A stretch of 64,000 nucleotides of DNA. Origin: Prescottella soli. Its GTDB lineage: Bacteria > Actinomycetota > Actinomycetes > Mycobacteriales > Mycobacteriaceae. This document shows positions 1-64,000 of this stretch, piece by piece (position 1 is the first letter of the stretch; every line of letters begins with the position of its first letter). The position numbers and the translations under genes are program-made. Below the pieces are notes generated by a model. The model saw nothing but the letters and a program-made list of their open reading frames with translations. It was not told the origin of the DNA and did not search any database. The stretch covers positions 4,402,001-4,466,000 of the forward strand of contig NZ_CP157276.1 of NCBI RefSeq assembly GCF_040024445.1, written 5' to 3'.

Positions 1-919
1 GGATCCCGGTCTCCTCGGGTTGCACGAGGGAGGGCGTGGAGTCGACGGTGGAGGTTGCGCTTTCGCTGGGTGTATCGACGAGGCTGCCGGCGGGGGAGAA
101 GTTCTCCGCGCTGTTCGGGATCATCTGCTGGACGCCGTAACCGACGATCAGAGCGCCCAGCACGAAGGCCGCGATCAGGGGAGCGGACAGGCGGCTGCCG
201 GACCCCGTGACCACCGGGAACTGCTGTCGGGCATTCGATCCGGCCAGCAGCGCCGCACCCTTGGCGGTGGCGGCCTCGGGCTCGGGCACGACGATGACCG
301 CGCAGTCGAAGGCGGCGTCGAGACCCTTGCCGACGTCGGGGATGTTTCCGCCGCCACCGACCACGACGACGGCGGCGGGCTGACGATCGGCGTGGCTGAT
401 GGTGTCGGCGACGAACTTCGCCACCCGGGAACCGATCCCGTTGGTGAGTCCGGAGGTGGCGGTCTCACCGCGGACGCGGGAGGTGCGGTCGCTGAAACTG
501 ACGGTGCCGTCGGCCGGGTCGACGATCGTGACGGTGAGCCCGGATGCGCCGAGGTCCGCGATCGCGACGCAGTCGTACCGATCGACCAGTCCGGTGCTCC
601 GCAGGTAGGCGAGGGTGGCGAAGGTCTCGGGCACGAGTCGAATCGCCTGGCGTTGCGTCTTGGCCGCGGATCGCACCGCCGCGGCCTGGCGATCGGTGCG
701 GTAGGCGACGGCGATCGCGTCGGGCTCGATCCTACGGTCGGGAACCTGGGTGGTCATGAGCCCGATGGCGGACAGTGCCAGGTCCCCGACGTCGGAGTGG
801 GTGTCCAGGTCTGCGGAGATGGTCCGGTACTCGACGGATTGGCTGCCGGTGTCGTCGGTGGTGACGAGTGCGCTGCACACTCCGGCAGAGCCCGCGGAAA
901 TCCCGAGCGAATTGCGCAC
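1..919 (-). CDS. Hsp70-family (actin-fold) protein with membrane anchor, 3' end outside window
   Basis: GTG start at 919 preceded by GGGAGGTGG; the frame stays open to base 1, so the C-terminus is missing (about 306 residues visible). The N-terminal ~230 residues look like a short DnaK-type actin-fold ATPase: a first phosphate-loop-like SLGISAGSAG, IADLGASGLTVTIVD near residue 120 (second phosphate motif) and VVVVGGGGNIPDVGKGL near 190 (adenosine motif). No Hsp70 peptide-binding domain follows. Instead there is one hydrophobic segment at about residues 240-262 and then a Ser/Thr/Pro-rich, probably extracytoplasmic tail. Actinobacterial 'Hsp70 family' proteins of this build are common and of unknown function. 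Transcribed divergently from the K+ channel gene. Confidence 0.7.
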   Translation of the reverse strand, partial: MRNSLGISAGSAGVCSALVTTDDTGSQSVEYRTISADLDTHSDVGDLALSAIGLMTTQVPDRRIEPDAIAVAYRTDRQAAAVRSAAKTQRQAIRLVPETFATLAYLRSTGLVDRYDCVAIADLGASGLTVTIVDPADGTVSFSDRTSRVRGETATSGLTNGIGSRVAKFVADTISHADRQPAAVVVVGGGGNIPDVGKGLDAAFDCAVIVVPEPEAATAKGAALLAGSNARQQFPVVTGSGSRLSAPLIAAFVLGALIVGYGVQQMIPNSAENFSPAGSLVDTPSESATSTVDSTPSLVQPEETGI

Positions 920-1139
920 TGTCCACCTCCCGTTGCGGTCTCGAGGAACTGTTCGGGGTCTGGCTCCGGACGCAGCGGAAGCTGCGGTTCCTCCCCTCCA
1001 GCCATCGGCGTCGTTATCTGAATGTTACAGACCTGCGTCCGGCGCCGCTCGGTACCGTGTGTCGTCGCAGGTCACGTAGAGTGTTCGCGGTAGAACGGGC
1101 TGACCGCTGTGCCAGCGGGACTGCGGAAGCGAGGGGCAA

Positions 1140-1694
1140 ATGTCCGACGGCGACCCGCTTCGAGGGCTGGACCGGCACGAGCGGCGTCGACTGCTGCGGC
1201 TCGCGCTGCTGCGGCCCTTCCTCACCGTCGTCTTGCTGGTGGTCGCCTACTTCGCTCTCCCGATGGACCGCCTGTCGAATGCGGGGGCCGTCGTGATCCT
1301 CGTCGGCGGGCTGCTGCTCGTTGCGGCGCTGTGCTTCTGGCAGGTGCGTCAGATCGTTCGCTCGCCCACGCCGGCGCTGCGTGCGGCCGAGGCGCTTGCC
1401 GTGACGCTGCCGGTGTATCTGTTGGGTTCGGCGACCGCGACCTTCCTGCTCGGGCAGGTGGATCCGAACGCGTTCAGCGAACCGCTCAGCCGGATCGACG
1501 CGCTCTACTTCACGCTCACGGTCTTCGCGACCGTCGGGTTCGGCGACATCGTCGCGGTCGACGAGACGGCGCGGTTGATCGTGAGCGTGATGATGGTCGG
1601 CAACCTGGTGATGCTGGCCGTGGTCGTGAAACTGCTGACCCAGGCCGTGAAGTGGGGCAAGGCCCGTCGTGACGCGTCCGACGAGGACGCGTGA
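1140..1694 (+). CDS. Small two-pore-helix family potassium channel
   Basis: 184 aa. The K+ selectivity filter TVGFGD is at residues 131-136, inside the pore loop (121-138) and followed by an inner helix (145-166). Two further hydrophobic segments at about 22-41 and 48-67 and a third at 86-105 give a four-helix membrane protein with a short basic cytoplasmic tail; there is no RCK/TrkA-N domain. This is the Ion_trans_2 type of prokaryotic K+ channel; it should pass K+ across the plasma membrane and help set membrane potential. The ATG is preceded by AGCGAGGGGCAA. The gene stands alone and ends inside a large hairpin terminator. Confidence 0.85.
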   Translation: MSDGDPLRGLDRHERRRLLRLALLRPFLTVVLLVVAYFALPMDRLSNAGAVVILVGGLLLVAALCFWQVRQIVRSPTPALRAAEALAVTLPVYLLGSATATFLLGQVDPNAFSEPLSRIDALYFTLTVFATVGFGDIVAVDETARLIVSVMMVGNLVMLAVVVKLLTQAVKWGKARRDASDEDA

Positions 1695-1705
1695 CGACGG
1701 GCCTT
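1659..1705. terminator. Bidirectional hairpin terminator
   Basis: 21-bp inverted repeat with one mismatch (arms 1659-1679 and 1685-1705, loop GACGA) overlapping the stop codon of the K+ channel gene. It lies between two convergent genes, so it probably stops transcription from both sides. Confidence 0.75.
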
Positions 1706-1746
1706 GCAGCCTGACGAGCAGACCCGGTTCAGCTTCCCGGGGTGAT

Positions 1747-3471
1747 CTAGCGCAGCGTCGCGAGCACCAGTTCCACGTTGTGGTCCGGCGATCCGCCGAG
1801 CAGCTTCGGGTCGGCGTGGATGTCGTTGAACGAGAACTCCCGGTACATCGACGCCAGGCCCGCGGGTGAGAAGTCGTCGTAGTCGACCTGGTGCGGGCTG
1901 TCGGCCTCGATCAGCGTCGTCAGCAGCGAGACGGTCCCGTCCGCGTTGTCGACCACCTCGATGATGCGGCCCTGCTGCGGGAAGTCGATGTGCGACGCGG
2001 TGTTGATCTCCCAGAAGCTCTGCTCCGGCGTCCGTCCGACCTGCGGGGTGATCCGGTTCTCGTGGGTGTGGCCGTTGACCCAGGCGAGGACGTTCGGGAA
2101 GCGGTGCAGCAGATCCACCAGCTGTGCGCCCTTGATCCGGGGCTCGAGCGGGCGCTCGGGGTCCGGGAGGGTGTTCGCCATCGTCGTGCTGGTGTGGTGG
2201 CTGAACAGGACGAAGTAGGTGTCGGCGCGGCCCTGCGTGATCAGGGCGCCGTTGGTGTCGTAGTACTTGCTGCTGCCGGCCAGCAGGGTCTGCTCGATCC
2301 ACTTGAACTGTTCCTCGCCGAGCGAGCCGTCGACCAGGCCGGCGCGGTTGGTCGAGTCCATGCTGATGCCGATCACGCCGGGCGCGATCTCGAAGGTGTA
2401 GTAGCCGATGCCGCTCTCGTCGGCGTCGGGGGCGAAGCCGTGGCCGATCGGGCCGGGGCCGGTGGCGGCGGGGTCGAGGTGCGCGGCGATGAACTCGCGC
2501 GGGGTGAACGGCTTGCGGCCCGCGTCCGGCGTGACGGTGCGCGGCGGGGTGGTGATCGCCGACAGCAGGTTGAGCAGGGCCGTCGGGTCGGAACTCATGG
2601 CGCTCGAGATGCGCGCCGCCTGGTCGGCGGAGTCCGGCACCTCGAACTTCTTGTCGCCCGTGTACATCTGCTCGAGGAACGGGATGCCGCTCGGGAGCGT
2701 TCCCTCGACGGAGTCGTCGTGGTTACCGAACACGCAGTACCACTTGGTGTTCAGACCGGGGCTGGTGACGGGCTGGAGCGCGGCGGTCAGCAGGCCGGGG
2801 ATCTCCGGGAATCCGGCCTTCTTGTAGATGTCCTGGATCGACGACTCCGGGTTCCAATACAGGTCGGCACCCGAGTTCTGCACGCCCTCGTAGCGAGTGG
2901 GGTCGCCGGTGTTGGGGGTGAAGGTGCCGCCGTTGAGGGCCGTGAGGAACCAGCCCAGCTCGACGAACTCCTTGTTGTCGGTGTTGTCGCCGGTGGTGAT
3001 CACCGCGTCGAACTCGCGCTGGGTGTGCGGACCGATCCGCAGCGCGTTCACCCGATCGATCAGGGAGACCAGGCCCTGGGTGGTCATGGTCTCGTGCGGG
3101 CGGAACGCGGCGCCCTGGAAGGGGTGGACGTACTCGAAACGCGTGGGCGACTGCGCGTCGACCACATGGACGTCGGTGAGCTGGACCATCGACGCGAGCG
3201 CCGTGCGGCGGTCCTCGCGGCCGGACTTGGCCTCCGCGAGGTCGTTTCGGACGACCAGCGGCCAGCCGGGTCCGGCGGTGAGGCGGCGGTAGCCGCTCGT
3301 GCCGAGGGGGACCGCGACGGATTCGAGCGTGGTGCCGGCGATCGATGCGGGCAGCGGCGCGGCCATCGCCCGGCCCACCAGCGGATTCCACGACCGACCG
3401 CCGATGAGCGGGAGTCCTGCGATTCCGAGGGCGCCGACGCCCGCGGCTCCGAAGAAGGTTCGCCGATTCAT
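1747..3471 (-). CDS. Tat-exported metallophosphoesterase (TIGR03767-like)
   Basis: 574 aa from the ATG at 3471, chosen because AGGTGA sits 5 bp upstream and because the protein then starts MNRRTFFGAAG, a twin-arginine signal with a hydrophobic core ending near AMA. A GTG 24 bases further upstream is possible. Calcineurin-like metal-binding motifs appear in order: LTDVHVVD, TTGDNTDN, GNHDDS, FSHHTS and NGHTHEN. This matches the actinobacterial TIGR03767 metallophosphoesterases, which are exported proteins of unknown substrate. It follows the cre operon on the same strand, separated by 118 bp with a hairpin, so cotranscription is possible but a link to aryl-phosphate metabolism is only speculation. 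Confidence 0.85.
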   Translation of the reverse strand: MNRRTFFGAAGVGALGIAGLPLIGGRSWNPLVGRAMAAPLPASIAGTTLESVAVPLGTSGYRRLTAGPGWPLVVRNDLAEAKSGREDRRTALASMVQLTDVHVVDAQSPTRFEYVHPFQGAAFRPHETMTTQGLVSLIDRVNALRIGPHTQREFDAVITTGDNTDNKEFVELGWFLTALNGGTFTPNTGDPTRYEGVQNSGADLYWNPESSIQDIYKKAGFPEIPGLLTAALQPVTSPGLNTKWYCVFGNHDDSVEGTLPSGIPFLEQMYTGDKKFEVPDSADQAARISSAMSSDPTALLNLLSAITTPPRTVTPDAGRKPFTPREFIAAHLDPAATGPGPIGHGFAPDADESGIGYYTFEIAPGVIGISMDSTNRAGLVDGSLGEEQFKWIEQTLLAGSSKYYDTNGALITQGRADTYFVLFSHHTSTTMANTLPDPERPLEPRIKGAQLVDLLHRFPNVLAWVNGHTHENRITPQVGRTPEQSFWEINTASHIDFPQQGRIIEVVDNADGTVSLLTTLIEADSPHQVDYDDFSPAGLASMYREFSFNDIHADPKLLGGSPDHNVELVLATLR

Positions 3472-3498
3472 TCCGTTCACCTGATGTTCACCCACGCG

Positions 3499-3530
3499 GA
3501 CACTGTAGGCGACGGATCGCCCACAGTGTC
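3499..3530 (-). promoter_or_regulatory. Inverted repeat between cre operon and phosphoesterase gene
   Basis: GACACTGT-A-GGCGA, loop CGGA, TCGCC-C-ACAGTGTC: 8 bp plus 5 bp of stem with one central mismatch. It lies 60-90 bp after the last cre gene and just ahead of the phosphoesterase start, so it may end the cre transcript or be an operator for the downstream gene. Confidence 0.4.
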
Positions 3531-3589
3531 CCGTTGGGCGGAACGGGGGTGGGTCGTGTCACGCCGGCGCTCCCGCCGCCGGCGCCCGC

Positions 3590-5077
3590 TCACCGGGCGG
3601 GAGACCGGCGGTGGACGGACTGCGGCGTGAGGTAGGCGTCGAGACCCTCGATCCCGAACTCGACACCCAGCCCGGAGTCTCCGCGTCCGCCGAACGGCGC
3701 GCTGTGGTTGGAGGCGAAGAAGTTGATCCCGACCGATCCGGTGTCGATGCGGCGTGCCACCTCCGCGGCCCGATCCTCGTCCGCGGAGAAGACGATTCCA
3801 CCGAGACCGAATTCGGTGCCGTTCGCGATCCGGACGGCATCGTCGACGGTGTCGTACCGCAGGATCGTGACAACCGGTCCGAAGACCTCCTCGCGGGCGA
3901 TCGTCATGCCCTCGGTGACGTCGGCGAAGACGGTGGGCTGGACGAAGTATCCGCGGTCCGTGTCGGCGCGGTCGCCGCCGGTGGTGACCCGGGCCCCCTC
4001 GGCGCGGGCACCCGCGATGTAGCCGAGGACCTTCCCGTACTGCTCCTTCGTCGCCGACGGTCCGAAGACGGTGTCGTCGTCGAAGGGATCTCCCTGCTTT
4101 GCGGCCGCGACGGTCCGGGTGACGGTCTCGACGACCTCGTCGTAGCGCGACGCGGGCGCGAGGATCCTGGTCGAGATGTAGCAGGTCTGGCCGGTGTTGC
4201 GCATGCAGGAGCGGATGAGCACCTGCGAGAAGGCATCGAGGTCGGCGTCCTCGAGCACGATCGCCGACGACTTCCCGCCGAGTTCGAGCGTGACCGGCCG
4301 CAGCAGTTCGCCGCAGGCCGCGGCGATCTTGCGGCCGACGCCCGTGGACCCGGTGAACGCGACCTTGCGGACCAGGGGGTGGCGCACCAGGCGATCGCCC
4401 ACGGCGCCCGTCCCGGTCACCAGGTTCACCACCCCGGCGGGCACGCCTGCGGCCGCGACGGCCTCGACGACGAACCGGATCGACAGCGGCGTGGACTCGG
4501 CGGGTTTGATCACCGTCGTGCAGCCGGCCATCAGTGCGGGCGCCAGCTTGGCGACCACGAGATTGATCGGAAAGTTCCACGGCGCGATGAGGGCACAGAC
4601 CCCTACCGGGTCACGGAAGACGGCGGTCGTGCCCTGGCCGTTGGGGTACGGCCGCACATCGGCGCTCTCGAGGTACGGCGCCAGCGACGCGAAGTAGCGG
4701 AAGATGCCGGCGGCATTGGCTGCGCTGCCCGAGGTTTCGGCGATCGGGCTGCCGTTCTCCCGGGTCGTGGTCCACGACATGAGCTCGGCCCGCTTCTCGA
4801 TCTCGTCCGCGATCCGCAGCAGATACTGCGCGCGGTCGGACGGACGCAGCTCCGACCACCCCGGTCCGCGGAAGGCGCGGTCGGCGGCATCGACGGCCGC
4901 GTCGACGTCGTCAGCGGAGGCGTTCGGTACCGAACCCCACACCTCTTCGGTGGCCGGGTCGACGACGTCGATGCGCCCGTCGCTCGTCGACGTGACCCAG
5001 GTGCCGTCGACGAAGAGATCGTCGACGTGCGCGTAGGGAAGCTCGCGCCGGTCCCGGCTCGGCACGGTCGGTGTCAT
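3590..5077 (-). CDS. creC: Aldehyde dehydrogenase (CreC-type, 4-hydroxybenzaldehyde oxidation)
   Basis: 495 aa, the standard length for NAD(P)+-dependent aldehyde dehydrogenases. Visible motifs: PWNFP (166-170), FTGSTGVG (241-248), LELGGKS with general-base Glu265, and GQTC with catalytic Cys299. The ATG at 5077 overlaps the stop of the upstream HD gene as ATGA, showing translational coupling. As the last gene of the operon it would oxidise 4-hydroxybenzaldehyde (or a longer 4-hydroxyphenyl aldehyde) to the acid, the CreC step of the C. glutamicum p-cresol pathway. Family assignment is certain; the substrate is inferred from the operon. Confidence 0.85.
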   Translation of the reverse strand: MTPTVPSRDRRELPYAHVDDLFVDGTWVTSTSDGRIDVVDPATEEVWGSVPNASADDVDAAVDAADRAFRGPGWSELRPSDRAQYLLRIADEIEKRAELMSWTTTRENGSPIAETSGSAANAAGIFRYFASLAPYLESADVRPYPNGQGTTAVFRDPVGVCALIAPWNFPINLVVAKLAPALMAGCTTVIKPAESTPLSIRFVVEAVAAAGVPAGVVNLVTGTGAVGDRLVRHPLVRKVAFTGSTGVGRKIAAACGELLRPVTLELGGKSSAIVLEDADLDAFSQVLIRSCMRNTGQTCYISTRILAPASRYDEVVETVTRTVAAAKQGDPFDDDTVFGPSATKEQYGKVLGYIAGARAEGARVTTGGDRADTDRGYFVQPTVFADVTEGMTIAREEVFGPVVTILRYDTVDDAVRIANGTEFGLGGIVFSADEDRAAEVARRIDTGSVGINFFASNHSAPFGGRGDSGLGVEFGIEGLDAYLTPQSVHRRSPAR

Positions 5078-5721
5078 CGCAGCACGTCCGTCTTCAACAA
5101 CGCGCGGGACCGATCGAGGTCCGCGACGGCGATCCGATATCCGGCTTCGGTCTTCAGTTCGGGCAGGATCTCGCTCTCGAGTCGGTCGCAGTACACCGAG
5201 GGCGTCATCCCGAACCAGGACGAGGCGAGTGCGATGCCGACGGGGGCGAAGCGCCACAGCCGATCGGCGTCGCGCACCAGTTCGTCCTCGAGCGACTTGG
5301 CGTCCGGGCGCGTGTCGTGGCCGTCGATGATCTCGCAGACGCGCTCGACGAACTCGTCGTCGTAGCCCAGCGGCGGGAGCACCTCGCGCGCGATGATGCA
5401 GCCCTGGCGCTCGTGCTCGTAGCGGATCGCGGCCTTGCGCCAGTCGCCGCTGAAGCCCTCCGAGAGGATCCGCGATTCGTCGACACGCCCCCATCCGGTG
5501 TCGTGCAACAGGATCGAGACGCGGACGAGGAGCGCGTCCGCCTCCGGGTAGCAGTCGCACAGGCGCTCGGCGTACGCGAACGACGTGGGCAGGTGGATGT
5601 CGTTGCCGCGGGCCCGGGACTCGGGTACCACCGACTTCCAGATCGGGTCCAGGTCGGTGCCGGCGTCGGGCGCCACGACCATCGGCGAGGTGTCGATGGG
5701 GTGTGCGGTGGGGGTACGCAT
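5074..5721 (-). CDS. creD: HD-domain phosphohydrolase (CreD-like)
   Basis: 215 aa HD-superfamily hydrolase. Metal-binding residues: LLHDTGW (H73, D74), H103 in YEHER, H135/D136 in IIDGHDTR and D151 in DADRLWRF. In the C. glutamicum cre pathway a phosphohydrolase (CreD) removes the phosphate from the oxidised aryl phosphate to free 4-hydroxybenzyl alcohol; this gene has the right class and position (between creC and creE). A second related HD protein of 249 aa opens the same operon, and the sequence alone cannot say which is the pathway phosphatase. The start lies 6 bp after the reductase stop. Confidence 0.75.
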   Translation of the reverse strand: MRTPTAHPIDTSPMVVAPDAGTDLDPIWKSVVPESRARGNDIHLPTSFAYAERLCDCYPEADALLVRVSILLHDTGWGRVDESRILSEGFSGDWRKAAIRYEHERQGCIIAREVLPPLGYDDEFVERVCEIIDGHDTRPDAKSLEDELVRDADRLWRFAPVGIALASSWFGMTPSVYCDRLESEILPELKTEAGYRIAVADLDRSRALLKTDVLR

Positions 5722-5727
5722 GACGCG

Positions 5728-7047
5728 TTACCTCGATTCGGGTGGAGTCGAAGCCGAGAGGACATCCGCGCTCTCGGTGGTGATGGTCTTGAGGGCCGTC
5801 GCGGGATCGGCGGCGAGATCGGCCGGGATGTGGGCGCCCTTCGCCAGCGCGTTCCGCACAGCCATGAAGTCGAGCGGGTTGTTGATGCAGTCCGCGGCGA
5901 CGAGGCGTCCGGCGCGGTAGTACAGGACCGTGTACTTGCCCTTCGCGTCGTCCCGGCGCGCGACGGTGGTGTCGTATCCAGTCGACAGGCCCGCGATCTG
6001 CAGTTTCAGATCGCCCTGGTTCGACCAGAACCACGGAATGCTGGTGTATTCGGTGCGGCGGCCGGTCAGCGAGTAGGCGGCGATCTTGGCGTGTTCGATC
6101 GCGTTGTTGACGCTCTCGACGCGGATCCGGTCGCCGGGGTCTGCGCCCGGCACGGGATTGGGCATGTTCGCGCAGTCACCCACGGCGACGGTGGTGCCGT
6201 CGGAGGCCAGCGCGTACTCGTCGACGCGGACGCCGTCGTCGCAGACGAGCCCCATCGACTGAGCCAGTTCGACATTGGGTACGACGCCGATGCCGACGAG
6301 CACGATCTGCGCGGGCAGGACGCGTCCGTCGGCGAGCTCGACGCCCGTCACGACACCGTTTGCTCCCACGATCCGGGTTACCTTGGCGTCCAATTCGATT
6401 CGCATCCCACGCTCGCGGTGTGCCTCGAGGAGATGCGTGGAGGTCTCCGGCCCGACGGCCCGGCCGACCAGGCGCGGTCCGGCCTCGAGCACCGTCGCGT
6501 TCTTGCCCATCTTCAGTGCGCTCGCGGCCGCCTCGATCCCAATGAACCCGCCGCCGACGACGACGACGTCGGTGGCGCCGGGCATGCGCCGGCGCAACTC
6601 CAGGGCGTCGTCGGCGTTGCGCAGGTACAGCACCCCGTCCAGGTCGTGGCCCGGCACGTCGATCGTTCGAGCGCGGGCGCCGACGGTCAGTGCCAGACGA
6701 TCGAAGGGGAACCTCGTGCCGGACGCCGCGACGGCGACGCCCGACCCGTCGGGCCCGCGCTCGACGCTGGTGATGCGCTCACCCTTGACCAGCGAGATGT
6801 TGTGCTCGTCCCAGTATTCCGCGCTGCGGAAGATCAGCGATTCGGCGGACACCAGGCCCTGCAGGAACTCCTTGGACAGTGCCGGCCGCTGGTAGGGGCG
6901 GTGGTTCTCGTCGCCCAGCAACGTGATCGGCGCGGCGTACCCGAGCGCCCGGAGCGAGCCGGCCAGCTGGACGCCGGCCTGACTCGCTCCGACGATGAGC
7001 AGTCCACCGTCGGCACCGCCGGTAGCGGGGGCAGAATCGGAAGCCAT
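5728..7047 (-). CDS. creE: FAD-dependent ferredoxin reductase (CreE-type)
   Basis: 439 aa from the ATG at 7047. N-terminal FAD-binding LLIVGASQAGVQLA, a second Rossmann motif VVVVGGGFIGIEAA for NAD(P)H, and the FAD-contacting VAVGDCAN stretch mark it as a putidaredoxin-reductase-like ferredoxin reductase. It should carry electrons from NAD(P)H to the adjacent [2Fe-2S] ferredoxin and then to the P450. Two bases separate it from the ferredoxin gene. The operon has exactly one reductase, one ferredoxin and one P450, so this is a self-contained class I P450 system. Confidence 0.88.
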   Translation of the reverse strand: MASDSAPATGGADGGLLIVGASQAGVQLAGSLRALGYAAPITLLGDENHRPYQRPALSKEFLQGLVSAESLIFRSAEYWDEHNISLVKGERITSVERGPDGSGVAVAASGTRFPFDRLALTVGARARTIDVPGHDLDGVLYLRNADDALELRRRMPGATDVVVVGGGFIGIEAAASALKMGKNATVLEAGPRLVGRAVGPETSTHLLEAHRERGMRIELDAKVTRIVGANGVVTGVELADGRVLPAQIVLVGIGVVPNVELAQSMGLVCDDGVRVDEYALASDGTTVAVGDCANMPNPVPGADPGDRIRVESVNNAIEHAKIAAYSLTGRRTEYTSIPWFWSNQGDLKLQIAGLSTGYDTTVARRDDAKGKYTVLYYRAGRLVAADCINNPLDFMAVRNALAKGAHIPADLAADPATALKTITTESADVLSASTPPESR

Positions 7048-7049
7048 TG

Positions 7050-7370
7050 TCACACCTGTGTTTCCGGTGTATCCACGTGCAGGTCCATGCCGTCCGTGAG
7101 CTTGACCTGGCAGGACAGTCGGGAGGTGTCCTGCCGGTCCACCGCCGTGCCGTAGAGCATCTCGTCTTCCATGTCGTCCATCGCGGGCAGGTCGCCGAAC
7201 TGGTCCGGCCGGACGAAGACGTGGCACGTCGCGCAGGACAGTGAGCCTCCGCACTCGGCGACGATTCCGGCGACTCCGTTGCGCATCGCGACTTCCATGA
7301 CGGAGTCGCCGACGCCGCCTTCGACGACGCGGGTGGTGCCGTCGTGATCGGTGTAGGTGACTGTGGGCAT
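7050..7370 (-). CDS. creF: [2Fe-2S] ferredoxin (CreF-type, putidaredoxin-like)
   Basis: 106 aa. Cysteine ligands C40, C46, C49 (ECGGSLSCATC) and C87 fit the C-x5-C-x2-C...C pattern of adrenodoxin/putidaredoxin ferredoxins. AGGAGG precedes the ATG at 7370; longer open frame upstream is read-through in the reverse of the neighbouring gene. It would shuttle single electrons from the reductase encoded immediately downstream to the P450 encoded upstream in the operon. Confidence 0.9.
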   Translation of the reverse strand: MPTVTYTDHDGTTRVVEGGVGDSVMEVAMRNGVAGIVAECGGSLSCATCHVFVRPDQFGDLPAMDDMEDEMLYGTAVDRQDTSRLSCQVKLTDGMDLHVDTPETQV

Positions 7371-7381
7371 TGCTGCGCCTC

Positions 7382-8119
7382 CTAGATGAACTGTCGGCCG
7401 CCGTCGACGACGAGTGTCTGGCCGGTGATGTACTTGCTGTCCGGACCGGTCAGGAACAGCGCGGCTCCGACGATGTCGTCGGGCCGGCTGGCCCGCTTGA
7501 TCGCGCCGCGGTCGACGCCGTAGTTCTCGGCGTCTTCCATCAGTCCGTAGCTCGCCTCGGTGAGGGTGAAGCCGGGAGCGATCGCGTTGACGGTGATCGA
7601 CCGTGAACCCAACTCCTTGGCCATCACCCGGGTCAGTGCGACGACGCCGCCCTTCGATGCGACGTAGTGCATCCAGTGCGCCGATCCACTGAGAATCGTT
7701 GCGGAGGAAAGGTTCACGACGGACCCGCCCTCCGCCAGGTACGGGCTGCAGGCCCGCGCGCACATCCACGGACCCTTGAGGTTGACCGCCATGACGCGGT
7801 CCCATTCGCCCGGGTCGATCTCCTCGAACGGGGACCGGGTCACCGCGGCGTAGATTGCGGCGTTGTTGACGAGGACGTCGATGTGGCCGCCACCGAACTC
7901 GGCGACCGCGGCCGCCATCGCGTCGGTGGACTCCACCGAGGTCACGTCCACCGCGGTCGACAGCGCCTCGGCCCCGCGCTCGCGGAGCAGTCGAGCGGTC
8001 TCCTCTGCACCGTCGGCGTCGATGTCGGCGACGGCCACCCGGTAGCCGCGGTCGGCGAATCCTTCGGCGAATGCGCGGCCGAGTCCGCCTGCGCCACCGG
8101 TGATCAGAACGGTTCGCAT
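7382..8119 (-). CDS. creG: Short-chain dehydrogenase/reductase (CreG-type alcohol dehydrogenase)
   Basis: 245 aa from the ATG at 8119, one base after the TGA of creH; the alternative start 27 bp upstream would overlap creH. Cofactor loop TGGAGGLG (7-14), VNNAA (84-88) and the triad S139, Y152, K156 are intact, so this is an active classical SDR. In the cre scheme it oxidises the dephosphorylated 4-hydroxybenzyl alcohol to the aldehyde with NAD+. The function comes from operon position; SDR substrate cannot be read from sequence. Confidence 0.8.
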   Translation of the reverse strand: MRTVLITGGAGGLGRAFAEGFADRGYRVAVADIDADGAEETARLLRERGAEALSTAVDVTSVESTDAMAAAVAEFGGGHIDVLVNNAAIYAAVTRSPFEEIDPGEWDRVMAVNLKGPWMCARACSPYLAEGGSVVNLSSATILSGSAHWMHYVASKGGVVALTRVMAKELGSRSITVNAIAPGFTLTEASYGLMEDAENYGVDRGAIKRASRPDDIVGAALFLTGPDSKYITGQTLVVDGGRQFI

Positions 8120-8120
8120 G

Positions 8121-9938
8121 TCACTCGCCCAAGACCGTGACGACACCCTTGGTGCCGTCGACGTGCAGTCGCTGTCCGGTCTTGATCTGGGTCGACGCGG
8201 ATCCGGTGCCGGTCACGGCCGGCAGACCGTACTCGCGGCACACGATCGCGGCGTGGCTCATCATGCCGCCGATGTCGGTCACCGTCGCCTTGATCTTCCC
8301 GAAGATCGGGCCCCAGGACGGCGCGGTCACCGGTGCGACGAGGATCTCACCGTCCTGGACGAGCGACAGCTCGTCCGAACTGGTGATGACGCGGGCGATG
8401 CCTTCCACGACACCCGGCGACGCGGCCATGCCGCGGAGATTGTCGCCGGACTCGTCGTCGTCGCTGAGCCACTGCTGGACCTGCTCGGTGGTGATTCCGT
8501 AGAGCATGCTCGTGAACGGCTCGGTGATGAACTCCGGGGGAGTGTTGAGCGCCGGCTCCGGGCGGCGGGACTTCAGCGCGTCGATGATGCCTCGACGGCG
8601 TTCGATCTCGGCGGGCCAGTAGTGCGGTCCGGTCGGCTCGGCGCCGACGGCCCATGCGGTCGCGAGGTCGAACAGGGCTTCGCGGACCTCGCCGCGCTTG
8701 AGGTACAGCAGGTCGTCCGCCTCGGGCCAGAACCCTTCCTCGTGCAGCATGCGGGAGAGCTCGCGGACCTTGCGCCAGAACACGCCCATCGTCCAGTGCT
8801 CGATGTAGAAGTTGTGGTTCTCGACGTACGGGTAGGCGGTGCGGGCCAGTCCGAGCTTGGCGTCGAACGCCTCTCGCGTCTCGTCGTCGAGCAGGTCGCG
8901 GTACTCCTCGGCGATCCGGTCGCGCTCGGCCGCGAGTTCGGCGACCGGGCGCATGATGTCCTGCCCCTCGCCGAGGCGCCGGATGTAGTCGGCGATGTAG
9001 CCGAGCGGCAGTTCCTGGTGCTCGATCCAGTACTTGTCGTGGCCGTAGAAGCCGTTGCCGACGGTGAAGTTGAACCACGGATCCTGGGCGCCTTCGTACT
9101 GGGCGATCCACCGGGCGCCGTTCTCCGCAGCCGCCGCGATCCGGGCCAGGGTGCCGTCCGGGTCGTCGGTGTTGTCGAACAGGTCCGTCAGTCCGAGCTC
9201 GACGGCCAGCTTCGCGAGGTTCTTGAGTTCGTCGTCGGGCCGGAACAGCTCCATGTCGACGCCCTGCACCATCGTCGCGATCGACTGGTCGGGGATGTTC
9301 GGGAACACCTCCTTGCAGAAGCCGAAGAAGTCGAGGTACGCGATGTACCCGAGGTTGAGGAACTCGAAGTGGTACTGCCAGTTCTGGTAGCAGAGCTGGA
9401 TCAGCCGGTCGTAGTTCTCGAGCAGAACCTCGGTGCCGTCCTTGGCCTTACCCGAGCGAATGTCCTCGATCGACACCATGTCGGGCAGCTTCGCGAACGA
9501 CAGCGCGTTCATCTCGTCGATCGTCAGGCGAACCTTCTTGTGCCACTTCTCGAGCAGCGACTCCCAGTTCTGGTAGTAGTAGGCGGCGCGCTCCTCGAAC
9601 AACAGGGCGCGCCTGTCGAACTCCTCCTCCGGAGCGGGGATCGGCGACATGTACAGGTAGCCGAGGTGCATCTTGAACTCGATGCCGTTCGAGTTCGGGA
9701 TCAGCAGGTGCCGGGTGTTGTACTGGCCCAGGCACTTGACGGCGAACTCACCGCCGATGGTCTCGAACGGCTTGAACACCGTGGGCCAGTGCTGGCTGTC
9801 GCAGAACCAGAACTTGGCGTCGTCGACGTCCTGACGGTTCGGCTGGAAGACCATGTTGTACGGGTAGAGCTCCTCCCAGCCCTCGGCGCCGGCGGGCGTC
9901 TCGAGGTCGAAGGGGCTCGGAAAGGACTTCATCGTCAT
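8121..9938 (-). CDS. creH: PEP-utilizing mobile-domain protein (CreH-type aryl phosphotransferase subunit)
   Basis: 605 aa; ATG at 9938 with GAGGA 8 bp upstream (a second ATG 6 bases on is possible). The C-terminal ~80 residues are the swivelling phosphohistidine domain of PEP synthase/pyruvate phosphate dikinase: TDIGGMMSHAAIVCRE, with His562 the expected phosphocarrier, followed by GLPAVTGTG. The long N-terminal part is rich in Trp/Tyr and resembles the phenylphosphate-synthase-like partner proteins. There is no ATP-binding N-terminal domain and no PEP-binding barrel, so it needs a partner; the partner domain is fused to the P450 encoded just upstream. Inferred role: transfer of phosphate from ATP to the hydroxyl of p-cresol or another 4-alkylphenol. 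Confidence 0.82.
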   Translation of the reverse strand: MTMKSFPSPFDLETPAGAEGWEELYPYNMVFQPNRQDVDDAKFWFCDSQHWPTVFKPFETIGGEFAVKCLGQYNTRHLLIPNSNGIEFKMHLGYLYMSPIPAPEEEFDRRALLFEERAAYYYQNWESLLEKWHKKVRLTIDEMNALSFAKLPDMVSIEDIRSGKAKDGTEVLLENYDRLIQLCYQNWQYHFEFLNLGYIAYLDFFGFCKEVFPNIPDQSIATMVQGVDMELFRPDDELKNLAKLAVELGLTDLFDNTDDPDGTLARIAAAAENGARWIAQYEGAQDPWFNFTVGNGFYGHDKYWIEHQELPLGYIADYIRRLGEGQDIMRPVAELAAERDRIAEEYRDLLDDETREAFDAKLGLARTAYPYVENHNFYIEHWTMGVFWRKVRELSRMLHEEGFWPEADDLLYLKRGEVREALFDLATAWAVGAEPTGPHYWPAEIERRRGIIDALKSRRPEPALNTPPEFITEPFTSMLYGITTEQVQQWLSDDDESGDNLRGMAASPGVVEGIARVITSSDELSLVQDGEILVAPVTAPSWGPIFGKIKATVTDIGGMMSHAAIVCREYGLPAVTGTGSASTQIKTGQRLHVDGTKGVVTVLGE

Positions 9939-10006
9939 GGGAGTTCCTCTGGAAGGAAAGCAGTGCGGGGTGGGTGCTGGATGTGTATGCGGAGTGCGCG
10001 GTCGGA

Positions 10007-12406
10007 TCAGGCGGAGAGTGGCTTGGTCATGGCTCGGCTGATCGAGCTCATGTCGAAGGTCCGCCGAGCGGGTGCGGTGGTCTCGGTTGCCTTGTCCTGA
10101 GCGGGTTTTGCAGACCACACGGTTTCGGGGCGCGATTGCAGCAGCAGGAGGTTCTCGCCGTCCGGGAGGTCGGCATCGAGTGCCCACTCGATGTCCTGGG
10201 GGCATCCGTAGTGCTTCTCGGCGCGTTTGGCGATCGCGGCGACGGCCTTCAGTTCCTCGTCGGTCAGGCTGCGGCAGGAGCGGCGGTCGGCGTCGACCTC
10301 ACGCTCGACGAGGCGGTGCGAGACGGGGTCGGGGACCAGTTCGGCGTGCTTGTCGCCGATCGTCTCGGTCACCACGGTCAGCATCACCTTGTCGAGCACG
10401 ATGTTGTCCGGGGTGACCTGACCGGAGACCACCATCTCGCCGACACCGTACGACGCGTCGACGGTGATCTTCGAGCGGTCCCCGTTGGTGGGGTCCATCG
10501 TCATCGCCACGCCGGCGACCTTGGCGCTCACCATCTTCTGGACCGCGACGGCCATCGAGAGCCCGGCGTCGGGGATGTTGTTCTTCAGCCGGTACGTGAT
10601 CGCGCGGCTGGTGTAGAGCGACGCCCAGCAACGCCGGATGTGCTCGAGCACCTCGTCGATCCCGTTGAGCCACAGGTACGTGTCCTGCTGGCCGGCGAAG
10701 CTGGCGTCGGGCAGGTCCTCCGCGGTCGCGGACGAGCGCACCGCCACCGGCACGGGGTGGTCGAACCGTGACTGCAGCCGCTCGTACGCCTCGATCGTCA
10801 AGTGTCGCAGCGGCTCCGGGACGGGTCGCGAGGTGATCGCGTCCCGGATCCGTGCGGAGACCGCGTCCACACCGGAGACGTCCTCGGGATCGAGACCCTC
10901 GAGCAGCTCACGGATCTCGTCGGCGATGCCGGCCGACGCGATGAAGTCGTCGTAGAGCATCGTGGTGAGCGCGAATCCGGGCGGCACCGGCATGCCTGCC
11001 GCCGTCAGCGACACCAGCGAGGCGCACTTGCCGCCCAACTGATCGTGCTGCGGCTCCTGCGGGCCGTCGAAGAACTGGATGTACCGGGCCGACGCGGTAT
11101 CGGTGGTGCCCTCCGTGTCGGTCGCGCTGTCGCCGGGCGCGTCCCACCGCACCGGCACCGCAGTCGGTGCCCGGAACGACAGGTTCTCGCCGAAGGTGAT
11201 CGCGTCGGGATCGACGAGCTCGAGGAACGGCGCCGTCTTCAGCACCTCCTCGACGACGATGCGGGTCTGGAGCTTGGCGAGCATGTTGCCCAGGCAGTAG
11301 TGCAGGCCGAAGCCGAAGGCGAGGTGCTCGCGCGCATTGTCCCGAGCGATGTCGAAGATCTCGGGGTCGGCGAACTGCGACTCGTCCCGGTTGGCGGAAC
11401 CCATCACCAGCAGGATCTCGGACCCGGCCGGAATCGGGGTCTCGCCGATCATCGTGTCCTCGAGTGCCTTTCGGCGCCAGGCGACGATCGAGGGGGAGTA
11501 GCGCAGCACCTCTTCGACGGCCTTCGGGATCTTCTTCGGATCCTCCCGCAGCGCCTCCCACTGGTCCCGGTGGGCCAGCAGCAGTCGCAGCGTGTTGGAG
11601 ATCAGCGTCGTGGTCGTCTCGTGTCCCGCGAACAGCAGGCTGTAGCAGACCGACGCGATCTCGTGGTCGGTGATCTCGGCGCCCTCCTGCTGGGCGCGCA
11701 CCAGGTCGGCGACGAGGTTGTCGCCCCCGCGCTCGTGGGCGTCGGCGACCAGCCGCAGGCACTCCTGCCAGTATTCGACCAGGTTGTGCGCGTGCGGAAT
11801 CTGCTGCTCGTCGCTCAGATTGCCCCACGTCATCGCGGCGCGGGACTCGGACCAGCGCTTGTACTGGTCGACCTGGCTCGTGTCGGCGCCGATCAGAGTC
11901 AGGATCGTCACGGTCGGCACGTCGTAGGCGAGGTCGCGCAGCAGGTCGCCGCGGCGGTCCTCGTGAGCGAGCAGGGCCCGCAGCTGCTGATCGACGTTCG
12001 CCCGGATGAAGGGCTCGAGCGCCTTGTAGCGGCGCGGAGTGAACGCCTTCGAGGTCGCCTTGCGGATGCGTGTGTGCTCCGGTGGCCTGCGGGCGGACAG
12101 GCCGGAGTAGGCGGTGAACCCGCCGTCGTTCATGATCTGCTTCGCCTGCGGCCCCCGTTCACGCACCGGTGCCTGCGCGTTCTCGCTGCTGAAGATCTCC
12201 CAGTTGTCGAAGACGGCCTTGATGTCGTCGTAGCGGGTGACCACCCAGCAGCCGATCCGCTCGTCGAACATGACCGGCTCCGCCGAGCGGAGGCGGGCGT
12301 AGGCCGAGAACGGGTCGTTCATGTCGAACGGTTCGTAGCCGTGGTGGTCGACGGGGCAACCACTCGTGGAGACGGTGTCGGTCCTCTTCTGCGTCGGCGC
12401 GGACAT
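10007..12406 (-). CDS. creJI: Cytochrome P450 fused to PEP/pyruvate-binding (ATP-binding) kinase domain (CreJ-CreI fusion)
   Basis: 799 aa in one uninterrupted frame from the ATG at 12406. Residues ~25-422 are a complete P450: I-helix AGHETTT (260-266), ExxR at E299-R302 and heme loop FGFGLHYCLG with Cys371. A ~20-residue Asp/Thr/Ala-rich linker (422-440) leads to a PEP-synthase N-terminal ATP-binding domain (441-770): LGGKCASL (457-464), VRSSATAEDLPDASFAGQQ (556-574), AGVAMTMDP (631-639), QDIEWA and LLLQSRPET (754-762). In C. glutamicum these are separate proteins: CreI supplies the ATP-dependent half of the 4-cresol kinase and CreJ hydroxylates the phosphorylated product. The phosphohistidine half is the next gene. 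The fusion would place phosphorylation and oxidation on one chain. Stop 68 bp before creH; start 2 bp after the upstream HD gene. Confidence 0.9.
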   Translation of the reverse strand: MSAPTQKRTDTVSTSGCPVDHHGYEPFDMNDPFSAYARLRSAEPVMFDERIGCWVVTRYDDIKAVFDNWEIFSSENAQAPVRERGPQAKQIMNDGGFTAYSGLSARRPPEHTRIRKATSKAFTPRRYKALEPFIRANVDQQLRALLAHEDRRGDLLRDLAYDVPTVTILTLIGADTSQVDQYKRWSESRAAMTWGNLSDEQQIPHAHNLVEYWQECLRLVADAHERGGDNLVADLVRAQQEGAEITDHEIASVCYSLLFAGHETTTTLISNTLRLLLAHRDQWEALREDPKKIPKAVEEVLRYSPSIVAWRRKALEDTMIGETPIPAGSEILLVMGSANRDESQFADPEIFDIARDNAREHLAFGFGLHYCLGNMLAKLQTRIVVEEVLKTAPFLELVDPDAITFGENLSFRAPTAVPVRWDAPGDSATDTEGTTDTASARYIQFFDGPQEPQHDQLGGKCASLVSLTAAGMPVPPGFALTTMLYDDFIASAGIADEIRELLEGLDPEDVSGVDAVSARIRDAITSRPVPEPLRHLTIEAYERLQSRFDHPVPVAVRSSATAEDLPDASFAGQQDTYLWLNGIDEVLEHIRRCWASLYTSRAITYRLKNNIPDAGLSMAVAVQKMVSAKVAGVAMTMDPTNGDRSKITVDASYGVGEMVVSGQVTPDNIVLDKVMLTVVTETIGDKHAELVPDPVSHRLVEREVDADRRSCRSLTDEELKAVAAIAKRAEKHYGCPQDIEWALDADLPDGENLLLLQSRPETVWSAKPAQDKATETTAPARRTFDMSSISRAMTKPLSA

Positions 12407-12408
12407 GT

Positions 12409-13158
12409 TCACTCCTGGACTCGGGGTGTCGGGTGCTCGTAGAGCGCGGTGTCTGGGATATTCGTTGTTGCGGAAGACAATTCGCGAAGATGCGGTGACA
12501 CGTCGGTCGACGCGGTCGCGGCGAACGCGAGAGCCATCACGCGGGCCGGCTCGGTGCACAAGTGGGCGTGGGTGCGAGATCCCACCAGCCGGAGCGTCTC
12601 GGACGGGGCGAGCCCGAACCATCGGCCGACGGTCGCCAGCCCGTGCGGGGTGATCCGCCAGAGCTTGTCGGCATCCTTGACGACCGCGTCGCTGGGGCTC
12701 GTGGCCTCGCGGCGGCTGTCGTGACCGTCGATGATCGCGGTGATCTCGTCGATGTCGGCGTCGGGTGTTCCGAGGTCGGCGAGGATCGACCGTGCGATCG
12801 CGGCGCCCTCGATCTCGTGGACGCGGACCAGTTCCGGGTGCCGCGGCCGTGGTGCGATCGCCTCCAGCACCAGTTCCTCCGGCACCGTCGACCAGCCGAT
12901 GTCGTGGAGCAGGATCGCCGGCAGCACGATCTCGGGCCGCGCCCCCGGCACCTGGTCGACCAGGGCGCGGGCGATGCCGAACGCATACACCGTGTGAGAG
13001 TCGTTGTCCCGCACTCGAAGATGCGGTTCCGCTCGGCGCCAGATGCGGTCGTGTGCCGCGTCCATTCCGATCAGGTGGGGTACATCGGCGGCGCCCGGAA
13101 CGTGAGCCCGGACGTCCCGGCCGAGGAGGCCGGTCATCCCAGTGCTGTTGGTCTCCAT
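12409..13158 (-). CDS. Second HD-domain phosphohydrolase, first gene of the cre operon
   Basis: 249 aa; AAGGAGG precedes the ATG at 13158. HD motif LLHDIGW (H85, D86), IIDGHDSR and KDADKLWR are shared with the 215-aa HD protein further down the operon, and the 'WFG..PSE' region after the last Asp is also similar, so the two are paralogues. Extra length is at the N-terminus (~15 residues) and C-terminus. It could act on a different aryl phosphate (for example the unoxidised phosphorylated phenol, resetting futile product) or be the true CreD. Ends 2 bp before the P450 fusion. Confidence 0.75.
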   Translation of the reverse strand: METNSTGMTGLLGRDVRAHVPGAADVPHLIGMDAAHDRIWRRAEPHLRVRDNDSHTVYAFGIARALVDQVPGARPEIVLPAILLHDIGWSTVPEELVLEAIAPRPRHPELVRVHEIEGAAIARSILADLGTPDADIDEITAIIDGHDSRREATSPSDAVVKDADKLWRITPHGLATVGRWFGLAPSETLRLVGSRTHAHLCTEPARVMALAFAATASTDVSPHLRELSSATTNIPDTALYEHPTPRVQE

Positions 13159-13213
13159 GTCGTCCTCCTTGTGACACGGAACACTCTGACCGCTGGCGGT
13201 GTCAGGACCAAGC

Positions 13214-13236
13214 GATTCCTTCCGATGAACGGAATC
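13214..13236 (-). promoter_or_regulatory. Candidate operator upstream of the cre operon
   Basis: Nested inverted repeats directly after the IclR stop codon and ~60 bp ahead of the first cre gene: TTCCG-ATGAA-CGGAA at 13220-13234, flanked by GATTCC/GGAATC. Palindromes of this size are typical of IclR-family binding sites, and the IclR gene is adjacent. Assignment is inference from position. Confidence 0.4.
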
Positions 13237-14032
13237 AGCCCAACCAGAAACTGCGTATTGCCTGTTCGACGGACTGCGGAAGCGCCTTGAACACCTTCTC
13301 GAGGCGGGCACCGGTGCCGCGCAGCGGTGGCAGGTACCGGGCCATGTCCGCCGAACGGTTGCTCGGGAGCACCACGCCGATCGCGGCGACGACCTCGTCG
13401 TTCGGTGCGCGGACCGGGATCGCGACCGAGCACGCCCCGAGCGCCATCTCCTCCTGCGTCTTCGCGTAGCCCTGCTCGCGGATGGTGTCGAGTTCGCGGG
13501 CCAGGCGCGCCGGTTCGGTGATCGTGAACCGCGAATGGCGTTCGAGGGAGTTGGCGAGGTACGTCTCTCGGAACCAGGGATCCTGGTAGGCCAGAAGGAC
13601 TTTCCCGACCGCGGTCGGATGCAGCGGCAGACGGCTGCCGACACGCGCGAGTCGGGGGACGCGTCGGCTGCCGTAGATGCGATCGACGTAGATCACCTCG
13701 GTGCCGCGGCGCACGACGAAGTGGACGGTCTCGTGGGTGAGGTCGAACAGGTCCTGGAGCGGGGGGTGGACGATGTCGCGGAGTCGGACGCCGGCGTTCT
13801 GGCCGATCTCCCACAGGCGGATGCCGACCTGGTATCGACCGTCCGGCACGCGGAGCAGGGCGCCCCACCGCTCGAGTTCGCCGACCAGGCGGTGAACCGT
13901 CGTCAGGGGCATGCCGGTCTCGGCGGCGATGTTGCTCAACGCGATAGGGCCGGGATCGTCCTCGAACACTTCCAGGATGGCGAGCACTCGCGACGTCGTG
14001 GTCCGGCCGGCTTCCCGGGGAGTACCTGCCAT
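13235..14032 (-). CDS. IclR-family transcriptional regulator of the cre operon
   Basis: 265 aa. N-terminal winged helix-turn-helix (about 10-75: SRVLAILEVFE..., TGMPLTTVHRLVGELERWG) and a C-terminal effector-binding domain (90-255) with the family signature around HPTAVGKVLLAY and GACSVAIPV. It lies upstream of and in the same direction as the cre genes, 76 bp from the first. IclR proteins commonly control aromatic catabolic operons in response to pathway intermediates, and the C. glutamicum cre cluster also carries its own regulator, so it is the likely p-cresol-responsive switch. Confidence 0.85.
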   Translation of the reverse strand: MAGTPREAGRTTTSRVLAILEVFEDDPGPIALSNIAAETGMPLTTVHRLVGELERWGALLRVPDGRYQVGIRLWEIGQNAGVRLRDIVHPPLQDLFDLTHETVHFVVRRGTEVIYVDRIYGSRRVPRLARVGSRLPLHPTAVGKVLLAYQDPWFRETYLANSLERHSRFTITEPARLARELDTIREQGYAKTQEEMALGACSVAIPVRAPNDEVVAAIGVVLPSNRSADMARYLPPLRGTGARLEKVFKALPQSVEQAIRSFWLG

Positions 14033-14145
14033 GTCGAACCGCCTTCCGACTCTAGGGCCCCCTCGTACCCAGATCCTGCTCCACCGGACCGATCGTCACT
14101 ACATCGCGGTGGAGGTGATGGGCGAACTCGTGTCGGTAGTGGCGC

Positions 14146-14742
14146 TCAGGAGTTGTCGTTGCGGAGCGGTCCGAACTGCGGGACCTGCGGCATCGTGGTG
14201 ACGACGTGCACGGTGGCGTCGGCGGTGAGGGACGTGAGCACCCACGGCACGTCGCTCGGGAACTGCACGAAGTCGCCGGGCCCGAGATCGGTGAGCTCGT
14301 TGGCCGGGCCGACCCGGACCTTGCCGCTGATGACATACGCGTGGACGAGGGTTCCGGCGGAGTCGGGTGGCAGGACGAGCGAGTCGACATCGTCGGTGCC
14401 GGCGTTCCGGAGTCGGGTCAGGCTCGTGCGCACGTAACCGGAGCCGTAGATCTGGTCGAGGATCTTGGTGGACCCGGTGCCCGCCTTGGCGTTCCACGAT
14501 CCTTCCTCGGCGCGGACGACGAATACCCGTGTTCCCCACTCGGTGACGAGTCGTCGCAGCGGGACGTCGAGTGCCTCGGCGATCGCGTCAATGGTTTCGA
14601 CTGTGGGATTGCCTACACCTTGCTCGATCTTCGAGAGGGTCTGCTTCGACAGATTCGCGCGCTTGGCGAGGTCGCCCATGCTCATCTGGCGCTCGTTGCG
14701 GAACCGCTGCACGTTGCGTGCTATCAGGCCGTTGCTGTCCAC
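14146..14742 (-). CDS. XRE-family regulator with cupin domain
   Basis: 198 aa from a GTG at 14742, chosen because GAGGAGG lies just upstream; a longer frame starts 48 bases earlier without a ribosome site. Residues ~8-62 are an XRE helix-turn-helix (MSMGDLAKRANLSKQTLSKIEQG), and the C-terminal half is a small-molecule-binding cupin (VISGKVRVG...LGPGDFVQFPSDVPW). This architecture is widespread in actinobacteria for sensing small organic metabolites. It is divergent from the second IclR gene and may control either aromatic cluster; no target can be read directly. Confidence 0.85.
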   Translation of the reverse strand: MDSNGLIARNVQRFRNERQMSMGDLAKRANLSKQTLSKIEQGVGNPTVETIDAIAEALDVPLRRLVTEWGTRVFVVRAEEGSWNAKAGTGSTKILDQIYGSGYVRTSLTRLRNAGTDDVDSLVLPPDSAGTLVHAYVISGKVRVGPANELTDLGPGDFVQFPSDVPWVLTSLTADATVHVVTTMPQVPQFGPLRNDNS

Positions 14743-14854
14743 GGGTCCTCCTCTCGACGGGTGTGCACGGTGCCGCGCGGCTCCCTCCAATGAGCTGAAT
14801 GCTCCAGACGATTAAAGCGGAGCCGGACCGGGTGTCACTTTTAGTATCACTATC

Positions 14855-14866
14855 GTCAATCTTGAC
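14855..14866. promoter_or_regulatory. Small palindrome in the XRE/IclR divergent region
   Basis: GTCAA-TC-TTGAC in the AT-richer stretch between the divergent regulator genes. It contains TTGACA on the plus strand and TTGACG on the minus strand, so it could be overlapping -35 elements or an operator. Weak evidence. Confidence 0.25.
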
Positions 14867-14948
14867 ATACAAATGCCAGGTGGGCACACTCGGATGCGGC
14901 GCCGGGTCGCCGGAGATGTCCGTTTCGCAGAGTGAAGTGGTAGGGGTC

Positions 14949-15755
14949 ATGGGTGTGCAGGAGCTGACCGATCTGTCGCAGACGAGCTCGGGGCGGGACG
15001 GCCGCGCAGCGGTCGACAAGGCGATGAGCCTGCTCACCAGCTTCGGCCAGGAGGCGCATTCCGGGGTTGGCGTGAGCGAACTCGCCCGGCGGTCCGGGCT
15101 GAGCAAGTCGACGGCCTTCCGGATCCTCGGCATGCTCGAGCGCAACCACGCCGTCGAGCGGGTCGGCAGCGACTACCGGCTCGGTGCCGAGCTCCACAAC
15201 CTCGGCGGCCGGGTATACGCACCGCAGCACTCCGTCGTCCGCGACGTCCTCACGCCGTTCCTGGCCGATCTGTACGAGGCCACCCGCCAGACGGTTCACC
15301 TCGCGGTGCTCCACGGCGCCGACATCCTCTACATCAACAAGCTCTACGGTCACCGCTCCGTCGCGTCGCCGTCCCGGGTCGGCGGCCGCGCGCCGGCGCA
15401 CTGCACCGCGGTGGGCAAGGCGCTGCTCGCGTACTCCGGTCAGGATGCCGAGGGTCTGATCGGGTCGCAGCTGGCGGCGCGGACGACGCACACGATCACC
15501 GACATCGGGCAGCTGCGGGCCGAGCTGTCCCAGGTGCGCCGGGCCGGTGTGGCCTTCGACCGTGAGGAGACCCGTGAGGGGCTCGTGTGTGTCGGGGGCG
15601 TCGTGACGGGCGCCGGATCGCGGCCGATCGCGGCGTTTTCCGTCTCCGGTCAGGCCTCCCGCTACTCGCCTGCGAGTGCGGAGCCGGCTTTGCGCCGGGT
15701 GTGCCTGGCTGCGTCGCGTGCGCTGTCCGCGTCGCAGGTCGCACTCGCGTCGTAG
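14949..15755 (+). CDS. IclR-family regulator adjacent to the mhpB-type gene
   Basis: 268 aa from the ATG at 14949 (AGGGGTC upstream). The frame is open from 14799, but the first 50 residues are unlike the family; an ATG at 14916 is the main alternative. Winged HTH at about 20-80 (VSELARRSGLSKSTAFRILGMLERN) and an IclR effector domain with HCTAVGKALLAY and REETREGLVCVGG. It is 66 bp upstream of and co-directional with the extradiol dioxygenase gene, so it probably regulates the ring-cleavage pathway. It is clearly distinct in sequence from the cre-linked IclR. Confidence 0.83.
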   Translation: MGVQELTDLSQTSSGRDGRAAVDKAMSLLTSFGQEAHSGVGVSELARRSGLSKSTAFRILGMLERNHAVERVGSDYRLGAELHNLGGRVYAPQHSVVRDVLTPFLADLYEATRQTVHLAVLHGADILYINKLYGHRSVASPSRVGGRAPAHCTAVGKALLAYSGQDAEGLIGSQLAARTTHTITDIGQLRAELSQVRRAGVAFDREETREGLVCVGGVVTGAGSRPIAAFSVSGQASRYSPASAEPALRRVCLAASRALSASQVALAS

Positions 15756-15821
15756 CCGCCGCCACCACAACGTTCGGGAAGAACCTGTCCCGGAAACTGA
15801 TTCAGGCCGAAGGAGCCGTTC

Positions 15822-16754
15822 ATGCCAGTCGCGCTGGTTGCGCTGTCCCACTCACCGCTGATCGGGCTCAACGATCCCGCTCAGCAGGTGCTCGACGAGG
15901 TCGATCACGCCGTTGCCGGGGCGCGGAAGTTCATCGAGGAGTTCGATCCCGAGGTCGTCGTGCTGTTCGCGCCCGACCACTACAACGGCTTCTTCTACGA
16001 GAAGATGCCCCCGTTCGCGATCGCCACGGGCGCAATCGCGGTGGGCGACTTCGGATCTGCGGAGGGTGGGATCCTCGTCGACGCGGAACTGGCCAACCGG
16101 ATCGCCGAGGGTGTGCTCGAGCGTGACATCGACCTGACGATCTCGGCCCGCATGGTGGTCGACCACGGCTTCGTGCAGCCGCTGGAGATGCTGTTCGGCG
16201 GCATCCAGTCGGTCCCGGTCGTGCCGGTGTTCATCAATGGTGTCGCGGCCCCGCTCGGCCCGGTGCGCCGCATCCGCCAGTTCGGCAAGGCGCTCGGCGA
16301 GGCGGCGTCGCTGCTCGACAAGCGGGTGCTGTTCCTGGCGTCCGGCGGCCTGTCGCACGACCCGCCGGTGCCGATCCTCGCGGGCGCCCCGCCGCGCGTG
16401 GCGGAGGCCCTGATTCTCGGCAACCCGCCCACCCCCGAGCAGCGTGCCCGCGGTGAGCAGCGCGTCGTGCAGTCCGGAATCGACCTGGCGGCCGGCACGT
16501 CCACCCGCAAGCCGCTGAATCCCGAGTGGGACAACGACGTTCTCGACATCGTCGCGTCCGGTGACCTCGAGCAGTTCGACGGCTGGTCCAACGAGTTCTT
16601 CGAGGAGCACGGCGGCGGGTCGTCGCACGAGGTGCGCACGTGGATCGCCGCGTACGCGGCGCTCGCGGCATCCGGTTCGTACGAGCTGCGGTCGCGCTAC
16701 TACCGCGCCATCCCCGAATGGGTCGCGGGCTTCGCGGTGACCACCGCGAAGTAG
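15822..16754 (+). CDS. mhpB: MhpB-type 2,3-dihydroxyphenylpropionate 1,2-dioxygenase (class III extradiol)
   Basis: 310 aa, close to the ~314 aa of E. coli MhpB. LigB-superfamily signatures: ALVALSHSPLIG at the N-terminus, VVLFAPDHYNGFFY, the VVDHGFVQPLE histidine and GGLSHDPP histidine expected for Fe(II) binding and acid-base catalysis. It should open 3-(2,3-dihydroxyphenyl)propionate or 2,3-dihydroxycinnamate at the meta position. AAGGAGCC precedes the ATG. Upstream steps are supplied by the Rieske dioxygenase and dihydrodiol dehydrogenase at 21-27 kb and downstream steps by the C-C hydrolase and hydratase there. Confidence 0.88.
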   Translation: MPVALVALSHSPLIGLNDPAQQVLDEVDHAVAGARKFIEEFDPEVVVLFAPDHYNGFFYEKMPPFAIATGAIAVGDFGSAEGGILVDAELANRIAEGVLERDIDLTISARMVVDHGFVQPLEMLFGGIQSVPVVPVFINGVAAPLGPVRRIRQFGKALGEAASLLDKRVLFLASGGLSHDPPVPILAGAPPRVAEALILGNPPTPEQRARGEQRVVQSGIDLAAGTSTRKPLNPEWDNDVLDIVASGDLEQFDGWSNEFFEEHGGGSSHEVRTWIAAYAALAASGSYELRSRYYRAIPEWVAGFAVTTAK

Positions 16755-16769
16755 CACGCACTTCGGTAC

Positions 16770-16802
16770 AGGGCCGGGCGTTCGTCGGGAACGCCCGGCC
16801 CT
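16770..16802 (+). terminator. Hairpin terminator after mhpB
   Basis: Perfect 14-bp stem (AGGGCCGGGCGTTC and its complement, loop GTCGG) 15 bp after the mhpB stop. It separates mhpB from the following hydrolase gene. Confidence 0.75.
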
Positions 16803-16858
16803 TGTCGTTCCGGGACCCAGGTGCTACCCATGAAGGACGCCTCGGGGGAGGAGACGAC

Positions 16859-17677
16859 ATGGTGACGTCGGCGTATCGCGGGGGATCCGGTGAACCCGTG
16901 CTGTTGCTGCACGGCTTCACGCTCTCGCATCACGTGTGGCATCGCGTGGTCGACGATCTGGCGTCGGACTACGACGTCCTCGCGCTGACGATGCCCGGGC
17001 ACTGGGGTGGACCGCGGCTGCGATGGCGCGATCTGGGGATCGGCGGGATCGCCGACGGCATCGAGCGGGAACTGGACGCGGTCGGGTGGGACACCTGCCA
17101 CGTCGTCGGGAACTCGCTGGGCGGTCCGGTGGCGTTCGAGCTAGAGCGCCGGGGCCGCGCGCGTTCGGTTGCGGGGGTCAACCCCGGTTTCGGGTGGAAG
17201 CGTTTCTCCCGCACCGAGTTCCGGGCGGGCTTCGGGTTCGTTGTGCAGTTCCCGCTGATGGCGCTCGCCCGGCTGCTCGGTGACCGTGCCGCGTCGAGTC
17301 GGTTGTTCCAGCGCCCTGTCATCGCGAACTGCAGCCACGATATTTCGGCCGTCGATCCCGACGACGCCACGAACGTCATCCGCGCGGTGTCGCACTGCAC
17401 CGTGTATCTGCCGATCCTGCTCGCGTTCCTGCGGGACGGCCCGCTGACCGGACTCGACCGGGTGACCGCACCGACCTCGCTGATCCTGGGGGAGTTCGAT
17501 TCGTTCCTGGCCCGGGACACGTGCATTCAGCGCTTTTTCGACGAGCTGCCCGGCGATGTCGAGGAGATCGTTCTGCCCGGTGTCGGGCACATCCCGATGC
17601 TCGAGGACTCGGACGGCGTGGCCCGCGCGCTGCGCACGCATCTCGAGCGAGTCGTGGGTTGCGACGACGTCGCCTGA
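16859..17677 (+). CDS. Alpha/beta-fold hydrolase
   Basis: 272 aa from the ATG at 16859, which has GGGGAGGAG upstream; longer open frame to 16640 is not coding-like. Oxyanion motif LLLHGFTLSHHVW, nucleophile elbow VGNSLGGP, acid in LILGEFDSF and catalytic His in GVGHIPM are in order, so it should be catalytically active. It is not a close relative of the C-C bond hydrolase at 22.6 kb, lacking the HGGGPGA signature. Followed on the same strand by an SDR gene; substrate unknown, possibly an ester or CoA-linked aromatic intermediate. Confidence 0.75.
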   Translation: MVTSAYRGGSGEPVLLLHGFTLSHHVWHRVVDDLASDYDVLALTMPGHWGGPRLRWRDLGIGGIADGIERELDAVGWDTCHVVGNSLGGPVAFELERRGRARSVAGVNPGFGWKRFSRTEFRAGFGFVVQFPLMALARLLGDRAASSRLFQRPVIANCSHDISAVDPDDATNVIRAVSHCTVYLPILLAFLRDGPLTGLDRVTAPTSLILGEFDSFLARDTCIQRFFDELPGDVEEIVLPGVGHIPMLEDSDGVARALRTHLERVVGCDDVA

Positions 17678-17832
17678 CGTCGAGTGACTGTTCGCGAGAC
17701 GAGAGGGTCCCATGACGGATTCCGGAGCCGGCGCCGGGTCGAGGCCTGGCGGGCCGCAGGGCCTCGGGGGTTACATGGAGAACGGATCGTCGTTGGTCGA
17801 TACGGGGCAGGTTGGCGAGGAAGGACACTGAG

Positions 17833-18594
17833 ATGTCGGGTCGGCTTGCGGGAAAGATCTGCGTGATCACGGGCACGGGCGGAGCCATGGGGCGCGCCAC
17901 CGCCCAGGTGTTCGCCCGGGAAGGAGCACGGATCGTCGGGTGCGATGTGGCGGTCGAGGCGGCGGAGGAGACCGCCGAACTGGTGCGCGCCGCCGGTGGG
18001 GAGATGGTGTCGCTGCAGCCGTGCCGGTTGAGCGATCCCGCCGGATGCGCGCGGCTGGTCGAGTTCGCGACGGACCGGTTCGGCGGGATCGATGTGCTGT
18101 TCAACCTCGCCGGTCGGGCCTACTTCGACCGCCTCGAAGACATCAGCGACGCCGACTGGGACAGCGCGCGGCGGGACGAGGTTGACCTTGTCTTTTACCT
18201 CACCCGCGCGGCCTGGCCCTGGCTGAAGGCCAGCCATGGAGTGGTGGTGAACATGGCGTCGCTCAACGGTTCGCTCAGCTTCAAGCAGATCCCGTCCCTG
18301 TCACACACCGCGAACAAGGCGGCGGTCATCGGCATGACCCGGCAACTTGCGCTGGAGGGCAGCGAGCATGGGATCCGCGTCAACTCGATCTCGCCCGGCC
18401 TGATCGAGAGCAAGGCCACCGAGGCGCAGTTGGCGGACGCTGAGTGGACCAGGGCCATGGTCGGCCGGACACTGCTGGGTCGGTTCGGTCGGCCCGAGGA
18501 GGTCGCGAACGTCGCGCTCTTCCTCGCGTCCGACGAGAGCTCGTACGTCACCGGTGTCGACCTCATCGTCGACGGGGGCATGCGGGTCTGGTGA
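17833..18594 (+). CDS. SDR-family protein with His in place of the catalytic Tyr
   Basis: 253 aa from the ATG at 17833 (AAGGA 8 bp upstream; an ATG at 17812 is possible). Cofactor motif TGTGGAMG (13-20) and NLAG (92-95) are fine and S143 and K162 sit at the expected spacing, but the motif reads SHTANK, putting His158 where the catalytic Tyr should be. C-terminal features (SPGLIESKAT, VTGVDLIVDGG) are normal. Either the protein uses His as acid-base, or it acts as a non-redox SDR. It lies 155 bp after the alpha/beta hydrolase gene and converges on the nuclease-like gene. Confidence 0.75.
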   Translation: MSGRLAGKICVITGTGGAMGRATAQVFAREGARIVGCDVAVEAAEETAELVRAAGGEMVSLQPCRLSDPAGCARLVEFATDRFGGIDVLFNLAGRAYFDRLEDISDADWDSARRDEVDLVFYLTRAAWPWLKASHGVVVNMASLNGSLSFKQIPSLSHTANKAAVIGMTRQLALEGSEHGIRVNSISPGLIESKATEAQLADAEWTRAMVGRTLLGRFGRPEEVANVALFLASDESSYVTGVDLIVDGGMRVW

Positions 18595-18649
18595 CCGGCG
18601 GACCCGGACGAGGTCGAGCGTCTCGCCCGACCGTGCGGTGCGGCGACCC

Positions 18650-19666
18650 TCACTGTGACGTCGAAGCGCCACCGTTCCGAGCAGTATCGAGTCGTACGTC
18701 GGCAACCAGGCCGTAGTGATCCGAGCCGACGACGTCGATGCGTTCGAGAGACGTCGCCTGTGCGCCTTTCGTGAGGATGTGGTCGATGCCGACAACCGCC
18801 GGATAGCGTTTGTCGGTCGGGTACGTCGGCAGGATGCCCGCGCCCAACTGGTCCGCCGCATCGACATACCCGCCGCGTCGCAGATCGCGGAACTTCCGGT
18901 GCGCGTAGGTGGCGTTGAAGTCGCCGCTCACGATCACGTTGTCATGTGTCGCAGCCGAATCCAGTTCGTCGCGCAACCGATCGAAGTCCTCGGTCCAGTC
19001 GGCTGCCGGCGCGATGTATGCGGGCACCGGATGTACGTCGTACAGCACCACCGGCTGCGGCAGGCCGGCGTCCACCTCGATCGCCAGATTCGTCAGGGCC
19101 ATCCCGTCGACCCGCCGCCCGTTCGACAGCGGCAGCCGGCTGTAGATCCCGCCGCCGCCACCGCCTGTCACATGAGGCGCCAGATACGTGTGCGGCAGAA
19201 CGTCCTCGAGCCCCGCCGCCCGCAGCGCCTCCACGGACGGCTCCGTCAACTCCTGGATCGTGAGCACGTCGACACCTCGATCGCGCACCGACTGCACCAG
19301 CGTCGCCGGGTCCGCGGATCCCACCATGATGTTGGACTGCATCACCCGGATCGACGGGCCCGTCGGTTCTGCACGCTCGCCGCCCGCACCTCCCACCCAC
19401 AACGGTCCGAACGCCCAGGCGCCCAGCGCCAGGACAACCGCGGAGATCCCGAGCAGGATCCACTGCCGCGCGGCAGCGGTGACGAGCACGCCGACGATCG
19501 TCACCGCCAAGAGCAGCGGAGCGAACGAGGCCGCCACGATGACGACGTTGTTGGAGGCGCCTGAACGAAATGCGACCAGCGCGGCGAGGCCCGACGCGAT
19601 CCCGGCACCGCCGACGACCGCCGCCGCCCGGCGAAGTGCGATCGCACCCCTCATCGGAACCCCCAT
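18650..19666 (-). CDS. Membrane-anchored endonuclease/exonuclease/phosphatase-family protein
   Basis: 338 aa. The first ~90 residues hold three hydrophobic helices (about 15-33, 40-62, 66-90); from 105 on is an EEP domain with RVMQSNI, TIQELT (metal-binding Glu), SGDFNAT, IDHIL and GSDHYGL. Such membrane-bound EEP proteins in actinobacteria are thought to act outside the membrane on phosphodiesters, possibly phospholipids or nucleic acid; this is family knowledge, not visible here. It lies inside the aromatic region without obvious link to it. An ATG 12 bases downstream is another start option. Confidence 0.8.
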   Translation of the reverse strand: MGVPMRGAIALRRAAAVVGGAGIASGLAALVAFRSGASNNVVIVAASFAPLLLAVTIVGVLVTAAARQWILLGISAVVLALGAWAFGPLWVGGAGGERAEPTGPSIRVMQSNIMVGSADPATLVQSVRDRGVDVLTIQELTEPSVEALRAAGLEDVLPHTYLAPHVTGGGGGGIYSRLPLSNGRRVDGMALTNLAIEVDAGLPQPVVLYDVHPVPAYIAPAADWTEDFDRLRDELDSAATHDNVIVSGDFNATYAHRKFRDLRRGGYVDAADQLGAGILPTYPTDKRYPAVVGIDHILTKGAQATSLERIDVVGSDHYGLVADVRLDTARNGGASTSQ

Positions 19667-19745
19667 GCTTCGTCGAGTCGGACGCCGCGAGCCTATCCGT
19701 TTCGTCCGGTGCGCGGAGCCGACGACAGTCCGGCGTGGGGAACGG

Positions 19746-19787
19746 CTGAAGGGCGGTCGGATTCGTGCGAATCCGACCGCCCTTCAG
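19746..19787 (-). terminator. Perfect 20-bp hairpin terminator
   Basis: Arms 19746-19765 and 19768-19787 are perfectly complementary with a 2-nt loop. It sits 12 bp past the stop of the minus-strand operon that runs from 27.9 to 19.8 kb and so marks its end. Confidence 0.85.
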
Positions 19788-19798
19788 GGCTGGCTAGG

Positions 19799-20197
19799 TC
19801 AGAGGGGTAGGTCGTTGACGGCGGTCGGCGCGTCCGCGACCCAGCCCGGTTCCAGGACCAGGAGGGAGAGTTCGGCGATCGCACCACGTTCCCCGGGTAC
19901 GTCGACGTCGACGACGTACCGGAATCCGGCGTCCTCGGCGAAGCCGACCGCGTCCAGATCGCCCGCCGGAACCGGCAGCACGATCCGTCGACACGCCGAG
20001 TACTCGCGGAGGATCCGTTCACCGAGCTCGCGCAGTACCCGGGCGTCGCGCAGTCCGTCGATGTCGAGTTCGAGGTCGGCGACACCGGCGGGGTAGGCGT
20101 TCCCGAGGGGCCCGCGCACGGCGTACCGTGCGCGGACCTCGACCGGGGTGCCGCTGTCGTCGACCGCGTACGTCAGCGGCCAGCCCGGCGTGCTCAT
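19799..20197 (-). CDS. Hypothetical protein, last gene of the dioxygenase operon
   Basis: 132 aa. The ATG at 20197 overlaps the acyl-CoA ligase stop (ATGA), so it is translationally coupled to the pathway. No family recognised. Weak resemblance to an acetyltransferase fold near the end: 'DAVGFAEDAGFRYVVDVDVPG' is like the GNAT ...EKxGF... segment, but an acetyl-CoA pyrophosphate loop is not evident. Rich in Asp, Glu and Val, no signal or membrane segment. Position suggests an accessory role in the aromatic acid pathway. Confidence 0.7.
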   Translation of the reverse strand: MSTPGWPLTYAVDDSGTPVEVRARYAVRGPLGNAYPAGVADLELDIDGLRDARVLRELGERILREYSACRRIVLPVPAGDLDAVGFAEDAGFRYVVDVDVPGERGAIAELSLLVLEPGWVADAPTAVNDLPL

Positions 20198-21795
20198 CGG
20201 TTCAGCGAACCGCGGCCGTCGGCGGCGAGCTTACGCAGCTCGACCTTGTCGAGCTTTCCGGAACCGTTGCGCGGCAACGAGTCCAGAACGAGGATCTCCT
20301 TCGGCAGCTTGTAGCGGGCGAGGCGCTCGCTGGTGAAGTCCCGAATCTCCTCGAGCGTCGGATCGGTGTCGGTCGAGACGACCAGGACGGCGACGACGAT
20401 CTCGCCCCACTTGGGGTCCGGTGCGCCGACGACCGCGGCGTCCGTGACACCCGGGTACTCGACGAGCACCCGCTCGACCTCGGCCGGGTAGACGTTCTCG
20501 CCACCCGAGATGATCATGTCCTTGATCCGGTCGACGATGTAGAGGAAGCCCTCCTCGTCGAGGCAGCCCAGATCGCCCGAGTGGAACCAGTTCTCGGCGT
20601 CGAACGCCGCGGTCGTCGCCTCCTGGTTGGCCCAGTAGCCGGGCGTCACGTTCGGGCCGCGCACACAGATCTCGCCGGCCGCGTTCGGCTCGGTTACGGT
20701 CGCGCCGGTCACCGGGTCGATGATCTTGATCTCGGTGAACGGCATCGGCAGACCGGCCGACGACGCCCGCTCTAGTGTCCGCTCGGGCGGCAGCGACGTC
20801 GCGAACGGTGCGGTCTCGGTCAGACCCCACGCCTGCTGCAGCGCGACACCGTGGTGGCCGTACTCCTTGACCAGGCTCGGCGGCACGGGCGCGCCGGCCA
20901 CAATGGCGGACCGCAACTGCGACAGGTCCGCGTCCGCGAACTGCGGCAGCTGGGCGATCGCCGAGAACATCGCCGGCACCGCGAAGATCGTGTTGACCTT
21001 GTACTCGATCAGGTCGGTGAGCGTGCGGGCCGGGTCGAACGTGCGGCGCACCAGCGTGGCACCGCCGCGGGCGAGGCTGCGCAGCGTGAACGAGTTGAGG
21101 CACCCGATGTGGAACAGCGGCGCCACCGCGAGGTTGACGTCGCTGCGGCTGGTCTCGACCACCGAGTCCACGTTGAACGAGTTCCACCAGATGTTGCCGT
21201 GCGTGAGCATGACGCCCTTGGGGCGTCCGGTCGTGCCCGACGTGTACATCAGCGCGGCCAGATCGTCCGCGAAACGGGGGACCGGGGTCAGCTCGACGCC
21301 CTGGGCCGCGCCGCGCGCGAGGGCCGCCGTCAGGCGCTCCCAGCGCTCGGACGGCTCGTCGGTCAGCGGCACCGCGTCGTCGTTGTCGACCGCGAACATG
21401 CGCGCCGGCAGGACGGCCGGATCGATCTCGTCGACGACCGCCATGTGGCAGGGCTCGACAACCAGGACGCGAGGTCCGAAATCGCCCAGCTGGTAGGCGA
21501 TCTCGGCGGCGGCGAGGCGGAAGTTCACCGGAACGAACACCGCGCCCACCCACGCCGAAGCCAGGTAGGTCACGAGGAACGTCGGGCTGTTCAGGCCGAG
21601 GTACGCCACCCGGTCGCCCTTGCGGACTCCCGACGCGTGGAGGGCCACCGCCATCGCGTGCACCCGCTCGGTGAGCGTGCGGTAGTCGATGGTGTGGTCC
21701 TCGTAGATCAGCGCTGTGCGGGCGCCGTGCAGTCGGCCCAGGTTCTGGAGCGCACGGGCCGGGCTGATGTCCACAGGGGTCTTCTCGGTGCTCAC
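20194..21795 (-). CDS. Acyl-CoA synthetase (AMP-forming, FadD-like)
   Basis: 533 aa from a GTG at 21795 that overlaps the preceding SDR stop. ANL-superfamily motifs: YTSGTTGRPKG (184-194), WGLTET, the YxSGD-type GDLGCLDEEGF, VDRIKDMIISGGENVYP and the C-terminal GSGKLDK with the catalytic Lys. It would activate a carboxylic acid (aromatic acid, side-chain acid or a chain released by ring cleavage) to its CoA thioester. Being coupled to the dioxygenase pathway genes, it suggests either that the substrate's side chain is beta-oxidised, or that the C-C hydrolase releases an acid product that must be activated. Confidence 0.87.
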   Translation of the reverse strand: MSTEKTPVDISPARALQNLGRLHGARTALIYEDHTIDYRTLTERVHAMAVALHASGVRKGDRVAYLGLNSPTFLVTYLASAWVGAVFVPVNFRLAAAEIAYQLGDFGPRVLVVEPCHMAVVDEIDPAVLPARMFAVDNDDAVPLTDEPSERWERLTAALARGAAQGVELTPVPRFADDLAALMYTSGTTGRPKGVMLTHGNIWWNSFNVDSVVETSRSDVNLAVAPLFHIGCLNSFTLRSLARGGATLVRRTFDPARTLTDLIEYKVNTIFAVPAMFSAIAQLPQFADADLSQLRSAIVAGAPVPPSLVKEYGHHGVALQQAWGLTETAPFATSLPPERTLERASSAGLPMPFTEIKIIDPVTGATVTEPNAAGEICVRGPNVTPGYWANQEATTAAFDAENWFHSGDLGCLDEEGFLYIVDRIKDMIISGGENVYPAEVERVLVEYPGVTDAAVVGAPDPKWGEIVVAVLVVSTDTDPTLEEIRDFTSERLARYKLPKEILVLDSLPRNGSGKLDKVELRKLAADGRGSLNR

Positions 21796-22628
21796 AGATC
21801 GTCTCCGCCCGCTGCGGTGCGGAACCCGCGCGCGGCGATACCGCCGTCGACGGGGATGATCGCACCGGTGATGTTGGAACTGTTGGCCGACGAGGCCAGC
21901 AGCACGTACGGCGCCGTGAAGTCGGCAGGGTCGACGCTCGCGTCGTGCAGCGGCAGCAACGGGTTGTCGCCCGTCGTGGCGCTGCGCGCGAACGACGTCT
22001 CGATCGAGCGGTCGGCCATCCCCATCGACTCGGGCCCGCGCAGGTCGGTGCGCATGCCGCCGGCGGCGACGCCGTTGACACGCACCTTCGGGGCCAGCTC
22101 GTAGGCCAGCTCGAGCACCAGTCCGCGGCAGGCGTGCTTGCTCGCGGTGTACAGCGGACCGCCTCCGTTCGGGTAGAAGGCCGAGTTCGACAGCGTCATC
22201 ACGATGCTGCCGCGGGTCTTGACCAGCTCGCGCCACGCGGCCTCGACGGCCAGCAGGTAGCCCTTGACGTTGATGGCGAACAGTTCGTCGAACGCCGCGG
22301 ACAACGACTCCCCGTCGAGTCGGGTGATCGAGCGCTGGTAGTCCCAGATGCCGGCGTTCGGCACCAGCGTGTCGAGTTTACCGAAGCGCGCGACGGCCTC
22401 GGAGACCGCACGATGCTGGTCGGCGGTGGAGCGGACGTCGGCCTCGACGGTGTGGATGCGGTCCGCGCGGCCTCCGGCCGACTCGACGAGCTCGCTCAGC
22501 TTGGCCGGGTCACGGTCGGCGACGACGACCGACGCGCCCTCGTCGAGGAACCGCTCGGCGACGGCCCGGCCCAGTCCGGAGCCGCCGCCGGTGATGAGGG
22601 CGACGTTGCCCTCGAGCCAGCCGGTCAC
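21792..22628 (-). CDS. cis-dihydrodiol dehydrogenase (HcaB/BphB-like SDR)
   Basis: 278 aa, GTG start at 22628 overlapping the hydrolase stop (GTGA). ALITGGGSGLGRAVAERF, VPNAGIWDY and the catalytic YTASKHA match the BphB/HcaB branch, including its characteristic 'PNAGIWD' stretch. It should oxidise the cis-dihydrodiol made by the Rieske dioxygenase to the catechol with NAD+. The insertion FYPNGGGPLYTASK is also typical of this branch. Substrate class inferred from the neighbouring MhpB-type ring-cleavage enzyme: 2,3-dihydroxy-phenylpropanoid. Confidence 0.85.
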   Translation of the reverse strand: MTGWLEGNVALITGGGSGLGRAVAERFLDEGASVVVADRDPAKLSELVESAGGRADRIHTVEADVRSTADQHRAVSEAVARFGKLDTLVPNAGIWDYQRSITRLDGESLSAAFDELFAINVKGYLLAVEAAWRELVKTRGSIVMTLSNSAFYPNGGGPLYTASKHACRGLVLELAYELAPKVRVNGVAAGGMRTDLRGPESMGMADRSIETSFARSATTGDNPLLPLHDASVDPADFTAPYVLLASSANSSNITGAIIPVDGGIAARGFRTAAGGDDL

Positions 22629-23494
22629 TGATCCTCCAGGAAATCCACCACGAGCCGCTCGAACTCCTTCTGGCGCTCGACCTGGACCCAGTGGCCGCAC
22701 CGGCTGAACGCGTGCAGCTGCACGTTCGGGATCTGCTTGAGCATCAGCTGCGAGCCCTCGAACGTGATGGTGCGGTCGTCCGTGCCCCACAGCAGCAGCG
22801 TCGGCGCCTTGATCTTGTGGGCGTCGCGCCACAGCGGATCCATGCCGTGACGACGCGCGAACGCGGCGTTGTAGCGGTGGTAGAACTCGATGTGGCTCTC
22901 GTCCAGCGACGCCTCGTAGCGGGCCTGGATGTTCGCGTCGTCGAACTGCTTCGGGTCGGCGACCATCGTGCGGACGAAGTCCTTCATCTTCTTCACGGTC
23001 GGGCCGCCGCCGTTGTAGTAGCGGAACATCGCCTTCTGGCCCTCGGTCGGCGTCGGGCCGAACGGCAGCCAGCCGCCGCCCGGGGCCATCAGTACCAGCC
23101 GGGTGACCCGCTGCGGGATCGCCAGCGCCAGCGCGATCGCCGCGGCGCCACCGAGGCTGTTACCCATCAGGTGGAACTCGTCGATGCCCAGCGCGTCGAG
23201 CGTCTGGATCAGCGCGTCGACGGTGATCTGCGTGATGCTGCGCTCCTGGAGGTCCTCCTCCGTGGGGCGGTAGCTGCCGCCGAAGCCGGGCTGGTCCGGC
23301 AGCACGACGCGGAAGTGCGGCGTCAGGGCCGGCAGGTTCTGGCTGTAGTTGGCGATCGCCGACGCGCCCGGCCCGCCGCCGTGCAGCATCACCAGGACCG
23401 GGCCGCTGCCGGCCTCGCTCACCTTGATGGTGCCGAGCGAGGTCTCGACCTCGCGGGTGGTCAGGGCAGTCTCCGCCGCTGCATTCGTTGTCAC
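22625..23494 (-). CDS. Meta-cleavage product C-C hydrolase (MhpC/BphD-like)
   Basis: 289 aa, GTG start at 23494. MLHGGGPGASAIANY is the diagnostic oxyanion region of C-C bond hydrolases; nucleophile Ser113 in MGNSLGG; Asp in WGTDDRTI and His in FSRCGHWVQVER complete the triad. It splits the ring-opened product (2-hydroxy-6-oxo-nona-2,4-diene-1,9-dioate type for a phenylpropionate pathway) into 2-hydroxypenta-2,4-dienoate plus a second acid. The former goes to the hydratase at 27.1 kb. Confidence 0.88.
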   Translation of the reverse strand: MTTNAAAETALTTREVETSLGTIKVSEAGSGPVLVMLHGGGPGASAIANYSQNLPALTPHFRVVLPDQPGFGGSYRPTEEDLQERSITQITVDALIQTLDALGIDEFHLMGNSLGGAAAIALALAIPQRVTRLVLMAPGGGWLPFGPTPTEGQKAMFRYYNGGGPTVKKMKDFVRTMVADPKQFDDANIQARYEASLDESHIEFYHRYNAAFARRHGMDPLWRDAHKIKAPTLLLWGTDDRTITFEGSQLMLKQIPNVQLHAFSRCGHWVQVERQKEFERLVVDFLEDQ

Positions 23495-23540
23495 TGTTCA
23501 CGCGCTCCTGTGTCTGGGAAGAGTCGGTGGCTGGGGGCGA

Positions 23541-24110
23541 TCAGAAGAAGGTGCTGATGTTCTTGGCCAGCAACACGTTCTGATCGAGCAGGATCTTGCG
23601 GCGGGCAACGACGAGCGACCCGTCAGGGCCGTCGGGGTTCTCGCGGAGGATGTCCTCGCGGCCGCCGGAGTAGATGTCGACCTCACGCTCGAGCCGGTTG
23701 CGGTAGACGAGGAAGTTCGATCGCACGTACCACTGCCCGACCTCGCGCTCGTCCTCGTCGGTGTGCCGGACGACGACGTTGCTCACCAGGTGCCGGGTGC
23801 GCGACGGCGGATCCTCCGCCCACGCCATGCCGGAGTCGAAGCGGCGGATGCGCCACGCCAGGCTGGCGCGGGTCTCGTCGAAGAACGCGGCCTCGCCGCG
23901 CGCGGCCACCGCGAGCGACTGCTGGCGGCGCAGCCGGTTGGTCCGGGTGGGGGCCCAGTAGTGCAGGTCCTCGGCGAGCAGGTCGAGCCAGTCGGTGAAC
24001 CGGCCGTCGTCGATCAGTTCGGCTTCGTGGAAGTACAGCTGCTGCACCCGGAAATGGGTGTCGGCGTCAGCGGCGGGCCGCTGAGACGGGAGGGCATTTT
24101 CGGTTGCCAT
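23541..24110 (-). CDS. Aromatic-ring-hydroxylating dioxygenase beta subunit
   Basis: 189 aa, SnoaL-like fold of Rieske dioxygenase small subunits: HFRVQQLYFHEAELIDDGRFTDWLDLLAEDLHYWAP at the N-terminus and the conserved SGGREDILR / ARRKILLDQNVLLAKNIS end. It has no cofactor and completes the alpha3beta3 oxygenase. Separated from its alpha subunit gene by the ferredoxin and reductase genes. Confidence 0.92.
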   Translation of the reverse strand: MATENALPSQRPAADADTHFRVQQLYFHEAELIDDGRFTDWLDLLAEDLHYWAPTRTNRLRRQQSLAVAARGEAAFFDETRASLAWRIRRFDSGMAWAEDPPSRTRHLVSNVVVRHTDEDEREVGQWYVRSNFLVYRNRLEREVDIYSGGREDILRENPDGPDGSLVVARRKILLDQNVLLAKNISTFF

Positions 24111-24117
24111 CAGTCAG

Positions 24118-25356
24118 TCATCCTTTGGCGAGCTTGCGCAGGTTCACGGTCGGGTCGGCCAGGGCGGCCGGATCGACGGGAAGAGCGCGGTCGATGATGA
24201 TGCGCGCGGCCCGCACTGCCGGGCCGCCGTCGATGAACGCGGCGCCGACCAGGGTGTTGCCCCGGACGCGGAACGCCATCTGCGGGCGGGTGGCGTCGTC
24301 GGGACGCGGCCGGATCACGGTCTCGCCCTCCGCGGTCATCGATCCGACGCCCTGCACGTGGATGCCGTGCCGGTCGGACCAGAACCAACCCGCGCACTCG
24401 GGTTCGGGTTCCTGACCCAGGACGCGGGCGGCAACCGCGCGTCCACTCAGTTGGGCTGCCTCCCAGTGCTCTTCGCGTCGGTGCAGCGTGCCGTCCGCGT
24501 CACGCCCGCGGGCGACGTCGCCCGCCGCGTACACCGCGGGGTGGCTGGTGCGCAGGTTCTCGTCGACGAGCACGCCGCCGTCGACGTCGAGTCCGGCGGT
24601 CTCGGCGAGCTCGGTCGACGGGATCGAGCCGATGCCGACGAGAACCGCGTCGGCGGGCAGTTCCTCACCGGTCGTGAGGACCACGGTGACGGCCTCGCCG
24701 TCCTCGCGGATCTCGGTCACGCCCGCGGTGTGGACCGCGATGCCGTGCTCGGCGTGCTGGTCGTGCAGGTATCGCGCCATCTCCGGGCCGACCGCGGGCA
24801 CGATCGGCGGATCCAGCGGATCCACCAGGGTCGCCGTCGCACCGAGCTGCAGTGCCGCCGAGGCGGTTTCGGCACCGATCAGGCCGGCGCCGATCACGGC
24901 CAGCCGTGCACCCGGCACCAGCCTGGCCTTCAGTGCGCGGGCGTCGTCGATGGTGCGGAGCAGGTGCACCTGCGGCAGGTCGCCGCCGGGAACCGGTAGG
25001 GGTCGCGCGCCGGCCCCGGTGGTCAGGATCGTCACGTCCGCGTCCAGCCGGGTGCCGTCCGCGAGCTCGATGACGCCCTCGTCCGGCTTCAGTGCCGTCA
25101 CCGGAACTCCGGTGCGCAGCGTGATCTGCTGCGTGACATACCAATCCGGCTTGGCCAGGGCGAGGTCCGATTCGTCGGCGGTGCCGAACATGAACGCCTT
25201 GGACAGCGGCGGACGGTCGTACGGTGCGGGTCCGCCGTCGACGAGGGTGATCGTGCCCTCGAAGCCGCGACTGCGCAGCTCGCCGGCGGCGCTGACGCCG
25301 GCGAGCCCGCCGCCGACCACCACGATGTGTTCGGGAGTGCGCTCGAGTGTGCTCAT
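24118..25356 (-). CDS. Ferredoxin reductase component of the ring-hydroxylating dioxygenase (HcaD/BphA4-like)
   Basis: 412 aa. FAD motif HIVVVGGGLAGVSAAGELR at the N-terminus, NAD motif LAVIGAGLIGAETAS near 150-165, and AAGDVARG near 290 identify a BphA4/HcaD-type flavoprotein passing electrons from NADH to the Rieske ferredoxin encoded 7 bp upstream. It resembles, but is distinct from, the cre reductase at 5.7 kb; each aromatic cluster carries its own. Confidence 0.9.
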   Translation of the reverse strand: MSTLERTPEHIVVVGGGLAGVSAAGELRSRGFEGTITLVDGGPAPYDRPPLSKAFMFGTADESDLALAKPDWYVTQQITLRTGVPVTALKPDEGVIELADGTRLDADVTILTTGAGARPLPVPGGDLPQVHLLRTIDDARALKARLVPGARLAVIGAGLIGAETASAALQLGATATLVDPLDPPIVPAVGPEMARYLHDQHAEHGIAVHTAGVTEIREDGEAVTVVLTTGEELPADAVLVGIGSIPSTELAETAGLDVDGGVLVDENLRTSHPAVYAAGDVARGRDADGTLHRREEHWEAAQLSGRAVAARVLGQEPEPECAGWFWSDRHGIHVQGVGSMTAEGETVIRPRPDDATRPQMAFRVRGNTLVGAAFIDGGPAVRAARIIIDRALPVDPAALADPTVNLRKLAKG

Positions 25357-25363
25357 GGGCGCG

Positions 25364-25714
25364 TCACTCCGCCGCGGCGGACTGGCCGGGGTACAGCCAG
25401 ATCTCGTCGTCCTCGACCGCGACCTTGTGGGCCGCGACGTCCTCGGTGGCGGGCATCGAGAGCACGGAACCGGTGCGCAGGCAGAACTTGCCCGCGTGCA
25501 GCGGGCACTCCACCTGGCCGCCCTCGATCCAGCCGTCCGCGAGGGACGCCTCGCCGTGGCTGCAGCGGTCGTTGAGCGCGAAGTAGTCGCCGTCGTCGTG
25601 GAAGACCGCGATCGGCTCGCCGGTGCCGGTCTGCTCGGCGTCGACGACCAGTGCCTCGCCGTCCTCGATGTCGCCGACCGCGCCGACCTTGATCCTGGTG
25701 ATGGTCTCGCTCAC
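25364..25714 (-). CDS. Rieske-type ferredoxin of the dioxygenase
   Basis: 116 aa from the GTG at 25714, which overlaps the alpha-subunit stop (GTGA); longer upstream frame lies inside the alpha gene. Rieske ligands C51/H53 (CSHGEASL) and C70/H73 (CPLHAGKF). BphA3/HcaC type soluble [2Fe-2S] protein, electron donor to the oxygenase. The tail after position 80 (ATEDVAAHKVAVEDDEIWL) is typical for the family. Confidence 0.92.
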   Translation of the reverse strand: MSETITRIKVGAVGDIEDGEALVVDAEQTGTGEPIAVFHDDGDYFALNDRCSHGEASLADGWIEGGQVECPLHAGKFCLRTGSVLSMPATEDVAAHKVAVEDDEIWLYPGQSAAAE

Positions 25715-27048
25715 TTCGCGCCCTTTTCGTGCCATGCCGGTGTGTTCATCAGTTCCGCCCAGCGCCGGTAGAAACCACGGCCGGCAGCGTCGCTGTACAG
25801 CTCGCTGGTCTTGCCGGGGTAGACGCCGTCCTCGCGCTCGGAGCCCAGGCCCATCTGGTAGTTCAGCGGCACACCGTTGGTGATGAAACCGCCTGCGATG
25901 GACTGGCACTCGCTCCAGTTCTCTCCGTCGTCCTGCTCGAAGATGCCGCTGGGACCGAAGGTGCGCAGGTTGTAGAGACGCTGCGCCTCACGCACGTCCT
26001 CGGGCATCGACTTGTCGACGATCGTCCAGGCCCAGACCTCCATCTTGTCCGGTCCCTTGGGGTGCCAGACGCGGATGCTGCCGTTGACCGGCAGGTACGA
26101 GAAGTTCGGGAAGACGGTCGCGTGACCCGTGGTCAGCGGGCCCTCGACGCGCTCGTCGCCGAGGCGCTCACGCAGCGCGTCGTAGTCGTAGTACTCGTGC
26201 ACGGCCTGCGCGTCGAAGCGGCTGCGCGGATGCGTCGGGAAGCCGGCACCGTGACCCAGCGGATCACTGAACTGGCGACCGGGGGTGTTGACGATCTCGG
26301 CCTTCGGTCCGCGGCCGGTGGGGGAGAGCACCATCAGCGCCGACGCGTGCGACATGTTGACGTGGTACCAGTCGGTGGCGAACTGCTCGGCCGCCAGCTT
26401 CCAGTTGCCGTCGAGGACCCACTTGTGGATGCCGCCGACGGCGACGGTGCCCTCGGGATCGCGATCGAGCATCGCGTCCATGTAGTAGGTCATGCCGCCG
26501 AGTGCTTCCTTCAGCGGCGGCGCGGCCGGGTTCCACGTCGCGAAGATCAGCCCGTGATAGGTGTCGAGCTGCGCGACCTCGACCAGGCCCCAGTCCTTCT
26601 TGTCGAAGCTCTCGGGGTAGCCGGCCTCGTTGGGGACGCTCACCAGCTGACCGGCGGTGTCGAAGCTCCAGCCGTGGTACGTGCAGGTGAAGTTCTTGGT
26701 GGCGCCGAAGTCGGCGCGACACACCCGGGCGCCGCGGTGACGGCACGAGTTGAGGAACGCGCGGATCCTGCGGTCCTTGCCCATCGAGACGATGACCGGA
26801 TCCTCACCCATGTACGTGGTGAGGAACTCGCCCGGCTTCGAGATCTGGGACGTGTGGCCCAGGAACAGCCAGCTCGGCGCGAAGATGCGGCGCAGCTCCT
26901 GCTGGTAGATCGACTGGTCGGTGAAGACCGCGCGATCGACGTAGCCGTTGTCGGTGTCCACCATCGTCGACACGTCGACGAACGTGGTGAGTGCGGACGG
27001 CCTCTTGATCGAGCCCGTGGTCGGGTTGCCTCCGTCGGAGGTACACAT
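25711..27048 (-). CDS. Aromatic-ring-hydroxylating dioxygenase alpha subunit (3-phenylpropionate/benzoate-like)
   Basis: 445 aa from the ATG at 27048. Rieske centre C102-H104 and C122-H125 (CRHRGARVC..., CTYHGWSF); mononuclear iron site with bridging Asp226, His229 and His234 in EQFATDWYHVNMSH, and a third ligand Asp in the FEQDDGENW region. Stretches such as IYQQELRRIF, KPGEFLTTYMGED and the EQDD-ENW end agree with my recollection of E. coli HcaE, so phenylpropionate or cinnamate is the favoured substrate; other benzoic or biphenyl-like acids are not excluded. An ATG at residue 29 (VDTDNGYVDR) could be the real start. Confidence 0.88.
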   Translation of the reverse strand: MCTSDGGNPTTGSIKRPSALTTFVDVSTMVDTDNGYVDRAVFTDQSIYQQELRRIFAPSWLFLGHTSQISKPGEFLTTYMGEDPVIVSMGKDRRIRAFLNSCRHRGARVCRADFGATKNFTCTYHGWSFDTAGQLVSVPNEAGYPESFDKKDWGLVEVAQLDTYHGLIFATWNPAAPPLKEALGGMTYYMDAMLDRDPEGTVAVGGIHKWVLDGNWKLAAEQFATDWYHVNMSHASALMVLSPTGRGPKAEIVNTPGRQFSDPLGHGAGFPTHPRSRFDAQAVHEYYDYDALRERLGDERVEGPLTTGHATVFPNFSYLPVNGSIRVWHPKGPDKMEVWAWTIVDKSMPEDVREAQRLYNLRTFGPSGIFEQDDGENWSECQSIAGGFITNGVPLNYQMGLGSEREDGVYPGKTSELYSDAAGRGFYRRWAELMNTPAWHEKGAK

Positions 27049-27068
27049 GTGTCGTCGTCTCCCTTGAT

Positions 27069-27884
27069 CTAGACGATGCGGACGGTGACGTCGGGCAGGC
27101 CCGGCGAACTGACACCGAAGGTGGAACCGGCGGCCAGCGGGACCGCGGCGTGCACCGCGCCGGCCAGGACGAGGTCCCCGGCGCGCAGATGGTCGCCGTA
27201 CTCGGCGAGCGAATTGGCCAGCCAGACAATGGCATTGAGTGGATGATCGAGCACCGCCGAGCCGGGGCCCGCGATGACGTCCTCGTCGTCGCGGGTGAGG
27301 GTGAGGATCATGTCCGGAAGAGCGTCGAGAAGTTCCGGGGTGGCGGGAACGCCCGGGCCCGCCACCAGCCGGGCGCTGGACGCGTTGTCCGCGACGGTGT
27401 CGACGAGGCCGATCTTCCAGTCGGCGATCCGGCTGTCGATCAGCTCGAGGCTCAGCATGACCTCACCGATCGCGTCCCGGACCTGCTCGAACGTGAACGG
27501 GGCGTCGCCGGGAGCCAGATCGCGGCTGAGCCGGAACGTGAACTCCGCCTCGGCGCGCGGCGCCACCAGCTCGTCCGCGGCCTGCTCGCCCTCGTGGGCG
27601 ACCACCATCGTGTCGAGGATCGCGCCGAAGTCCGGCTGGTCGACACCGAGCTGCTGCTGCATCGCGAGCGAGGTGAGCCCGATCTTGCGACCCACGATCC
27701 GCTCGCCCGACGCGATCCGCTGCGCGATGTTGCGGCGCTGGATCTCGTAGGCGTCGGCGACCGTCAGGTCGGGGTACGACGAGGTGGGTTGCGCGACCGG
27801 CTGCCGAGTGCGCTCCGCCTCGGCCAGCTGCGCGGCGACGGCAGGGACTGCCGCGTGCAGCGCGCCCGTGGTGTCAGTTGGCAT
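27069..27884 (-). CDS. 2-hydroxypenta-2,4-dienoate hydratase (MhpD-like)
   Basis: 271 aa fumarylacetoacetate-hydrolase-fold hydratase: TSSYPDLTVADAYEIQRRNI, IVGRKIGLTS, LDTMVV, PRAEAEFTFRL and the LELIDSRIADWK segment, all typical of MhpD/BphH/TesE hydratases. It would convert 2-hydroxypenta-2,4-dienoate to 4-hydroxy-2-oxovalerate with Mg2+/Mn2+. First gene of the minus-strand operon. The next enzymes, aldolase and acetaldehyde dehydrogenase (MhpE/MhpF), are not in the window. Confidence 0.88.
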   Translation of the reverse strand: MPTDTTGALHAAVPAVAAQLAEAERTRQPVAQPTSSYPDLTVADAYEIQRRNIAQRIASGERIVGRKIGLTSLAMQQQLGVDQPDFGAILDTMVVAHEGEQAADELVAPRAEAEFTFRLSRDLAPGDAPFTFEQVRDAIGEVMLSLELIDSRIADWKIGLVDTVADNASSARLVAGPGVPATPELLDALPDMILTLTRDDEDVIAGPGSAVLDHPLNAIVWLANSLAEYGDHLRAGDLVLAGAVHAAVPLAAGSTFGVSSPGLPDVTVRIV

Positions 27885-27971
27885 GCGTACAGGAGAACGC
27901 CACCTCGAGTTCCGGGGCCAGCGGTCGTGCCGAGGTACGGAACGCGCCCTCGCGCGAGACAGGTCGCCGCC

Positions 27972-27992
27972 CCGAACATGGCTATCCGAACA
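27972..27992. promoter_or_regulatory. Direct repeats in the divergent promoter region
   Basis: Two copies of CCGAACA 14 bp apart in the 162-bp space between the divergent hydratase and quinone-reductase genes. They may be a regulator site shared by both directions; no match to a known motif. Confidence 0.25.
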
Positions 27993-28046
27993 CGTATTTC
28001 ACGGCCGCTGCACCCGGTGGCTGTGTCCGACCGCACAGGAGAACCC

Positions 28047-29018
28047 ATGCTCGCAGCCGTCGCCGTCGCCCAGAACGCAGACGATCCGCTGAGCGGACTC
28101 GAGCTCCGCGAGGTCCCCGACCCGGTCGTTCCCGACGGCTGGGCCAAGGTCGCAGTGCGGTCGTCCGCCCTCAACATGCACGACGTGTGGACGCTGCGCG
28201 GCGTCGGTCACCCCGCCGACCGGATTCCGATGATCCTCGGCTGCGACGCCGCCGGTGTCGACGAGGACGGCAACGAGGTGATCGTCTACCCGGTGATCGC
28301 CGACGCCGACGGGGGCATGGGAGACGAGACGCTGGACCCGGGGCGCGCTCTGCTGTCGGAGCAGCACGACGGTGCCTTCGCCGAGTACCTGGTGGTGCCG
28401 AAGCGCAACCTGATCCCCAAGCCGGAGTGGCTCTCGTTCGACGAGGCCGCGTGCCTGCCGGTCGCGTGGACCACCGCGTACCGGATGCTGTTCACGCAGG
28501 CGCAGATCAAGGCCGGCGACCGCGTCCTGGTGCAGGGGGCGGGCGGCGGTGTCGCGACCGCCGCGATCAGCCTGGCCGCCGCCGCCGGCGCCAAGGTGTA
28601 CGCCGCCAGCCGCAGCGCCGAGAAGCGCGCGAGTGCACTCGAACTCGGCGCGCACACCGCGATCGAGGCCGGCGCCCGGCTGCCCGAGAAGGTCGACGTC
28701 GTCATCGAGACCGTCGGCGAGGCGACCTGGGCACACTCGATGCGGGCCCTGCGTCCGGGCGGCACCATCGTCATCGCCGGCGCGACCTCGGGTTCCAACC
28801 CGTCGGCGGACCTGACCCGCATCTTCTACCTGCAGCAGCGCATCCTGGGCTCGACGGGCTGCACCCGTGCCGAGCTCGTCTCGATGCTGCGCATGATGGA
28901 GGCCACCGGACTGCGGCCCAGGATCGATCGGGTGGTCCCGTTGCAGGACATTCACGCCGGGTTCCAGGCCATGATTGACGGTGACGTCAACGGAAAGGTC
29001 GTGGTGAAGGTCTCATGA
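28047..29018 (+). CDS. Zinc-type alcohol dehydrogenase-like / quinone oxidoreductase family protein
   Basis: 323 aa, MDR superfamily; AGGAG 6 bp before the ATG at 28047. GroES-like N-terminal half (SSALNMHDVWTLRG, PMILGCDAAGVD) and a Rossmann half with VLVQGAGGGVATAAISLA. The usual structural and catalytic zinc Cys clusters are absent, which favours the quinone/enone reductase branch using NADPH. Divergent from the aromatic operon and coupled by ATGA to the thioesterase gene, so it may reduce an unsaturated side-chain intermediate; that is inference. Confidence 0.8.
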   Translation: MLAAVAVAQNADDPLSGLELREVPDPVVPDGWAKVAVRSSALNMHDVWTLRGVGHPADRIPMILGCDAAGVDEDGNEVIVYPVIADADGGMGDETLDPGRALLSEQHDGAFAEYLVVPKRNLIPKPEWLSFDEAACLPVAWTTAYRMLFTQAQIKAGDRVLVQGAGGGVATAAISLAAAAGAKVYAASRSAEKRASALELGAHTAIEAGARLPEKVDVVIETVGEATWAHSMRALRPGGTIVIAGATSGSNPSADLTRIFYLQQRILGSTGCTRAELVSMLRMMEATGLRPRIDRVVPLQDIHAGFQAMIDGDVNGKVVVKVS

Positions 29019-29449
29019 GCATCTGGATCGGCGATCCGACCATCGAGATCGCGAACGAGAAGGGCACGGACACTCTCAACGCGAACCTCGGCATCGAGAT
29101 CACCGAGATGACCGAGAACTCGCTCAAGGGTCGGATGCCGGTCGACGAGCGGACCAGGCAGCCCGCCGGAGTGCTGCACGGTGGCGCGTCAGTCGCGTTC
29201 GCCGAGACCCTCGCGAGCTGGGCGGCGATCTCCGCGGTGGACCGGAGCAGGTTCCACTGCGTCGGGATGGAGATCAACGCCAACCACGTGCGGCCCGTGA
29301 GCTCGGGTTGGGTGTACGGCGAGGCGACGCCGCTCGCGCTGGGACGTCGTACGCACGTGTGGGAGATCAAGATCGTGAACGACGAGGCCAAGCTGGTGTG
29401 CGTCGCGCGCTGCACGATGGCCGTGCTGGAGAGGCCGTCGCAGTACTGA
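29015..29449 (+). CDS. PaaI/MenI-like hotdog thioesterase
   Basis: 144 aa. TRQPAGVLHGGASVAFAETLAS is the hotdog thioesterase signature (HGG before the long helix; catalytic Glu in AFAET), and NANHVRPVSSG fits the central strands. Such enzymes hydrolyse aromatic or short acyl-CoA thioesters. It overlaps the upstream reductase by 4 bp, so they form a two-gene unit; with the CoA ligase in the region it could relieve trapped CoA thioesters. A menaquinone (DHNA-CoA) role is the main alternative. Confidence 0.82.
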   Translation: MSIWIGDPTIEIANEKGTDTLNANLGIEITEMTENSLKGRMPVDERTRQPAGVLHGGASVAFAETLASWAAISAVDRSRFHCVGMEINANHVRPVSSGWVYGEATPLALGRRTHVWEIKIVNDEAKLVCVARCTMAVLERPSQY

Positions 29450-29460
29450 CAGTCGCCTGG

Positions 29461-29497
29461 GAAAGTGGCGCCGGAGCATCGCTCCGGCGCCACTTTC
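29461..29497 (+). terminator. Hairpin terminator after the thioesterase gene
   Basis: Perfect 17-bp stem (29461-29477 and 29481-29497, loop ATC) 12 bp after the stop codon; isolates the groESL operon from upstream transcription. Confidence 0.85.
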
Positions 29498-29556
29498 GGC
29501 TTTCGGGGCCGCGCGGGCGAGCGCGAGCAGACTCGAGCGCGCGCCGCCCTTGAGTG

Positions 29557-29583
29557 CTGGCACTCTCATGTATAGAGTGCTAG
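29557..29583 (+). promoter_or_regulatory. CIRCE element (HrcA operator) at the groESL promoter
   Basis: CTGGCACTC-N9-GAGTGCTAG, differing from the CIRCE consensus TTAGCACTC-N9-GAGTGCTAA only at the outer ends. A possible -35 (TTGAGT, 29550) and -10 (TATAGA, 29571) overlap it, so HrcA binding would block initiation. Known role: repression of groESL and release on heat shock. Confidence 0.85.
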
Positions 29584-29710
29584 TCGACGCTGAGCGAGTC
29601 CCGGCACCCGCGACGACGGGGCGCGTGAAGAGTCACTGTGGTGACTGAACTGATCGTGGTCCGAGGAACAGCCTCGGGCCCAACGAACCCCTGAAAGTGG
29701 AGGGCTCATC

Positions 29711-30013
29711 GTGGCGAGCGTGAACATCAAGCCGCTCGAGGACAAGATCCTCGTCCAGGCCAACGAGGCCGAGACGACGACTGCCTCCGGCCTGGTCATC
29801 CCCGACACGGCGAAGGAGAAGCCCCAGGAGGGCACCGTCGTCGCCGTTGGTCCCGGCCGCTGGGACGAGGACGGCGAGAAGCGCATTCCGCTGGACGTCC
29901 AGGAAGGCGACACCGTCATCTACAGCAAGTACGGCGGAACCGAGATCAAGTACGCCGGCCAGGAGTACCTGATCCTGTCGGCTCGCGACGTGCTGGCTGT
30001 CGTCGCCAAGTAA
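29711..30013 (+). CDS. groES: Co-chaperonin GroES
   Basis: 100 aa, GTG start with GGAGG upstream. [10 protein letters not shown], the mobile-loop region [28 protein letters not shown] and [19 protein letters not shown] are unmistakable GroES. It caps the chaperonin ring encoded next. A ~130-bp 5' leader follows the CIRCE element. Order groES-groL followed by convergent whiB3 matches M. tuberculosis Rv3418c-Rv3416. Confidence 0.98.
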
Positions 30014-30025
30014 GCCTCACGCCTC

Positions 30026-30058
30026 CCGCCCCGGAGTTCCGCATCGGACCCGGGGCGG
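30026..30058 (+). promoter_or_regulatory. Intercistronic hairpin between groES and groL
   Basis: 9-bp GC stem (30026-30034 with 30050-30058) topped by an inner TCCG-CAT-CGGA stem. It could be a processing or stability element setting the groES:groL ratio; partial termination is also possible. Confidence 0.45.
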
Positions 30059-30082
30059 AGTGCGTTCCAGCCGAAGCCCTGA

Positions 30083-31717
<1,635 letters not shown>

Positions 31718-31733
31718 TCTCCTCGGCACTCGC

Positions 31734-31783
31734 CGAAACGCGAAGATCCCCGGACGAATTCGTCCGGGGATCTTCGCGTTTCG
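31734..31783. terminator. 50-bp perfect palindrome, bidirectional terminator
   Basis: Perfect 25+25-bp palindrome centred on GAATTC, between the convergent groL and whiB3 genes, 17 bp past the groL stop. Serves both directions. Confidence 0.85.
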
Positions 31784-31818
31784 TGTACTCGTCACCTACC
31801 GGTGACGAGACGATCCCC

Positions 31819-32109
31819 TCAAGCGATCCGGCGGCGGGACTGCCTGGTCAGCATCTCCCGCTCGGACTCCGACATCCCTCCCCAGATCCCGTACGGCTCG
31901 GAGACCGTCAGGGCATGGTTGCGGCACTGGTTCAGTACCGGGCACCGCCGGCACATCTCCTTGGCGCGGCTCTCCCGCTGTGCCCGGGCACGGCCTCGTT
32001 CGCCGTCCGGGTGGAAGAACACGGAGGAATCGACGCCACGGCACAGCCCGCGCATCTGCCAGTCCCAGATGTCGGCGTTGGGGCCGGGAAGGTGATTAGG
32101 AACAGGCAT
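31819..32109 (-). CDS. whiB3: WhiB-family iron-sulfur regulator WhiB3
   Basis: 96 aa from the ATG at 32109 (GAGGAG upstream); the frame extends 29 codons further but MPVPNHLPGPNADIW is the known N-terminus. Four [4Fe-4S] Cys ligands (C23 in GLCRG, then CRRCPVLNQC), the GIWGG turn and a basic tail RQSRRR. Sequence and position next to groEL1 match M. tuberculosis WhiB3 (Rv3416), a redox sensor that controls lipid and energy metabolism and virulence. It has its own long upstream region. Confidence 0.95.
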   Translation of the reverse strand: MPVPNHLPGPNADIWDWQMRGLCRGVDSSVFFHPDGERGRARAQRESRAKEMCRRCPVLNQCRNHALTVSEPYGIWGGMSESEREMLTRQSRRRIA

Positions 32110-32607
32110 CAGAACTCCTCTGTCAGCAGGCTCGCGATGAAGCTGCGAGCGGCCCGCCACCCCCCGTGGATGACGGGACCAATGAAAATCGGTCACGCAC
32201 AGGCAACCGTAAAGGGGTGTACGAAATCACGTCAACACTTTCGCCGAGTGGCGATTTACATATCCACGGAGCGGAGAATTAACGAGCTGGTCATTTACAT
32301 CGGCACGCAGGTGTGATTGCGTGGCGATACGCGGGCCGATGCCGTCGGCGCTGGTGGCCGTGTGCCCTACCTGGACGATCGTCCGGAATCGATGTCCGAT
32401 TTTGTTACTTGGGAGTACTGTTCGGCGATTCCTGTTAACCCTCCGGCCACATATTCTTCAAAATTGAAGCAAATCGAGCGATTCATGCTCGTCGGGGCGT
32501 GGGTCGGATAAATAACCGGTCGTCCAGTTGGGGAATGTCCAAATTTCGCGACCACTGGGTCCATATCGCTTTCGAGGTGTCGGACTCATTGGTGCGATGA
32601 TCTTCGG
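32110..32607. other. 500-bp intergenic region upstream of whiB3
   Basis: AT-richer than the rest of the window and without a convincing coding frame (a 64-codon plus-strand frame has no family features). Contains the candidate whiB3 promoter, two copies of ATTTACAT (about 32254 and 32293) and a CTTCAA-AA-TTGAAG palindrome at 32456-32469. Probably the whiB3 control region and, at its far end, the promoter of the Rv3415c-like gene. Confidence 0.6.
32207..32235 (-). promoter_or_regulatory. Candidate whiB3 promoter
   Basis: On the minus strand TTGACG (32235-32230), 17-bp spacer, TTACGG (32212-32207), about 100 bp before the whiB3 start. The -10 is weak. Would leave a ~90-nt leader. Confidence 0.4.
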
Positions 32608-33420
32608 ATGCTTCGTGACGTTGCGTTCGGCCCGGATCCCGGGCGAAACCCACTGTCCGTGCCCGACGATTCCGTCGGGCGCTGGCTGCGCGCCGTGGCG
32701 CTCGGCGGCCAGGGGCGCTACGCCCAGGCGCGCGCCGAGCTCGAGGCGGTGCGACGGTCGGCCGCACCGCCGGCGATCCGGTCGCTCGCGGCCAGCACGC
32801 AGGCGTCGCTGCTGCGGCAGCTGGGCGGGCACGCCCTGGCGTCCGGGTACGACGGCGCCGCGCTGGCGCTGGTCGGGACGACCCGCGCCGGCGACGCTCT
32901 GCCGGACTCGGACGACGCGCTCGTGCACGAGGCGCGATGCGACGCGCTGACCGGGCTCGCGGCCGACGCCCTCGGCTGCGGTCGACTCGCACTGGGCCGC
33001 CGACTGCTCGACCGTTGTCGTGCCTATCTCGACGACGTCGGGGACGCGGACGGGCTGTGGCGTCAACACGTGCGCCTGCACTGGGTCACCGCCGAGATCG
33101 CGCTCGCGTCGGGTGACTTCGCGGCCGCGACGACGCACGCGCAGGCGGCCGTCGACCGGTCCGCCGACAGTCCTTCCGTCCGGCACCGCGTCAAGTCGGC
33201 GCTGCTGTTCGCGGCCGCAGCCACGGGCCGGCCGGAACCGGACCTGGCACTGGAAACCGCCGAGCGGGTGGAGGCCGACAGCCGTGCGCACGGGCTCCTG
33301 CCGCTGCGGTGGGCGGCCGCGATGCTCATCGACGGCGTGCGCCCGAGTGCGGACGCACGAGCCGTGCGGGACGAATGCGCAGATGCGATCGCTCGTCGGG
33401 GCGGGCGGTTCACGAAATGA
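32608..33420 (+). CDS. Rv3415c-like hypothetical protein, TPR-like helical repeats
   Basis: 270 aa from the ATG at 32608; a GTG at 32659 is an alternative. Almost entirely alpha-helical and Ala-rich with repeated patterns such as GQGRYAQARAELEAV, LALGRRLLDRCRAYL and ASGDFAAATTHAQAAV spaced like tetratricopeptide repeats. No signal or membrane segment. Position directly upstream of sigD corresponds to M. tuberculosis Rv3415c, whose function is not known to me. It may scaffold or modulate the SigD system; that is a guess from position. Confidence 0.8.
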   Translation: MLRDVAFGPDPGRNPLSVPDDSVGRWLRAVALGGQGRYAQARAELEAVRRSAAPPAIRSLAASTQASLLRQLGGHALASGYDGAALALVGTTRAGDALPDSDDALVHEARCDALTGLAADALGCGRLALGRRLLDRCRAYLDDVGDADGLWRQHVRLHWVTAEIALASGDFAAATTHAQAAVDRSADSPSVRHRVKSALLFAAAATGRPEPDLALETAERVEADSRAHGLLPLRWAAAMLIDGVRPSADARAVRDECADAIARRGGRFTK

Positions 33421-33549
33421 GCGCCCGATATTCGAACGATGCACTGACCGGTCGGACTGTGTCGTTACTCTTACAGACGTTCCGTCGTGAGGCGGAAGCA
33501 CACCCGGCTGGGGGGACGTGCCACTGTAACGCCAGGATTCGCTCAGACG

Positions 33550-34128
33550 ATGTCTAACACGGGTGAGGAGTTGAACTCCGCCGTCGCCGCTGCGGCACAG
33601 GGCGATCGGAACGCTCTTGCCCAGGTCTTGCAGACAATTCGCCCGCTCGTCGTGCGGTACTGCCGGGCCCGGGTCGGAGCTGCGGAGCGGGGGAACCTGT
33701 CCCCTGACGACGTCGCGCAGGAGGTGTGCCTGGCCGTCATGACGGCGCTTCCGCGCTATCAGGATCAGGGCCGTCCGTTCATGGCGTTCGTCTACGGCAT
33801 CGCCGCCCACAAGGTCGCCGATGCACACCGAAACGCAGCGCGTAACAAATCCGATCCAGTTGCTGAAGTACCAGATGTCGTTTCCTCCGAAGACGGCCCC
33901 GAAGACCGGGCGCTGAGTTCGGAGACGAGCCGACAGGTGAACGCACTGCTGGCAACGCTTCCCGAGAAGCACCGCGAGATCCTGGTCCTCCGGCTCGTCG
34001 TCGGACTGTCCGCGGAGGAGACGGCGGCCGCGGTCGGAAGTACCGCGGGTGCAGTGCGCGTGGCTCAGCACCGAGCCATCGCGAAGTTGAAGAAGGAAGT
34101 GACGAGAGCAGGTGAGAGACATGGCTAG
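33550..34128 (+). CDS. sigD: ECF-type sigma factor SigD
   Basis: 192 aa from the ATG at 33550. Region 2 (about 25-95) includes PLVVRYCRARVG, LSPDDVAQEVCLAVMTALPRYQ and the FVYGIAAHKVADAHR -10-binding helix; region 4 (135-185) has LPEKHREILVLRLVVGLSAEETAAAVGSTAGAVRVAQHRAI. Matches actinobacterial SigD (Rv3414c), which drives ribosomal, chaperone and stationary/starvation genes in mycobacteria. The downstream anti-sigma gene overlaps by 8 bp. Confidence 0.93.
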   Translation: MSNTGEELNSAVAAAAQGDRNALAQVLQTIRPLVVRYCRARVGAAERGNLSPDDVAQEVCLAVMTALPRYQDQGRPFMAFVYGIAAHKVADAHRNAARNKSDPVAEVPDVVSSEDGPEDRALSSETSRQVNALLATLPEKHREILVLRLVVGLSAEETAAAVGSTAGAVRVAQHRAIAKLKKEVTRAGERHG

Positions 34129-35092
34129 GGGACACAATGGCGAGCCGGGCGAGCCCTACGCTGATCTCGCCGGGAACGGCAATCCGGTCGACGTCTCGGC
34201 GGTGCGCCGCGACGACGCGCTGATCGACGCGATCGCCAGTGGCGATCCCTTCGCGACGGACAGCCCCGAGGAATACCAGGTCGCGGCGCTGCTCTCGAAC
34301 TGGCGGACCGAGATCCTCGCGCAGCCGATGCCCGCCGAGTCGGACCTCGACGAGATCGTCGAGCGCGTCCACCGCGAACTCGAGGCGCAGGGGTCCCTCT
34401 CGACCCGCACCCGATCGGGTCGCAGCCAACTCCGGCTGCTCCGTCCCATCGCGGCCGCGGCGGCGGTCGTCGCGATCGCCATGGGCGGGATGACGATCTT
34501 CTCGTACAACGCCGAACCGGGCGATCCGCTGTGGGGCGTCAAGCAGGTCGTCTTCACCGAGCGCGCCGCCTCGACTGTGGCGAAGATCGACACGACCTCG
34601 AGTCTCCAGGAGGCCGAGCGGCTGATCGCCTCGGGCGACACGGCCGGCGCCAAGGTCAAGCTCGACTCCGCCGGTGCTCGGGCGAGTGACGTCAACGAGG
34701 CGAGCACCCGCGACGAGTTGAACGGGTGGCGGAACCGGCTCTTGACGCAGCTGCAGACCGCTCCGCCGCCGGCCCCGCCGGTGCCCCCGTCTACCGAGCA
34801 GCCGCCGAGCTCGACGGGCGCCGCGCAGTCCTCGTCGGTGCTGGGTTCGCAGGCCGCCTCGCCGCTCGGAACCGGGACGACACAGTACCCGGAGTCGCCG
34901 AGCTCTGTCCCGGGCACGCCCACCGCGCCCGAGACGTCCGCATCGGCGACGTCGACTTCGGCGCAGCCCCCGGCGTCGTCTGCGTCCGCGACACCGTCGC
35001 CGAGCACCACGCCGTCGTCGTCGCCTGCGACGTCGACCACACGGGCGACCAGCGGATCCGTCGGCGGGACGCCGACGTCGCCCGCAGGCTGA
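34121..35092 (+). CDS. rsdA: Membrane anti-sigma-D factor RsdA
   Basis: 323 aa from the ATG at 34121 with AGGTGAGAG just upstream (GTG at 34112 is an alternative). The N-terminal ~85 residues (VRRDDALIDAIASG..., YQVAALLSNWRTEIL, DEIVERVHREL) form the sigma-binding domain; one transmembrane helix lies at about 105-128; from ~205 the protein is a Pro/Ser/Thr-rich low-complexity tail, probably outside the membrane. In M. tuberculosis RsdA sequesters SigD and is removed by regulated proteolysis. Cotranscribed with sigD, giving feedback. Confidence 0.9.
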   Translation: MARGHNGEPGEPYADLAGNGNPVDVSAVRRDDALIDAIASGDPFATDSPEEYQVAALLSNWRTEILAQPMPAESDLDEIVERVHRELEAQGSLSTRTRSGRSQLRLLRPIAAAAAVVAIAMGGMTIFSYNAEPGDPLWGVKQVVFTERAASTVAKIDTTSSLQEAERLIASGDTAGAKVKLDSAGARASDVNEASTRDELNGWRNRLLTQLQTAPPPAPPVPPSTEQPPSSTGAAQSSSVLGSQAASPLGTGTTQYPESPSSVPGTPTAPETSASATSTSAQPPASSASATPSPSTTPSSSPATSTTRATSGSVGGTPTSPAG

Positions 35093-35106
35093 CCCCAACG
35101 CACGAA

Positions 35107-35148
35107 ACGACCACGGCCCGGCAAGTTTCCTTGCCGGGCCGTGGTCGT
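35107..35148. terminator. Perfect 19-bp hairpin terminator
   Basis: Arms 35107-35125 and 35130-35148, loop TTTC, between the convergent rsdA and DUF5319 genes; acts for both. Confidence 0.85.
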
Positions 35149-35170
35149 CTGTCTGTGTGTGCGGTCTACC

Positions 35171-35575
35171 TCAGAGGTCGAAGCCGTCGCCGTGCAGCGC
35201 GTCGTTCATCGAGGCGTCCGCGTACCCGCGGCAGTAGTCCCACGTCACATACGCGTCGGGCGACGGATCGTACGCCGGCTCGTGCGGGCGGACCGTGCCG
35301 TCGACCAGGAGCTGGAGCAGGTTCGCGCGCAGCATGTCCCAGTCGTGGTAGTGGTCCTGCTGGCAGTCCTCGCAGCACACGACCAGCCCGCGGATTCCGC
35401 GGTGGCTGAGCAGTGCCTCGTACACGGCGAGGTCAGCGAGGTCCTCCTCCACAGCGAGGCGCTCGTGGGGATCCAGCGGCTGTCCCGGCTCGATCGCGTC
35501 GAGCGCAGCGGACGGGTCGGCGGGGTCGCCGGCGAAGGGGTCCGGCGGGAGACCGGGAGGCAGTTGATCGCGCAC
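35171..35575 (-). CDS. DUF5319-family protein (Rv3412-like)
   Basis: 134 aa, GTG start. Highly conserved in Mycobacteriales: LPPGLPPDPFAGDP, VVCCEDCQQDHYHDWDMLR and VTWDYCRGYADAS. Two cysteine pairs plus neighbouring His (CCEDC...HYH) suggest a small metal-binding protein, but no function is known. Divergent from guaB and convergent with rsdA, as in M. tuberculosis. Confidence 0.88.
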   Translation of the reverse strand: MRDQLPPGLPPDPFAGDPADPSAALDAIEPGQPLDPHERLAVEEDLADLAVYEALLSHRGIRGLVVCCEDCQQDHYHDWDMLRANLLQLLVDGTVRPHEPAYDPSPDAYVTWDYCRGYADASMNDALHGDGFDL

Positions 35576-35705
35576 AAGACCACGGTACGCAGGTCAGCCC
35601 GGTCTGCGCTAGCTGATAGCGCCCGGTGAGTCGCCGGGAGCGCTCGTGTGTCCGTTCGGGCGAGCCGATACCATGGTCTCGGGACGGGTGGACGTCACCG
35701 CCTGA

Positions 35706-37292
<1,587 letters not shown>

Positions 37293-37325
37293 GCACCACA
37301 CAACACAATCGAGAAAGGGGCGCGC

Positions 37326-38465
37326 GTGCGCGACCTCGTCGAAATCGGCATGGGCAGGACTGCCCGACGCACCTACGAGTTGGACGACATCAACATCGTT
37401 CCCTCTCGCCGGACCCGCTCCTCCAAGGAGGTGTCGACGGCCTGGCAGATCGATGCGTACCGCTTCGACATCCCGGTGCTGGCTCATCCGACCGACGCGC
37501 TGGTCTCGCCGTCGTTCGCGATCGAGCTCGGCAAGGCCGGCGGCCTCGGTGTGATCAACGGTGAGGGCCTGTGGGGTCGGCACGCCGACGTCGAGGCCAA
37601 GCTCGCCGAGCTGACGGAGCTGGCCGAGAAGGAGGTCGATCCGGACGCTGCGGTCGCGCGCCTGCAGGAACTGCACGCCGCACCGCTGCAGCCGGGTCTG
37701 CTGGCCGCCGCCGTCGCGCAGGTCCGCGACGCCGGCGTCACGACCGCCGTCCGGGTCAGCCCGCAGAATGCCCGCGCGCTCACCCCGGAGCTGGTGAAGG
37801 CCGGTATCGACCTGCTGGTCGTCCACGGCACGATCATCTCGGCCGAGCACGTCGCGCACGGTGAGAGCGAGCCGCTGAACCTCAAGACGTTCATCTCCGA
37901 GCTGGACGTCCCGGTCATCGCCGGTGGCGTGAGCGACCACCGCACCGCGCTGCACCTGATGCGCACCGGTGCGGCCGGTGTGATCGTCGGCTACGGCTCC
38001 ACGGAGGGCGCCACCACCACCAACGAGGTGCTGGGCATCGGCGTGCCGATGGCGACCGCGATCGCCGACGCCGCCGCGGCCCGCCGCGACTACCTCGACG
38101 AGACCGGCGGCCGGTACGTGCACGTCATCGCCGACGGCGACATCACGACGTCGGGCGACTTCGCGAAGGCCATCGCGTGCGGTGCCGACGCGGCTGTCCT
38201 CGGCGCGCCCCTCGCGGTCGCGCAGGAGGCCCCGGGCGGCGGCTGGTTCTGGCCGTCGGCGGCGGCGCACCCGTCGATGCCGCGTGGCTCGCTGATGCCG
38301 GTCTCGTACGGCGAGCGTCCGAGCCTGTCGCAGGTGCTGAACGGGCCGTCCGACGACCCGTACGGTTCGCTCAACTTCGTCGGTGGCCTGCGCCGCTCGA
38401 TGGCGAAGTCGGGCTACTCCGACCTCAAGGAGTTCCAGAAGGTCGGGCTGAGCGTCCGCGCCTGA
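37326..38465 (+). CDS. guaB3: GuaB3, IMP dehydrogenase-family paralogue lacking CBS domains and catalytic Cys
   Basis: 379 aa, GTG start with GAAAGGGG upstream. TYELDDINIVPSRRTRSSKEV and VIAGGVSDHRTALHLMRTGAAGVIVGYGS show the IMPDH/GMPR barrel, but there are no CBS domains and the loop that should read G-S-I-C-T-T-R is EGATTTNEV, with Thr near position 230 where the catalytic Cys is expected. This is the TIGR01304 'IMPDH-related' family always found next to guaB in actinobacteria; its role is unproven, possibly regulatory. Very likely cotranscribed with guaB. Confidence 0.9.
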   Translation: MRDLVEIGMGRTARRTYELDDINIVPSRRTRSSKEVSTAWQIDAYRFDIPVLAHPTDALVSPSFAIELGKAGGLGVINGEGLWGRHADVEAKLAELTELAEKEVDPDAAVARLQELHAAPLQPGLLAAAVAQVRDAGVTTAVRVSPQNARALTPELVKAGIDLLVVHGTIISAEHVAHGESEPLNLKTFISELDVPVIAGGVSDHRTALHLMRTGAAGVIVGYGSTEGATTTNEVLGIGVPMATAIADAAAARRDYLDETGGRYVHVIADGDITTSGDFAKAIACGADAAVLGAPLAVAQEAPGGGWFWPSAAAHPSMPRGSLMPVSYGERPSLSQVLNGPSDDPYGSLNFVGGLRRSMAKSGYSDLKEFQKVGLSVRA

Positions 38466-38476
38466 TCCACCTCCTT

Positions 38477-38537
38477 CCTGTGGCCGAATGTCACATCCGT
38501 TCAGTTGAACTGAACCGGTGTGACATTCGGCCACAGG
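38477..38537. repeat. 61-bp nested inverted repeat between guaB3 and choD
   Basis: Outer 19-bp perfect arms (CCTGTGGCCGAATGTCACA and complement), a 3-bp mismatch, then an inner palindrome GTTCAGTT-G-AACTGAAC. It starts 12 bp after the guaB3 stop and could be its terminator, but is unusually long and doubly palindromic. Confidence 0.7.
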
Positions 38538-38663
38538 CGTTTCGGGGAACCGCCACCGTTCGTGCGACCGACGGTTACAGTTAGGGCACCCTTGTGGCTC
38601 GAGTCACAGGTAGGCGGTGCATACTGGCGAGTAACAAATCTGGTTCTCCGGTGGAGGTATCCC

Positions 38664-40448
38664 ATGGGCAAGCAGCGCGCGACCGACTACGACGTGCTCA
38701 TCGTCGGCTCCGGATTCGGCGGTAGCGTCACCGCGCTCCGGCTGGTCGAGAAGGGCTACAAGGTCGGTGTGCTCGAGGCGGGGCGCCGCTACGCCGACTC
38801 CGACTTCGCGAAGACCAGTTGGGATCTCAAGCGGTTCCTGTGGGCACCGGCCCTGGGCTGCTACGGCATCCAGCGGGTGCACCTGCTGCGCGACGTCCTG
38901 ATCCTCGCCGGCGCGGGCGTCGGCGGCGGTTCGCTCAACTACGCGAACACCCTCTACAAGCCGCCGGCGTCGTTCTTCCAGGATCCGCAGTGGCGGGACA
39001 TCACCGACTGGGACGCCGAACTCACGCCGCACTACGAGCAGGCCCGCAAGATGCTCGGCGTGGTGCAGAACCCGCACATGACCCCGGCCGACGAGGTGAT
39101 CAAGTCGGTCGCCGAGGACATGGGCGTCGGTGACACGTTCATCCAGACCCCGGTCGGCGTGTTCTTCGGCGAGCCCGGCAAGACCGTCGAGGACCCGTAC
39201 TTCGGTGGCGCCGGACCCGCCCGCACCGGCTGCATCGAGTGCGGCGAGTGCATGACCGGCTGCCGCCACGGCGCGAAGAACACGCTGATCAAGAACTACC
39301 TCGGACTCGCGGAGAAGGCCGGCGCCACGATCGTGCCGATGACGACCGTCGAGTCGCTGCACGAGGCGTCGGACGGGACGTGGGACGTCGTGACCCGTCG
39401 CACCGGTGCGAAGGTCCGGAGGAATCGCAAGACGTACACCGCGAAGTACGTCGTCGTCGCGGCCGGTACTTGGGGCACGCAGCACCTGCTGCACGACATG
39501 AAGGACACCGGTACGCTGCCCAGGCTGTCGGACCGCCTCGGTGAGCTCACCCGCACCAACTCCGAGTCGATCGTCGGCGCCGGGAAGATGAAGGTCGATC
39601 CGGCGATGGACCTCACGCACGGCGTCGCGATCACGTCGTCGTTCCATCCGACGTCCGACACCCACATCGAGCCGGTCCGCTACGGCAAGGGCTCCAATGC
39701 GATGGGCATGCTGCAGACCCTGATGACCGACGGCGGCGGCAGGACCCCTCGCTGGGTGAAGTTGCTGAAGGCGATCGCCGCGAATCCCGGGCAGATGCTG
39801 CGGATGCTGTCGGTGAAGAACTGGAGCGAGCGCACGATCATCGCGCTGGTCATGCAGAACCTCGACAACTCGATCACCACCTACACCAAGCGTGGGGTGT
39901 TCGGCCGACGCAAGGTCACCAGCAGGCAGGGTCACGGCGAGCCGAACCCCACGTGGATCCCGGCCGGGAACGAGGCCACCCGCCGGATCGCCGACAAGAT
40001 CGACGGCATCGCGGGCGGCACGTGGGGCGAGGTGTTCAACATCCCGCTCACCGCCCACTTCCTCGGTGGCTGCACGATCGGGTCGGACGCCGACCACGGC
40101 GTGATCGACCCGTACCACCGCGTCTACGGCTACCCGACGCTCAGCGTCGTCGACGGCGCCGCCGTCTCGGCGAACCTCGGGGTGAACCCGTCGCTCACGA
40201 TCAGCGCGCAGGCCGAGCGGGCGGCGTCGCTGTGGCCGAACAAGGGCGAGCAGGACACCCGGCCCGAGCAGGGCGCGCCCTATCAGCGCGTCGCGGCGGT
40301 GGCCCCGAACAACCCGGTGGTCCCGGCGGGTGCACCGGCCGCGCTGACGCTGCCGATCGTCGAGATCCGCAGCGGCACGGAGGGTTCTGCCGAGGGTGCG
40401 GCGGTGGACTCGGCTCCGGACGCCGGCGCCGGGTCCGGCGTCGCCTAG
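38664..40448 (+). CDS. choD: GMC-family oxidoreductase, ChoD-type (putative cholesterol oxidase)
   Basis: 594 aa from the ATG at 38664 (GGTGGAGG upstream). FAD motif DVLIVGSGFGGSVTALRLV (about 10-28), the GAGVGGGSLNYANT substrate/FAD loop, and a C-terminal GGCTIG...GVIDPYHRVYGYP...SLTISAQAE block typical of GMC enzymes. A cysteine-rich insert GCIECGECMTGC (C-x2-C-x2-C-x3-C) near 190-203 is shared with mycobacterial ChoD (Rv3409c) and looks like an iron-sulfur site, unlike secreted Streptomyces-type cholesterol oxidases. No signal peptide. Annotated as cholesterol oxidase by homology; true sterol activity is doubtful. A Gly/Ala-rich tail ends the protein. Confidence 0.85.
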   Translation: MGKQRATDYDVLIVGSGFGGSVTALRLVEKGYKVGVLEAGRRYADSDFAKTSWDLKRFLWAPALGCYGIQRVHLLRDVLILAGAGVGGGSLNYANTLYKPPASFFQDPQWRDITDWDAELTPHYEQARKMLGVVQNPHMTPADEVIKSVAEDMGVGDTFIQTPVGVFFGEPGKTVEDPYFGGAGPARTGCIECGECMTGCRHGAKNTLIKNYLGLAEKAGATIVPMTTVESLHEASDGTWDVVTRRTGAKVRRNRKTYTAKYVVVAAGTWGTQHLLHDMKDTGTLPRLSDRLGELTRTNSESIVGAGKMKVDPAMDLTHGVAITSSFHPTSDTHIEPVRYGKGSNAMGMLQTLMTDGGGRTPRWVKLLKAIAANPGQMLRMLSVKNWSERTIIALVMQNLDNSITTYTKRGVFGRRKVTSRQGHGEPNPTWIPAGNEATRRIADKIDGIAGGTWGEVFNIPLTAHFLGGCTIGSDADHGVIDPYHRVYGYPTLSVVDGAAVSANLGVNPSLTISAQAERAASLWPNKGEQDTRPEQGAPYQRVAAVAPNNPVVPAGAPAALTLPIVEIRSGTEGSAEGAAVDSAPDAGAGSGVA

Positions 40449-40490
40449 TCCCGGGACGAGCGCCGGAGCTGCGCATATTAGACTGTCCAG

Positions 40491-42062
40491 GTGTCAGAAA
40501 CCCAGCAGGACAGGCCGGTTCTCGTCGTCGATTTCGGAGCCCAGTACGCGCAGCTGATCGCTCGCCGCGTGCGTGAGGCGAAGGTCTACTCGGAAGTGGT
40601 GCCGCACACCACGACCGTCGAGGAGATCGCGGCGAAGAAGCCGCTCGCGGTCGTCCTGTCCGGCGGCCCGTCGAGTGTGTACGAGGAGGGCGCGCCGCAG
40701 CTCGACGCAGCCCTGTTCGACCTGGGCGTTCCGGTCTTCGGTATCTGCTACGGCTTCCAGGCGATGGCCAAGGCGCTCGGCGGCACCGTCGCGCACACCG
40801 GTGGGCGCGAGTACGGCCGCACCGAGATGAACGTCACGGGCGGCGTCCTGCACGAGGGTCTGCCGGCGACGCAGCCGGTGTGGATGAGCCACGGCGACGG
40901 CGTCACGGCCGCGCCCGAGGGCTTCGAGGTCACCGCGTCGAGCGCCGGCGCGCCGGTCGCCGCCTTCGAGGACCGTGCCCGCAAGCTCGCCGGCGTCCAG
41001 TACCACCCCGAGGTGCTGCACTCGCCGCACGGCCAGCAGGTGCTCAGCCGCTTCCTGCACGAGATCGCCGAGATCCCCGGCGCGTGGACGGCCGCGAACA
41101 TCGCCGACGCGCTCGTCGAGCAGGTTCGCGAGCAGGTCGGCGACGGCAAGGCCATCTGCGGCCTCTCCGGTGGCGTCGACTCCGCCGTCGCGGCTGCCCT
41201 CGTGCAGCGTGCGATCGGTGACCGCCTCACCTGTGTGTTCGTCGACCACGGCCTGATGCGTGCCGGTGAGCGCGAGCAGGTCGAGAAGGACTTCGTCGCG
41301 GCGACCGGCGCCCGCCTGGTGACGGTCGACGCGTCCGAGACGTTCCTGCGCGAGCTGGCCGGGGTGTCCGAGCCGGAAACCAAGCGCAAGATCATCGGCC
41401 GCGAGTTCATTCGCAGCTTCGAGGGTGCGGTCTCCGAGGTGCTCGGCGAGAGCGCCGCGCAGGGCGGGACCGTCGACTTCCTCGTCCAGGGCACGCTGTA
41501 CCCGGACGTCGTCGAGTCCGGCGGCGGCACCGGAACCGCGAACATCAAGAGCCACCACAATGTCGGCGGCCTGCCCGAGGACCTGCAGTTCAAGCTGGTC
41601 GAGCCGCTGCGTCTGCTGTTCAAGGACGAGGTGCGTGCCGTCGGTCGCGAGCTGGGCCTGCCCGAGGAGATCGTCGGGCGTCAGCCGTTCCCGGGCCCGG
41701 GTCTGGGCATCCGGATCATCGGCGAGGTCACGCAGGAGCGTCTCGCGATCCTGCGTCACGCCGACTCGATCGCCCGCGAGGAGCTCACCGCGGCCGGTCT
41801 GGACGGCCAGATCTGGCAGTGCCCGGTGGTGCTGCTGGCCGACGTCCGCAGCGTCGGCGTCCAGGGCGACGGCCGCACGTACGGTCACCCGATCGTGCTG
41901 CGCCCGGTCTCGAGCGAGGACGCGATGACCGCCGACTGGACCCGCCTGCCTTACGAGGTGCTCGAGCGCATCTCCACCCGCATCACCAACGAGGTCGCGG
42001 ACGTCAACCGCGTCGTGCTCGACGTCACCAGCAAGCCGCCGGGAACGATCGAGTGGGAGTGA
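40491..42062 (+). CDS. guaA: GMP synthase (glutamine-hydrolysing)
   Basis: 523 aa, GTG start. Class I glutamine amidotransferase half with nucleophile Cys in [11 protein letters not shown] and His/Glu in [11 protein letters not shown]-pyrophosphatase half with the P-loop [14 protein letters not shown]-terminal dimerisation domain ending KPPGTIEWE. Converts XMP to GMP using glutamine and ATP, the step after GuaB. Located with guaB/guaB3 as in M. tuberculosis, though there other genes lie between. Confidence 0.97.
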
Positions 42063-42077
42063 TCCCCTCCTGACCGC

Positions 42078-42119
42078 ACGACAGCGCCCCGGCCACCACA
42101 CAGGCCGGGGCGCTGTCGT
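42078..42119. terminator. Bidirectional hairpin terminator after guaA
   Basis: 17-bp perfect stem (42078-42094 and 42103-42119, loop ACCACACA) between the convergent guaA gene and the small membrane protein gene. Confidence 0.85.
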
Positions 42120-42127
42120 TCGTGCGG

Positions 42128-42379
42128 CTAGCGCCGCCGTCCGGGGGAGAACACCAGGGCCGCACCGACGGCGACGGCCACGACGATGAAGAGCCAGTGG
42201 AACTCGACGTTCGCGAGCGGTTCGAGCGAGAAGGGGCCGATCAGGGCCCACGCACTCACCAGCACTGCGGCGAGGCCGGCGAGCAGCAACCCCACCGACG
42301 GGCGGCGGGACGCCTTCACGGTGGACTGTTCGTCGGTGCCGTCGGCACCGGTCTCCGGGGTATCAGCGAATTCAGCCAC
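42128..42379 (-). CDS. Small two-helix membrane protein
   Basis: 83 aa. Acidic ~25-residue N-terminus, hydrophobic helices at about 29-47 and 62-78, then PGRRR. Overlaps the end of the PspC-domain gene by 8 bp, so it belongs to the same envelope-stress transcript. No family recognised. Confidence 0.75.
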   Translation of the reverse strand: MAEFADTPETGADGTDEQSTVKASRRPSVGLLLAGLAAVLVSAWALIGPFSLEPLANVEFHWLFIVVAVAVGAALVFSPGRRR

Positions 42380-43673
42380 GTTCGACCCTCACCTCTCCGA
42401 GCTTGTTGTCGACCTTCAGTGTCAGGACCGGTCCGGCGGTGCCGTCGGCGCCGCCGTCGACGTAGCCGTCTCCGATGCAACTCTTGTCGCCGACGGTCAC
42501 CGAGCAGTAGGTCTGGACGTTCATGTTCTGCGGCACGATCACCGTGTAGTTGCCGACCTTGCCGGCGACCCGAACCTCGCGATTCGTGGTCAGGTCGAGG
42601 TGCGTGAGATCGAGTGTGAAGTCGCCGACGGTGCCCTCGTAGACGGGGGCAAGTTCGGCCGCCGATGTCGGGGTCCAGATGTGTTCGCCGACCTTGGACT
42701 CGTCCCAGTGCATCGGTCCGACGACCGACGCGAGGATGACGAACCCCAGGAGCGGGAACGCGACCACGAGCAACCCGTACCCGCGGCGCAGGAACGAACC
42801 GAGGACGAGTCCGACGCCGATCACCGCGAGCGAGATCGCGCCGATCCGGCCGGGCGACATCCATTCCGAGCCGACCACGGCCGACATCGCGGCTGCCGCT
42901 GCCGCCGCCAGGACCGCGAGACCGAGGACCACCGAGGTGAACCGTGTGCGTTTCCGGGGTAGTTCCGCCGGCAGTGCAGGTGGGCCGGCCGGTTCGGGCA
43001 GGTCCCACGCGAACGGTGCGACGCCCAGCGGATCCCAGGCGGGCGGTGTCGGATCGCCCGCGGCGGGGCGGTCGTCGCCGCTCGCGTCCTGCCGGGGGGC
43101 GGGGACGGGTTCGGTGGGTTCGTAGTGGTCGGGCAGCCGCGTGTAGGGACCGTACATGGGCGGCGTGTACGCGGCGGCCTGAGTGGTCTGGAACGGCGTG
43201 ACCGGATAGCCGGGCATCGGCTGCGCGACGCTTGCCGGCAGCGCCGGGGGGACCGGCTGACGCTGGTACAGCAGCCACAGGCCACCGAGCATCAGCGCAA
43301 AGCTCAGGAGGACGGATCCGCCCATGCCGAACCCGATCGGACCGATCGTGCTCAGCGCGATCGCGAGGGCGACGATCAGTACCACCGTCTTGGTGCCGGA
43401 CTGCGAGCTGCGGCCCCGCCCCAGCAACGATTCGGCGGGCGACACCTGGTCGCCGGGCTTGCCGAGAACCAGCCAGCCTGCGAGGTACAGGATGATGCCG
43501 GCGCCGCCGAAGATCGTCGACACGACGAACGCGACCCGCACCAGGACGGGGTCGACGCGGTATCGCTGGCCGATCCCGGCCGCGACGCCGGCGATGTGTC
43601 CCTGCTGGGGCAGCCGCAGTGGGCGGGTCCGCCAGAGGTCGTGAAGCTGATCCGAGAAGCTCCCAGTCGTCAT
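42372..43673 (-). CDS. PspC-domain membrane protein (EsrI-like)
   Basis: 433 aa. N-terminal PspC domain (about 20-75: GHIAGVAAGIGQRYRVDPVLVRVAFVVSTIFGGAGIILYLAGWLVL), a long Pro-rich cytoplasmic linker (about 140-245), further transmembrane helices (about 247-320) and a C-terminal beta-rich domain like the LiaF/DUF2154 type (FTLDLTHLDLTTNREVRVAGKVGNYTVIVPQN). Divergent from a PspC-domain histidine kinase. In C. glutamicum EsrI has this arrangement and holds the kinase EsrS inactive until cell-envelope stress. That role is inferred here from architecture and location. Confidence 0.85.
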   Translation of the reverse strand: MTTGSFSDQLHDLWRTRPLRLPQQGHIAGVAAGIGQRYRVDPVLVRVAFVVSTIFGGAGIILYLAGWLVLGKPGDQVSPAESLLGRGRSSQSGTKTVVLIVALAIALSTIGPIGFGMGGSVLLSFALMLGGLWLLYQRQPVPPALPASVAQPMPGYPVTPFQTTQAAAYTPPMYGPYTRLPDHYEPTEPVPAPRQDASGDDRPAAGDPTPPAWDPLGVAPFAWDLPEPAGPPALPAELPRKRTRFTSVVLGLAVLAAAAAAAMSAVVGSEWMSPGRIGAISLAVIGVGLVLGSFLRRGYGLLVVAFPLLGFVILASVVGPMHWDESKVGEHIWTPTSAAELAPVYEGTVGDFTLDLTHLDLTTNREVRVAGKVGNYTVIVPQNMNVQTYCSVTVGDKSCIGDGYVDGGADGTAGPVLTLKVDNKLGEVRVERG

Positions 43674-43719
43674 GCGTCAATCGTGCCGTCGACAGCGTGG
43701 TTCGTACCATCGGGAACTA

Positions 43720-43778
43720 CCCTGATCTTTCCCTGAACCGCAGGCCCGGCGAGCCGTGATCTCAGGGTCGGGCCCTGA
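43720..43778. promoter_or_regulatory. CCCTGA repeat cluster in the divergent PspC/kinase promoter
   Basis: CCCTGA at 43720 and 43731 (11 bp apart, one helical turn) and a perfect palindrome TCAGGG-TCGGG-CCCTGA at 43762-43778. Helically phased repeats between a response-regulator operon and its divergent membrane partner are good candidates for the regulator's own binding site. Confidence 0.45.
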
Positions 43779-45148
43779 TGTCACGCCGACGCAACCGTGC
43801 CAGGATCGGGACTGTGCACCCTCTGGTCGACCCGAACGAACCGGCGAATTCGGCGGTGAACCCCGCGCTGTCGGCGGTTCCTGCTCTCGTCGTGGACGAA
43901 ACTCTCTACCCGAAGCTGCAGCGCCGGGTCGGGGGTCGGATCGTCGGCGGTGTCGCCGGCGGCATCGCCGATCATCTCGGCGTCGACGCGTTCAAGGTGC
44001 GGGTCGCGTTCACCCTGCTCGCGTCACTGGCGGGCGCGGGCATCCTGGCCTACGGACTGCTCTGGATCTTCACGCCGCCGGGCACCGACACCGAGCGGCC
44101 CAGTGCCGCCGAGCGGCGTCGGGCCATGGGCCTGGCCGTCATCGGCCTCGCCGTCGCCGCGAGCCTGAGCTGGCTGATCAACGGCACCGCGGCATCGGTG
44201 GTGACGCCGTTCATCGTGGTCGCGGTCGGTGCCGCACTGGTGTGGCGCGAGTTCGACACGGACGGGTCGCGCTCCGTCCTCGGACTGCCGCACCGTCCGA
44301 CGGTGCTCACGTGGGCGCGGGTTCTCGGTGGCGTCACGCTCATCGTCACGGGCCTCGGCGTGGTTATCCTCGCGCAGGTCGACATCGAGGCGTTGCGGTC
44401 GTCGCTGCTGGCGGTCGTCGTGACGCTGATCGGGGCGGGCCTGCTCACGGTGCCGTTGTGGCTCAAGCTGTGGCGGGCGCTCGGCGAGGAGCGCGCGGCG
44501 CGCATCCGCAACGAGGAACGCGAGGAGATCGCCTCGCACCTGCACGACTCCGTTCTCCAGACGCTCGCGCTGATCCAGAAGCAGGCGGATTCCCCGCACG
44601 AGGTGGCGCGGCTGGCGCGTGGTCAGGAACGCGAGCTGCGCCGGTGGCTGTTCGGCGGGCCGGAGACGGCGCACACGAGCCTGGCGGAGGCGTTGCAGAC
44701 GATCGCCGGTGAGGTCGAGGACCAGCACGGCGTCACCGTGCGACCCGTCACGGTCGGCGACGTCGCACTTGCGACGGAGGGCAAGGAGGGCTCGGGGCTG
44801 TCGCGGGAGTGCTTCACCGCGCTGCTGGGCGCCACCCGCGAGTCCCTCGTCAACGCGGCCAAGCACTCGGGTGTGTCGAGCATCGACCTGTACGCGGAGA
44901 CCGAACGCGACCAGGTGAGCATCTTCGTGCGCGACCGCGGCGTCGGATTCGATCCGGACTCCGTGCCCGAGGACCGGCAGGGTCTGGCGAAGTCGATCCG
45001 CGCCCGCATCGAGCGTCGCGGCGGCCGCGTCGAGGTGCGGTCGACACCGGGGAAGGGCACCGAGGTGCGGATCCACATGCCGCGGCCGGTCAGTGCCGAC
45101 GACTCGGCTCGGGAGGACGCCGCGGGCGAGCGGGAGGCGATGTCCTAA
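43778..45148 (+). CDS. PspC-domain sensor histidine kinase (EsrS/MacS-like)
   Basis: 456 aa from the ATG at 43778; a GTG at 43814 with AGGA upstream is an alternative that would leave the CCCTGA palindrome in the leader. PspC domain at about 44-100, then transmembrane helices (115-135, 140-156, 180-200, 207-228), a HisKA_3 dimerisation helix EIASHLHDSVLQTLALIQKQ with phosphoacceptor His256, and an HATPase domain (ESLVNAAKHSG, DRGVGFDPDSVP, GRVEVRSTPGKGTEV). No extracellular sensor loop, so it probably senses within the membrane. Partner regulator follows 9 bp later. Confidence 0.9.
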   Translation: MSRRRNRARIGTVHPLVDPNEPANSAVNPALSAVPALVVDETLYPKLQRRVGGRIVGGVAGGIADHLGVDAFKVRVAFTLLASLAGAGILAYGLLWIFTPPGTDTERPSAAERRRAMGLAVIGLAVAASLSWLINGTAASVVTPFIVVAVGAALVWREFDTDGSRSVLGLPHRPTVLTWARVLGGVTLIVTGLGVVILAQVDIEALRSSLLAVVVTLIGAGLLTVPLWLKLWRALGEERAARIRNEEREEIASHLHDSVLQTLALIQKQADSPHEVARLARGQERELRRWLFGGPETAHTSLAEALQTIAGEVEDQHGVTVRPVTVGDVALATEGKEGSGLSRECFTALLGATRESLVNAAKHSGVSSIDLYAETERDQVSIFVRDRGVGFDPDSVPEDRQGLAKSIRARIERRGGRVEVRSTPGKGTEVRIHMPRPVSADDSAREDAAGEREAMS

Positions 45149-45157
45149 TGTGGGGCC

Positions 45158-45832
45158 GTGACGACCTCGGCCTCCGCTTCGCCCGTTTCTGACAAGTTCC
45201 GTGTCTTCCTCGTGGACGATCACGCGGTGTTCCGCGCGGGTGTGCGTGCCGAACTCGGTCGGGAGTCGGACATGGAGGTCGTCGGCGAGGCCGGTGGCGT
45301 CGCGGAGGCGGTCGCCGGCATCAACACGCTGCGCCCACAGGTGGTGCTGCTCGACGTCCACATGCCCGACGGCGGTGGTGTCGCAGTGCTGAACGGGATC
45401 GACTCGGGCCCGGTGTGCCTGGCGCTCAGCGTGTCCGACGCCGCCGAGGACGTGATCGCGGTCATCCGGGCCGGCGCCCGCGGATACGTGACGAAGACGA
45501 TCTCCGGCGCCGAACTCGCGGACGGGGTACGCCGGGTGGCGGGCGGCGACGCGGTGTTCAGCCCGCGTCTCGCGGGGTTCGTGCTGGACTCGTTCACCGG
45601 ACGGTCGAGTGTGCCGGAGCCGCCGCTGGATCCGGAGCTGGACTCGCTCACCCCGCGGGAACTGGAGGTGCTGCGACTGCTCGCCCGCGGCTACACCTAC
45701 CGCGAGATCGCGGAGGAGCTGGTGATCTCGGTGAAGACCGTCGAGACCCACGCCTCGAACGTGCTGCGAAAGACGCAGCAGTCCAACCGGAATGCGCTCA
45801 CCCGGTGGGCGCACCGGCGGCGTATCGACTGA
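45158..45832 (+). CDS. NarL/LuxR-family response regulator (EsrR/MacR-like)
   Basis: 224 aa. Receiver domain (14-130) with acidic pocket D20/D21, phosphorylation site Asp66 (LLDVHMP), Thr/Ser near 88 and Lys in YVTKT; C-terminal LuxR HTH (about 158-220: LTPRELEVLRLLARGYTYREIAEELVISVKTVETHASNVLRK). Forms a two-component pair with the kinase upstream. Relatives (C. glutamicum EsrR, Streptomyces MacR, LiaR/VraR) respond to cell-wall-active antibiotics. Confidence 0.93.
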   Translation: MTTSASASPVSDKFRVFLVDDHAVFRAGVRAELGRESDMEVVGEAGGVAEAVAGINTLRPQVVLLDVHMPDGGGVAVLNGIDSGPVCLALSVSDAAEDVIAVIRAGARGYVTKTISGAELADGVRRVAGGDAVFSPRLAGFVLDSFTGRSSVPEPPLDPELDSLTPRELEVLRLLARGYTYREIAEELVISVKTVETHASNVLRKTQQSNRNALTRWAHRRRID

Positions 45833-45847
45833 GACCGCGGGCGCGGC

Positions 45848-47083
45848 TCAGAGCGCCAGTGCGACTATCAGCACCACGACGAACGCCAGCACGATGATGC
45901 CGACCATGACCGCCATCGCGAGCGGTGCGGCCGCGACGATCCTGCCGCGCAGGTCCGTCGGGGCCTGCGGGCCGGTCAGTCCCTCGGTGAGCTGACGCAG
46001 CCACGCCCGCCCGGCGGGGCGCGGAACCGAACCGAGCGGGGTATTCGGTTGCACTGCAGGAAGATCCGTGGCCGTCGTGGCGCCGAGGCGGCGCCGGGGG
46101 ATGGCCGCCGGCGCCGAACGGTAGGCCCAGTTCGGGACGGTGCCGTCGGCAGTCTTGACCGGCTCGCCCATCAGCAGGGCGGTGTGTCCGGGGCCGGCGT
46201 CGTCGGACCGGAGCGCGACGGCGGCGAGTGCGTCCCGCGCCTGCGCCATCGTGGGGCGGCGGGCCGGGTCGGGTTCGAGCATGTGCAGCAGCGTGTCGGT
46301 GAGCGGCCCGCTGAGGCTGGGCCGGTAGATCTCCGCCTTCGCGACCCGGTGCAGCAGCGCGATCGGGTCGCTGTCGAGTCCGAACGGCGGCTGTCCCTCG
46401 ACCACGGTGTACAGCGTGGCGCCGAGGGAGAAGACGTCGCTGGCCTCGGTGGGGTCGTCGCCGCGGGCCACCTCGGGCGCGAAGTAGGCGGGCGTGCCGG
46501 TGATGACGCCGGCCTTGCCGCTGGGTGCGTCGCCCTTCGCGCGCGCGATCCCGAAGTCACTGATCTTGACGATGCCGAGGGCGTCGCCCCGGTCGGCGAC
46601 GAGGATGTTGCCCGGCTTGATGTCGCGGTGCAGGATGCCGGCCGCGTGGGCGTCGGTGAGTGCGGCGGCGATCTGCGCGCCGATCTGTGCGGCCTCGAAC
46701 GGGGGCAGGGTGTCGACGAGGTTCATGGCCTCGGCAAGGCTGCGGGACGGCAGGTACTCCATCACGAGCCACGGCTCGCCCGATTCGACGGCGACGTCGT
46801 ACATCGCGATCGCGTGTTCGTGGGACAACTGCGCGGCGTTGCGCCCCTCACGCAGGGCGCGGTTGCGGACCTCGCGGGCCTCGGCGTCGTCCATCCCGGT
46901 GGTGGAGGTGACCTGTTTCACGGCGACCTCACGGTCGAGGAGCGTGTCGTGCGCGAGCCACACTGCGCCCATTCCGCCGCCGCCGAGCTTGGAGCGCAGC
47001 CGGTACCTGCCTGCCATCAGGTAGTCCGGCCCGACGACCGCTCGGCTTCGTCGGTCGGATCGGGTGCGTTCCTGCTCAGTCAC
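45848..47083 (-). CDS. Ser/Thr protein kinase, tail-anchored
   Basis: 411 aa. Kinase domain 26-285: glycine loop LGGGGMGAVWLA, Lys56 in VAVKQV, catalytic loop HRDIKPGNI with Asp154, DFGIA with Asp176 and GTPAYFAPE. A ~90-residue linker leads to one transmembrane helix at 387-410, which ends the protein; there is no PASTA or other external sensor domain, unlike PknA/B. Signals must therefore come from inside or through the membrane. Convergent with the response regulator gene (15 bp apart) and divergent from imuA'. Confidence 0.9.
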   Translation of the reverse strand: MTEQERTRSDRRSRAVVGPDYLMAGRYRLRSKLGGGGMGAVWLAHDTLLDREVAVKQVTSTTGMDDAEAREVRNRALREGRNAAQLSHEHAIAMYDVAVESGEPWLVMEYLPSRSLAEAMNLVDTLPPFEAAQIGAQIAAALTDAHAAGILHRDIKPGNILVADRGDALGIVKISDFGIARAKGDAPSGKAGVITGTPAYFAPEVARGDDPTEASDVFSLGATLYTVVEGQPPFGLDSDPIALLHRVAKAEIYRPSLSGPLTDTLLHMLEPDPARRPTMAQARDALAAVALRSDDAGPGHTALLMGEPVKTADGTVPNWAYRSAPAAIPRRRLGATTATDLPAVQPNTPLGSVPRPAGRAWLRQLTEGLTGPQAPTDLRGRIVAAAPLAMAVMVGIIVLAFVVVLIVALAL

Positions 47084-47150
47084 GCATCCGAGGTTAGTGG
47101 ATTGCCGGGATTCGGCTTGACGAGCTGACCCCGGGGGAGTTTTACTGGAA

Positions 47151-47174
47151 GTGTTCGAAAGAATGTTCGAACAC
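47151..47174 (+). promoter_or_regulatory. SOS box (LexA operator) upstream of imuA'-imuB
   Basis: TCGAAAGAATGTTCGA at 47155-47170 differs by one base from the actinobacterial LexA consensus TCGAAC-N4-GTTCGA, and is part of a larger perfect repeat GTGTTCGAA-N6-TTCGAACAC. It lies 85 bp before the imuA' start, between divergent genes. Confidence 0.85.
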
Positions 47175-47258
47175 TTGTGTGTCGCGTCTTCCCCGCGCGC
47201 CGAACCATCTCGAGACCGAAACGTCCCGAGACCAGCACGTGTGACCCGGGGAGCCGAT

Positions 47259-48044
47259 ATGACCGAACCTGCCCAGCTGTCCGTACCGTCACCGCCGGCG
47301 CCTCCCGTATCCCCGCTGTCCGGGCTGACCCGTCAGCAGCGTCTGGAGTACCTGCGCCGACGGATCGCGGCGGTGCCGGCGCGGGGCGAGGCGGTCTCCC
47401 GGGGCGAGGCCGGCGCCGGGGATGTCGCGGAACGGATGCTTCCCGTCCCCGGGCCGCTGGCCACGCTGCTGCCGCACGGCGGGTTGCCCCGGGGCTCCGT
47501 GGTCTCGGTCTCCGGTGCGACCTCGCTGCTGCTCGGGCTGTTGGCCGCGGTGACGGAGGCGGGCGGGCATGCCGCGGTGATCGGGCATCCGAAGCTCGGG
47601 GTGCTCGCGGCCACCGAGATGGGTGCCCAGTTGCGGAGACTGGCGTTCGTGCCGGATCCGGGGCCGGACCCGGTGGAGGTCGCGGCGGTGCTGCTCGACG
47701 GCATGGACCTGGTGGTGCTGGGGCTGGGCGGGATCGCGGTTCCGCCGTCACGGGCCCGGGCCGTGGTGGCGCGGGCCCGCAGCAAGCAGTCGACGCTGGT
47801 GGTGACCGACGGGCACTGGGGCGGGGCCGAGGTCCGGTTGGACGCCCGGGTACACGGCTACGACGGGGTGGGTCGCGGCGCGGACGGCGGACGCGGTCGG
47901 TTGTGTTCGGTCCGGTTGTCGGTGCGGGCGCAGGGCCGGGCGTTCCAGCCGCGGACCGCGCGCCTGGATGTGCGGTCGAGCTGCGGGCGGGTCGAGTGGG
48001 TTCCCGAGGCCGTCGCGCTGATCCCGGATGCGGTGGCCCGATGA
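47259..48044 (+). CDS. imuA: ImuA' mutasome protein
   Basis: 261 aa from the ATG at 47259 (GGGGAG upstream); the frame is open back to 47151, but that would run through the SOS box. RecA-like but reduced: LPHGGLPRGSVVSVSGATSLLLGLLAAV resembles a Walker A region without a good GxxxxGKS, so ATP binding is doubtful. Directly coupled (ATGA) to imuB. Matches mycobacterial ImuA' (Rv3395c), which with ImuB brings the error-prone polymerase DnaE2 to damaged DNA. dnaE2 is not in the window. Confidence 0.85.
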   Translation: MTEPAQLSVPSPPAPPVSPLSGLTRQQRLEYLRRRIAAVPARGEAVSRGEAGAGDVAERMLPVPGPLATLLPHGGLPRGSVVSVSGATSLLLGLLAAVTEAGGHAAVIGHPKLGVLAATEMGAQLRRLAFVPDPGPDPVEVAAVLLDGMDLVVLGLGGIAVPPSRARAVVARARSKQSTLVVTDGHWGGAEVRLDARVHGYDGVGRGADGGRGRLCSVRLSVRAQGRAFQPRTARLDVRSSCGRVEWVPEAVALIPDAVAR

Positions 48045-49597
48045 GTGCGCGGGTGCTGGCGGTGTGGTGTCCGGACTGGCCCGCGGTGGCCGCGGCCGCG
48101 GCGGCGGACCTGCCGGTCACGCACCCGGTCGCGGTGCTGCATGCCAACCGGGTGATCGCGTGTTCGACCCCGGCGCGGTCGCAGGGGGTGCGTCGCGGGC
48201 TGCGGCGTCGGGAAGCGCAGGCGAGGTGCCCGGAACTTCATGTGGCGCAGTCCGATCCGGAGCGTGACGCGCGGCTGTTCGGGTCCGTGGTCACCGCCGT
48301 CGATGAGGTGGCTCCCGGTGTGGAGATCCTGCGCCCCGGGCTGCTGGTGCTGGCGGCGCGCGGCGCGATCCGATACTTCGGCTCGGAGGAAGCCGCGGCC
48401 GAGCGGCTCGTCGACGCGGTGGCGGCGGCCGGGGCGGAGTGCCGGATCGGCGTCGCCGACGAACTGTCCACCGCCGTGATCGCGGCCCGCCGGGCGGCCC
48501 TGGTGCCGTCCGGGGACGGCGCCCGGTTCCTCGCGCCGCTGTCGATCGCCGAACTCGCGGCCGAGCCCAGCCTCGCCGCGCCGGACCGCGGCGATCTGGT
48601 CGATCTGTTGCGCAGGCTCGGGCTGCGCACCATCGGATCCTTCGCCGAGCTGTCGCCGGTGGACGTGGCGTCGAGGTTCGGCTCCGACGCGGTTCTCGCG
48701 CACCGGGCTGCCCGCGGGGAGCCGGAGCGACCGCCGTCGGCCCGCGTCCTGCCCCCGGACCTGGAGGTGGAGCAACAGTGCGATCCGCCGATCGATCGGG
48801 TCGACGCGGCGGCGTTCGCTGGGCGGGCCATGGCCGAGCGTCTGCACGCGAAGCTGTCCGGTGCGGGGGTGGCGTGCACCCGGCTACAGGTGTCGGCGAG
48901 CACCGGGAACGGCGAGCATCTGGTTCGGACGTGGCGGTGCGCCGAGCCGCTGACGCCGGAGGGCACCGCGGATCGGGTGCGGTGGCAGCTGGACGGCTGG
49001 CTCACCGGACGCAGCGAGTCCCGGCCCACGGCCGGGATCACGGTGTTGCACCTCGAGCCGGTCGAAGTGGTCACGGCGGGGGCTCTGCAGCTGGGGCTGT
49101 GGGGCGGTGTCGGGGAGGAGGACGAGCGGGCCCGACGGGCGCTGGTCCGGGTGCAGGGTCTGCTCGGCGGCGAGTCCGTCCGGGTGGGAGTGCTCAGCGG
49201 CGGACGTGGCCCGATGGAGCGAATCACGTTGGTGCCCTTGGGGGACGAGCTGGTTCCGAATGCGGACCCGGCGGCTCCGTGGCCGGGGCGGCTGCCCGAA
49301 CCGGCGCCGTCGACGGTGCTGCCGAACACGCCCACGGTGACGCTGCAGGATCGTTCGGGTGGTGCGGTGACCGTTACCGAGCGGGGGGAGTTCACTGCCG
49401 CGCCCGCGAGGCTCCGCTGGGGGAGTCGGGAATGGGACGTGCAGGGCTGGGCGGGGCCGTGGCCGGTGGACGAGCGGTGGTGGGACGTCTCGGCGGCGCG
49501 GGACGCCGCGCGTGCGCAGGTGCTGCTCGCAGAGTCGCGGGCATTGCTTCTGATCTGCGAGGGAGGAAGGTGGGGCGTGGAGGGCATCTACGAGTAA
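48041..49597 (+). CDS. imuB: ImuB, inactive Y-family polymerase of the mutasome
   Basis: 518 aa. Y-family fold beginning RVLAVWCPDWPAVAAAAA; where active DinB polymerases have D-x-D and S-x-D-E residues, this protein reads AVWCPDW at the first site and lacks the acidic pair (VDEVAPGVEI), as in other ImuB proteins, so it is not a polymerase. The little-finger and C-terminal part (from ~350) carries a likely beta-clamp-binding segment around LQLGLWG. Role: bridge between the beta clamp, ImuA' and DnaE2 in SOS mutagenesis. Induced through the upstream SOS box. Confidence 0.9.
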   Translation: MSARVLAVWCPDWPAVAAAAAADLPVTHPVAVLHANRVIACSTPARSQGVRRGLRRREAQARCPELHVAQSDPERDARLFGSVVTAVDEVAPGVEILRPGLLVLAARGAIRYFGSEEAAAERLVDAVAAAGAECRIGVADELSTAVIAARRAALVPSGDGARFLAPLSIAELAAEPSLAAPDRGDLVDLLRRLGLRTIGSFAELSPVDVASRFGSDAVLAHRAARGEPERPPSARVLPPDLEVEQQCDPPIDRVDAAAFAGRAMAERLHAKLSGAGVACTRLQVSASTGNGEHLVRTWRCAEPLTPEGTADRVRWQLDGWLTGRSESRPTAGITVLHLEPVEVVTAGALQLGLWGGVGEEDERARRALVRVQGLLGGESVRVGVLSGGRGPMERITLVPLGDELVPNADPAAPWPGRLPEPAPSTVLPNTPTVTLQDRSGGAVTVTERGEFTAAPARLRWGSREWDVQGWAGPWPVDERWWDVSAARDAARAQVLLAESRALLLICEGGRWGVEGIYE

Positions 49598-49604
49598 CCC
49601 TTGT

Positions 49605-49627
49605 CGTATACCCATAGGGGGTATACG
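49605..49627 (+). promoter_or_regulatory. CsoR-like copper operator ahead of copB
   Basis: CGTATACCC-ATAGG-GGGTATACG, a perfect 9-bp inverted repeat ending 11 bp before the ATPase start. TATACCC/GGGTATA palindromes are typical of CsoR-family copper repressors. Occupation would cover the start region of the message. Confidence 0.7.
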
Positions 49628-49637
49628 TTCCCTGAGT

Positions 49638-51755
49638 ATGAACCCGCACGGCGAAGCACTTCACGATCACCACGTGGCGGACGCACCCGGTCACGAGGGT
49701 GGGCATTCAACCGGCCATTCGGTCCATTCCGGGCATTCGGGCCATGGAGGGCATGGCGATCACGTCGCCCAGTTCCGCCGGCTCTTCTGGATCATGCTGG
49801 TGCTGTCGATCCCGGTGGTCGGTGCGAACATGATGTTCGCGGACCTCGTCGGGTACACGTTGCCGGACAACTCTGCGGTGGAATGGATCTCACCGCTACT
49901 CGGCACGGTCATGTTCGTGTGGGGCGGGCGTCCGTTCCTCACAGGCGCGGCGAGCGAGCTCCGGGCGCGTCAGCCCGGGATGATGCTGCTCATCTCGCTG
50001 GCGATCACGGTCGCGTTCGTCTCGTCGTGGGGGTCGAGTCTCGGCGTGCTCGGTCACGATCTCGACTTCTGGTGGGAACTGGCGCTCCTGATCGTCATCA
50101 TGCTGCTCGGCCACTGGATCGAGATGCGGTCGCTGGGGCAGGCGTCGAGCGCGCTGGACCCGCTCGCAGCGCTGCTGCCCGACGAGGCCGAACGCGTCGG
50201 CGACGACGGCTCCGTCGCCACCGTCTCGACCGTCGACCTGGTGACCGGCGACATCGTGATGGTTCGCCCCGGTGGACGCATTCCCGCGGACGGCCGCGTC
50301 ATCGAGGGCGCCGGCGATCTCGACGAATCGATGATCACGGGGGAGTCGCGCACCGTGCGCCGTGAACCGGGGGACCCGGTCGTCGCCGGCACGGTCTCGA
50401 CCGACTCCGCACTGCGCGTCGAGATCACCGCGGTCGGCGACGACACCGCACTCGCCGGGATCCAGCGGTTGGTAGCGGAGGCGCAGAACTCGTCGTCGCG
50501 GGCACAGGTGCTGGCCGATCGGGCCGCGGCGATGCTGTTCTGGTTCGCGCTGGTCGCGGCGGTGACCACGCTGGCGGTGTGGTCGATCTTCGGCACCCCC
50601 GAGGAGGCCGTCACCCGAACCATCACGGTTCTCGTCATCGCGTGCCCGCACGCGCTGGGTCTGGCGATCCCGCTCGTCGTGTCGATCGCGACGGAACGCG
50701 CTGCCCGCGCCGGCGTGCTCGTCACCGACCGGCGGGCGCTCGAGGCGATGCGCACCGTCGACACCGTCCTGTTCGACAAGACCGGCACCCTCACCAAGGG
50801 CGAACCGGCGCTGGTCGCGGCCGCCGCCGTGCCAGGAGTGGACGAGGACACGCTGATCGCGCTCGCGGCGGCCGTGGAACGCGACAGCGAACACCCGTTG
50901 GGGCGCGCGATCGTGGCGGCCGCCGGGCATCGGGGCCTGCGGATCCCGCAGGCCACCTCGTTCGAGGCCCGCAACGGCGTCGGGGTGACCGCGATCGTCG
51001 ACGGATCGGAGATCAGCGTCGGTGGCCCCGGCATGCTCGACAGTCACGGGGCGTCGCGGTTGCCGGTGTCGGAGGAGTGGGCGTCGCAGGGCTCGACCGT
51101 CCTGCACGTCCTGCACGACGGCCGCGTCATCGGCGCGCTCGCGCTCGCCGACGAGATCCGCCCCGAATCCCGCGACGCGATCGAGGCGCTGCACGCCCGC
51201 AGCGTGAAGGTGGTGATGCTGACCGGAGACGCCTACGCCGTCGCGCGGGCCGTCGGCGACGACCTCGGCATCGACGACGTGATCGCCGGCGTCCTCCCGC
51301 GGGACAAGGGGGCGAAGGTCAAGGAGCTGCAGGCGTCGGGTCGCCGGGTCGCGATGGTGGGCGACGGCGTCAACGACGCGCCCGCGCTCGCCCAGGCCGA
51401 CGTCGGTATCGCGATCGGCGCGGGCACCGACGTCGCGATCGCCTCCGCCGGGGTGGTGCTGGTCAGCGACGACCCCCGCACCGTGGTCTCGGTGATCGAG
51501 TTGTCCCACGCGACGTACCGGAAGATGGTGCAGAACCTCGCCTGGGCGGCGGGCTACAACGTGATCTCGGTGCCCCTCGCGGCGGGTGTGCTCGCGCCTG
51601 TCGGGTTCGTGCTGCCGATGGAGGTGGGCGCGATCCTGATGTCGGCGTCGACGGTCGTGGTGGCCGCCAACGCGCAGTTGCTGCGCCGGCTGAACCTGGC
51701 CCCGCAGCGGCTGACCCGATCGGTTCCCGAGCGGGAGCCCGACTACGCTCGGTGA
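49638..51755 (+). CDS. copB: CopB-type copper-exporting P1B ATPase
   Basis: 705 aa. His-rich N-terminal tail (about 15 His in the first 43 residues) in place of a Cys-type HMA domain; membrane CPH motif with Cys336; TGES in the actuator domain; phosphorylation site DKTGTLT with Asp380; SEHPLG in the nucleotide domain; MVGDGVNDAP hinge. CPH with His-rich N-terminus defines the P1B-3 (CopB) class, exporting Cu+/Cu2+ or Ag+ from the cytoplasm. The start lies 40 bp after imuB, and the operator between them suggests copper induction. Confidence 0.93.
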   Translation: MNPHGEALHDHHVADAPGHEGGHSTGHSVHSGHSGHGGHGDHVAQFRRLFWIMLVLSIPVVGANMMFADLVGYTLPDNSAVEWISPLLGTVMFVWGGRPFLTGAASELRARQPGMMLLISLAITVAFVSSWGSSLGVLGHDLDFWWELALLIVIMLLGHWIEMRSLGQASSALDPLAALLPDEAERVGDDGSVATVSTVDLVTGDIVMVRPGGRIPADGRVIEGAGDLDESMITGESRTVRREPGDPVVAGTVSTDSALRVEITAVGDDTALAGIQRLVAEAQNSSSRAQVLADRAAAMLFWFALVAAVTTLAVWSIFGTPEEAVTRTITVLVIACPHALGLAIPLVVSIATERAARAGVLVTDRRALEAMRTVDTVLFDKTGTLTKGEPALVAAAAVPGVDEDTLIALAAAVERDSEHPLGRAIVAAAGHRGLRIPQATSFEARNGVGVTAIVDGSEISVGGPGMLDSHGASRLPVSEEWASQGSTVLHVLHDGRVIGALALADEIRPESRDAIEALHARSVKVVMLTGDAYAVARAVGDDLGIDDVIAGVLPRDKGAKVKELQASGRRVAMVGDGVNDAPALAQADVGIAIGAGTDVAIASAGVVLVSDDPRTVVSVIELSHATYRKMVQNLAWAAGYNVISVPLAAGVLAPVGFVLPMEVGAILMSASTVVVAANAQLLRRLNLAPQRLTRSVPEREPDYAR

Positions 51756-52525
51756 TCGTGCAGCCTACCGAGACGACAGTCAGCCGCAGCGGTCACACGA
51801 TCGCCTACCGCGACAGCGGTGGCACCGGTTCGGTTGTGGCGCATCCGGTTCCGGTGATCCTGGTGCACGGCATGGGCGGTGACAACCGCACGTGGGATCG
51901 GTTCGCGCGATCGGTGACGGCGCAGGGCCGCCGGGTGCTGGCCCTGGATCTGCGCGGGCACGGTCGCAGTGCCCGCGCCGAGTCGTACCTGTTCGGCGAG
52001 TTCGGTGACGACATCCTCGGCCTGTGCGAGGACCTCGGATTCGACAGCGTCGATCTGGTGGGGCACTCGCTCGGCGGACACGCGGTGTCGCTGGTCGCGC
52101 AGGAACGGCCCGAACTGGTGCGCCGGCTCGTGCTCGAGGAGGCGCCGCTGCCGCTGCGGCCCGGCGATCCGATTCCGAGCTTCGGTGGTCGGCTGCCGTC
52201 GCTGGTGGAACTGTGGCACGCCACTACCAGCATGCTGCGCAGTCCGCGCGCGGTGTGGGCGTTTGACCGGTCGATGACGGCGTCGGCGCTCACCCAGTTC
52301 CACGAGCCGAATCCGCTGTGGTGGGGACGCCTCGCCGACATCGAGGCCAAGACCCTGATCCTGCGCGGCGGCCCGACCGGCATGGTGGATCCGGTGCTGC
52401 TCGAGGCCGCGGTCGACGCGATCGGGGACTGCGAGGTGGTGTCGTTCGCGTGCGGGCACAGCATCCACCGCGACCGGTACTGCGATTTCGAATCCGCGGT
52501 GCTGCCGTTCCTGATGGCGCCCTGA
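51752..52525 (+). CDS. Alpha/beta-fold hydrolase
   Basis: 257 aa from the GTG at 51752, which overlaps the copB stop as GTGA (a GTG at 51758 is also possible). LVHGMGGDNRTWDRF oxyanion region, LDLRGHGRS, nucleophile in LVGHSLGGHAVS, acid near LRGGPTGMVD and His in CGHSIHRDR. Typical of broad esterase/lactonase-like hydrolases. Coupled to copB only by position; no functional link is evident. Confidence 0.8.
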   Translation: MIVQPTETTVSRSGHTIAYRDSGGTGSVVAHPVPVILVHGMGGDNRTWDRFARSVTAQGRRVLALDLRGHGRSARAESYLFGEFGDDILGLCEDLGFDSVDLVGHSLGGHAVSLVAQERPELVRRLVLEEAPLPLRPGDPIPSFGGRLPSLVELWHATTSMLRSPRAVWAFDRSMTASALTQFHEPNPLWWGRLADIEAKTLILRGGPTGMVDPVLLEAAVDAIGDCEVVSFACGHSIHRDRYCDFESAVLPFLMAP

Positions 52526-52546
52526 ATCCCGTTCCCGCGTGGCATC

Positions 52547-53068
52547 ATGCGGGACATGGGTTTCCGGGGTGGTTCACTTCGTGCGAACGGCAAGCTGATC
52601 GCCTGGTCCGGCGCCTTCGTGGTGTCGCAGGCCAATATTCTGCGGCTGCTCGGGCCGGTGGGGTCGAAGCTGCTGAAGACGCAGACGGCGCCGTCGGCGC
52701 GCGCCTACAGCGCGGTCCTGGACGGGATGGACGCCGTCGAGACCGAGCGCTACCGCAGCCACTTCTACCCGGATTTCGTCCACCCGATCATCTACGCGAA
52801 CGCGTTGCGGGCCGGGGTCCGGCGCCTCGACGAACTCACGCCGCTGTCGCCGACGACCAAGCGTGCGCTCCTGGCCGCGCCGGTCGTCTCGGCCGCGGGC
52901 GACTACATCGAGAACGTCGCCGGCCTGTACCTGCTCGACCACCGCGACCGGATCACCGACGGCGCCATCCGCGCCACGACGGCGGTCAGCACCACGAAAT
53001 GGGTGCTCGGGCTCGGCACCTTCGCCTACCTGGCGCGGGGCTTCGTCCGGGCGTGGAGCGGACGCTGA
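52547..53068 (+). CDS. Hypothetical protein with C-terminal hydrophobic helix
   Basis: 173 aa (ATG at 52547; ATG at 52556 also possible). Mostly helical, with MDAVETERYRSHFYPDFVHPIIYANALRAG as its most distinctive stretch and one hydrophobic segment near the C-terminus (about 150-168). No family recognised. Sits in a run of closely spaced plus-strand genes (1-21 bp gaps). Confidence 0.7.
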   Translation: MRDMGFRGGSLRANGKLIAWSGAFVVSQANILRLLGPVGSKLLKTQTAPSARAYSAVLDGMDAVETERYRSHFYPDFVHPIIYANALRAGVRRLDELTPLSPTTKRALLAAPVVSAAGDYIENVAGLYLLDHRDRITDGAIRATTAVSTTKWVLGLGTFAYLARGFVRAWSGR

Positions 53069-53069
53069 C

Positions 53070-53642
53070 GTGTCCGACGAGCTGCCCGTGGAGTACTTCC
53101 CCGACCAGGCGACGTTCCGGGAATGGCTGCGCGCCAACGTGTCGTCTCCCGGTGTGCTGGTGAAGATCGCGCGCAAGGATTCCGTGCACACATCGGTGAC
53201 CTATGCGGAGGCCGTCGAGGTGGCGCTGTGCTTCGGCTGGATCGACAGCCAGGCGCGCAGGCTGGACGACGACTTCCGGTTGCAGCGCTTCACGCCCCGC
53301 CGGCCGCGCAGCCCCTGGTCCAAGCGGAACCGTGAGGCCGTCGAGGCGCTGATCGAGCGCGGGCTGATGGAGCCGTCGGGTCTGGCGGCGGTGGAGGCGG
53401 CCAAGTCCGACGGCCGCTGGGAGCGCGCGTACGAGGGGCCCAAGGACGCGCAGGTGCCGCAGGACTTCGCCGACGCGCTCGCCGCGAACCCGGCGGCGGA
53501 GGCGTTCTTCGCGACCCTCGACAGCCGCAACCGGTTCGCGGCGCTGTACCGCATCCAGGACGCCAAGCGCCCGGAGACCCGGGCCCGGCGGATCGCGACG
53601 TTCGTCGAGCAGTTCGCCGAGGGCCGCAAGTTCTACGGGTGA
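53070..53642 (+). CDS. YdeI/OmpD-associated-family protein
   Basis: 190 aa from the GTG at 53070, two bases after the previous stop. Signature LRANVSSPGVLVKIARKD, YAEAVEVALCFGWIDSQARRLDDDFRLQRFTPRRPRSPWSKRN and YRIQDAKRPETRARRIATFVEQFAEGRKFY are those of the YdeI / 'bacteriocin-protection' family. Cytoplasmic; biochemical role not established for the family. Confidence 0.85.
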   Translation: MSDELPVEYFPDQATFREWLRANVSSPGVLVKIARKDSVHTSVTYAEAVEVALCFGWIDSQARRLDDDFRLQRFTPRRPRSPWSKRNREAVEALIERGLMEPSGLAAVEAAKSDGRWERAYEGPKDAQVPQDFADALAANPAAEAFFATLDSRNRFAALYRIQDAKRPETRARRIATFVEQFAEGRKFYG

Positions 53643-53663
53643 GCGCCGGTACACAATGACGGG

Positions 53664-54581
53664 GTGAGCGAATCGGTTCTCCAGGCTGGCCCCTCCACGT
53701 GTTCCGTGCTGTCCGCGGACGAACCCCTCCCCGGGTCCGCGGCGCACGTGACCGGCTGGGTGTGCGTCGAGTACCCGGGCGCGTGGGGCCGTGACGTGCT
53801 GGACGGCACGGCGCTCGGGAGCGAACTCGCGGACGAGCTGTCCCGGCGCGCCGATGCGGCCGGTGTCCGGGTGATGTTCATCCGCCGTCCGGGCCGCACC
53901 GAGTACGCCCGCGACGGGCGTACCGTGCTGGTGGCGAACTCGGATCCGGACAACGCGTGGTGCGAGCGGCTCGTGATCGGGGAGGTCGCCGACCTGCTGG
54001 ACCTCGACCTGAGCCTGGTCTCCGGTCCCGCGCCGGGGCTGGGTGACCGTGTCACCGAGCCCGTCGTGCTGGTGTGTGCGCACGGCAAGCGCGATCAGTG
54101 CTGCGCCGTGCTGGGCCGCCCGGTCGCGGCAGCGCTGGCCGCCGAGTTCGGCGACGCCGTGTGGGAGTGCTCGCACACCGGCGGTCACCGGTTCGCGCCG
54201 TCGATGATCCTGCTGCCCAGCGGCAACACGTACGGACGGCTCGGCCCGGTGGAGAGCACGTCGGCGGTGCGGGCCGCCGCGACGGACGAGGTGTACCTGC
54301 CGGGACTGCGCGGTCGCAGCTACTGGGGGCCGCGCGGACAGGCCGCGGAGGTTCTGGTGCGTCAGGACGTGACCGCCGGTGTGGACGATCTCACGGTGGA
54401 CGCGGACGGTGACGACGTCGTCGTGACGCACCGCGACGGCCGGCGGTGGCGGGTCGTCACCGAGCAGCGTGAGCTCGCGGCCCGGCCGGCGAGCTGCGGC
54501 GCGGTGGCCAAGCCCGTGTACCCCGTGGTGGCGGTGGACATGCACGAACTCCCCGCCGGTGTCCCGGCAGGGAGTTCGTGA
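53664..54581 (+). CDS. Sucrase/ferredoxin-like (Apd1-type) thioredoxin-fold protein
   Basis: 305 aa, GTG start. Two thioredoxin-like ferredoxin halves: an N-terminal part with CVEYPGAWGRD, and a central CAHGKRDQCCAVLGRPVA followed by WECSHTGGHRFAPSMILLP, which is the family's Cys/His motif for a [2Fe-2S] centre (CxH...CxxH-like ligands). Known relatives (yeast Apd1) are Cys2His2-coordinated iron-sulfur proteins linked to redox stress. The end of the gene is inside a hairpin. Confidence 0.82.
   Translation: MSESVLQAGPSTCSVLSADEPLPGSAAHVTGWVCVEYPGAWGRDVLDGTALGSELADELSRRADAAGVRVMFIRRPGRTEYARDGRTVLVANSDPDNAWCERLVIGEVADLLDLDLSLVSGPAPGLGDRVTEPVVLVCAHGKRDQCCAVLGRPVAAALAAEFGDAVWECSHTGGHRFAPSMILLPSGNTYGRLGPVESTSAVRAAATDEVYLPGLRGRSYWGPRGQAAEVLVRQDVTAGVDDLTVDADGDDVVVTHRDGRRWRVVTEQRELAARPASCGAVAKPVYPVVAVDMHELPAGVPAGSS
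54543..54580. terminator. Hairpin terminator between convergent genes
   Basis: Outer 11-bp arms (CACGAACTCCC / complement) with an inner GCCGG-TGTC-CCGGC stem, overlapping the stop of the sucrase-ferredoxin-like gene and facing the convergent flavin monooxygenase gene. Confidence 0.75.
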
Positions 54582-54603
54582 CGGCTTCGTCGATTCGCGC
54601 TGG

Positions 54604-56070
54604 TCAGCCCGAGAGTTCGGACGAACGCTCGGACCACACCGGGTGCTTGAGCGCGAAGCGCGGGCCGATCGGCGTCACCTTTCGCGGAGCGGCGGTATCG
54701 GCGGTCCCGAAATCATTGTTCAGGAACGATTCCGCGGAATCGTCGAGGATATTCATCCACTCGTCGTGCAGAGGCGGGGCCACGGTTCCGGTCAGCGTCG
54801 AGGTGTAGCTGCAATTCCGGTAGCCCATGATGTCACTCTTCTTGTCCTTCTTCCACTGTTTGAAGAGCTCACCCTGCTTTTCGACATGAAATTCGGGGTA
54901 GTCGGTTCGATCCACCAGGTCGCGAATGTAGGCGGCCTGGAAATCGATCTCCTCGACGGCGGTCCGCAGTTTTTCCTCGCGTTCGCGCCACTCGTCGATA
55001 TCACGCTCGCGAGTTTCGTGGTCGGGCAATTCGATGCGGCCCAGAATGACGTCGCGCACGTACCACGCCTGGGCGTCGAACATGTTGAACGTGAAGTACT
55101 GGTCCTGCATTCCGAGGAAGAGCAACTGCGAATTGGCCTGCGAGACCACACCCTTGTAGATGCCGCGCGGGTAGAGGCGGTTGTTCGTCTTCAGCGTCAG
55201 CTCGTCGGGCAGGAACGGGAAGTGGTGGCGGTACCCGGTGCACAGGACGATCGCGTCCACCTCGCGGGTGCTGCCGTCCTGGAATCGCACTGTGTGCCCG
55301 TCGATCCCGGTCAGCAGCGGTACCTCGGAGAAGCCCTCGGGCCAGTCGTGGCCCATCGGGTTCGACCGGTAGCTGAACGTGACCTCGGCGGCGCCGTACT
55401 TGAAGCACTGCGTGCCGATGTCCTCCGCCGAGTAGCTGCTGCCGACGAGCAGAAGCCGCTTACCTGTGAATTCGCGTGCGTCACGGAAGTCGTGGGCGTG
55501 CAGCACCCGGCCCGGGAAGTCCTCGATGCCCTCGAAATGCGGCACGTTGGGCGTCGAGAAATGTCCGGTTGCGACCACCACGTGGTCGAACAGCTCGGTT
55601 TCGAGCACGTCGTTGCGGTGGTCGGCGACGGTCACTGCGAACCGTCCCGCCTCACCCTCGTTCGTGGGCGGGACGTACTCCACCCACCGGACGGCGGTGT
55701 CGAAACGGATGTACTTGCGCACGTCGTCCTGGTCGACCCGGCCCATGATGTAGTCGTGCAACACGGCACGCGGCGGGTACGACGGAATCGGTCGGCCGAA
55801 ATGTTCCTCGAAAGAATAATCGGCGAACTCGAGACACTCCTTGGGTCCGTTGGACCACAGGAAGCGGTACATGCTTCCGTGCACCGGTTCGCCATGTTGA
55901 TCGAGTCCCGTGCGCCACGTGTAGTTCCACATGCCGCCCAGGTCGCTCTGCTTTTCGTAACAAACAATTTCGGGCATCGACCCAAGACCTGATTTCCGTG
56001 CAGACTCGAATGCCCTCAGCTGTGCGAGGCCACTCGGACCGGCTCCCAAAATCGCGATCCTTGGCGTCAA
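54604..56070 (-). CDS. tmm: Flavin-containing monooxygenase, trimethylamine-monooxygenase-like
   Basis: 488 aa. FAD motif [17 protein letters not shown] at the N-terminus, the FMO identifying motif region [21 protein letters not shown] motif [14 protein letters not shown] and the C-terminal ATG-like [14 protein letters not shown]. Stretches such as [46 protein letters not shown] and [19 protein letters not shown] agree closely with my memory of bacterial trimethylamine monooxygenases (Tmm), so N-oxidation of trimethylamine or related amines/thioethers is the best guess. The C-terminus is ~30 residues longer than typical Tmm. Codon use is slightly more AT-rich than the neighbours (ATT, AAT, TTT are common), which may mean recent acquisition. 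Confidence 0.82.
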
Positions 56071-56138
56071 AGTTTTCTCCCTATTTTCGTTGGTCCCCTA
56101 TCCTGCTTAGCACAGCGAAAGATGGTTTGGCCAACTCG

Positions 56139-56180
56139 CGAATCGAAATTTTGTGCGATTCGTCAGGTGAAATACACCTG
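56139..56180. promoter_or_regulatory. Two inverted repeats in the tmm/acr intergenic region
   Basis: CGAATCG-N10-CGATTCG (56139-56162) and CAGGTG-AAATA-CACCTG (56164-56180) in an AT-rich 128-bp gap. They lie upstream of the tmm-like gene and downstream of the acr gene on the same strand, so either operator or terminator roles are possible. Confidence 0.4.
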
Positions 56181-56198
56181 TTCACCAGCGCATTCGCG

Positions 56199-58193
56199 TC
56201 ACCAGTGTGTGCCCGGGATCAGTCGGGCGAGACGCCGCGCGAACCGCACCGCCGACGCGGTCGGACCGGTCGGTCGTGGTGCGGGAGTCGACGGTTGGGG
56301 CGGGAGTTCCGGTGCGGGCCCGACCTCTCCGCGCGCCGCCGGCGAATCGGGGAATGCGTGGTACATCTGCGACAGTGCGCGGTCCTTGAGGCGCGGCGCG
56401 AAGATGGCGCCGAACTCTGCGAGGGTGCCGACGGGGACGTCGATGCGCTTGGGCCTCTCGATCAGCGCGCGGACCACCATCGCCGCGGCCTTCTCCGGGC
56501 TCGCGGCGGGGCCGGCGTTGTACTGGCCGGTCGGCGCGATCATCGGCGTACGCACCAGGGGCATGTGGATCGTGGTGAACGTGATGCCGTCCGCCAGGGT
56601 CTCGGCGGCCGCGACGTCCGCGAAGGCGTCGAGGGCGGACTTGCTCGCGACGTACGCGGCGAAGCGTGGGGTGCGGGCCTGGACGCTGGCGGTGCTGATG
56701 TCGACGATGTGACCGAACCGGCGCTCGCGCATGTGCGGCAGCAACGCGAGCACCATCCGCACCGCGCCGAAGTAGTTGACCGCCATGGTCCGTTCGAAGT
56801 CGTGCAGGCGGTCCGTCGACCGGTACAGTCCGCGCCGGATGGACCGGCCCGCGTTGTTGACGAGCATGTCCACGTGATCGTGCTCGGCCAGAATGGATTT
56901 GACGGTGTGCTCGACGGCTTCGCTGTCGGTGATGTCGCACTGGTAGGCGTACGCGGATCCGCCCGCGTCGCGGACCTGTGACACCACGGCGTCGAGTTCG
57001 TCGGCGCGGCGGGCGAGGAGCAGCACGGTGGCGCCCTTGGCTGCGGTGGCGATCGCGGCCGCGCGTCCGATCCCGGATGATGCGCCGGTGATGACGACGT
57101 GCCGGTTCACGAGCGGTCCGGCCGGGTCGTCGCGCCGGGCTCGGTCCGGGTCGAGGTGTTCGCGCCAGTAGGTCCACAGCTTCGCCGCGTACGACGGGAA
57201 CGGCGGAGCCGATATTCCGCTGTCCTGCAGGGCTTCTCGTGTCTTCTCCGTTGTGAACCGGGTCGGGAGGGTGAGGTGGTCGAGCATGATCGGTGGGATA
57301 CCCATCCGGCGCAGCGTGATGTCGCGGACGCCTCTCGCGCGGGCCGGCGGCGACAGCAGGGGGAGGGCGAGCGCACCGGGCAGGTCCGCGACCGGCGTCG
57401 GCGCGTGGGCCGCCTTCGCGAGCGCCGCGTAGATCTGCCGGACGGGTTGGGCGTCGGGGGAGACGAGGTGGAAGGCGCGCCCGTCCAGTCCGGGCCGCAG
57501 CATCAACTCCACGAGGGCGGCCGCGACGAAGTCCACCGGAACGACGTTGGTGTAGCCGAGTCTCGGGACCGCGATCGGCAGGGCGGACGGCAGCTTCGCC
57601 AGCGCGGCGAGTACGGGGAAGAAGTAGTAGGGGCCGTCGATCTTGTCCATCTCGCCGGTGGCCGAACTCCCGACCACTGCCGCGGGGCGGTAGATCCGCC
57701 ACGGCACGTCCGAGGCGCGCACCAGACGCTCGGCCTCGAACTTGGTGCGGTGGTACGGCGTCGGGAAGTGCTGGCCCAGATCGAAGTCGTCCTCGGTGAA
57801 GCGGCCGCGATGGTCGCCCGCCACCGCGATGGACGAGACGTGGTGCAGGGTCGCGCCGAGCCCGGCGGCCAGGTCGATCACCGATCGGGTGCCGTCGATG
57901 TTCGTCGACGCCTGCTCCTCGCCGGCGGTCAGGTCGTAGATCGCACCGAGATGCACGACGTGGTCCGCGGCCGGTGGCGGGGCCTCGAGCCCGAGGCCCG
58001 GCTCGGTGAGGTCGCCGACGAGTGCCCGGACCCGGTCGCCGGCCGCCCAGCGGTTCGCCATGTGCTCGAGCTTCGACACCGATCCGGGGCGGACCAGGAC
58101 GTGGACCTGGCCCGAGGGATCGCGTTCGAGCAGTCGCTCGATCGTGTGCCTGCCGAGGAACCCCGTGCCGCCCGTGACGATGTACGTGGCCAT
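56199..58193 (-). CDS. acr: Two-domain fatty acyl-CoA reductase (Acr/FcrA type)
   Basis: 664 aa. N-terminal extended SDR (1-~330): YIVTGGTGFLGRHTIERLL at 4-22 and catalytic YHRTK; C-terminal classical SDR (about 362-600): VVITGASSGIGRAA, LVNNAGRSI, and YVASKSALDAF. This double arrangement is that of actinobacterial acyl-CoA reductases such as AcrA1 (Rv3391), which reduce long-chain acyl-CoA or acyl-ACP to aldehyde/alcohol for wax ester formation. Same genomic neighbourhood as acrA1 in M. tuberculosis (near imuA'B). C-terminal tail is Pro-rich. Preceded by the MMPL gene, 60 bp away. Confidence 0.87.
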   Translation of the reverse strand: MATYIVTGGTGFLGRHTIERLLERDPSGQVHVLVRPGSVSKLEHMANRWAAGDRVRALVGDLTEPGLGLEAPPPAADHVVHLGAIYDLTAGEEQASTNIDGTRSVIDLAAGLGATLHHVSSIAVAGDHRGRFTEDDFDLGQHFPTPYHRTKFEAERLVRASDVPWRIYRPAAVVGSSATGEMDKIDGPYYFFPVLAALAKLPSALPIAVPRLGYTNVVPVDFVAAALVELMLRPGLDGRAFHLVSPDAQPVRQIYAALAKAAHAPTPVADLPGALALPLLSPPARARGVRDITLRRMGIPPIMLDHLTLPTRFTTEKTREALQDSGISAPPFPSYAAKLWTYWREHLDPDRARRDDPAGPLVNRHVVITGASSGIGRAAAIATAAKGATVLLLARRADELDAVVSQVRDAGGSAYAYQCDITDSEAVEHTVKSILAEHDHVDMLVNNAGRSIRRGLYRSTDRLHDFERTMAVNYFGAVRMVLALLPHMRERRFGHIVDISTASVQARTPRFAAYVASKSALDAFADVAAAETLADGITFTTIHMPLVRTPMIAPTGQYNAGPAASPEKAAAMVVRALIERPKRIDVPVGTLAEFGAIFAPRLKDRALSQMYHAFPDSPAARGEVGPAPELPPQPSTPAPRPTGPTASAVRFARRLARLIPGTHW

Positions 58194-58253
58194 ACCCCGG
58201 AACTTACTCCGAGGTAAGAAGTGGTGCCAGGGGTCGCGACGAGCGCGGTGTCC

Positions 58254-60374
58254 TCAGTGCCCCAGGCCGACGCGCGCGTGCAGGCGGCGCATCCAGGCCG
58301 GCGCCCACCAGTTGGCCTCACCCATGAGCTTGACCAGCGACGGCACCAGCAGCATGCGCACGACGGTCGCGTCGATGATCAGCGCGAGGATCATGCCGAC
58401 TCCCAGGAACCGCATGATCGACAGCCCTGACACCGTGAACGCTCCGGTGACGACGATGAGCAGCATCGCCGCCGCGGTGACCACCCGGCCGGTGCGTTCG
58501 GCGCCGATCCGCACCGCCTCCTCGGTGCTCGCGCCGGCCGCACGGGCCTCGACCATGCGCGACATCAGGAACACCTCGTAGTCGGTGGACAGGCCGAACA
58601 CCACCGCCAGGATCAGCACGACGAACGTCGCCTCGAGTGGCGCCGGTGTGACCCCGAGCAGGTCCGCGCCGTGCCCCTCCTGGAACACCCAGGTGAGCAC
58701 CCCGAACGTGGCCGCGAGGCTCAGTCCGGCCATCGCGACGGCCTTGATCGGCAGCACCACCGACCCGAACGCGAGGAACATCAGCACCAGCGTCGAGGCG
58801 ACCATGATCGCGATCATCGCGGGGAGCCACCGCACGATGGCGGCGTTGCCGTCGTCGACGGTCGCGCGGCCGCCACCGACGAGCAGTTCGGTGCCCGAGG
58901 GTGGGTCGATGGCCCGCAGTCCCTTCACGGCGTCGCTCGCCGCGGCGCCCTCGACGCCCTGCGCGTACAGCGCCTGGATCGCGGTCACGTCGTTCTCGGT
59001 GGCGAGCACGACCACCTGCCCGATCCCGTCGACCTGCTTCGCGGCGGCGACGACCTTGGACAGCTCGCCCGGGGACGCCGCCGCGCCGGCGGCGCCGCGC
59101 ACGATCAGCGTCGCGCCCTCGCCCGTCGACGGGAACTCGGTCGTCAGCGTCTCGGTCGCGACGCGAGCCGGATCGTCGCCGGGCAGTGCGGTATAGGTGA
59201 TCTCGCCGAGTGTCGCCTTGATCAGCGGTGCGGCCAGCACCAGCAGTCCGGCGGTGATGCCCACCGCCACGACGGCCGGGCGGTGCATCACCCGCGTGAC
59301 GACACCGCCCCAGAAGCGGCGGGCGCGTTCCTCCCCGCGCTGGGCCGCGCCCTTGCGCCACGACAGTGCGTCGATGCGGTGCCCGAGGATCGCCAGCAGC
59401 GCCGGCACCACGGTCAGCGAGAGCACGGCCGCGCCCGTCACGGCCGCGATCGCGCCGAACCCGAGCGAGCGGATCACCGCCTGCGGGAACACGAGCATGC
59501 CCGCGAACGCGCACACGAGCAGCAGGCCGGAGAACATGACGGTGCGTCCCGCGGTGAGCACGGTGCGCCGGGCCGCGTCGCCGGTGGAGACTCCGGCCGC
59601 GAGTTCCTCGCGGAACCGGCTCACGATGAACAGGCCGTAGTCGATCGCCAGGCCCAGGCCGATCAGCGATGCGACGTTGAGCGCGAACGAACTGACCTCG
59701 GTCACCTCGGTGAGCAGGCGCAGGATGCCGAGCGAACTCAGCACCGCGAGCAGGCCCACGAACACCGGTACCGCGGCCGCGACCAGACCGCCGAAGACGA
59801 ATACCAGCAGGACGAGTGTCACGGGCAGCGCGATCGCCTCGGCCCGCACCAGGTCGGCCTGCAGTCGGCTGCTGAGCGAGACGCCGACCACGGCCCCGCC
59901 CGCGAATTCGGATTCCACGCCGTCGATTTCGAGTTTCGGCAGCAACTCGCCGAAGTTCGCGACGGTGACGTGCGCGTCCGGGGAGAGCACGACGGTCGCC
60001 GCCACCTTGCGGCCGTCCTTCGCCAGCAGCAACTGCTTCGCCGGCGGCGCGGCGGACCAGTACGACGTCACCGACTCCGTCGGCACCTCGGCCCGGAAGC
60101 GGTCGAGGGTCGCGGTGACCTGCGGTTCGAGATCCGCGAGCGTCCCGCCCTCGGGCACCGTGTAGATCGCGACGATGTCGGGGTCCTGCCGACCGAAGTT
60201 GTCCTCGACGATCCGCGACACCTCGGCCGACTCGCTGCCCGGATCGTTGTACCCGCCCTGGCTGAGCTTCGAGAACACCCCGGTGCCCCAGATCCCGGCG
60301 ACGATCGCGGCGACCAGCACCACGGTGAGCACCCACCACTTGCGTGCAACGACGATCGACGCCCAACGTGTCAT
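58254..60374 (-). CDS. MMPL-family RND transporter
   Basis: 706 aa with the RND layout: a transmembrane helix at 10-30, a periplasmic loop (about 35-160), six helices (170-350), a second loop (400-500) and a final six-helix bundle (510-690). IGLGLAIDYGLFIVSRFREE and VFGLSTDYEVFLMSRMVEAR are the paired proton-relay helices with Asp-Tyr of MMPL proteins. Shorter than mycobacterial MmpL3 (no long C-terminal tail). Exports lipids or other hydrophobic compounds; next to acr, a lipid cargo is plausible. Confidence 0.88.
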   Translation of the reverse strand: MTRWASIVVARKWWVLTVVLVAAIVAGIWGTGVFSKLSQGGYNDPGSESAEVSRIVEDNFGRQDPDIVAIYTVPEGGTLADLEPQVTATLDRFRAEVPTESVTSYWSAAPPAKQLLLAKDGRKVAATVVLSPDAHVTVANFGELLPKLEIDGVESEFAGGAVVGVSLSSRLQADLVRAEAIALPVTLVLLVFVFGGLVAAAVPVFVGLLAVLSSLGILRLLTEVTEVSSFALNVASLIGLGLAIDYGLFIVSRFREELAAGVSTGDAARRTVLTAGRTVMFSGLLLVCAFAGMLVFPQAVIRSLGFGAIAAVTGAAVLSLTVVPALLAILGHRIDALSWRKGAAQRGEERARRFWGGVVTRVMHRPAVVAVGITAGLLVLAAPLIKATLGEITYTALPGDDPARVATETLTTEFPSTGEGATLIVRGAAGAAASPGELSKVVAAAKQVDGIGQVVVLATENDVTAIQALYAQGVEGAAASDAVKGLRAIDPPSGTELLVGGGRATVDDGNAAIVRWLPAMIAIMVASTLVLMFLAFGSVVLPIKAVAMAGLSLAATFGVLTWVFQEGHGADLLGVTPAPLEATFVVLILAVVFGLSTDYEVFLMSRMVEARAAGASTEEAVRIGAERTGRVVTAAAMLLIVVTGAFTVSGLSIMRFLGVGMILALIIDATVVRMLLVPSLVKLMGEANWWAPAWMRRLHARVGLGH

Positions 60375-60403
60375 GCTCGAGTTCTCCGAATCCGGGGACG
60401 GCG

Positions 60404-60436
60404 GCGGGGCCGCCCCCGAACCGGGTGCGGCCCCGC
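60404..60436 (-). terminator. Hairpin terminator after the ABC permease genes
   Basis: 10-bp GC arms (GCGGGGCCGC / GCGGCCCCGC) plus an inner CCC-GAACC-GGG stem, 39 bp after the permease stop and before the MMPL gene on the same strand. Confidence 0.6.
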
Positions 60437-60474
60437 GACTCTAGCGACACACGTGGCTGTTCAGGCGCGGCCGG

Positions 60475-61395
60475 TCACTTGAGGCCGGAGCGGACGAACG
60501 CGTCGACGACGTGCCGCTGCAGGAATATGTAGATGAGGAAGATCGGCAGGCACGCGATGCCGGCCGCCGCCATCACCGCACCCCAGTTGTTGCCCTCGGC
60601 GCCGAGGAAGCTGCGGATACCGATCTGCACCAGAGCATCCGAGTTCCGCAGGATCAGCGACGGCCACAGGTACTCGTTCCACGCCGAGATGAACAGCATG
60701 ATCCCGAGCGCCGCGAGTGCCGGACGCATGTTGGGCACGATCACCTTCCACAGCGCCGCCCACGCGCCCTGCCCGTCCATCTCGCTCGCGTCGAGCAACT
60801 CGCGCGGGAACGCCTCCATATGCTGACGGAGGAGCATCACGCCGAACGCCGAGCACAGGTTCGGGATCACCACGCCGGCGACCGTGTCGAGCAGTCCCAT
60901 CTGCGAGATCAGCAGGTAGTTGGGGATCATCGTGACCTGGAACGGAACCAGCCACGAGCCGACGAACAGCAGGAACAGCAACTGCTTGCCGACGAAGTTC
61001 CACCGCGCGAACCCGTACGACGCGAGCAGCGCCACGAACAGTTGGCTGACGGCCACCACGAACGCCATCGCGAACGTGTTGGCGAGCATCGAGAGCATCG
61101 GGATGGTGTCGAAGACGTACCGGAAGTTCTCCGTGCTGAGCGGCCACGGAACGGGACTGCCGGACAGGGAGTCCTCCGGCCGGCGCAGCGCCGTCGCGAA
61201 CATCCAGTACACCGGGAAGACGCTGAACACCGCAAGAGCCGCGAGGACGATGTGGCCGACTGCCACGCGTCGGCCGCTCTTTCGCCGCGGCGCGGGGGCT
61301 TCCTGCGGCGCGGGGGTTTTCTGCGGCACTGGGGTTTCGCGCGGCGCGTACGGTGCTGCGCCGGCCTTGGGGGGATCGAGAATGACGAAGGCCAT
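60475..61395 (-). CDS. ABC transporter permease, carbohydrate/glycerol-phosphate type (UgpE/MalG-like)
   Basis: 306 aa. A ~40-residue Pro/Ala/Lys-rich cytoplasmic N-terminus, then six transmembrane helices; the EAA loop that docks the ATPase is ELLDASEMDGQGAWAALWKVIVPNMRPAL (about 205-233). CUT1 family MalG/UgpE signature. Pairs with the permease encoded 9 bp upstream. No solute-binding protein or ATPase gene is in the window, so they must lie beyond it or elsewhere. Confidence 0.9.
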   Translation of the reverse strand: MAFVILDPPKAGAAPYAPRETPVPQKTPAPQEAPAPRRKSGRRVAVGHIVLAALAVFSVFPVYWMFATALRRPEDSLSGSPVPWPLSTENFRYVFDTIPMLSMLANTFAMAFVVAVSQLFVALLASYGFARWNFVGKQLLFLLFVGSWLVPFQVTMIPNYLLISQMGLLDTVAGVVIPNLCSAFGVMLLRQHMEAFPRELLDASEMDGQGAWAALWKVIVPNMRPALAALGIMLFISAWNEYLWPSLILRNSDALVQIGIRSFLGAEGNNWGAVMAAAGIACLPIFLIYIFLQRHVVDAFVRSGLK

Positions 61396-61404
61396 GACGT
61401 TTTC

Positions 61405-62370
61405 CTAGTTGTCGTAGAAGCTCAGTCGCTCGGACAGCCGCACGAACACGAGCGCGATCACGCCGAAGCCGAGGAAGAACAGCGTGCCCGCGGCCGCCGA
61501 GAGTCCGGCGTCGAAGTTGCGGAAACCGAACTCGTACAACAGGTAGTAGATGTTGGTCGTCGATCCGCTGGGGCCGCCCTGGGTGAGGACGTCGATCACC
61601 GGGTACGTCCACTGGGCACTGAGCAGGATCGTCATGAGCGCCAGGAAGACCAGTGTGGGCGAAAGCAACGGCAGCGTGATCCGCCGGGTGATGGTGGACG
61701 GGGTGGCCCCGTCGAGTGCGGCCGCGTGGCCGTAGTCGGGGCTGATGCCGGCCATGCCCGCCGAGATGACGAGGACGCCGAAGCCGAGCATCTGCCACCC
61801 GACGATCACGACGACGCCGATCAGCGCCAGCTTCGGATCACGGAACACGTTGCCCAGATCGTGGCCCATGGTGGCCGAGATGCGCGGGATCATGCCGTTG
61901 TCGGGGTTGAACAACCAACGCCAGATGGCGCTGCTCGCAACCGGTGTGACGAGGAACGGCACGAAGATCAGCGCCTGGTAGAAGGTGCGGGCGCGTCCGC
62001 TCACCCGGGTGCACAGCAACGCGATCGCGAGCGGGAGCACCAGCGAGAACACCATGAACGCGGCGATGTACAGCACTGTGTTCCACAGGGCCTGGTGAAG
62101 TTCCGGCAGCGACAGCACGGCGGTGTAGTTGTCGAGTCCCACCGGCTTCTTGGGGCTCGTCGGAATCATGTTCCACTTGTAGAACGAGAGCCCGACGGTT
62201 TCGGCGAGCGGCTTGTAGGTCCACAGGACGAGCAAAGCCACGGCCGGCAGCAGGAACAGGTAGGGGACGGCGCGGCGCGACACACGCGACCGCCACCCCG
62301 CCCCGGCCCGCACGGGCTGGGGCGAGGCGGCGGTCGGCGGCCCGACGCTCGCCGGAACTTCGACGAACAT
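61405..62370 (-). CDS. ABC transporter permease, carbohydrate/glycerol-phosphate type (UgpA/MalF-like)
   Basis: 321 aa, six transmembrane helices starting at about 35; EAA loop DYGHAAALDGATPSTITRRITLPLLSP (about 208-234). The long first periplasmic loop (WNMIPTSPKKPVGLDNYTAVL) is typical of CUT1 UgpA/MalF-like subunits. It is encoded with the second permease, directly after a phosphodiesterase-like gene on the same strand, hinting at a phosphorylated-glycerol type solute. Confidence 0.9.
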   Translation of the reverse strand: MFVEVPASVGPPTAASPQPVRAGAGWRSRVSRRAVPYLFLLPAVALLVLWTYKPLAETVGLSFYKWNMIPTSPKKPVGLDNYTAVLSLPELHQALWNTVLYIAAFMVFSLVLPLAIALLCTRVSGRARTFYQALIFVPFLVTPVASSAIWRWLFNPDNGMIPRISATMGHDLGNVFRDPKLALIGVVVIVGWQMLGFGVLVISAGMAGISPDYGHAAALDGATPSTITRRITLPLLSPTLVFLALMTILLSAQWTYPVIDVLTQGGPSGSTTNIYYLLYEFGFRNFDAGLSAAAGTLFFLGFGVIALVFVRLSERLSFYDN

Positions 62371-62400
62371 TGATTTCTCGCAATCGGTTTCGGGAGGGCG

Positions 62401-63291
62401 TCAGTGGCTCGTCGACTGGGCCATGGCCGCGAGCTGCTCCTCGGGGGACAGCGACTGGAAGTAGCGCAGCTGCTCCAGCGTCACCTCGTACAGCGTCGGG
62501 CCCTCCTCGACCGGCACGACCGTGTGCAGGATCCGATCCGAGTACACGTGCACCAGGTTGAACGACTGGCTGCTGTCCTGGCCGCGCATGCCGCCACCGG
62601 AGGGGAACAGGTCCTGGGTGTAGCAGGTGGCCGATGCCACCGACACCGGGATGCCGGCGAAGGTGCACGTCGTCGAGTAGTGCAGGTGGCCGCCGAGGAT
62701 GGCGCGGACGTCGGTGCCGCGCAGGACGTCCTCGAGCCGGCTCTGGTCGCGGAGCTCGACGGACTCGAGCAGCTCCAGCGGGCTCGGCACCGGCGGGTGG
62801 TGCAGCGTGAGCAGTGTGCCGTGCGGGGCCGGCGTCGCGAGAACGTCACGGAGCCAGTCGATCTGCTCGTCGGTGATCTGGCCGTGGTGGTGGCCCGGGA
62901 CGGTGCTGTCGAGGGCGATGATCCGCAGACCGTCGATGTCGTGGACCATGTCCACCGACTCCTGCGTGGGCTCGGCGCCGAGCAGTCCGGCGCGGAACTC
63001 GGGCCGGCTGTCGTGGTTGCCCATCACCCAGATCACCTTGGCGCCCAGCTTCTCCGCGGCCGGCTCGACCAGGTCGCGCAGTCGTGCGTACGCCTGCGGA
63101 TTGCCGGCGTCGGCGAGGTCGCCGGTGAACACGATCGCCTCGGGGCGCTGGCCGGCGCGGTCGAGGCGGTCGAACAGACGACCCAGGTTGGCGTCGCTGT
63201 CGACCTTGCCGTGGAGCAACTCGCCGTCGGCGACGAAGTGGGTGTCGCTCACGTGCAGGATGTAGTGGTCGGGCTGTCCGTACTCGCTCAT
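62401..63291 (-). CDS. Metallophosphoesterase, Rv0805/GpdQ-like cyclic-nucleotide or glycerophosphodiesterase
   Basis: 296 aa class III phosphodiesterase: HVSDTHF (D-x-H), FTGDLAD, GNHDSR, the TLHHPPVP histidine and GGHLHYS give the dinuclear metal site. Family members include CpdA/Rv0805 (3',5'-cAMP) and GpdQ (glycerophosphodiesters). Lying in an operon with Ugp-like permeases, a GpdQ-like role in breaking down an imported or exported phosphodiester fits best. 30 bp before the permease genes. Confidence 0.85.
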   Translation of the reverse strand: MSEYGQPDHYILHVSDTHFVADGELLHGKVDSDANLGRLFDRLDRAGQRPEAIVFTGDLADAGNPQAYARLRDLVEPAAEKLGAKVIWVMGNHDSRPEFRAGLLGAEPTQESVDMVHDIDGLRIIALDSTVPGHHHGQITDEQIDWLRDVLATPAPHGTLLTLHHPPVPSPLELLESVELRDQSRLEDVLRGTDVRAILGGHLHYSTTCTFAGIPVSVASATCYTQDLFPSGGGMRGQDSSQSFNLVHVYSDRILHTVVPVEEGPTLYEVTLEQLRYFQSLSPEEQLAAMAQSTSH

Positions 63292-63330
63292 GATCGTTCC
63301 TCGAAGTTCGTTGTCGGTTGTCGCCGCACG

Positions 63331-64000
63331 TCAGCCCAGCAGGGCCGCGTGCAGGTCGGTGAGTTCGGCCTCGGAAATGCCGTGGTCGAGCAGATAGGAC
63401 CGGACGCCGCCGTGCTCGGCGTCGATGCCGGCCAGCGTCGCGCGCATCGTCGCCGCGGGGCTCGCGGCGACGATGCCCTCGATGTCGAAGCCCTCGGGCA
63501 GTTCCCGCTCCCGGAACGAGGCGACCATCGCGTCGACCCATTCGCCGTGCAGCAGGGTCTCCGAGAGCGAGTAGTCGGCTACGACGTCGCGTGCGCCGAC
63601 GCCCACCGCGGACAGGGCCAGCGCGATCACCAGGCCGGTGCGGTCCTTGCCGGCCGTGCAGTGCACGAGCACCGGTTCGTCGCCCGATCCGGCGATGAGT
63701 CGGACGGCATCGGTGAGCCGCGAGCCGTGGTCGGCGAGCATCCACTGGTACAACGTGCCCAGGTCGAACACCGCGGCTGTCGGGTTGTGATCGGTCTTGC
63801 CGTTGTAGACGGGCAGGTGCACCTCGCGGTGTCCGACCCCTTCGAGGGCGTTGGGCGCCTTGGAGATCTCGTCGTCCTCGCGCAGGTCGATCACGAGCCC
63901 GAGCCCGATCTCGGTGAGGGTGTCGCGCCCGTCCTGCTCGATGGTGTGCAGGGCGTCGGAGCGAAGCAGTTTGCGCCACCGGGTGGTTCGGTCACCCGCG
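63331..64000 (-). CDS. Tyrosine-protein phosphatase (PtpB-like), 5' end outside window
   Basis: The frame is open from the stop at 63331 to the window edge, giving 223 visible residues; an internal GTG at 63894 is unlikely to be the start because the residues before it (TRWRKLLRSDALHTI, EIGLGLVIDLRE) are also typical of the family. Active-site loop VHCTAGKDRTGLV (P-loop Cys and Arg) and the N-terminal R-SDAL pattern identify the Y_phosphatase3 family, which includes M. tuberculosis PtpB and acts on phosphotyrosine and phosphoinositides. First gene (of those seen) in the phosphodiesterase-permease operon; 39 bp before the next start. Confidence 0.85.
   Translation of the reverse strand, partial: AGDRTTRWRKLLRSDALHTIEQDGRDTLTEIGLGLVIDLREDDEISKAPNALEGVGHREVHLPVYNGKTDHNPTAAVFDLGTLYQWMLADHGSRLTDAVRLIAGSGDEPVLVHCTAGKDRTGLVIALALSAVGVGARDVVADYSLSETLLHGEWVDAMVASFRERELPEGFDIEGIVAASPAATMRATLAGIDAEHGGVRSYLLDHGISEAELTDLHAALLG

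Follow-up and report, generated by a model that had tools for sequence, protein, structure and literature searches.

The locus analyzed here lies in a window of 64,000 nt from Prescottella soli, and it raises the question of whether a cytochrome P450 and one part of a phenol kinase are really made as a single protein in this bacterium, and what their joining might do. The frame in question (creJI) spans positions 10007 to 12406 on the minus strand (ATG at 12406; the plus strand of this interval contains a stop codon) and stays open over 799 codons. Pfam matched both of its parts above the cutoff (i.e., p450 at residues 102 to 391, E = 2.5e-29, and PPDK_N at residues 455 to 775, E = 1.1e-107), in agreement with the first-pass annotation, which had described one 799-aa frame with a complete P450 and a complete PEP-type domain. 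On the minus strand, a CreJ-type P450 half (residues 1 to 422; 11141 to 12406) is followed by a linker (residues 423 to 441; 11084 to 11140) and by a CreI-type ATP-grasp half of the PEP synthase type (residues 442 to 775; 10082 to 11083). The linker, previously described as an Asp/Thr/Ala stretch of about 20 residues, is indeed rich in these amino acids and about 19 residues long.

The P450 half shows the signatures of its family (i.e., a heme Cys loop, ExxR, and AGHETT in the I helix). The residues named beforehand, Cys371 (codon 11294 to 11296), AGHETT (260 to 265), and ExxR (E299 and R302), are all present, in columns whose identity across 65 split relatives is 97% or more. Its best PDB match was the P450 of 5xjn/7ccf and 5gwe (E of about 2e-200 over 405 residues; 668 bits), which we take to be Corynebacterium glutamicum CreJ; the next P450 among the matches listed scored 262 bits. 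The kinase half contains the PPDK_N ATP-grasp domain with the family-conserved residues, and it departs from the CreI type in being fused to a P450 and not a free-standing subunit. Its best match was 9goj (E = 6e-79), presumably the structure of HpeI reported in PMC12167813. No second CreJ or CreI copy was found in the same genome at E 1e-110 (next best matches, 34% for the P450 and 40% for the kinase). Judged from their sequences, both halves are complete, retain nearly all family-conserved residues, and are the only close CreJ and CreI copies of the genome.

The neighboring genes, all on the minus strand, form a cre operon, with creG-F-E-D-C in order beside creH-I-J. The separate mobile-domain protein (CreH) that had been proposed at 8121 to 9938 was confirmed by sequence and Pfam. 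By gene order, the following positions are those of CreG (SDR alcohol dehydrogenase; 7382 to 8119), CreF (2Fe-2S ferredoxin; 7050 to 7370), CreE (FAD ferredoxin reductase; 5728 to 7047), CreD (HD-domain protein; 5074 to 5721), and CreC (aldehyde dehydrogenase; 3590 to 5077). Since the HD proteins of the cluster matched the PDB only weakly (best E values, 0.00056 and 0.3), CreD is assigned as a phosphohydrolase by position. Upstream of the fusion lie a second HD-domain protein (12409 to 13158; start uncertain, at 13158, 13137, or 13065) and an IclR-family regulator, probably of the cluster (13235 to 14032). In C. glutamicum, cg0637 to cg0641 comprise the same creG-F-E-D-C gene set in the same order, followed by creH, creI, and creJ (cg0637 to cg0645; PMC7764795). 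Among the 72 distinct creJ/creI pairs compared below, 42 come from loci of at least 18 kb; the five downstream genes were matched in all 42 of these, the order G-F-E-D-C in 40, and the IclR regulator in 40, while the 42/42 count for the second HD gene is uninformative, its query also matching CreD.

Because the gene order matches that of the C. glutamicum cre operon, the cluster is likely to serve the catabolism of p-cresol or a near alkylphenol through phosphorylation, P450 oxidation, and dephosphorylation, and the assignment of the halves to the CreJ and CreI types and of the cluster to the p-cresol type is upheld. Synteny and similarity point to this substrate; a 4-alkylphenol other than p-cresol is possible. 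A PobA-like gene elsewhere in the genome scored 470 bits, below the cutoff of 538.7, in a search that is not decisive (matches in 7 of 14 control genomes, above the cutoff in 1). Beside the cluster, on the opposite strand (14799 to 16754, plus), the window encodes an IclR-type regulator and a LigB-type ring-opening dioxygenase.

Is the joined frame a property of the organism or of its assembly? An error of sequencing or assembly would make two ordinary genes look like one. Such errors or decay do occur in this very gene, as a frameshift in one genome of the genus shows, and a further case, in Cryobacterium aureum, rests on one draft. However, 4 of the 14 genomes of the window's genus (the window's included) carry an unbroken fusion, one more has an open junction with a frameshift in the P450 half, and Rhodococcus tukisamuensis (L032) carries the fused frame as well. 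We therefore rejected an assembly error for the window lineage, where several assemblies agree on an open junction and this explanation is practically excluded; the fusion is natural, as had been supposed, and not a sequencing slip. The remaining 9 genomes of the genus gave no match at E 1e-110. The frameshifted copy (L006 and L102, from genome G008, which is 79% complete) is otherwise fused.

A second way back to two proteins would be an internal restart of translation. The window gene contains GGAGG at about codon 432, with no in-frame start codon after it before codon 457. ATG, GTG, and TTG are absent in frame between codons 420 and 456, including the whole linker, so that a restart yielding free CreI is unlikely. 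A third would be cutting: the protein would be made fused and then cleaved in its linker to give the usual pair. The AlphaFold model predicts a disordered linker (pLDDT below 50 at residues 424 to 435), which would suit such cleavage, but the linker varies in both length and sequence and thus retains no obvious site, and we consider cleavage quite improbable. The model of the fusion comprises two confident domains (mean pLDDT, 84) with a pTM of 0.57; only 3 rows of its 52-row alignment are full-length, and this low pTM is therefore weak evidence for flexibility, which weakly suggests that the linker is a loose tether.

How common is the arrangement? Contigs were scanned with patterns taken from the window protein, and the best 80 matches were kept. 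From all the loci gathered, those with a P450 match below 44% identity or with one half missing were left out, as were three short loci (L028, L076, and L100); 13 duplicates were then removed from the remaining 85, leaving 72 distinct pairs. One open frame was found in 6 of the 72, a proportion that is not a natural frequency because near relatives are over-represented in the scan. A seventh pair (L006) has a junction without a stop in the CreI frame, and the class given to it in this count is an artifact of the upstream frameshift. The genes overlap by exactly 4 nt in 23 pairs and have a gap of 0 to 15 nt in 27; in 16 of the 72, the genes are split but lie in one frame with at least one stop codon between them. 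Of 401 genomes in the family sample, 16 gave a match: 10 have split genes, 5 are fused, and 1 is frameshifted with an open junction. The class sample of 394 genomes gave 4 matches, namely the window's own genome, 2 with split genes, and 1 in which the P450 half alone passed the limit. Genome G130 carries halves identical to those of R. tukisamuensis, and one of the six genomes of its genus matches. The genes are also split in Corynebacterium gallinarum (L061), in the three rows grouped with it, and in the only 2 of 72,556 plasmid records that matched at E 1e-100. The fusion is thus uncommon, and most of the related bacteria examined make two proteins; still, the fused frame is common to several genomes, and the possibility raised beforehand that all close relatives encode two proteins does not hold.

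The two Rhodococcus plasmids (L124 and L125; one typed as conjugative and one as mobilizable) have split P450 and CreI genes in a cluster that adjoins toluene monooxygenase genes. A toluene monooxygenase could make p-cresol from toluene. Two HD genes also occur in the Rhodococcus ruber plasmid cluster, and one is shown in that of R. oxybenzonivorans.

When the two halves were concatenated, with the linker left out, a tree built by a quick method without bootstrap grouped R. tukisamuensis and the frameshifted row with the window-lineage rows in one clade (SH-aLRT, 99), which suggests a single fusion event for the window lineage, probably in an ancestor shared with R. tukisamuensis. The tree needs three state changes if the frameshifted L006 is counted as split, and we reckon two if its junction is counted as fused. 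C. aureum was placed among split Cryobacterium rows. In that genome (L027; junction near 10280 to 10310), the halves are joined by a junction one base longer than in the split Cryobacterium relatives (27 versus 26 nt between anchors), and this appears to be either an independent fusion of recent date or an error in the sequence of a single draft. Because the creI ATG is kept there, free CreI may still be made in C. aureum.

In the window lineage, the fusion probably arose when two closely spaced genes lost the stop codon of creJ and the start codon of creI. It may also have been no more than that, i.e., a neutral joining of two domains that do not interfere with each other and bring no gain. 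Little is needed for such an event, given the pairs that already lie in one frame or overlap by 4 nt, and in C. aureum one additional base accompanies the joining. The linkers of the lineage measure 18, 36, and 54 nt between anchors, with length changes in whole codons, and their dN/dS, which is defined for seven pairs and computed on only 3 to 18 codons, was 0.54 to 1.59. Two observations stand against neutrality: the fusion persists throughout the six rows of a clade spanning two genera, and the lineage linkers shown contain neither ATG nor GTG in frame. We give the neutral reading slightly less than an even chance.

Both halves are under purifying selection (NG86 dN/dS, 0.09 to 0.28 in all 10 pairs of five fused genes). 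None of the 98 CreI columns that are at least 97% identical in 65 split rows was changed in the six fused-lineage rows; of the 125 such P450 columns, 4 were changed in some of these rows and none in all six. By their low dN/dS and kept conserved columns, both halves appear functional, and the comparison revealed no change specific to the fusion. Residue changes linked to the fusion were sought and rejected, none being common to all six rows. Two conserved P450 columns are altered throughout the window genus and unaltered in R. tukisamuensis; therefore, no fusion-linked adaptation is seen.

What the fusion might do depends on how the kinase works. In the HpeHI phenolic dikinase, as reported in sections of PMC12167813, ATP is bound by the I subunit, while both the histidine and the phenol site lie on the H subunit; HpeH alone moves phosphate between phenols, forms no stable complex with HpeI, and matches rifampin phosphotransferase. 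The CreH of the window has a phenol-binding and a swivel domain, according to its sequence, alignment, and AlphaFold model (pLDDT, 91.3; pTM, 0.90). Its swivel motif, TDIGGMMSH, is of the T/SxxGGxxxH type, and the presumed phosphohistidine, His562 (codon 8253 to 8255), is invariant in 37 aligned rows. Most of the model could be aligned with rifampin phosphotransferase 5fbu (E = 9.9e-18; TM-score by query, 0.62; rmsd, 8.1), and CreH is thus predicted to fold like the substrate and swivel part of that enzyme. On the basis of this match and of the HpeHI homology, the fused CreI half is most likely the ATP-presenting subunit, with the phenol site and the phosphohistidine on the separate CreH. The CreI half would bind ATP and then phosphorylate the histidine of CreH, which would swing back and phosphorylate the phenol. 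By analogy with characterized homologues, a CreE-type reductase and a CreF-type ferredoxin would feed electrons to the CreJ half, which would oxidize the alkyl group of the aryl phosphate; CreD would then remove the phosphate, and CreG and CreC would oxidize the product to 4-hydroxybenzoate.

These assignments change two proposals of the first-pass annotation. It had the kinase half itself making the aryl phosphate, while by homology the I subunit only presents ATP. It also had the fusion keeping the phosphorylated phenol beside the heme; because the phenol site is by homology on CreH, the fusion would not by itself hold the aryl phosphate there. Instead, it would bring the place where CreH is recharged, and not the phenol site, near the heme. 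Nor is equal dosage a clear gain, because many split relatives have overlapping (the 23 pairs above), probably translationally coupled genes.

A benefit could nevertheless follow if the tether kept CreH near the P450, so that the aryl phosphate reached the heme before it diffused or was hydrolyzed and selection kept the fusion. Each ATP requires CreH to come back to the CreI half, and because HpeH and HpeI form no stable complex (PMC12167813), a tether could matter. The fusion is common to two genera whose halves differ by a dS of 0.55 to 0.82, and the clade includes no split row except the one with the upstream frameshift, in which the junction is open. Against such channeling stand the location of the phenol site by homology on CreH, the drifting linker length, the two P450 columns that show no fusion-linked adaptation, and the lack of the fusion in most cre operons examined. 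We therefore regard it as possible but doubtful.

The C terminus bears on the same idea. Most CreI-type proteins examined end in a low-complexity stretch with a short motif. A strict pattern of this tail occurred in 73 of 89 distinct tails (mean in 500 shuffles, 1.6; maximum, 6) and a looser one in 77 of 89 (mean, 6.1; maximum, 16), both patterns having been chosen after the tails were seen. In the fusion, the corresponding segment is a low-confidence tail in the AlphaFold model (residues 766 to 799; 10010 to 10111, minus strand), and the motif is retained, as channeling would favor. The tail is a possible docking peptide for CreH. A selected P450-kinase metabolon, in which the tail recruits CreH and the aryl phosphate is released beside the P450 that consumes it, in a tethered hand-off from dikinase to monooxygenase, is an unlikely extension. 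In Kocuria dechangensis (L022:10273-13230), CreI and CreH form one open frame, a single-chain layout like that of rifampin phosphotransferase, and the tail motif between them looks degenerate by eye.

Taken together, we consider it highly probable that the window encodes a natural in-frame creJ-creI fusion of one origin within a cre (p-cresol/alkylphenol) operon, with the cre functions predicted above and a flexible tether. Its product most likely works as a bifunctional protein in which each ATP-grasp unit has one P450, and colocalization would have a modest effect or none.

All catalytic parts of this system have known counterparts. C. glutamicum CreJ and CreI (cg0645 and cg0644) are the same two enzyme types in the same operon order; they are listed as separate genes in the cluster description of PMC7764795, as had been stated, and are handled separately in the relevant text of PMC9549646, whereas here they form one chain. 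HpeHI of Rhodococcus rhodochrous GD02 likewise pairs an ATP-grasp I subunit with a substrate/swivel H subunit that has the same histidine motif, but there the I subunit stands alone and a carboxylase, not a P450, takes the next step, according to PMC9618137 and PMC12167813. Rifampin phosphotransferase has the same three domain types, all in one chain, while here the ATP-grasp domain is joined to a P450. CYP116B/P450 RhF also combines a P450 with a second functional part. Those fusions carry their own redox partner; here, in contrast, the P450 is joined to a component of an ATP-dependent kinase, while its redox partners are separate proteins.

The claim that no such fusion had been described agrees with our search of the open-licence full-text literature, in which no description of a creJ-creI-type fusion was found among the matches listed (primary CreJ papers lie outside its scope). 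The sections of PMC13101518 on another p-cresol route in R. opacus 1CP mention no such fusion, and the matched text of PMC8796525 only lists the pathway. As far as searched, the fused arrangement is new. A multi-protein cascade reconstructed in Escherichia coli oxidizes phenols with a P450 while they carry a temporary phosphate tag (PMC9549646), and natural fusions make it easy to test whether tethering would increase the flux through such a cascade. Together with the CreI-CreH frame of K. dechangensis, the window-type fusion shows which junctions tolerate joining.
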